Shown here piece by piece: positions 1-19,867 of a stretch of 19,867 nt of DNA. Source of the stretch: Deltaproteobacteria bacterium (GTDB taxonomy: Bacteria; Desulfobacterota; B13-G15); the NCBI GenBank assembly GCA_003646585.1, contig QMLA01000001.1, positions 1-19,867 of the forward strand. Reading direction: 5' to 3'. The first letter of the stretch is position 1. Every line of letters begins with the position of its first letter. The notes beneath the pieces were generated by a model. That model saw only the letters and a program-made list of their open reading frames with translations. It ran no database searches and was not told where the DNA came from. The position numbers and the translations under genes were made by a program.

Positions 1-1
1 C

Positions 2-100
2 AACTTCGAAACCACCGTGATCTTCACCGCTGGCATTGCGGTGATCATGCTCCTTGGAGGCCTCGGGGTTGGGAGAACGCTGGGAAGATCTGATAATTGA
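2..100 (+). CDS. C-terminal tail of an MbhE/MrpA-C-like antiporter subunit (5' end outside window)
   Basis: An open frame enters from the left edge and ends at TGA 98-100, giving 32 visible residues. They are hydrophobic (NFETTVIFTAGIAVIMLLGG, then a short polar tail GRTLGRSDN). The pattern of an asparagine/threonine-rich lead-in, a TVIFTAG segment and a single transmembrane helix matches the end of the small MbhE-like or MrpA C-terminal domain that precedes MrpB in Mrp and Mbh operons. Its place directly before mrpB supports this; the sequence alone is too short to prove it. The frame overlaps the preferred mrpB start by 32 bases. The upstream part, which would show whether this is a split MrpA or a separate subunit, is not in the window. 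Confidence 0.6.
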   Translation, partial: NFETTVIFTAGIAVIMLLGGLGVGRTLGRSDN

Positions 101-527
101 GACGATCTCGCGGATCCTCATACCCTTCCTGCAGCTTTACTCCCTTTATGTGTTGGCCCACGGCCATTCGAGCCCGGGAGGGGGATTTCAGGGGGGCTGC
201 ATCTTTTCGGGTTCCCTGATCCTCATGATGATCGTCTTTGGGCGCGAGGAACTGAGGAGGCGCCTCCCCGACAGACCCCTCTTTTTGCTCTGTGCCTTGG
301 GGGTAGGGATCTTCTTCGCGGGCACTGGAGCCCTGTGCATGGCCTTCGGGGGCGAATTCCTCAACTACGGATTCCTCGACGCGATCCTTCCTCGCGGTCC
401 TGTGATGGCCCGTTATTATGGCATGGCCATCGTCGAGACCGGGGTCCAGATCACGGTGATGGCCGTGATGGTCTCGATCTTTTTGAAACTGCTAGTGGGG
501 GAGGAGGGTTGTTCCAGCAATTGCTGA
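69..527 (+). CDS. mrpB: MrpB/MnhB-family Na+/H+ antiporter subunit
   Basis: Integral membrane subunit of an Mrp/Mbh-type cation/proton antiporter module, about 152 residues. The family signature is clear: a first helix followed by HGHSSPGGGFQGG, the glycine-rich loop typical of MnhB/MrpB. About four transmembrane helices follow: the post-signature helix, LFLLCALGVGIFFAGTGALCM, a short re-entrant region around FLDAILP, and the C-terminal GVQITVMAVMVSIFLKLL. I chose TTG at 69 because GGAGG at 56-60 lies 8 bases before it; the longer TTG start at 54 overlaps that ribosome-binding site. It lies inside the end of the preceding subunit and runs into mrpC, so the operon is translationally coupled. 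In Mrp complexes this subunit is structural and takes part in the ion path; it has no known activity alone. Confidence 0.85.
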   Translation: MGERWEDLIIETISRILIPFLQLYSLYVLAHGHSSPGGGFQGGCIFSGSLILMMIVFGREELRRRLPDRPLFLLCALGVGIFFAGTGALCMAFGGEFLNYGFLDAILPRGPVMARYYGMAIVETGVQITVMAVMVSIFLKLLVGEEGCSSNC

Positions 528-895
528 GCCACTATAACTACTGGTTCTACGCCCTTATGCTGGTCCTTGGCCTCTACGGGATGATCTCCAAGGGAAACCT
601 GGTAAAGAAGCTTGTGGCCATGAACATCTTCCAATGGGCTATAATCTTCTTCTTCCTCTCCATAGGGGCCAAGCGCGGAGGGGACATCCCGATCCTGCCC
701 GAACACGGCCATATGGAGGTCACGGCGAGGGCCTCCGAATTCGTCAATCCCCTGCCCCATGTCCTCATGCTCACGGCCATCGTGGTTGGCGTGGCCACAA
801 CGGGCATAGCCCTCGCCCTCATCCTGCGAATCTATCGCAGGTGGGGGTCCCTGGAGGAGGACGAGATCATCGGGAGACTGAAGGAAAATGGGTGA
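521..895 (+). CDS. mrpC: MrpC/NuoK-like antiporter subunit
   Basis: Small NuoK-like membrane protein of about 124 residues with three transmembrane helices: YWFYALMLVLGLYGMI, then the conserved NLVKKLVAMNIFQWAIIFFFLSIG, and VLMLTAIVVGVATTGIALALIL. The N-L-x-K-K-x-x-x-x-N-I-F-Q pattern and the TAIVVGVATT motif are those of MrpC/MnhC and MbhG. A periplasmic or cytoplasmic loop (GAKRGGDIPILPEHGH) between helices 2 and 3 is typical of the Mrp version. The start is uncertain: TTG 521 overlaps the mrpB stop by 7 bases but is 13 bases from the GGAGG at 503-507, while TTG 509 is only 1 base from it. The gene overlaps the next one by 8 bases. Confidence 0.82.
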   Translation: MLSHYNYWFYALMLVLGLYGMISKGNLVKKLVAMNIFQWAIIFFFLSIGAKRGGDIPILPEHGHMEVTARASEFVNPLPHVLMLTAIVVGVATTGIALALILRIYRRWGSLEEDEIIGRLKENG

Positions 896-2351
896 GCAAC
901 TCCCGGCCCTGATCGTGGCAACTCCCCTGCTCTTCTCCTTTGCCATTTATCTGGCGGGCCTCTGGAGGAGACGCCTCTGTTATCCGCTGTTTCTGACCTC
1001 TCTGGCATTAAGTGCCATCTTCTCCCTCTGGCTCTTCTTCAGGGTGATGATCTTTGGCCCCATCAGTTATCCGATAGGGGGATGGGAACCCCCTTGGGGT
1101 ATCGAATACAGGGTGGATCACCTCTCGGCCTTGATCATCGCTTCGGTGGCGACGGTGGCCCTCCTGGTGGGTCTCTCCTTCAGAGGGAGGGTGGAGGGGG
1201 AGACTGAGCCCTCCAGGTGGTCCCAGATCTACGCCCTTTTCTCCTTACAGCTTTGCGGATTGCTGGGCATGACGGTCACAGGCGATGTATTCAACCTCTA
1301 CGTGCTTTTGGAAATCGCTTCCTTTTCGGCATATGCCATCATCGCCATGGGAGAAAGGGGGGCTGAGTTCTTCGCCTTCCGGTACCTCATCTTCGGGACA
1401 ATAGGGGCCTGTTGCTACCTGCTGGGAGTGGGACACCTCTATATTCTCACCGGATCCCTCAACATGGCCGACCTCTCGAGGTTGCTTCCTCCACTTTATC
1501 CCTCACGGGCCCTCCTGGTCGGTTTTGCCCTGTTGGTGCTGGGGATTGGGATCAAGATGGCCGCTTTTCCCTTACACACCTGGCTTCCCGATGCCTACAC
1601 CGAAGCTCCTTCTTCAGCAAGTGCCTTCCTGGCCCCCCTCTCCACAAAGGTCGCATCCTACGTGTTCCTCAGGATCCTCACGGGGATCTTCAGTCCCCAT
1701 TTCTCCCTCACATCCCTCGGTGATGCCATGGGATGGGTGGCCCTCGCAGGGGCCATCTTCGCCTCGCTCATGGCCCTAGCCCAGCAACGGCTCCGGAGGG
1801 TGCTGTGTTACCTCATAGTTTCCGAAATCTCCTTTCTCCTCATGGGTGTGGCCTCAAGGACCGCCGATGGCCTAAGGGGAGCGGTGCTCCATTTGGTGAA
1901 CGATATGTTCATGATGGGCTGTCTTTTTACGGGAGCTTGTGCAATTCTTCACCAGCTGGGAAGGGAAGAACTTGTAGCCCTCAAAGGGCTTTGCCGCAAG
2001 ATGCCCCTTACATCTGCGGCCCTGCTCCTCGGCGGGCTTTCGATAATAGGAACTCCTCCTCTTTGCGGATTCTTCAGCAAGTGGTACCTGGTCCTGGGGG
2101 CGATCGAGGCGAGGATGTGGCACATCGTCATCGGACTGCTTGTGGGAAGCCTCCTCAACACCATCGTGATCTTCAGGATCCTGGAGAAGGTTTACCTTGG
2201 CGCTGGGCACCAGCACGGGAGGTTGTATTGGGATGGCTTGCCGAAGGGGATGGTTATGGGGCTTGTGATCTTTTCGCTCTCGCTTATCCTTTTGGGCGTC
2301 TTCGCCTCGGAAATAGTGGCAAAGGCGATAGATCCCTGGATACCCCTTTGA
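888..2351 (+). CDS. Antiporter-like proton/cation-translocating subunit, NuoN/MrpD family (pump 1)
   Basis: Polytopic membrane protein of 487 residues, about 14 predicted helices, of the ND2/ND4/ND5 (proton_antipo_M) family. The ion-path residues are all present: Glu142 in the TM5 motif LYVLLEIAS, Lys223 in TM7 (GIKMAAFPLHTWLPDA), Lys254 in TM8 (STKVASYVFLR) and Lys398 in TM12 (CGFFSKWYL). The LPDAYTEAPSSASAFLAPLSTK stretch is the broken-helix signature of the family. It therefore should be a functional translocation channel. ATG 888 overlaps the mrpC stop by 8 bases, with a weak AAGGA 2 bases ahead and GGGAG 11 bases ahead. The paralogue 10 bases downstream and a third one follow in the same operon. 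Assignment as MrpD or as a NuoN/MbhH-type subunit cannot be settled by eye. Confidence 0.85.
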   Translation: MGEQLPALIVATPLLFSFAIYLAGLWRRRLCYPLFLTSLALSAIFSLWLFFRVMIFGPISYPIGGWEPPWGIEYRVDHLSALIIASVATVALLVGLSFRGRVEGETEPSRWSQIYALFSLQLCGLLGMTVTGDVFNLYVLLEIASFSAYAIIAMGERGAEFFAFRYLIFGTIGACCYLLGVGHLYILTGSLNMADLSRLLPPLYPSRALLVGFALLVLGIGIKMAAFPLHTWLPDAYTEAPSSASAFLAPLSTKVASYVFLRILTGIFSPHFSLTSLGDAMGWVALAGAIFASLMALAQQRLRRVLCYLIVSEISFLLMGVASRTADGLRGAVLHLVNDMFMMGCLFTGACAILHQLGREELVALKGLCRKMPLTSAALLLGGLSIIGTPPLCGFFSKWYLVLGAIEARMWHIVIGLLVGSLLNTIVIFRILEKVYLGAGHQHGRLYWDGLPKGMVMGLVIFSLSLILLGVFASEIVAKAIDPWIPL

Positions 2352-2361
2352 GGAGCCTTTG

Positions 2362-3849
2362 ATGGTCCGTGAATCCCTGCTTCCCCTCTTCGAGGTCCTC
2401 CTTCCCCTCTCAGGGGCTATGGGAATCCTCATATTCGGCGAGAGATGGAGGAACCTGCGGGAGGCAACCACCATCGCTGCCTCTATCCTCACGTTTCTAG
2501 GGGCCTTGATGATGCTTGAACCCGTAATGGAGGGAATAAACCTCAGGAGCGAGATCTTCGTGGCCCTGCCCGGCATAAGCTTCCTGCTCAAGGTCGACAT
2601 GATGGGGATGGTATTCCTGCTGCTCACTTCGAGCCTCTGGGTGGTCATCTCGATCTACTCCATCGGTCACATGAGGTCCCTTTGCGAACACGCCCAAACC
2701 AGGTTCTACCTCTGCTTCGCCATGGCCATCTTTGGGGCCGTGGGGGTAGCCTTATCGGGGAACCTGCTCAGCCTTTTTGTCTTTTACGAGATCCTCACGG
2801 TTTCGACCTTCCCCTTGGTCGCCCATCACGAGGATGAAGAGGCCATCCTGGCGGGGAGGAAATATCTGGCTTATTTGCTCGGCGGTGCCTCCCTGGCCTT
2901 TTTTGCCATCCTTTACGGCTGGGAGTCCTTCGGGCGGATGGAGTTTGCCCCTTCGGGTTTCATACCCCTTGGATCCCCCAAGGGGGTGCTTCTGGTTCTG
3001 CTTTTGGCCTTCATCCTGGGGTTTGGCTCCAAGGCCGCCTTGATGCCCCTGCACGAATGGCTGCCCTCTGCCATGGTCGCTCCTACCCCTGTTAGTGCGC
3101 TGTTACATGCTGTGGCTGTGGTGAAAGCAGGGGTGTTCACCTGCCTGAGGGTTCTGCTTTTCGTCTTTGGACCAGAGGTCCTCTCCTCGATGGGAGTATC
3201 GCTGGGATTCGGGATCTTTGTGGCCTTCACCGTGATAGTGGCAAACCTCTTGGCCCTGAGGGAGGATCATTTGAAGAGGCGACTGGCTTTCTCCACCATC
3301 AACAACCTCTCGGTCATCCTGTTGGGAGGGTTTCTGCTTTCTGAAAGTGGCATACGGGGGGCGGTCCTTCACATCCCCTTTCACGGTTTGATGAAGATCA
3401 CGCTGTTCATGTGTGCGGGGACCATTTACGTTCAAACGGGAAAGGAGTACGTAAGCGAACTGGACGGCATAGGGCATCGAATGCCCTTGACCATGGGGGC
3501 CTTTGCCCTCTGCGCACTGGGCCTGTGCGGAATACCTCCCATATGCGGTTTTCTGAGCAAGTGGTTCCTGTGTCTTGGGGCCCTTGAAGTTAAGCAATGG
3601 GTCTTCCTGATGGTATTCCTCCTGAGTTCCTTCCTTGATGCGGCTTACTTCCTTCCCATCGTCTATAGGGCTTTTTTCTGTCCCGGGAAGGACCTCGGAG
3701 GGATCCGGGAGGCCCCTCCGATCATGGCCTTACCCCTTGTGGCCACAGCCATAGGATCCGTCCTCCTTGGCATCTTTCCCAACCTGCTGTTTCACTTCTG
3801 GGACCTCGCCCAAGGGGTGGCGATGCTGGTGATGGGAGGTGGGATGTGA
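2362..3849 (+). CDS. Antiporter-like proton/cation-translocating subunit, NuoM/MrpD family (pump 2)
   Basis: A 495-residue paralogue of the preceding pump. The essential charges are in place: Glu143 (LFVFYEILTVST), Lys224 (FGSKAALMPLHEWLPSA), Lys255 (AVVKAGVFTCLR) and Lys400 (CGFLSKWFL). The PLHEWLPSAMVAPTPVSALLHA segment is more like NuoM and NuoN-type subunits than pump 1. I start at ATG 2362, 6 bases after AGGAG at 2351-2355; an adjacent TTG at 2359 would only add one residue. A GGGAGG at 3834-3839 inside its last codons serves the next gene, whose GTG start overlaps the stop by 4 bases. Role: one ion channel of the Mrp/Mbh-like module; whether it carries H+ or Na+ cannot be read from sequence. 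Confidence 0.85.
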   Translation: MVRESLLPLFEVLLPLSGAMGILIFGERWRNLREATTIAASILTFLGALMMLEPVMEGINLRSEIFVALPGISFLLKVDMMGMVFLLLTSSLWVVISIYSIGHMRSLCEHAQTRFYLCFAMAIFGAVGVALSGNLLSLFVFYEILTVSTFPLVAHHEDEEAILAGRKYLAYLLGGASLAFFAILYGWESFGRMEFAPSGFIPLGSPKGVLLVLLLAFILGFGSKAALMPLHEWLPSAMVAPTPVSALLHAVAVVKAGVFTCLRVLLFVFGPEVLSSMGVSLGFGIFVAFTVIVANLLALREDHLKRRLAFSTINNLSVILLGGFLLSESGIRGAVLHIPFHGLMKITLFMCAGTIYVQTGKEYVSELDGIGHRMPLTMGAFALCALGLCGIPPICGFLSKWFLCLGALEVKQWVFLMVFLLSSFLDAAYFLPIVYRAFFCPGKDLGGIREAPPIMALPLVATAIGSVLLGIFPNLLFHFWDLAQGVAMLVMGGGM

Positions 3850-4052
3850 GGGTGATCCTTCTGATCTTGGTCTTCGTCTTTGGCCTCATGGGGATGCTTG
3901 CTCCCCATGGGCATCCCGAATTTTCCTGGCAAAAGCTCCCCATCTTCGATCTGGTGTTTGGCCTTCTGGGCTGTGCGCTGCTGATCCTCTTCTCGGAGGC
4001 ATTGGGGAAGTACTTTCTCTTCCGCAGGGAGGACTACTATGACGAACCTTAG
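3846..4052 (+). CDS. Unrecognised 68-residue two-helix membrane protein inside the antiporter operon
   Basis: I do not recognise this protein. It has 68 residues and two hydrophobic helices: VILLILVFVFGLMGMLA and DLVFGLLGCALLILFSEALG, joined by a short polar loop with HGHPEFSWQK, and a charged tail ending RREDYYDEP. The short helical hairpin suggests a structural or assembly subunit bound to the pumps. It is very likely a real gene: GTG 3846 overlaps the stop of pump 2 by 4 bases, GGGAGG sits 6 bases upstream, and its end overlaps the start of pump 3 by 14 bases. It does not resemble MrpE, MrpF or MrpG as I know them. The sharp Arg-Arg-Glu-Asp-Tyr-Tyr tail after TM2 predicts a cytoplasmic C-terminus by the positive-inside rule. 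Confidence 0.72.
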   Translation: MRVILLILVFVFGLMGMLAPHGHPEFSWQKLPIFDLVFGLLGCALLILFSEALGKYFLFRREDYYDEP

Positions 4053-5769
4053 TGTGCCTCCCGCCTTCTGGTTCTTCGCCGGTGCGGTGGCGATGCTTGT
4101 TATGCCCAAGAGGGGGCGGCCCCTCCTGAGGTTGGCCATTCCCCCTCTGGCCCTCCTGTCCCTCATGGGACTTCCCGAGGGCAGGCATTTGCAGTTTGAG
4201 CTCCTCGGCTTTGAGCTCTGTCTGGGGCAGGTCGATAAACTCAGCGCCGTTTTCGGATACGTCTTCATCATCATCGCTTTCGCGGGCCTGCTTTACAGCC
4301 TTCATGTGAGGGATGATTCGGAACATTTCTGGGCCATGCTCTATGCCGGATCCGCCATAGGCGCGGTTTTCTCAGGGGACCTCATATCCTTTTACCTCTT
4401 CTGGGAGCTCATGGCCATCTCCTCGGTCTTTCTGATTTGGTCCCACAGGACCCCTCAGGCCATAGCCGCGGGGTTCAGGTATCTGCTGGTCCACCTGTTT
4501 GGAGGGGCACTTCTTTTGGCCGGAATCCTCCTCTGGGTACACCAGAAGGGGACCATTGAGTTCTCCGGACCCCTGGGGGGTGGTGGAGCGAGGTGGTTGA
4601 TCCTTGTGAGCTTCATGCTGAATGCGGCTGTGCCACCCCTTCATCCCTGGCTTCCCGACGCATACCCTGAAGCAAGTCCCACAGGGGCCATCTACCTCAC
4701 CGCCTACACCACAAAGGCCAGCGTTTACGCCCTCTTGAGGGCCTTCCCGGGAGAGGGGATCCTGATGTGGCTTGGAGCGATCATGGCCCTCTATGGGGTA
4801 ATCTGGGCGATCCTTCAGAACGACATAAGGCGCCTGTTGGCCTATCACATAGTAAGCCAGGTGGGATACATGGTCTGCGGGGTTGGCATAGGGACGGCGC
4901 TGTCCATGAGTGGATCGGCTGCCCATGCCTTCACCCACATCCTCTATAAGGCCCTCCTGTTCATGGGAACGGGTGCCCTCATCCATGCTACAGGCATGCG
5001 GAAGATGACCCAATTTCAGGGAAGGGGACTCTTCAGGCTGTTACCGGAGGCCTTCCTCTTTTACATGATCGGGGCCTTCTCCATCTCCTCGGTTCCCCTC
5101 TTCAGCGGTTACATCAGCAAACCGATGATCCTTGAGGCTGCCCTCCATGAGGACCAAGAGGTGGTCTATTTCCTGCTGCACCTCGCTTCCATCGGCACCT
5201 GGCTGTGTACGGCCTTCAAGCTCCCTTACTATACCTGGTTTGGCGAAAAAACCCCCAGAGGAACCCTGCGAATCGATCCCCTTCCCCTCAGCATGAAACT
5301 CGGCATGGCCTTTCTGAGCTCCCTCTGCGTGCTGCTGGGGATCTACCCCTCCCTGCTTTACAGGCTCCTCCCCTACCCCTTTGAGTTTTCCCCATACAGC
5401 GCCAGACACCTAATCGATACCCTGCAGATGCTTTCGGCCTCAGCCCTATCGGTATGGCTGCTCCTTGGAATCCTCAAACCCCATGAGGGGATCACCCTGG
5501 ACACGGATTGGCTCTACCGCAAAGGAGCGAGGGAATTCGTGGCCTTCTGCGGATGGCTCTACGATCTGAGGCACCAAATCCAGGGCAGGATGAGGACCCT
5601 TGTTAAGGCCCTAGTGCTTCTGAGCTCGAATCCCCTTGAGATCCCAAGGCTCCTTAAGGGGGTAGCCCCGAGACCCTATGACCCGGACCGCCATAGATTA
5701 CCGGTCGGAATTGGGGTCCTGCTTTCTGTGCTCTCCTTCTTTTTGCTTTCTTTGGTCCTCTTCCTCTGA
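4039..5769 (+). CDS. Large antiporter-like subunit, NuoL/MrpA-N/MrpD family (pump 3), with C-terminal lateral-helix-like extension
   Basis: Membrane protein of 576 residues, the longest of the three pumps. It keeps Glu123 (LFWELMAIS), Lys226 (TTKASVYALLR), Lys304 (HILYKALLFMG) and Lys361 (SGYISKPM), but the TM7 lysine is replaced by Asn195 in FMLNAAVPPLHPWLPDAYPE. From memory this N-A-A-x-P-P-L-H pattern belongs to a subfamily often annotated Na+/H+ antiporter subunit D, so it may be ancestral rather than a mutation. After the last core helix comes a soluble/amphipathic stretch (DTDWLYRKGAREFV) of about 80 residues, then a final helix near 555-576; this resembles the lateral helix arm of NuoL in miniature. 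ATG 4039 has AGGGAGG 6 bases upstream and overlaps the small gene by 14 bases. It ends the operon, 2 bases short of a convergent gene. Confidence 0.83.
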   Translation: MTNLSVPPAFWFFAGAVAMLVMPKRGRPLLRLAIPPLALLSLMGLPEGRHLQFELLGFELCLGQVDKLSAVFGYVFIIIAFAGLLYSLHVRDDSEHFWAMLYAGSAIGAVFSGDLISFYLFWELMAISSVFLIWSHRTPQAIAAGFRYLLVHLFGGALLLAGILLWVHQKGTIEFSGPLGGGGARWLILVSFMLNAAVPPLHPWLPDAYPEASPTGAIYLTAYTTKASVYALLRAFPGEGILMWLGAIMALYGVIWAILQNDIRRLLAYHIVSQVGYMVCGVGIGTALSMSGSAAHAFTHILYKALLFMGTGALIHATGMRKMTQFQGRGLFRLLPEAFLFYMIGAFSISSVPLFSGYISKPMILEAALHEDQEVVYFLLHLASIGTWLCTAFKLPYYTWFGEKTPRGTLRIDPLPLSMKLGMAFLSSLCVLLGIYPSLLYRLLPYPFEFSPYSARHLIDTLQMLSASALSVWLLLGILKPHEGITLDTDWLYRKGAREFVAFCGWLYDLRHQIQGRMRTLVKALVLLSSNPLEIPRLLKGVAPRPYDPDRHRLPVGIGVLLSVLSFFLLSLVLFL

Positions 5770-5771
5770 AC

Positions 5772-7037
5772 TCAGATCCGCCTGCTCATGCAGTATTCCC
5801 TTAAGCGATTCAACCCCGTGAAGAATTCCCTCATCATCCCGCTGACCACGTACATCCCCCTTCGGGTGACCCTGAAGCCCCCTTGGGTGGCCTCAATTGT
5901 CCCGAGAAGCCTCAACACCAGCAGTTCGATCCCGAGCTCCTCTTCGGGATCCCTCCCAAAGAGCTCCCTGTGGACTTCCCTCCTCAGGCTCATGCCGAAA
6001 AACTGCGTCAAAAGGTGGTAATGTAAAAGCTCCTTGCGGGTGAGTCTTTTGGACATGGCTATGGGGAATTGCCCCGAGTTGACCCTCTGCAAATAATTGG
6101 TCAAATCGAAGTAATTCGCGTAAAACACCCCTCCATAAAGTCCAACGGAACCGCTCCCTATGGCAATGTATTCCGGATACTCGATTATGTACTCGTCGAT
6201 CATGTGATCCCCGCGGGAAAAGCACCATACCGTTGAAGGGACATAACCATCCTGCATCATCTCATCGAGGATCATGCGGTAGAAGACCCTCTCTCTGCCG
6301 TGGTCTATCTTGGAGAAGCGCCGCTCTATGGCCTTATGCTTGCGAGGGGCAGGCATGAGGGGATAGAAGGTCACCTGGTCCACTCCGAGCTCCTTCACAA
6401 TGCGGATGTCCTCCTTGAGGTCCTCGGGCTTTTGGGTTGGGAAATTGTAGAGGAGATCTATGTTGAAGGTGTCAAAGACCCCCTGGGCGAGCTTTATCTT
6501 CTCAATGGCCTCAAGCCCGTTGTGCGAAAACCGCCCCATCGCCCTCAGCATCCTGTCGTCGAAGCTCTGGACACCCATGGATAGCCTTCTCACCCCAAGG
6601 TCCTTCAACAACCTCACGTTCTCAGGGGTGATGTCCCTCGGGTTGGTCTCAAGGGATATCTCATCGATGGGTTGTCTGAGTCTCAGGTATTCCAAAAAAG
6701 AGCTGAGTTCATCCATCATGACCGTAGGGGTTCCTCCTCCCAGGTAAACGCTTCTGAAGGAAAACCCCCTGTCGATGTAAAGATCCAGTTCCTTCCTCAG
6801 TCCCTTGAAGTACTCCCTGGCGAGTTCCTCATCCAGGGGATAACGGTTAAAGGAACAGTAGGCGCAGAGTTGCCTGCAGAAAGGGATATGCACATAAAGG
6901 GCTACCTTCTTACCAAGAGGCCCCTTGGAAAGGAATCCCCTTTCAATGCCCCTCTTCAACTCCAGGAACTTCCTCCCCTCTAACCTCACGAATCGAATGA
7001 GCATTGCCTCGCCCAAACTTCGGAGGGCTTCCCTCAT
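5772..7037 (-). CDS. Radical SAM enzyme of the HemN/HemW coproporphyrinogen oxidase-like family
   Basis: Cytoplasmic 4Fe-4S radical SAM protein of about 421 residues. The cluster motif is Cys54-x3-Cys58-x2-Cys61 (HIPFCRQLCAYCSF), followed by GGGTP at 100-104, the ETNP motif at 130-133 and GVQSF at 155-159, the order seen in HemN, HemW and HutW/ChuW proteins. The fourth cysteine that HemN has after CxxC is absent (Ser-Phe), which fits HemW-type members. The C-terminal third (about 315-421) looks like the HemN C-terminal helical domain. Possible roles are oxygen-independent heme synthesis, heme insertion (HemW) or heme breakdown (HutW); I cannot choose. Start: ATG 7035-7037, which overlaps the thyX stop as ATGA and has GAGGTGGGG upstream. 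A frame reading 58 residues further is only thyX read in another frame. Confidence 0.82.
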   Translation of the reverse strand: MREALRSLGEAMLIRFVRLEGRKFLELKRGIERGFLSKGPLGKKVALYVHIPFCRQLCAYCSFNRYPLDEELAREYFKGLRKELDLYIDRGFSFRSVYLGGGTPTVMMDELSSFLEYLRLRQPIDEISLETNPRDITPENVRLLKDLGVRRLSMGVQSFDDRMLRAMGRFSHNGLEAIEKIKLAQGVFDTFNIDLLYNFPTQKPEDLKEDIRIVKELGVDQVTFYPLMPAPRKHKAIERRFSKIDHGRERVFYRMILDEMMQDGYVPSTVWCFSRGDHMIDEYIIEYPEYIAIGSGSVGLYGGVFYANYFDLTNYLQRVNSGQFPIAMSKRLTRKELLHYHLLTQFFGMSLRREVHRELFGRDPEEELGIELLVLRLLGTIEATQGGFRVTRRGMYVVSGMMREFFTGLNRLREYCMSRRI

Positions 7038-7750
7038 AACCCCACCTCTTCCCTTCTGGGATAACGGCCACATCCCTTTTCGCCCTCGGGACAGTAACCC
7101 AGGGCCTCGCACTTGGGACCCGCCTTCCGGAAGACGCAGGGAAGGACCCGCCTGCAGATCTCGAGCATCTTCCAGGCCAGCGCCCTTATCTCCCATTGAG
7201 CCCTTGAGCAACAGCGCTGCCCGAAAAAGTGTAGGAGCTCCCTGCAGTTCATGGTCACCACGATTTTGGTCTCAACGGCCTGGGGAAGGAGGAACCGGAC
7301 GTCCTCCATTGCCCTCTCCCCTTCCACTCCCCTCTGGGAGAGCAGGGTCATGAGCCTGCGGTACGCCTTCCGTATTTCCCCCATGATCCTCTCAAACTCC
7401 TCCTTGGCCTGGGGATCCTGGGCTATGGAAGGGGGAATGATATAGCGGAAGTTGCTCATATCGACATAACGCTGGCTCTGTTGGGAATAGGAAGCGATTC
7501 TGTGCCTGACGAGCTGATGGGAGCAGACCCTGGATATCCCTTCGATGGCAAAGGTGAACTTCACGTGTTCGAGGGGACTCAGGTGTCCCCGGGAAATCAT
7601 CGCGGCAATGAAGTCCTCCTTCTGTTCGTCAGGGGGTTCGGGCAGCTCGGGGGCGAAGGAAGAGGAATAACATTGCCTGTAGCTCCTCCACAGGAGGGCT
7701 AGGGGGTTATCCGAGACATCCAGGAGCACGACCCTCAATTTGACTTCCAC
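7034..7750 (-). CDS. thyX: Flavin-dependent thymidylate synthase ThyX
   Basis: Makes dTMP from dUMP with FAD, NADPH and methylene-tetrahydrofolate, the alternative to ThyA. The defining ThyX motif RHR-x7-S is at Arg82-Ser92 (RHRIASYSQQS), and the helices around it fit the family. At 238 residues it is at the long end because of a C-terminal tail with four spaced cysteines (Cys205, 214, 220, 227; core GYCPEGEKGCG). From memory a similar GPxC...CPEG...C tail occurs in several anaerobe ThyX proteins; its function is unknown to me. GTG 7748-7750 is the start. A strong Shine-Dalgarno (GGGAGGTGAT, 7763-7772) sits 16 bases before it, unusually far. It is first in a two-gene minus-strand unit with the HemN/HemW-like gene. 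Confidence 0.93.
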   Translation of the reverse strand: MEVKLRVVLLDVSDNPLALLWRSYRQCYSSSFAPELPEPPDEQKEDFIAAMISRGHLSPLEHVKFTFAIEGISRVCSHQLVRHRIASYSQQSQRYVDMSNFRYIIPPSIAQDPQAKEEFERIMGEIRKAYRRLMTLLSQRGVEGERAMEDVRFLLPQAVETKIVVTMNCRELLHFFGQRCCSRAQWEIRALAWKMLEICRRVLPCVFRKAGPKCEALGYCPEGEKGCGRYPRREEVGL

Positions 7751-7759
7751 TGTAGTGGT

Positions 7760-7787
7760 TTTATCACCTCCCTCTGCGAGGGGTCAA
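7760..7787 (-). promoter_or_regulatory. Candidate thyX promoter (-35 TTGACC, -10 GATAAA)
   Basis: On the minus strand TTGACC (7782-7787) and GATAAA (7760-7765) are 16 bases apart. The -10 box ends only 9 bases before the GTG start, so transcription would begin about 2 bases before the start codon. The strong Shine-Dalgarno-like GGGAGGTGAT would then lie inside the promoter, not in the mRNA. Read by eye; unproven. Confidence 0.4.
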
Positions 7788-7795
7788 CCCGAGCG

Positions 7796-7825
7796 TTGAC
7801 AAGGCTTCTTTCGGCGTGTTAGGTT
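7796..7825 (+). promoter_or_regulatory. Candidate sigma70-type promoter for the MBL-fold hydrolase
   Basis: A consensus -35 TTGACA (7796-7801), an 18-base spacer and a weak -10 TAGGTT (7820-7825) point toward the hydrolase, predicting a leader of about 16 bases. It lies back to back with the thyX promoter, with 8 bases between the two -35 boxes, so one regulator bound here could affect both genes. Confidence 0.4.
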
Positions 7826-7847
7826 TGCCTTCCTCTTGCCTTTGGGG

Positions 7848-8510
7848 ATGAAGCTCCTTGAAGGGGTTTACATATATCCCTGGCTCAATCCGCAGTACAA
7901 CAACTCCAACAGCTATCTTTTGACCGGGGAGGTCGTCGCCCTCATAGATCCCGGGCACCTGAACTTCATCCCCGAACTCCTCGGACAAATGCGCAGGGAT
8001 GGTTTTTACGGAAAGGACATAACCCTGCTCATCTGCACCCACCTTCACCCCGACCACTTTGAAGGAGTGGAATTTTTCAAGACGAGCCTTCTCGCGATAC
8101 ACCGTGAGGAAGAGGCGGCCCTGCGGGATTACTATGCTCCTTATCTCTATCAACCTTCGGGAACCCGGGTCCCTTCAAAAGAACCCGATATCTACCTGCG
8201 GGAGGGAAAGCTCTGGCTGGGGAAGGACCTTTGGCAGGTGATCCATACCCCCGGGCATTCTCCGGGGTCCATCTGCCTTTACAACCCCAGCAAAAAGGTC
8301 CTCATCACCGGTGATGTGGTCTTTTACCAGGGGGTCGGGAGGACCGATTTCATGGGCGATCCCCAGGCCCTTGCCCATAGCATAAGGCGCCTCATGGGAT
8401 TGGACGTGGAGTACCTCCTTCCCGGGCATGGACAAATTCTTGTGGGCAAGGAAAGTGTGAAGAGGAACTTCCAGCTAATAGAGAGGATGGTCCTCCCCCT
8501 GCTCCTCTAA
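7848..8510 (+). CDS. Metallo-beta-lactamase-fold hydrolase (glyoxalase II-like)
   Basis: Cytoplasmic two-metal hydrolase of 220 residues. All metal ligands of the fold are visible: His65, His67, Asp69, His70 (THLHPDHFEG), His137 (HTPGHSPGS), Asp156 (ITGDVVF) and His194 (LPGHG). This fits the glyoxalase-II/YcbL-type subgroup that cleaves thioesters or related substrates, but the substrate cannot be read. There is no signal peptide, so a secreted beta-lactamase is unlikely. ATG 7848 is preferred because MKLLEGVYIYPWL is a normal start for the family; TTG codons at 7836 and 7842 are in frame and no start has a good ribosome-binding site (only GGGG directly before the ATG). It stands alone, with its stop overlapping the convergent fabG stop by 4 bases. 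Confidence 0.87.
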   Translation: MKLLEGVYIYPWLNPQYNNSNSYLLTGEVVALIDPGHLNFIPELLGQMRRDGFYGKDITLLICTHLHPDHFEGVEFFKTSLLAIHREEEAALRDYYAPYLYQPSGTRVPSKEPDIYLREGKLWLGKDLWQVIHTPGHSPGSICLYNPSKKVLITGDVVFYQGVGRTDFMGDPQALAHSIRRLMGLDVEYLLPGHGQILVGKESVKRNFQLIERMVLPLLL

Positions 8511-9250
8511 ATCCCGATGGTCAGACCGCCGTCGATGACGAAGACCTGCCCGGTTATGTAGTCCGATTCGGGACTGGCCAGAAAGAGGTGCAAGTAAGCC
8601 ACCTCTTCGGGCTTTCCCAACCGACCCAAGGGTATCCGCTTAAGCGCCTCGGCCTTCATCTCTTCCGGTAAACCCTCTGTCATGGCCGTCTCGATGATCC
8701 CCGGGGCGACGCAGTTGACCCTGATCCCTGCCCTGGCGTACTCGAGGGCGAGGGTCCTGGTGAGGGCCACAACCCCAGCCTTTGAGGCCGCGTAGTTGGC
8801 CTGCCCTATGTTCCCCCTTATGGCAACCGAAGAAGTGTTCACTATCTTACCGTAGCGCTGTCTCCTCATCGGCCTGAAGGCAGCCTTACAGAAGAGGAAG
8901 GTTCCCCAGAGGTTCACCCTGAGCACTTCCTCCCATTCTTCGGCTGACATCTTCACAGCGAGGTTGTCGCGAGAGAGCCCAGCGTTGTTGATGAGGATAT
9001 GCAGGGCCCCGAAGGTCTCCACCGTCTCCCTCACTGCCCTTTCGACCTCCTCTGGCCGGGAGACATCCGCCTTTATGGCCAAGGCCTCTCCCCCTTCGGA
9101 TCGGATATCATGGAGGAGGGCCTCCAGCAACTCTTCCCTCCTGGCAACGAGGGCCACCCTGGCCCCCTCGCGGGCAAAGAGCCGTGCACAAGCAGCCCCA
9201 ATGCCACTGGATGCTCCAGTTATAATGGCAACCCTGTCCTTAAGCCTCAT
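8507..9250 (-). CDS. fabG: FabG-type short-chain dehydrogenase/reductase
   Basis: NAD(P)H-dependent SDR of 247 residues, the usual FabG length. Motifs: TGASSGIG cofactor loop at 11-18, NNAG at 88-91, catalytic Asn113, Ser140, Tyr153 and Lys157 (ANYAASKAG), PG motif in NCVAPGIIETAM and the FabG-like C-terminus ITGQVFVIDGGL. Arg residues after the second strand (VARREE) suggest NADPH preference. It most resembles 3-oxoacyl-ACP reductase of fatty-acid synthesis, but no other fab gene or acyl carrier protein is adjacent, so it could be another SDR with a different keto substrate. Start ATG 9248-9250 has GGAGG 5 bases upstream; a 20-residue longer frame has no ribosome-binding site and would run into murI. 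It is divergent from murI across 42 bases. Confidence 0.85.
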   Translation of the reverse strand: MRLKDRVAIITGASSGIGAACARLFAREGARVALVARREELLEALLHDIRSEGGEALAIKADVSRPEEVERAVRETVETFGALHILINNAGLSRDNLAVKMSAEEWEEVLRVNLWGTFLFCKAAFRPMRRQRYGKIVNTSSVAIRGNIGQANYAASKAGVVALTRTLALEYARAGIRVNCVAPGIIETAMTEGLPEEMKAEALKRIPLGRLGKPEEVAYLHLFLASPESDYITGQVFVIDGGLTIGI

Positions 9251-9278
9251 CCCCACCTCCCAGGATAGCGGTGTCGGC

Positions 9279-9286
9279 GTTATAAT
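9279..9286. promoter_or_regulatory. Overlapping divergent -10 boxes for murI (+) and fabG (-)
   Basis: GTTATAAT reads as a perfect TATAAT (9281-9286) on the plus strand and as TATAAC (9284-9279) on the minus strand. The plus box ends 6 bases before the murI ATG at 9293, predicting transcription to start at or next to the A of ATG. The minus box would give fabG a leader of roughly 22 bases containing its GGAGG. Neither strand has a convincing -35 at 16-18 bases. Confidence 0.45.
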
Positions 9287-9292
9287 GCACCC

Positions 9293-10096
9293 ATGCCGAA
9301 AAGTTCTCAACCCATAGGGATCTTCGATTCAGGGGTGGGGGGACTGACGGTCCTCAAGGAGATCTCAAGGCTTCTGCCATCCGAAGACCTGATCTATCTC
9401 GGTGACACGGCGAGGGTCCCCTATGGTACCCGCTCCCCAAAGACCGTCATCCGCTACTCGCAAAGGAACGCGGAATTCCTCATGAGGCTGGGGATAAAAC
9501 TGCTGGTTGTGGCCTGCAACACCTCCTCTGCGGTGAGCTTGGAAGTCCTGAGGGCCCAGAATGCGGTGCCGGTGGTTGGAGTTATAGAACCCGGGGCCAG
9601 GAAGGCGGTGGAACTCACCACCAAGGGTCTCATAGGGGTCATAGGGACAGAAGCCACGATTCGCAGCGGTGCCTATCAGAAGGCCATAAAGCGCTGGGCC
9701 AAAAATCCCGTCAGGGTCGTCTCCAGACCCTGCCCCCTCTTCGTGCCCCTTGTCGAGGAGGGATGGCTTGAGGACCCTATTACCAAGGAAGTGGCCAGGC
9801 GCTATCTCACCCCCCTAAAAGGGAAAGGGATCGATGTGCTCGTTTTGGGATGCACCCATTATCCCCTGCTTGAGGGGACGATTCGGGAGGTGATGGGGCC
9901 TGAAGTAAAGCTCGTCAATTCGGCTTCCGAGACGGCACTGGAGGTGAAGGGAATACTGGAATCCTTGGGCATCAGGAAATCCTTCGGGGAAGGCAGGCGG
10001 AGGTTCTTCGTCACCGATGGTCCCGAGAAATTCAAGCACCTGGGCAAACTATTTCTGGGGGAGCTTCCCGGAGAGGTAGACGAGATCGATTTATAA
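9293..10096 (+). CDS. murI: Glutamate racemase MurI
   Basis: Converts L-glutamate to the D-glutamate needed for the peptidoglycan stem peptide; cytoplasmic, cofactor-independent. The 267-residue length is normal. Both catalytic cysteines are present: Cys75 in VVACNTSSA and Cys187 in LGCTHYPLL with His189. The N-terminal IGIFDSGVGGLTVLKE (Asp12, Ser13) and the YLGDTARVPYG motif are diagnostic. ATG 9293 is the only sensible start, yet there is no Shine-Dalgarno before it (CGTTATAATGCACCC), and a perfect -10 box is at the leaderless distance. The last two codons TTA TAA share a palindrome with the stop of the convergent gene. As an essential wall gene beside lpxC and pal it belongs to an envelope-biogenesis island. 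Confidence 0.95.
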   Translation: MPKSSQPIGIFDSGVGGLTVLKEISRLLPSEDLIYLGDTARVPYGTRSPKTVIRYSQRNAEFLMRLGIKLLVVACNTSSAVSLEVLRAQNAVPVVGVIEPGARKAVELTTKGLIGVIGTEATIRSGAYQKAIKRWAKNPVRVVSRPCPLFVPLVEEGWLEDPITKEVARRYLTPLKGKGIDVLVLGCTHYPLLEGTIREVMGPEVKLVNSASETALEVKGILESLGIRKSFGEGRRRFFVTDGPEKFKHLGKLFLGELPGEVDEIDL

Positions 10097-11344
10097 TCCC
10101 AGGTCTTCTTTGACCTGCTTGATGAGGGCTATGTTCTCCCGGTGGCCCGTCATGAAGGCCCTTATTTTGCCGCGCAAGGGACGGTTCAAGAGATACAGAT
10201 CCCCTATGAGATCCAGTACCTTATGTCTCACCATCTCGTCCGGAAAACGCAACTCCGTGTTTATGGGGCCGCGCTCGTCAAGGAGCACCACATTGTGGAG
10301 ATGACCACCCCCTGCAAGGCCCATCCTGCTCAGGCTCTCCACATCCTTTAAGAAGGCGAAGGTCCTGGCAGGGGCTATTTCCTCCCTGAAACCCTCGGGA
10401 CCATCGAGGACGAAGTGAAGGCGCTGTTCCCCAATGGGCGGGGGATACCTGAGGACGAACTCCACTTCCAGCCTGTCGGAGGGCTCAAGGGTAATGACCC
10501 TTAAGCCGTTTCTCACCTCATATCTCTTGCGTATCCTTATCTCCTCCACGCCTTCCTTCTGCTCCTGCAGTCCCACCTCGTCCAAGAGCTTACAGAATTC
10601 CAGGGCCGAGCCGTCCATGACCGGCACTTCGCGGTTTACCTTCACCAGGAGGTTCGTGATCCCATAAGCGTGCAGCGTGGCCATGAGATGCTCGATGGTC
10701 CTTATGTACACCCCATCCTTTCCCAGCGAAGTGGCAAAATCGGTTGAGGCCACATGGTCGACCAGTGCCGGGATCGCCACATCCTCGGCCAGGTCATAGA
10801 ACAATATGCCGGTGTTCGGAGGCTGGGGCAGGAGGAGGAGGCCGGTCTTTTGTCCCGAGTGAAGCCCGGTACCATACAGCACAGCACTTTTCCTTATCGT
10901 CCTCTGGGGAGAGGTGGTCCGCTCGGGCCCCCTGCCCAGAAGGGCCTTGGGAAAACGGTCCCTCTGGGCATCACCGCCTGGGGGCCTCCTCAGGGCCCTC
11001 TCCACGGTGAGCAGCAGGGCCTCTATTGAGAGGGGTTTCTCCAAAAAGTCTATGGCCCCCATCTTCATGGCCTTTACCGCCGTGGCCACGGTGGCATGTC
11101 CCGAGATCATTATCACCGGACACTCGCTGTCCACTTCCTTTATGCGCTTGAGGACCTCGAGTCCGTCCATATCCGGCATCCAGACGTCCAACAGGGCCAC
11201 ATCGGGGCGCTCGCGCATGAACACCTCCAGGGCCTCCCTGCCGTCCTTCGCCACAACGCAACCGTAGCCCTCGTCCTCCAGGGCCCCGGCCAGGGCCTTG
11301 ACCACGGCCTCCTCGTCGTCCACTATGAGCACCTTCGCCTTCAT
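10091..11344 (-). CDS. lpxC: Response-regulator receiver domain fused to UDP-3-O-acyl-N-acetylglucosamine deacetylase (REC-LpxC)
   Basis: One uninterrupted frame of 417 residues. Residues about 2-120 are a NtrX-like receiver domain with every phosphorylation residue: Asp9, Asp10, phospho-acceptor Asp53 (LLDVWMPDMDG), Ser81 (MISGHA) and Lys103 (EKP). A linker of about 26 residues, rich in Pro, Gly and Arg, leads to a full LpxC from about 147: GTGLHSG, Glu218-His219 (TIEHLM), MDGSA, ARTFAF, His374 and Asp378 (RHKVLD) and His401 (TGH). So the zinc ligands and catalytic bases are intact. LpxC removes the acetyl group from UDP-acyl-GlcNAc, the committed step of lipid A synthesis. No ATG, GTG or TTG lies in frame in the linker, so a separate LpxC is not made from an obvious start. 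ATG 11342-11344 has no Shine-Dalgarno; 43 upstream frame residues are promoter DNA. Fusion is seen; control by a kinase is inferred. Confidence 0.93.
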   Translation of the reverse strand: MKAKVLIVDDEEAVVKALAGALEDEGYGCVVAKDGREALEVFMRERPDVALLDVWMPDMDGLEVLKRIKEVDSECPVIMISGHATVATAVKAMKMGAIDFLEKPLSIEALLLTVERALRRPPGGDAQRDRFPKALLGRGPERTTSPQRTIRKSAVLYGTGLHSGQKTGLLLLPQPPNTGILFYDLAEDVAIPALVDHVASTDFATSLGKDGVYIRTIEHLMATLHAYGITNLLVKVNREVPVMDGSALEFCKLLDEVGLQEQKEGVEEIRIRKRYEVRNGLRVITLEPSDRLEVEFVLRYPPPIGEQRLHFVLDGPEGFREEIAPARTFAFLKDVESLSRMGLAGGGHLHNVVLLDERGPINTELRFPDEMVRHKVLDLIGDLYLLNRPLRGKIRAFMTGHRENIALIKQVKEDLGL

Positions 11345-11353
11345 CCAGAAAGG

Positions 11354-11383
11354 ATTGTATCCGAGAAAGGCCCCCTGAGCCAA
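11354..11383 (-). promoter_or_regulatory. Candidate rec-lpxC promoter (-35 TTGGCT, -10 TACAAT)
   Basis: On the minus strand TTGGCT (11378-11383), an 18-base spacer and TACAAT (11354-11359) precede the ATG by 9 bases. The predicted transcript would carry only 2-3 untranslated bases, consistent with the lack of a ribosome-binding site in CCTTTCTGG before the ATG. Read by eye. Confidence 0.45.
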
Positions 11384-11384
11384 G

Positions 11385-11414
11385 TTTACAAACCCGGGGG
11401 GATTTGCATAAAAT
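11385..11414 (+). promoter_or_regulatory. Candidate pal-cpoB promoter (-35 TTTACA, -10 TAAAAT)
   Basis: TTTACA (11385-11390) and TAAAAT (11409-11414), each 5 of 6 to consensus, are 18 bases apart. Predicted leader is about 20 bases and contains GGGGAG before the pal ATG. The -35 box is a single base away from that of the divergent rec-lpxC promoter, so the two promoters probably compete for polymerase or share a regulator. Confidence 0.5.
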
Positions 11415-11439
11415 GTCGTCACACTTTCGGGGAGACGGG

Positions 11440-11979
11440 ATGATGAAAAGGTGGGCTCTTCTGTTGGTAACATTGGCGCTGTTTTGCTGCGCCAGAAAGC
11501 ACGTGATCGCCCCTCCCCCTTCCCCGGTGGCCGAGGAGGAGGTGGTAACCGAGCGGGAGGTGGTCAAGCCGAAGGGGGAAGCCGAAGGCGCAGCCCTTGA
11601 ACCGGTAAAGTATCCGGGTATCGAAGGAGAGGTATGGAGGACTCCCCTCCTCAAACCCATTTACTTTGACTTCGACCGCTACGACCTCAGGCCCGATGCG
11701 AAGGAGACCCTCAGGGAGAACGCAAAAGTGCTCAAGGAGAATCCCACCTGGAAGATCCTGATCGAGGGGCATTGTGACGAAAGGGGAAGCAACGAATACA
11801 ACCTCGCCCTCGGCGAGAAACGGGCCAGGGCTGCCATGCAGTATTTGATCAAGCTGGGCATAGATCCCGACAGGCTCTCCATAATTAGCTACGGTGAGGA
11901 AAGGCCGGTGGACCCCAGGCATTGCGAGGAGGCCTGGGCGAAGAACCGGCGTTGTGAGTTTGTGGTGATCGCGAAATGA
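11440..11979 (+). CDS. pal: Peptidoglycan-associated lipoprotein Pal (OmpA-family C-terminal domain)
   Basis: Outer-membrane lipoprotein of the Tol-Pal system, 179 residues, that ties the outer membrane to peptidoglycan. N-terminal signal MMKRWALLLVTLALFCC with Cys16/Cys17; the lipobox is not canonical (Phe or Cys at -1). Residues about 20-70 are a Pro/Glu-rich tether. The OmpA-like domain begins near 73 (IYFDFDRYDLRP) and carries the diaminopimelate-binding residues in EGHCDERGSNEYNLALGEKRA (Asp113, Asn121, Arg128) and the closing AWAKNRRCEF. I start at ATG 11440, 5 bases after GGGGAG (11429-11434); ATG 11443 is equally possible, and a 12-residue longer frame has no support. The cpoB start overlaps its stop as ATGA. 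tolQ, tolR, tolA and tolB, which usually precede pal, are not here. Confidence 0.9.
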   Translation: MMKRWALLLVTLALFCCARKHVIAPPPSPVAEEEVVTEREVVKPKGEAEGAALEPVKYPGIEGEVWRTPLLKPIYFDFDRYDLRPDAKETLRENAKVLKENPTWKILIEGHCDERGSNEYNLALGEKRARAAMQYLIKLGIDPDRLSIISYGEERPVDPRHCEEAWAKNRRCEFVVIAK

Positions 11980-12725
11980 GGAACCTGAGGATCCTGCTGT
12001 TCCTCCTTCCCCTCCTTTTGGGCTGTGCAACTACTGAGGATATCACTTACCTGGAGTACCGCCTCTTCAACCTCGAGGAACGGGTTAGGAAGGTCGAAAA
12101 ACAGCAACGCTCCCTCTCCCAGGGGCTGAAGGACCTTGGGGATCAATTGAGGGGCTCCTCATCGGCCATGCAATCAGACCTTGGAACCCTCAAGGAGAGG
12201 ATGGAGGCCCTCGAGGAGGACCAGAAGGCAAAAGGGGAGCTCCTTCAGGAACTCCTCGTAAAGCTCGGCAAACTCGAAAGGGACCTGAAGGAACTGAAGG
12301 AGGCAAAGCTCAGGACCTCCCGCCCCCGCCGGGAACTCCCCAAGACCCCTGAGGAGCTTTACCATCTGGCCTTTGATGCCTTAAGGCAGGGGGATTATCC
12401 AAGGGCATCGAAGCTCTTCTCGGAGTTCCTTAAGCGATTTCCCGAGCACGAGCTGGCCGACAATGCCCAGTTTTGGCTGGGGGAATGTTTCTTCAAACAG
12501 AAGGACTACGAAAGGGCCATCCTCGAATACGAGAAGGTCCTGAGCCGTTATCCCAAGGGCAATAAGGTGCCGGCTGCGATGCTCAAGGAAGGCCTTGCCT
12601 TCCTTGCTTTAGGGGACGAGGTGACAGGGCGTTACCTCTTACAGAAACTCATCAAAAAATACCCCTCCTCCCCCGAGGCCGAATTGGCTCGCCAGAGGCT
12701 CAAGGTCCTATCAGAAGGACGTTGA
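11976..12725 (+). CDS. cpoB: Tol-Pal system protein CpoB (YbgF-like), predicted lipoprotein
   Basis: Periplasmic coordinator of peptidoglycan synthesis and outer-membrane constriction, 249 residues. Order: signal with a clean lipobox LLLGC (Cys17), a coiled coil of heptads at about 24-110 (the trimerisation region), a basic linker ([11 protein letters not shown]), and TPR repeats from about 126 to 240 ([54 protein letters not shown]). E. coli CpoB is cleaved and soluble, but lipoprotein forms with this lipobox are common in deltaproteobacteria-like lineages as far as I recall. ATG 11976 overlaps the pal stop by 4 bases, so the two are made together. The 3' end overlaps that of rpoC, on the other strand, by 15 bases. 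Confidence 0.88.
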
Positions 12726-15700
12726 ATCCTCCTCCCCTTCGGACTCCATGGGTTCGAGGGGCAAGATCTCCTCCTCCACCTTCACATCGAGATCCTTGTA
12801 AATGGGATACCCGGTCCCGGCCGGAATCATCCTCCCTATGATCACGTTTTCCTTTATCCCCTTTAGATGATCGACCCTCCCCTCGACGGCCGCCTGGGTG
12901 AGTACCCTAACGGTCTCCTGGAAGGAGGCGGCGCTGAGCCAGCTGTCCGTGTAGAGGGCGGCTTTCGTTATGCCCATGACCACAGGCTCTGCAACCGCAG
13001 GCCTTCCTCCTTCCCTGATCACCCGCTCGTTCTCCTCCCTGAAGGTGAATTTATCGACGACCTCGTCGTAGACGAACCTGGTGTCGCCCGGATCCTTCAC
13101 CCGGACGCGCTTGAGCATCTGCCTCACGATCACCTCGAAGTGCTTGTCGTGGATCTTGACCCCTTGGAGCAGATAAACGACCTTTATCTCATCCACGAGA
13201 AAGCGCGCAAGGGCTTTCTCCCCCAAGACCTTCAGGATATCGTGAGGATTGGGGGTGCCGTCCATGAGGGGCTCACCGGCCCTGACGTATTCTCCTTCCT
13301 GCACCGTCACGTGCTTCCCCTTCGGAATGAGGTATTCCTTTGGCTCACCCACTTCCGGAGTAACGATGATCTTCCTCCTCCCCTTGGCTATCTTGCCGAA
13401 GCTCACATAGCCCTCAATCTCGCTGATTATGGCCTGCTCCTTGGGCCTTCGGGCCTCGAACAGCTCGGCGACCCTGGGCAATCCCCCGGTTATGTCCTTG
13501 GTTTTGGCTATCTCGCGGGGGATCTTGGCCAGAACATCTCCTGCTTCCACCCAATCCCCCTCCCTCACAAAGATGGTGGAACCTACGGCCAGATAGTACC
13601 GGCCTATGGTCTCAAGGACCTCCTTGCCCTCCTCATCCAGGCGCTTCTGCTTGATGGAGATCCGGGGCCTGAGATCCGGGTCCTTGCACTCGATTATCAC
13701 CTTGCGGGTGTGTCCTGTGACCTCGTCCACGAGTTCCTGAACCGTCAGGCCCTCGACTATATCCCCGAACTTCACCCAACCCGAGAATTCCGTGATGATG
13801 GGGATGGTATAGGGATCCCATTCGGCAATGAGCTCGCCCTCGCGTATCTCCTGACCATCCTCAACCAGCAGCTTCGCCCCATAGGGAAGGGGATAGCGCT
13901 TCCTTTCGCGGCCCTCCGGATCCAGGATGGCGATCTCCCCCTTCCTGTTCATCACCACAAGCTTCCCCTCACGGTTCCTGACGGTCTTGAGGTTGACGAA
14001 CCTGACCCTGCCGCTCATCGGGGCCTCCAAGGTGGACTCCTCTACCTGTCTTGAAGCCGCACCGCCTATGTGGAAGGTCCGCATGGTGAGCTGGGTCCCG
14101 GGTTCGCCGATCGACTGGGCCGCTATTATCCCGACGGCCTCACCGATATCCACAAGCCTGCCCCTGGCGAGATCCCTTCCGTAACAAAGGGCACAGACCC
14201 CCTCACGGGACTCACAGGTCAACACCGAACGTATCTTCACCTCGGTGATACCCGCATCGGCGATCCTCTGGACCTTCTCCTCGTCGATCTCCTCATTGGC
14301 CCTCACTATCACCTCGCCCGAGAAGGGATCCACGATGTCCTCAAGCGCCACGCGACCAAGGATCCTGTCGCTCAAGGGTTCCAGTATCTCTCCCCCTTCT
14401 ACGAGGGCACTTATGGTGATGCCATCAATGGTCCCGCAGTCGTATTCGGTCACCCGCACATCCTGGGCCACATCCACAAGCCTCCGGGTCAGATACCCGG
14501 CATTGGCGGTCTTCAGCGCCGTATCCGCAAGTCCCTTCCGTGCCCCATGGGTGGAGATGAAGTACTGCAGGACCGACATCCCCTCGCGAAGGTTGGCCGT
14601 GATGGGGGTCTCGATGATCTCCCCTGAGGGTTTGGCCATAAGGCCCCTCATGCCGGCCAGCTGCCGGATCTGCTGCGGGCTGCCGCGGGCACCCGAGTCG
14701 GCCATTATGAAGACCGGGTTGAAACTCGGTGCCAGGTGTTCCTTCCCATCGGGCCCTTTCACCTTCTCGTAGGCGAGCTCCTTCATCATCTCGTTGGCTA
14801 TCTCCTCCGTGACCTGAGCCCAGATATCGATGGTGCGGTTGTAACGCTCGCCGTCGGTGATTATGCCCTCGAGGTACTGCCGCCTCACCTCCTCCGCCTC
14901 TCTGAGGCCCTTCTTCACGAGCTCGGCCTTGCGGGCGGGGATGAGCACGTCGTTTATCCCCATGGAGATGCCGCTCAAGGTCGCGAAGGCAAAACCCATG
15001 TCCTTTAGCCTGTCGGCCAGAATGACCGTCTTCTTCTCGCCGGCAGCCCTGTAAGTGTAATCGATGAGATTGGTGATGGCCTTCTTATCCATGACGCGAT
15101 TGACCAGCTCAAAGGGAACCTCTTCGGGGAGGATCTCCTTGAGGAGTGCCCTGCCAACAGTCGTCTCGACCATCTTGCCATCCAAGCGCACCTTGATCCT
15201 GGCGTGAAGCTCGACCTCCCCCAGCAGATAAGCCATCTTGACTTCCTCAAAGTTCGAGAAGGCCTTCCCCTCACCCTTGGCGAAGGGTTTCTCGCGGGTC
15301 ATGTAGTAAAGGCCCAAGACGATGTCCTGGGTCGGAAGGATGATGGGCTTTCCGTGGGCAGGGGACAGGATGTTATTGGTGGACATCATCAGGACCCGCG
15401 CCTCGGTCTGGGCCTCAATGGAAAGGGGCACATGGACCGCCATCTGGTCTCCATCGAAATCGGCATTGTAGGCCACACAAACAAGGGGATGGAGCTGGAT
15501 CGCCTTGTTCTCGGTCAGAAGGGGTTCAAAGGCCTGGATTCCCAGGCGATGCAGGGTTGGGGCGCGGTTCAGGAGCACCGGGTGCTCCTTTATCACCTCC
15601 TCCAGGATATCCCATACCTCCGGACGCTCCTTCTCGACCATCTTTTTGGCGCTCTTTATCGTCGTCACATACCCGCGTTCCTCCAGCTTGTTGTAGATGA

Positions 15701-16847
15701 AGGGCTTGAAGAGCTCCAGGGCCATCTTCTTGGGCAAGCCGCACTGATGGAGCCTCAGCTCCGGTCCCACCACGATGACCGATCTGCCCGAATAATCCAC
15801 CCTTTTGCCCAGCAGGTTCTGCCTGAACCGTCCCTGCTTGCCCCTGAGCATGTCGCCCAAAGACCTCAGGGGTTTGCCATGGGGACCGAGGATCGCCCTG
15901 CGGCCGCGCCGGCCGTTGTCAAAGAGGGCATCCACCGCTTCCTGCAGCATCCGCTTCTCATTCCTGATTATGATCTCAGGGGCATTGAGCTCGATGAGGC
16001 GCTTGAGGCGGTTGTTCCTGTTTATCACCCTGCGGTAGAGGTCGTTGAGGTCCGAGGTGGCAAACCTCCCTCCGTCCAGGGGAACAAGGGGTCGCAGATC
16101 GGGAGGGATCACCGGGATGACCTCAAGGATCATCCACTCGGGCCGATTTCCCGAGTCCCGGAAGGCCTCAACGATCTTGAGCCTCTTGGCTATCTTGAGC
16201 CTTCTGGCCTCTGACTGGGTGGTCTTCATCTCATATCTGAGCCTTTCGGAAAGCTCGTTGACATCTATCTTCTTCAGCAATTCCCTCAAGGCCTCAGCAC
16301 CTGTACCGGCAACAAGTGAATCCTTACCGTGCTTGGCCACATACTCCTGGTACTCTTCCTCGCTTATCAGTTGCCGTTCCTGATAGGGACTGTCCTTGGG
16401 ATCGACCACCACAAAGGATTCAAAGTAAAGGACCCTCTCGAGATCCTTCAGGCTCATATCGAGGACCATCCCTATCTTGCTCGGCACGCTCCGCAGAAAC
16501 CAAGGATGGGCCACCGGGGCGGCAAGTTCTATATGCCCCATCCTCTCCCTGCGGACCTTGGAGGGGATGACCTCCACACCGCACTTCTCACAAACTATGC
16601 CCCTGTGCTTCATCCTCTTGTACTTCCCACAGAGGCATTCGTAGTCCTTTATCGGACCGAAGATCCTGGCGCAGAACAGACCATCCCGCTCGGGTTTGAA
16701 GGTCCTGTAGTTGATGGTCTCGGGTTTCTTCACCTCCCCGTAAGACCAGCTCCTTATCTGTTCGGGCGAGGCCAACGAAATCCTTATCGCCTCTATATCA
16801 TCGGGGCTTTTGGGCTTCTCAAAAAAGGAAAGGATGATGTCTTCCAC
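12711..16847 (-). CDS. rpoC: DNA-directed RNA polymerase subunit beta' (RpoC)
   Basis: Catalytic subunit of RNA polymerase, 1378 residues, a normal bacterial length without large lineage insertions that I can spot. The N-terminal zinc site is Cys71, Cys73, Cys86, Cys89; the absolutely conserved NADFDGDQM that binds catalytic magnesium is at 461-469 (Asp463, 465, 467); the second zinc site lies around 800-890 (YDCG, then [16 protein letters not shown]). The start is GTG at 16845-16847 rather than the GTG two codons earlier: GGAGG (16854-16858) is 6 bases from the former and touches the latter. Thirteen bases separate it from the rpoB stop, the usual rpoBC pair. Its end converges on cpoB with a 15-base overlap, so rpsL-rpsG-fusA do not follow. 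Confidence 0.97.
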
Positions 16848-16860
16848 GGTCACCCTCCTT

Positions 16861-19800
16861 TTATTTCTTGGGCTTTTCTTCCTTCTCCTTCTCTATCACC
16901 TCTACATTCAAACACAGTCCCTGGAGTTCCTTGACCATGACGTTGAAGGACTCAGGGATACCCGGGTCCAGGACGTCCACCTTCCCCTTGACGATGGCCT
17001 CATAGGCCCTAGTCCTTCCACCCACATCATCCGACTTCACCGTCAGGAACTCCTGGAGACTGTAAGCGGCACCGTAGGCCTCAAGGGCCCATACCTCCAT
17101 CTCCCCCAGGCGCTGTCCGCCAAACTGGGCCTTTCCGCCCAAGGGTTGCTGGGTGATGAGGGAATAGGGACCGATGGAGCGGGCATGGATCTTATCATCC
17201 ACCAGGTGATGGAGCTTGAGCATGTACATGTAACCCACGGTCACCTTCTGATCAAAGGGCTCACCGGTCCTGCCATCGTAAAGGACCACCTCACCGTCCT
17301 CGGGCAATCCAGCCTTGATGAGGGCAAAGCGGATCTCGTCCTCCTTGGCACCGTCGAAGACCGGAACCGTCATGAAAATCCCGTCCTTCAGTCGCTCCGC
17401 AAACCTCAGCAACTGCTCCCTCCGCGCGGCCCTGAGGACCTCCTTCACCTCGGGTTCGGAAAAGATATCGATCAGAAAGGCCCTGAGCTCCTCCACCTCC
17501 TGATCGGTAAGCCGGGAGCCATCCCCTCCCTTGAGATATTCCTTCACCCTTTCTCCCAGTCCCTTGGCCGCCCAGCCCAGATGCGTCTCTAGGATCTGCC
17601 CCAGGTTCATCCTAGAAGGCACACCTAGGGGATTCAGGACCATCTCCACAGGGGTCCCGTCCTCCAGATAGGGCATGTCCTCCTCGGGCAGGATCCTGGA
17701 AACAATCCCTTTGTTTCCGTGACGACCGGTGAGCTTGTCGCCAACCGACAGCTTCCGCTTCATGGCCACATAGACCTTGACCACCTTGAGGACCCCCGGA
17801 GGAAGCTCGTCACCGGCCTCCACCTTCTTTATGCGTTCCTTGGCCTTGCGCTCTATCTCGTGCATCTCCTCAAGGCCCTTCTCTATAACGTAGGCGACCT
17901 CCTGCGCCACCGAAGGATCCACGGGCACATCCTTCCACCTCTTCCAGGGGATACCCTGAAGGAGCTCGGCCGAAAGGACGGTACCCCGGGATAGCTTCTC
18001 CCAGGATTTCTTGAGCCCTTTTCCCTCCAGTAACTCCAAACACCTCTTCTTCACGAACTCCTCGATGATCTTCTTCTCAGTCTCCATGTCCTTCAGGATC
18101 TTCGCCTTTTCGGCCTCCTCTATCTCCTTGGCGCGCTTGTCCTTCTCCATCCCCCTGCGGGTCAACACCTGGGTATCGATCACCACCCCCTCTATCCCGT
18201 GGGGCACCCTGAGGGAGGTATCCTTCACATCGGCGGCCTTCTCGCCGAATATGGCCCGCAGAAGCCTCTCCTCAGGGGTGAGCTGTGTTTCCCCCTTCGG
18301 GGTGACCTTCCCCACCAGGATATCCCCCGGTTTGACCTCCGCCCCGATCCGGATTATGCCGCTTTCGTCGAGATTACTGAGCTGCTCCTCGCTCACATTG
18401 GGTATATCACGGGTTATCTCCCCCCGTCCGAGCTTCGTCTCCCTCGCCCCGCACTCGAATTCCTCTATGTGGATCGAGGTAAAGGCATCATCCTTCAGGA
18501 GCTTCTCGCTTACCAAGATGGAGTCCTCGAAGTTGTAACCGCCCCAGGGCATGAAGGCCACAAGTACGTTCTTCCCCAGGGCCAGCTCCCCGAGCTCGGT
18601 ACTCGGCCCATCGGCGATCACATCGCCCTTCCTCACCCTTTCCCCTTTCTTCACGATGGGCCGCTGGTTGATGCAGGTCCCCTGGTTGGATCTCTCGAAC
18701 TTCACCAGGTTGTAAATGTCCACACCCACCCCTTCCCCGTCCTCTTCGGCCCTGATCACGATTCGCTCGGCATCCACACTCTCCACAACCCCTCCACGCT
18801 TTGCGACAATTGTGGCCCCCGAATCCTTGGCCACGACCTTCTCCATCCCGGTGCCAATGAGGGGAGCCTGAGTCTTCAAGAGGGGGACGGCCTGCCTCTG
18901 CATGTTGGATCCCATGAGGGCCCTGTTGGCATCATCGTGCTCCAGGAAGGGGATCAACGAGGCCGAAACGCTCACCACCTGCTTGGGCGAAATATCTATG
19001 TAATCCACCTCCTCGGGCCTGACCATCAGGTACTCCCCACCCCTTCTTGCCTGAACCAGATCGGCAACAATCCTCCCCTCATCATCTATGGGGACCTTGG
19101 AATGGGTGATGGTGTACTTCTCCTCATCGAGGGCATAGAGATAATGCACCTCATCGGTGACCCTGCCGTTTACGACCCTGCGATAGGGGGTCTCGATGAA
19201 ACCGAATTCGTTTATCCGTGCATAGGTGGTGAGGGAGACGATGAGCCCGATATTGGGCCCTTCAGGAGTCTCTATGGGACAGATCCTCCCGTAATGGGAA
19301 GGATGGACATCACGGGCCTCAAAACCGGCCCTCTCCCTGGAAAGGCCTCCGGGCCCCAGGGCACTCAAACGCCTCTTGTGGGTCGTCTCAGAGAGGGGAT
19401 TGGTCTGATCCATGAACTGGGAAAGCTGACCCGAGCTGAAGAACTCCTTCAGGGTGGCGGTCAGGGGCTTGGAATTCACCAGATCTTGGGGCATCAGGAA
19501 TTCCACATCCTGAAGGCTCATCTTCTCCTTTATGGCCTGAGCCACCCTGTTGAGCCCGATGTAGAACTGATTTTCCACCAACTCCCCCACCGTCCTCACC
19601 CTGCGGTTGCCCAGATGATCTATGTCATCGACACTGCCCACCCCTTCGGCAAGCCCCACCAGGTATTTGACTATCTCCAGGATGTCCTCGGGCCTCAAGA
19701 TCGTGACATCGTAGGGGACATCGAGGCCGAGCTTGTGGTTCAGCTTCATCCTCCCCACAGGGGAGAGGTCGTAGCGCTCGGGATTAAAGAAGAGGTTGTT

Positions 19801-19867
19801 GAAGAAGGCCTTCGCGGTTTCAAGCACCGGGGGTTCGCCTGGCCTCAGTCTCCGATAGATCTCTATG
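16861..19867 (-). CDS. rpoB: DNA-directed RNA polymerase subunit beta (RpoB), C-terminal three-quarters
   Basis: About 1002 residues from the frame entering at the right edge ([13 protein letters not shown], matching E. coli near residue 340-370) to TAA 16861-16863. The N-terminal lobe is outside the window; an internal GTG at 19825-19827 is not the start. Visible landmarks: the rifampicin-pocket segment [20 protein letters not shown] with the residues equivalent to Asp516, His526 and Ser531 as in sensitive enzymes; [43 protein letters not shown] with the active-site lysines; and the C-terminal clamp contact ending in a lysine-rich [10 protein letters not shown] tail. It is upstream of rpoC in the standard order, and its last codons hold no separate promoter I can see. 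Confidence 0.97.

What the first reader, a model, noticed from the sequence alone, without database searches (positions are those of the whole stretch)
10091..11344. LpxC fused to an intact, phosphorylatable receiver domain: direct two-component control of lipid A synthesis?
Seen: one frame encodes a NtrX-like receiver (Asp9, Asp10, Asp53, Ser81, Lys103 all present) joined by a Pro/Gly/Arg-rich linker to a complete LpxC (Glu218, His219, His374, Asp378, His401). Established: in E. coli LpxC level is set by FtsH-dependent proteolysis, and receiver domains usually drive DNA-binding or cyclic-nucleotide outputs. Inference: phosphorylation of Asp53 by a NtrY-like kinase gates deacetylase activity, stability or oligomeric state, tying LPS output to an envelope or nitrogen/redox signal. 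The linker contains no in-frame ATG, GTG or TTG, so the fusion is probably the only form. I do not know of an experimental description of such an enzyme, though homologues may exist in databases.
Basis: partly seen in the sequence, partly recalled or inferred. Interest (0 to 1): 0.85.

Follow-up and report, generated by a model that had tools for sequence, protein, structure and literature searches.

The report
NtrX receiver captured by LpxC
In this bacterium and many relatives, the enzyme that commits the cell to making lipopolysaccharide carries the phosphorylation switch of a signalling protein called NtrX, so a sensor kinase could throttle outer-membrane synthesis directly rather than through gene expression.

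Summary
It belongs to a large family: 90 of 395 phylum genomes have the fusion (89 read), and 348 of 348 complete receivers among 360 listed relatives keep all five phosphorylation residues. The receiver is NtrX's. Relatives form a series: separate lpxC and ntrX near DUF4390-ntrY; whole NtrX fused to LpxC with its sigma54 AAA+ part dead (0 of 20, against 14 of 14 intact stand-alone NtrX); receiver-LpxC without AAA+, as here. NtrY directly precedes the fusion in 30 of 91 distinct fusion genomes or records; in 52 others its surroundings hold NtrX only once. A stand-alone NtrX is found in 14 of 14 genomes with separate lpxC but 1 of 26 fusion genomes tested. Best reading: NtrY phosphorylates the receiver and so sets LpxC activity or stability. 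The effect and its sign are untested, and NtrY was not found in the window's own 68%-complete bin. Ten paper searches showed no such fusion.

The parts
10988..11344 (-). NtrX-type receiver domain, residues 1-119 of the fusion (PF00072 match 5-114)
11186..11188 (-). codon of phosphoacceptor Asp53
   Evidence: Asp in 348 of 348 complete receivers among 360 listed relatives
10910..10987 (-). linker, residues 120-145; pLDDT under 50 at 121-135 and 137-141, no in-frame start codon
10094..10909 (-). LpxC catalytic domain, residues 146-417, metal/catalytic residues present, ends 16 residues after His401
10091..10093 (-). stop codon; lies within the last codons of the convergent murI
11345..11439 (.). 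stretch between the fusion and the divergent pal-like gene; no kinase gene beside the fusion in this window
9293..10096 (+). murI-like racemase gene (PF01177), convergent neighbour; also beside the fusion in family f2 of the same order
11440..11979 (+). pal-like OmpA-family gene (PF00691), divergent neighbour

Best explanation
It is an LpxC whose regulatory domain is a captured NtrX receiver. A whole NtrX was once joined in frame to LpxC in the ancestor of this family; its sigma54-activating AAA+ and HTH parts then decayed (long form) or were deleted (short form, as here), while the receiver was kept intact. The membrane kinase/phosphatase NtrY, which in nearly all fusion genomes tested has no stand-alone NtrX left to serve, phosphorylates and dephosphorylates Asp53, and the phosphorylation state sets LpxC output post-translationally, by activity or stability. 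Shown here: architecture, intact sites, NtrX kinship of the receiver, kinase proximity in a third of cases, absence of stand-alone NtrX, decay of the transcription motifs. Inferred: the order of events, phosphotransfer from NtrY, the coupling to LpxC, and its sign; by analogy with Rhodobacter, where loss of NtrYX raises lpxC transcript and LPS, I expect the phosphorylated state to lower LPS output, with only slight confidence (about 0.55).
For: Asp9, Asp10, Asp53, Ser/Thr81, Lys103 intact in 348 of 348 complete receivers among 360 listed relatives and in every complete receiver of 92 loci (71 short, 19 long; one pair, L002 and L136, is the same gene). Fused receivers plus 14 stand-alone NtrX lie on one side of the receiver tree against 25 other receivers, SH-aLRT 94 (below the starred level); fused = one clade not rejected, p-AU 0.718. 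Asp24, Trp55, Gly82, His83, Glu102 are shared by fused receivers and stand-alone NtrX and rare in 21 other receivers. Fused LpxC are one clade (99); fused and separate pairs split with 100 in a joint receiver+LpxC tree. NtrY ends -28 to 276 bp upstream on the same strand in 30 of 91 distinct fusion genomes or records (the 276 is to a receiver cut short). In 52 others whose NtrY surroundings were fetched, NtrX sits beside NtrY only in G284. NtrX ortholog at 59-76% identity in 14 of 14 separate-lpxC genomes but only 1 of 26 fusion genomes; 16 of the 25 without it are rated 93% complete or more. 9 of 9 other genomes of the order have a strong NtrY (E 1.8e-177 or lower) with no receiver gene beside it; DUF4390 precedes it in 7 of 9. 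Long forms: GAFTGA-like loop 0 of 20 loci and 0 of 94 database proteins, Walker-B DE 0 of 20 and 0 of 94, against 14 of 14 for both in stand-alone NtrX. Published: loss of NtrYX in R. sphaeroides raises lpxC transcript 8.8-fold and LPS (PMC7240162, passages); the DUF4390 protein PlrP appears to hold back the phosphatase activity of an NtrY-family kinase (PMC13001219, abstract and passages).
Against: No biochemistry. NtrY was not found in the window's own bin (best kinase match E 2.4e-36), nor in four other fusion genomes, G245, G362, G373, G392. G284 keeps NtrY-NtrX and has a fusion elsewhere. G047, G208 and G252 carry a stand-alone lpxC as well. In 20 fetched loci with separate lpxC, 7 also lack NtrX directly beside NtrY, so an NtrY without a neighbouring NtrX is not special by itself; the genome-wide count is the stronger test, but it covers 40 chosen genomes and is not corrected for kinship. 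One control genome has a second-best, paralogous match as high as 51% identity. The model gives no firm receiver-LpxC contact: linker confidence is low and no inter-domain error was returned.
Confidence: 0.75

Rival explanations
1. The receiver is a stability switch: phosphorylation exposes or hides the fusion to a protease such as FtsH or Lon, in place of a C-terminal degron; catalysis itself is unaffected. (A special case of the best explanation.)
For: Fused LpxC end 14-23 residues after the catalytic His (88 distinct), whereas separate LpxC of the phylum have 22-48, median 45 (42 distinct, 1 of them at 23 or less); in E. coli a C-terminal degron is what FtsH recognises (PMC12444477, passages).
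Against: LpxC of other phyla also mostly lack the tail (median 19 residues, 31 of 45 distinct at 23 or less), so its absence may be old and not an exchange. I did not search for degrons or proteases.
Confidence: 0.3
2. The receiver is a phosphate-dependent dimerisation or localisation handle that places LpxC near the membrane kinase NtrY, with little change in specific activity.
For: NtrC-family receivers often act through dimerisation (recalled); linkers of 23-64 residues would allow tethering; NtrY has HAMP, PAS and an NtrY_N region.
Against: No contact or localisation evidence; the model gives no reliable domain contact.
Confidence: 0.2
3. The receiver is a passive relic of a gene fusion, kept only because it helps folding or expression of LpxC.
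For: No functional data exist for the fusion; the AAA+ part of the long forms evidently was allowed to decay.
Against: Beside that decay the receiver keeps every phosphorylation residue in 348 of 348 proteins, its identity between relatives equals that of LpxC (52.8 and 53.6% in short forms), and NtrX signature residues stay.
Confidence: 0.05
4. Two separate functions on one chain: the receiver drains phosphate from NtrY or another kinase, and LpxC is unregulated.
For: Receivers can act as phosphate sinks (recalled); an NtrY-family kinase is reported to be a phosphatase too (PMC13001219, passages).
Against: Stand-alone NtrX, the partner that a sink would serve, was not found in 25 of 26 fusion genomes tested; joining to one specific enzyme in a single clade is then hard to explain.
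Confidence: 0.1

Closest known systems
NtrY-NtrX two-component systems with a DUF4390/PlrP partner (Rhodobacter, Caulobacter; Bordetella PlrSR)
   Same: Same kinase family (PF19312 NtrY_N, HAMP, PAS, HisKA, HATPase), DUF4390 gene upstream, same receiver type; NtrYX is reported to lower lpxC expression in Rhodobacter and Caulobacter (passages).
   Different: There NtrX is a DNA-binding regulator, and in Rhodobacter no NtrX site was found at lpxC; here the receiver is part of LpxC itself and the transcription modules are dead or gone.
Response regulators with enzyme outputs (CheB, PleD types)
   Same: Receiver in front of an enzyme, joined by a linker; the window's receiver matches those profiles, over the receiver only.
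   Different: The output is a biosynthetic zinc deacetylase of the lipid A pathway; no such output appeared in the listings of the paper searches.
LpxC-FabZ bifunctional enzyme of Bacteroidetes, Chlorobi, Verrucomicrobia
   Same: A fusion that includes LpxC (PMC3087551, passage).
   Different: Joined to another metabolic enzyme; the window protein scores 198 bits against a cut-off of 465, over the LpxC part only.
Desulfovibrio vulgaris DVU2934, a response regulator whose single DNA target is lpxC
   Same: Two-component control of lpxC in a sulfate reducer; lpxC lies directly upstream of the orthologous operon in S. fumaroxidans (PMC3333781, passages). That D. vulgaris belongs to the same wider group is recalled.
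   Different: Transcriptional, separate proteins, operon with an HD-GYP regulator; whether DVU2934 is NtrX was not tested.

Membership tests
LpxC (UDP-3-O-acyl-GlcNAc deacetylase) | Equivalog profile over curated cut-off | tested here: met
   TIGR00325 252.8 bits, cut-off 187.25; PF03331 residues 147-411
LpxC (UDP-3-O-acyl-GlcNAc deacetylase) | Zinc and catalytic residues | tested here: met
   Glu218, His219, His374, Asp378, His401 invariant in 51 aligned sequences; their roles are recalled
LpxC (UDP-3-O-acyl-GlcNAc deacetylase) | Deacetylase activity | not testable with these tools
   Sole LpxC found in the bin; LpxB also present
Response regulator receiver | PF00072 match and the five phosphorylation residues | tested here: met
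Response regulator receiver | Phosphorylation by a histidine kinase | not testable with these tools
   Only gene context
NtrX (sigma54-type response regulator) | Full-length NtrX equivalog | tested here: not met
   NF051870 127.7 bits against 600, residues 3-119 only; but a stand-alone NtrX of the phylum also scores below that cut-off (511)
NtrX (sigma54-type response regulator) | Sigma54 AAA+ domain and Fis-type HTH | tested here: not met
   No such match in the window protein; AAA+ motifs degenerate in long relatives
NtrX (descent of the receiver only) | Receiver groups with NtrX receivers | tested here: met
   SH-aLRT 94, below the starred level, 120 columns; shared signature residues
NtrY partner kinase in the same genome | True NtrY present | tested here: inconclusive
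   Not found in G000, 68% complete; present in 9 of 9 other genomes of the order
LpxC-FabZ bifunctional enzyme | Equivalog profile over cut-off | tested here: not met
   NF009667 198.2 against 465

The most novel reading that the evidence does not exclude
A complete envelope-to-enzyme wire: a periplasmic DUF4390 protein and the kinase NtrY read the envelope and set LpxC directly through a captured NtrX receiver, with transcription cut out of the loop. If so, control of lipid A synthesis would be an old core job of NtrYX, seen in relatives as separate genes, as a dead transcription factor fused to LpxC, and as receiver-LpxC.
Probability: 0.5. Interest if true: 0.9.

Novelty: new variant of a known kind. 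Interest (0 to 1): 0.8.

Why it matters
[quoted passage not shown] Here a two-component signal appears hard-wired to the enzyme itself, with relatives that show a transcription factor turning into an enzyme's regulatory domain. It turns a loose question (what does NtrYX do for the envelope) into an assay on one protein.

Tried and rejected
Chance juxtaposition, frameshift or assembly join: rejected, since the 120 listed relatives all carry both domains and 90 loci from many genomes show the same order. Nitrogen or redox control: no support found; not excluded. A kinase gene beside the fusion in the window: none. First idea that rows matching only LpxC had another N-terminal domain: wrong, those read are receiver fusions too, short or long, apart from three stand-alone LpxC (G249, G320, G383). 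NtrX equivalog cut-off as a test for NtrX: not usable, because a stand-alone NtrX of the phylum also falls below it (511 against 600); replaced by the ortholog search. A Walker-B pattern was badly written (0 even for stand-alone NtrX); corrected. Tail lengths held pattern errors; redone by alignment. A count of 31 NtrY-fusion pairs held one gene twice (L002 is G221's gene); 30 are distinct. Direction long to short is inferred: in the LpxC-only tree the long rows need 3 changes and several short lineages branch first, but in the joint tree long forms are one clade (83, not starred) and one clade of short forms is not rejected (log-likelihood 4.98 higher, p-AU 0.639).

Rows dropped: L157 and L161 (receiver cut) from receiver counts; L179 and L196 (LpxC cut) and L107 (the window again) from tail counts; L003, L177, L178 from the joint tree; 44 of 72 short forms went into the LpxC and receiver trees. 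The fusion ORF of G318 was listed but not read. NtrY surroundings of G201, G224, G287 and G305 were not fetched; the downstream flank was under 600 bases in L328, L329 and L334. The genome search could not be centred on another phylum, so spread outside the phylum was judged only from names.
Full report
What is there. The frame at 10091-11344 lies on the minus strand: 417 residues, ATG at 11344, stop at 10091-10093. Pfam finds a receiver at residues 5-114 and LpxC at 147-411; the LpxC half passes the NCBI equivalog cut-off. The linker has no in-frame start codon between codons 114 and 155. The gene faces a pal-like gene upstream (divergent) and a murI-like gene downstream (convergent); no kinase gene lies beside it. 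The genome held is a 1.39 Mb bin in 284 contigs, 68% complete; one LpxC, one LpxB and 18 receiver matches, the fusion included, were found.

How widespread. A protein search scored 8000 candidates; 7779 passed, and the 120 listed all carry PF00072 and PF03331. In 395 genomes drawn from the phylum, 93 matched at E 1e-60; 3 of these (G249, G320, G383) are stand-alone LpxC, leaving 90 fusion genomes. I read 90 fusion loci from 89 of them (G392 has two; G318 was not read) and two titled contigs, L002 and L003: 92 rows, 72 short and 20 long. L002 proved to be the same gene as that of G221. Names given by sources include Deltaproteobacteria, Thermodesulfobacteriota and Candidatus Binatia, with a few other labels. 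Of 67 fusion genomes also scanned for every LpxC, 64 show the fusion as the only LpxC; G047, G208 and G252 have a stand-alone copy too.

Two architectures. Short forms, as in the window, have a linker of 23-64 residues between the matched parts. Long forms (mostly 700-780 aa) have the receiver, a sigma54-type AAA+ domain with its lid, and then LpxC; the best NCBI match of their front part is NtrX, below its cut-off, in the three scanned. In the long forms the AAA+ looks dead for transcription: a GAFTGA-like loop in 0 of 20 loci and 0 of 94 database proteins, the Walker-B Asp-Glu in 0 of 20 and 0 of 94, and Lys for the sensor-II Arg wherever the motif could be read (18 of 20, 84 of 94), while Walker A remains in 20 of 20. 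No HTH_8 match was seen in the four long forms scanned, though a stand-alone NtrX has one. All 14 stand-alone NtrX from the phylum keep the loop (9 GAFTGA, 4 GSFTGA, 1 GVFTEA), Walker-B Asp-Glu and sensor-II Arg.

The receiver is under constraint. All five phosphorylation residues are intact in 348 of 348 complete receivers among 360 listed database proteins, and in all 71 short and 19 long complete receivers read from loci. Receiver and LpxC halves diverge at the same pace (mean pairwise identity 52.8 and 53.6% in short forms). Residues that set NtrX apart from 21 other receivers of these genomes, such as Asp24, Trp55, Gly82-His83 and Glu102, are kept in the fusions.

Descent. In the LpxC tree all fused LpxC form one clade (SH-aLRT 99), apart from the stand-alone LpxC of the phylum. 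In the receiver tree the fused receivers and the stand-alone NtrX lie together against other receivers (94, below the starred level), and a single fused clade is not rejected. In a joint tree of receiver plus LpxC the fused proteins split from the separate pairs with 100; long forms are one clade (83) and one clade of short forms is allowed (p-AU 0.639). The simplest history is one fusion of a whole NtrX to LpxC, then decay of the AAA+ in one branch and its deletion in the other. In favour, the linkers of short forms in families f2 and f74 look by eye like the helix that joins receiver and AAA+ in NtrX. Against, several short lineages branch early in the LpxC tree.

The kinase. A NtrY-like kinase (NtrY_N, HAMP, PAS, HisKA, HATPase in the two scanned) ends -28 to 276 bp before the receiver, same strand, in 30 of 91 distinct fusion genomes or records (29 of 90 sampled genomes, and L003). 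In the window's order, 9 of 9 other genomes have a strong NtrY (E 1.8e-177 or lower); DUF4390 precedes it in 7 of 9, smpB follows in 7 of 9, and no receiver gene is beside it in any. Over 52 fusion genomes with NtrY elsewhere and its surroundings fetched, a stand-alone NtrX lies next to NtrY only in G284; G132 has a weak receiver match at the edge of the stretch. The remaining 9 are G000, G245, G362, G373, G392 (no NtrY found) and G201, G224, G287, G305 (not fetched). In 20 separate-lpxC loci, chosen because lpxC and ntrY shared a contig, NtrX is beside NtrY in 13; the common order is lpxC, DUF4390, ntrY, ntrX. Over the 72 genomes for which searches list both places, separate lpxC and ntrY start within 6 kb of each other in 40.

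The sharpest test. With a stand-alone NtrX as query, 14 of 14 separate-lpxC genomes gave an ortholog at 59-76% identity (four of them away from ntrY), but of 26 fusion genomes only G284 did (56%, E 1.3e-162). The other 25 gave at best E 2.2e-136 and 48% identity where shown, the level of other sigma54 regulators; 16 of the 25 are rated 93% complete or more. Fisher p is 6e-10, which ignores kinship and my choice of genomes: a strong pattern, not 40 independent trials.

Tail. Fused LpxC end 14-23 residues after the catalytic His (88 distinct sequences); separate LpxC of the phylum have 22-48, median 45 (42 distinct); LpxC of other phyla have a median of 19 (45 distinct). In E. coli the degron read by FtsH is at the C-terminus. 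Whether the fusions exchanged one control handle for another, or never had the tail, is open.

Model. AlphaFold2 on an alignment of 51 sequences gives mean pLDDT 87.1 and pTM 0.83, with the linker under 50 at 121-135 and 137-141. It does not establish a contact between the domains.

How it most likely works. NtrY, with its DUF4390 partner, senses an envelope condition; in Bordetella the DUF4390 protein PlrP is reported as a third component that appears to hold back the kinase's phosphatase activity (PMC13001219, abstract and passages). NtrY sets the phosphorylation of Asp53, and this sets LpxC output. In Rhodobacter, loss of NtrYX raises lpxC transcript 8.8-fold and LPS, without an NtrX site found at lpxC (PMC7240162, passages); a 2025 review reports NtrYX as an inhibitor of lpxC transcription in two alphaproteobacteria, and the word 'fused' does not occur in it (PMC12444477, passages). 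So the expected sign is that phosphorylation lowers output, but the other sign is nearly as likely. Phosphotransfer, coupling and sign are inferred, not shown.

Against. The window's own bin lacks a recognisable NtrY, perhaps because it is incomplete; its sister genus G217 has both NtrY and the fusion, the latter cut by a contig end. Four more fusion genomes lack NtrY at E 1e-60, one of them (G392) in a single contig that is rated 75% complete. G284 keeps NtrY, NtrX and a fusion, and three genomes keep a stand-alone lpxC.

Novelty. Enzyme-output response regulators and NtrYX effects on the envelope are known; the closest published item met here is a D. vulgaris regulator, DVU2934, that binds the lpxC gene (PMC3333781, passages; repeated in PMC4114195, passage). 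Ten searches of open-access full text listed no report of a receiver or NtrX fused to LpxC; subscription papers are mostly not held there. I rate it a new variant of a known kind, with high interest because the series is clear and the test is simple. Mending the NtrY count from 31 to 30 did not change my odds.

Noticed in passing
L177 4516-5832 (-) and L178 6762-8078 (-): G252 and G208 (one genus) have a stand-alone lpxC beside ntrY plus a very divergent receiver-LpxC elsewhere (stem 1.27 in the LpxC tree; GLMSG where the window has GLHSG): a possible second, specialised LpxC.
   Followed up: partly
L320 2548-3918 (-), L129: G284 keeps ntrY followed by a stand-alone ntrX and also has a receiver-LpxC fusion elsewhere, while G244 of the same family has a stand-alone LpxC: perhaps horizontal gain of the fusion.
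   Followed up: partly
L152 6072-7490 (+), L156 6254-7684 (-): G392 holds two receiver-LpxC fusions in one genome and no NtrY at E 1e-60.
   Followed up: no
L297-L316: In many genomes with separate lpxC the gene sits directly before (DUF4390-)ntrY, often with ntrX next, so the lpxC/NtrYX link may be older than the fusion.
   Followed up: partly
L153-L176 long fusions: An AAA+ domain that keeps Walker A but lacks GAFTGA, Walker-B Glu and sensor-II Arg, between receiver and LpxC; what it does is unknown.
   Followed up: partly
L247-L255, L319, L332-L349: smpB follows ntrY in many fusion genomes of several families.
   Followed up: no
L157 765-2075 (-), L161 6815-8704 (-): Fusion ORFs with the N-terminal receiver cut off or out of frame; assembly error or real break not decided, left as is.
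   Followed up: no
window 54-5769: Na+/H+ antiporter or complex-I-like gene set (MnhB at 54-527, Proton_antipo_M at 4039-5769, and similar frames between).
   Followed up: no
window 5772-9310: Radical SAM gene, thyX-like gene, a metallo-beta-lactamase-fold gene and an SDR dehydrogenase between the antiporter genes and murI.
   Followed up: no
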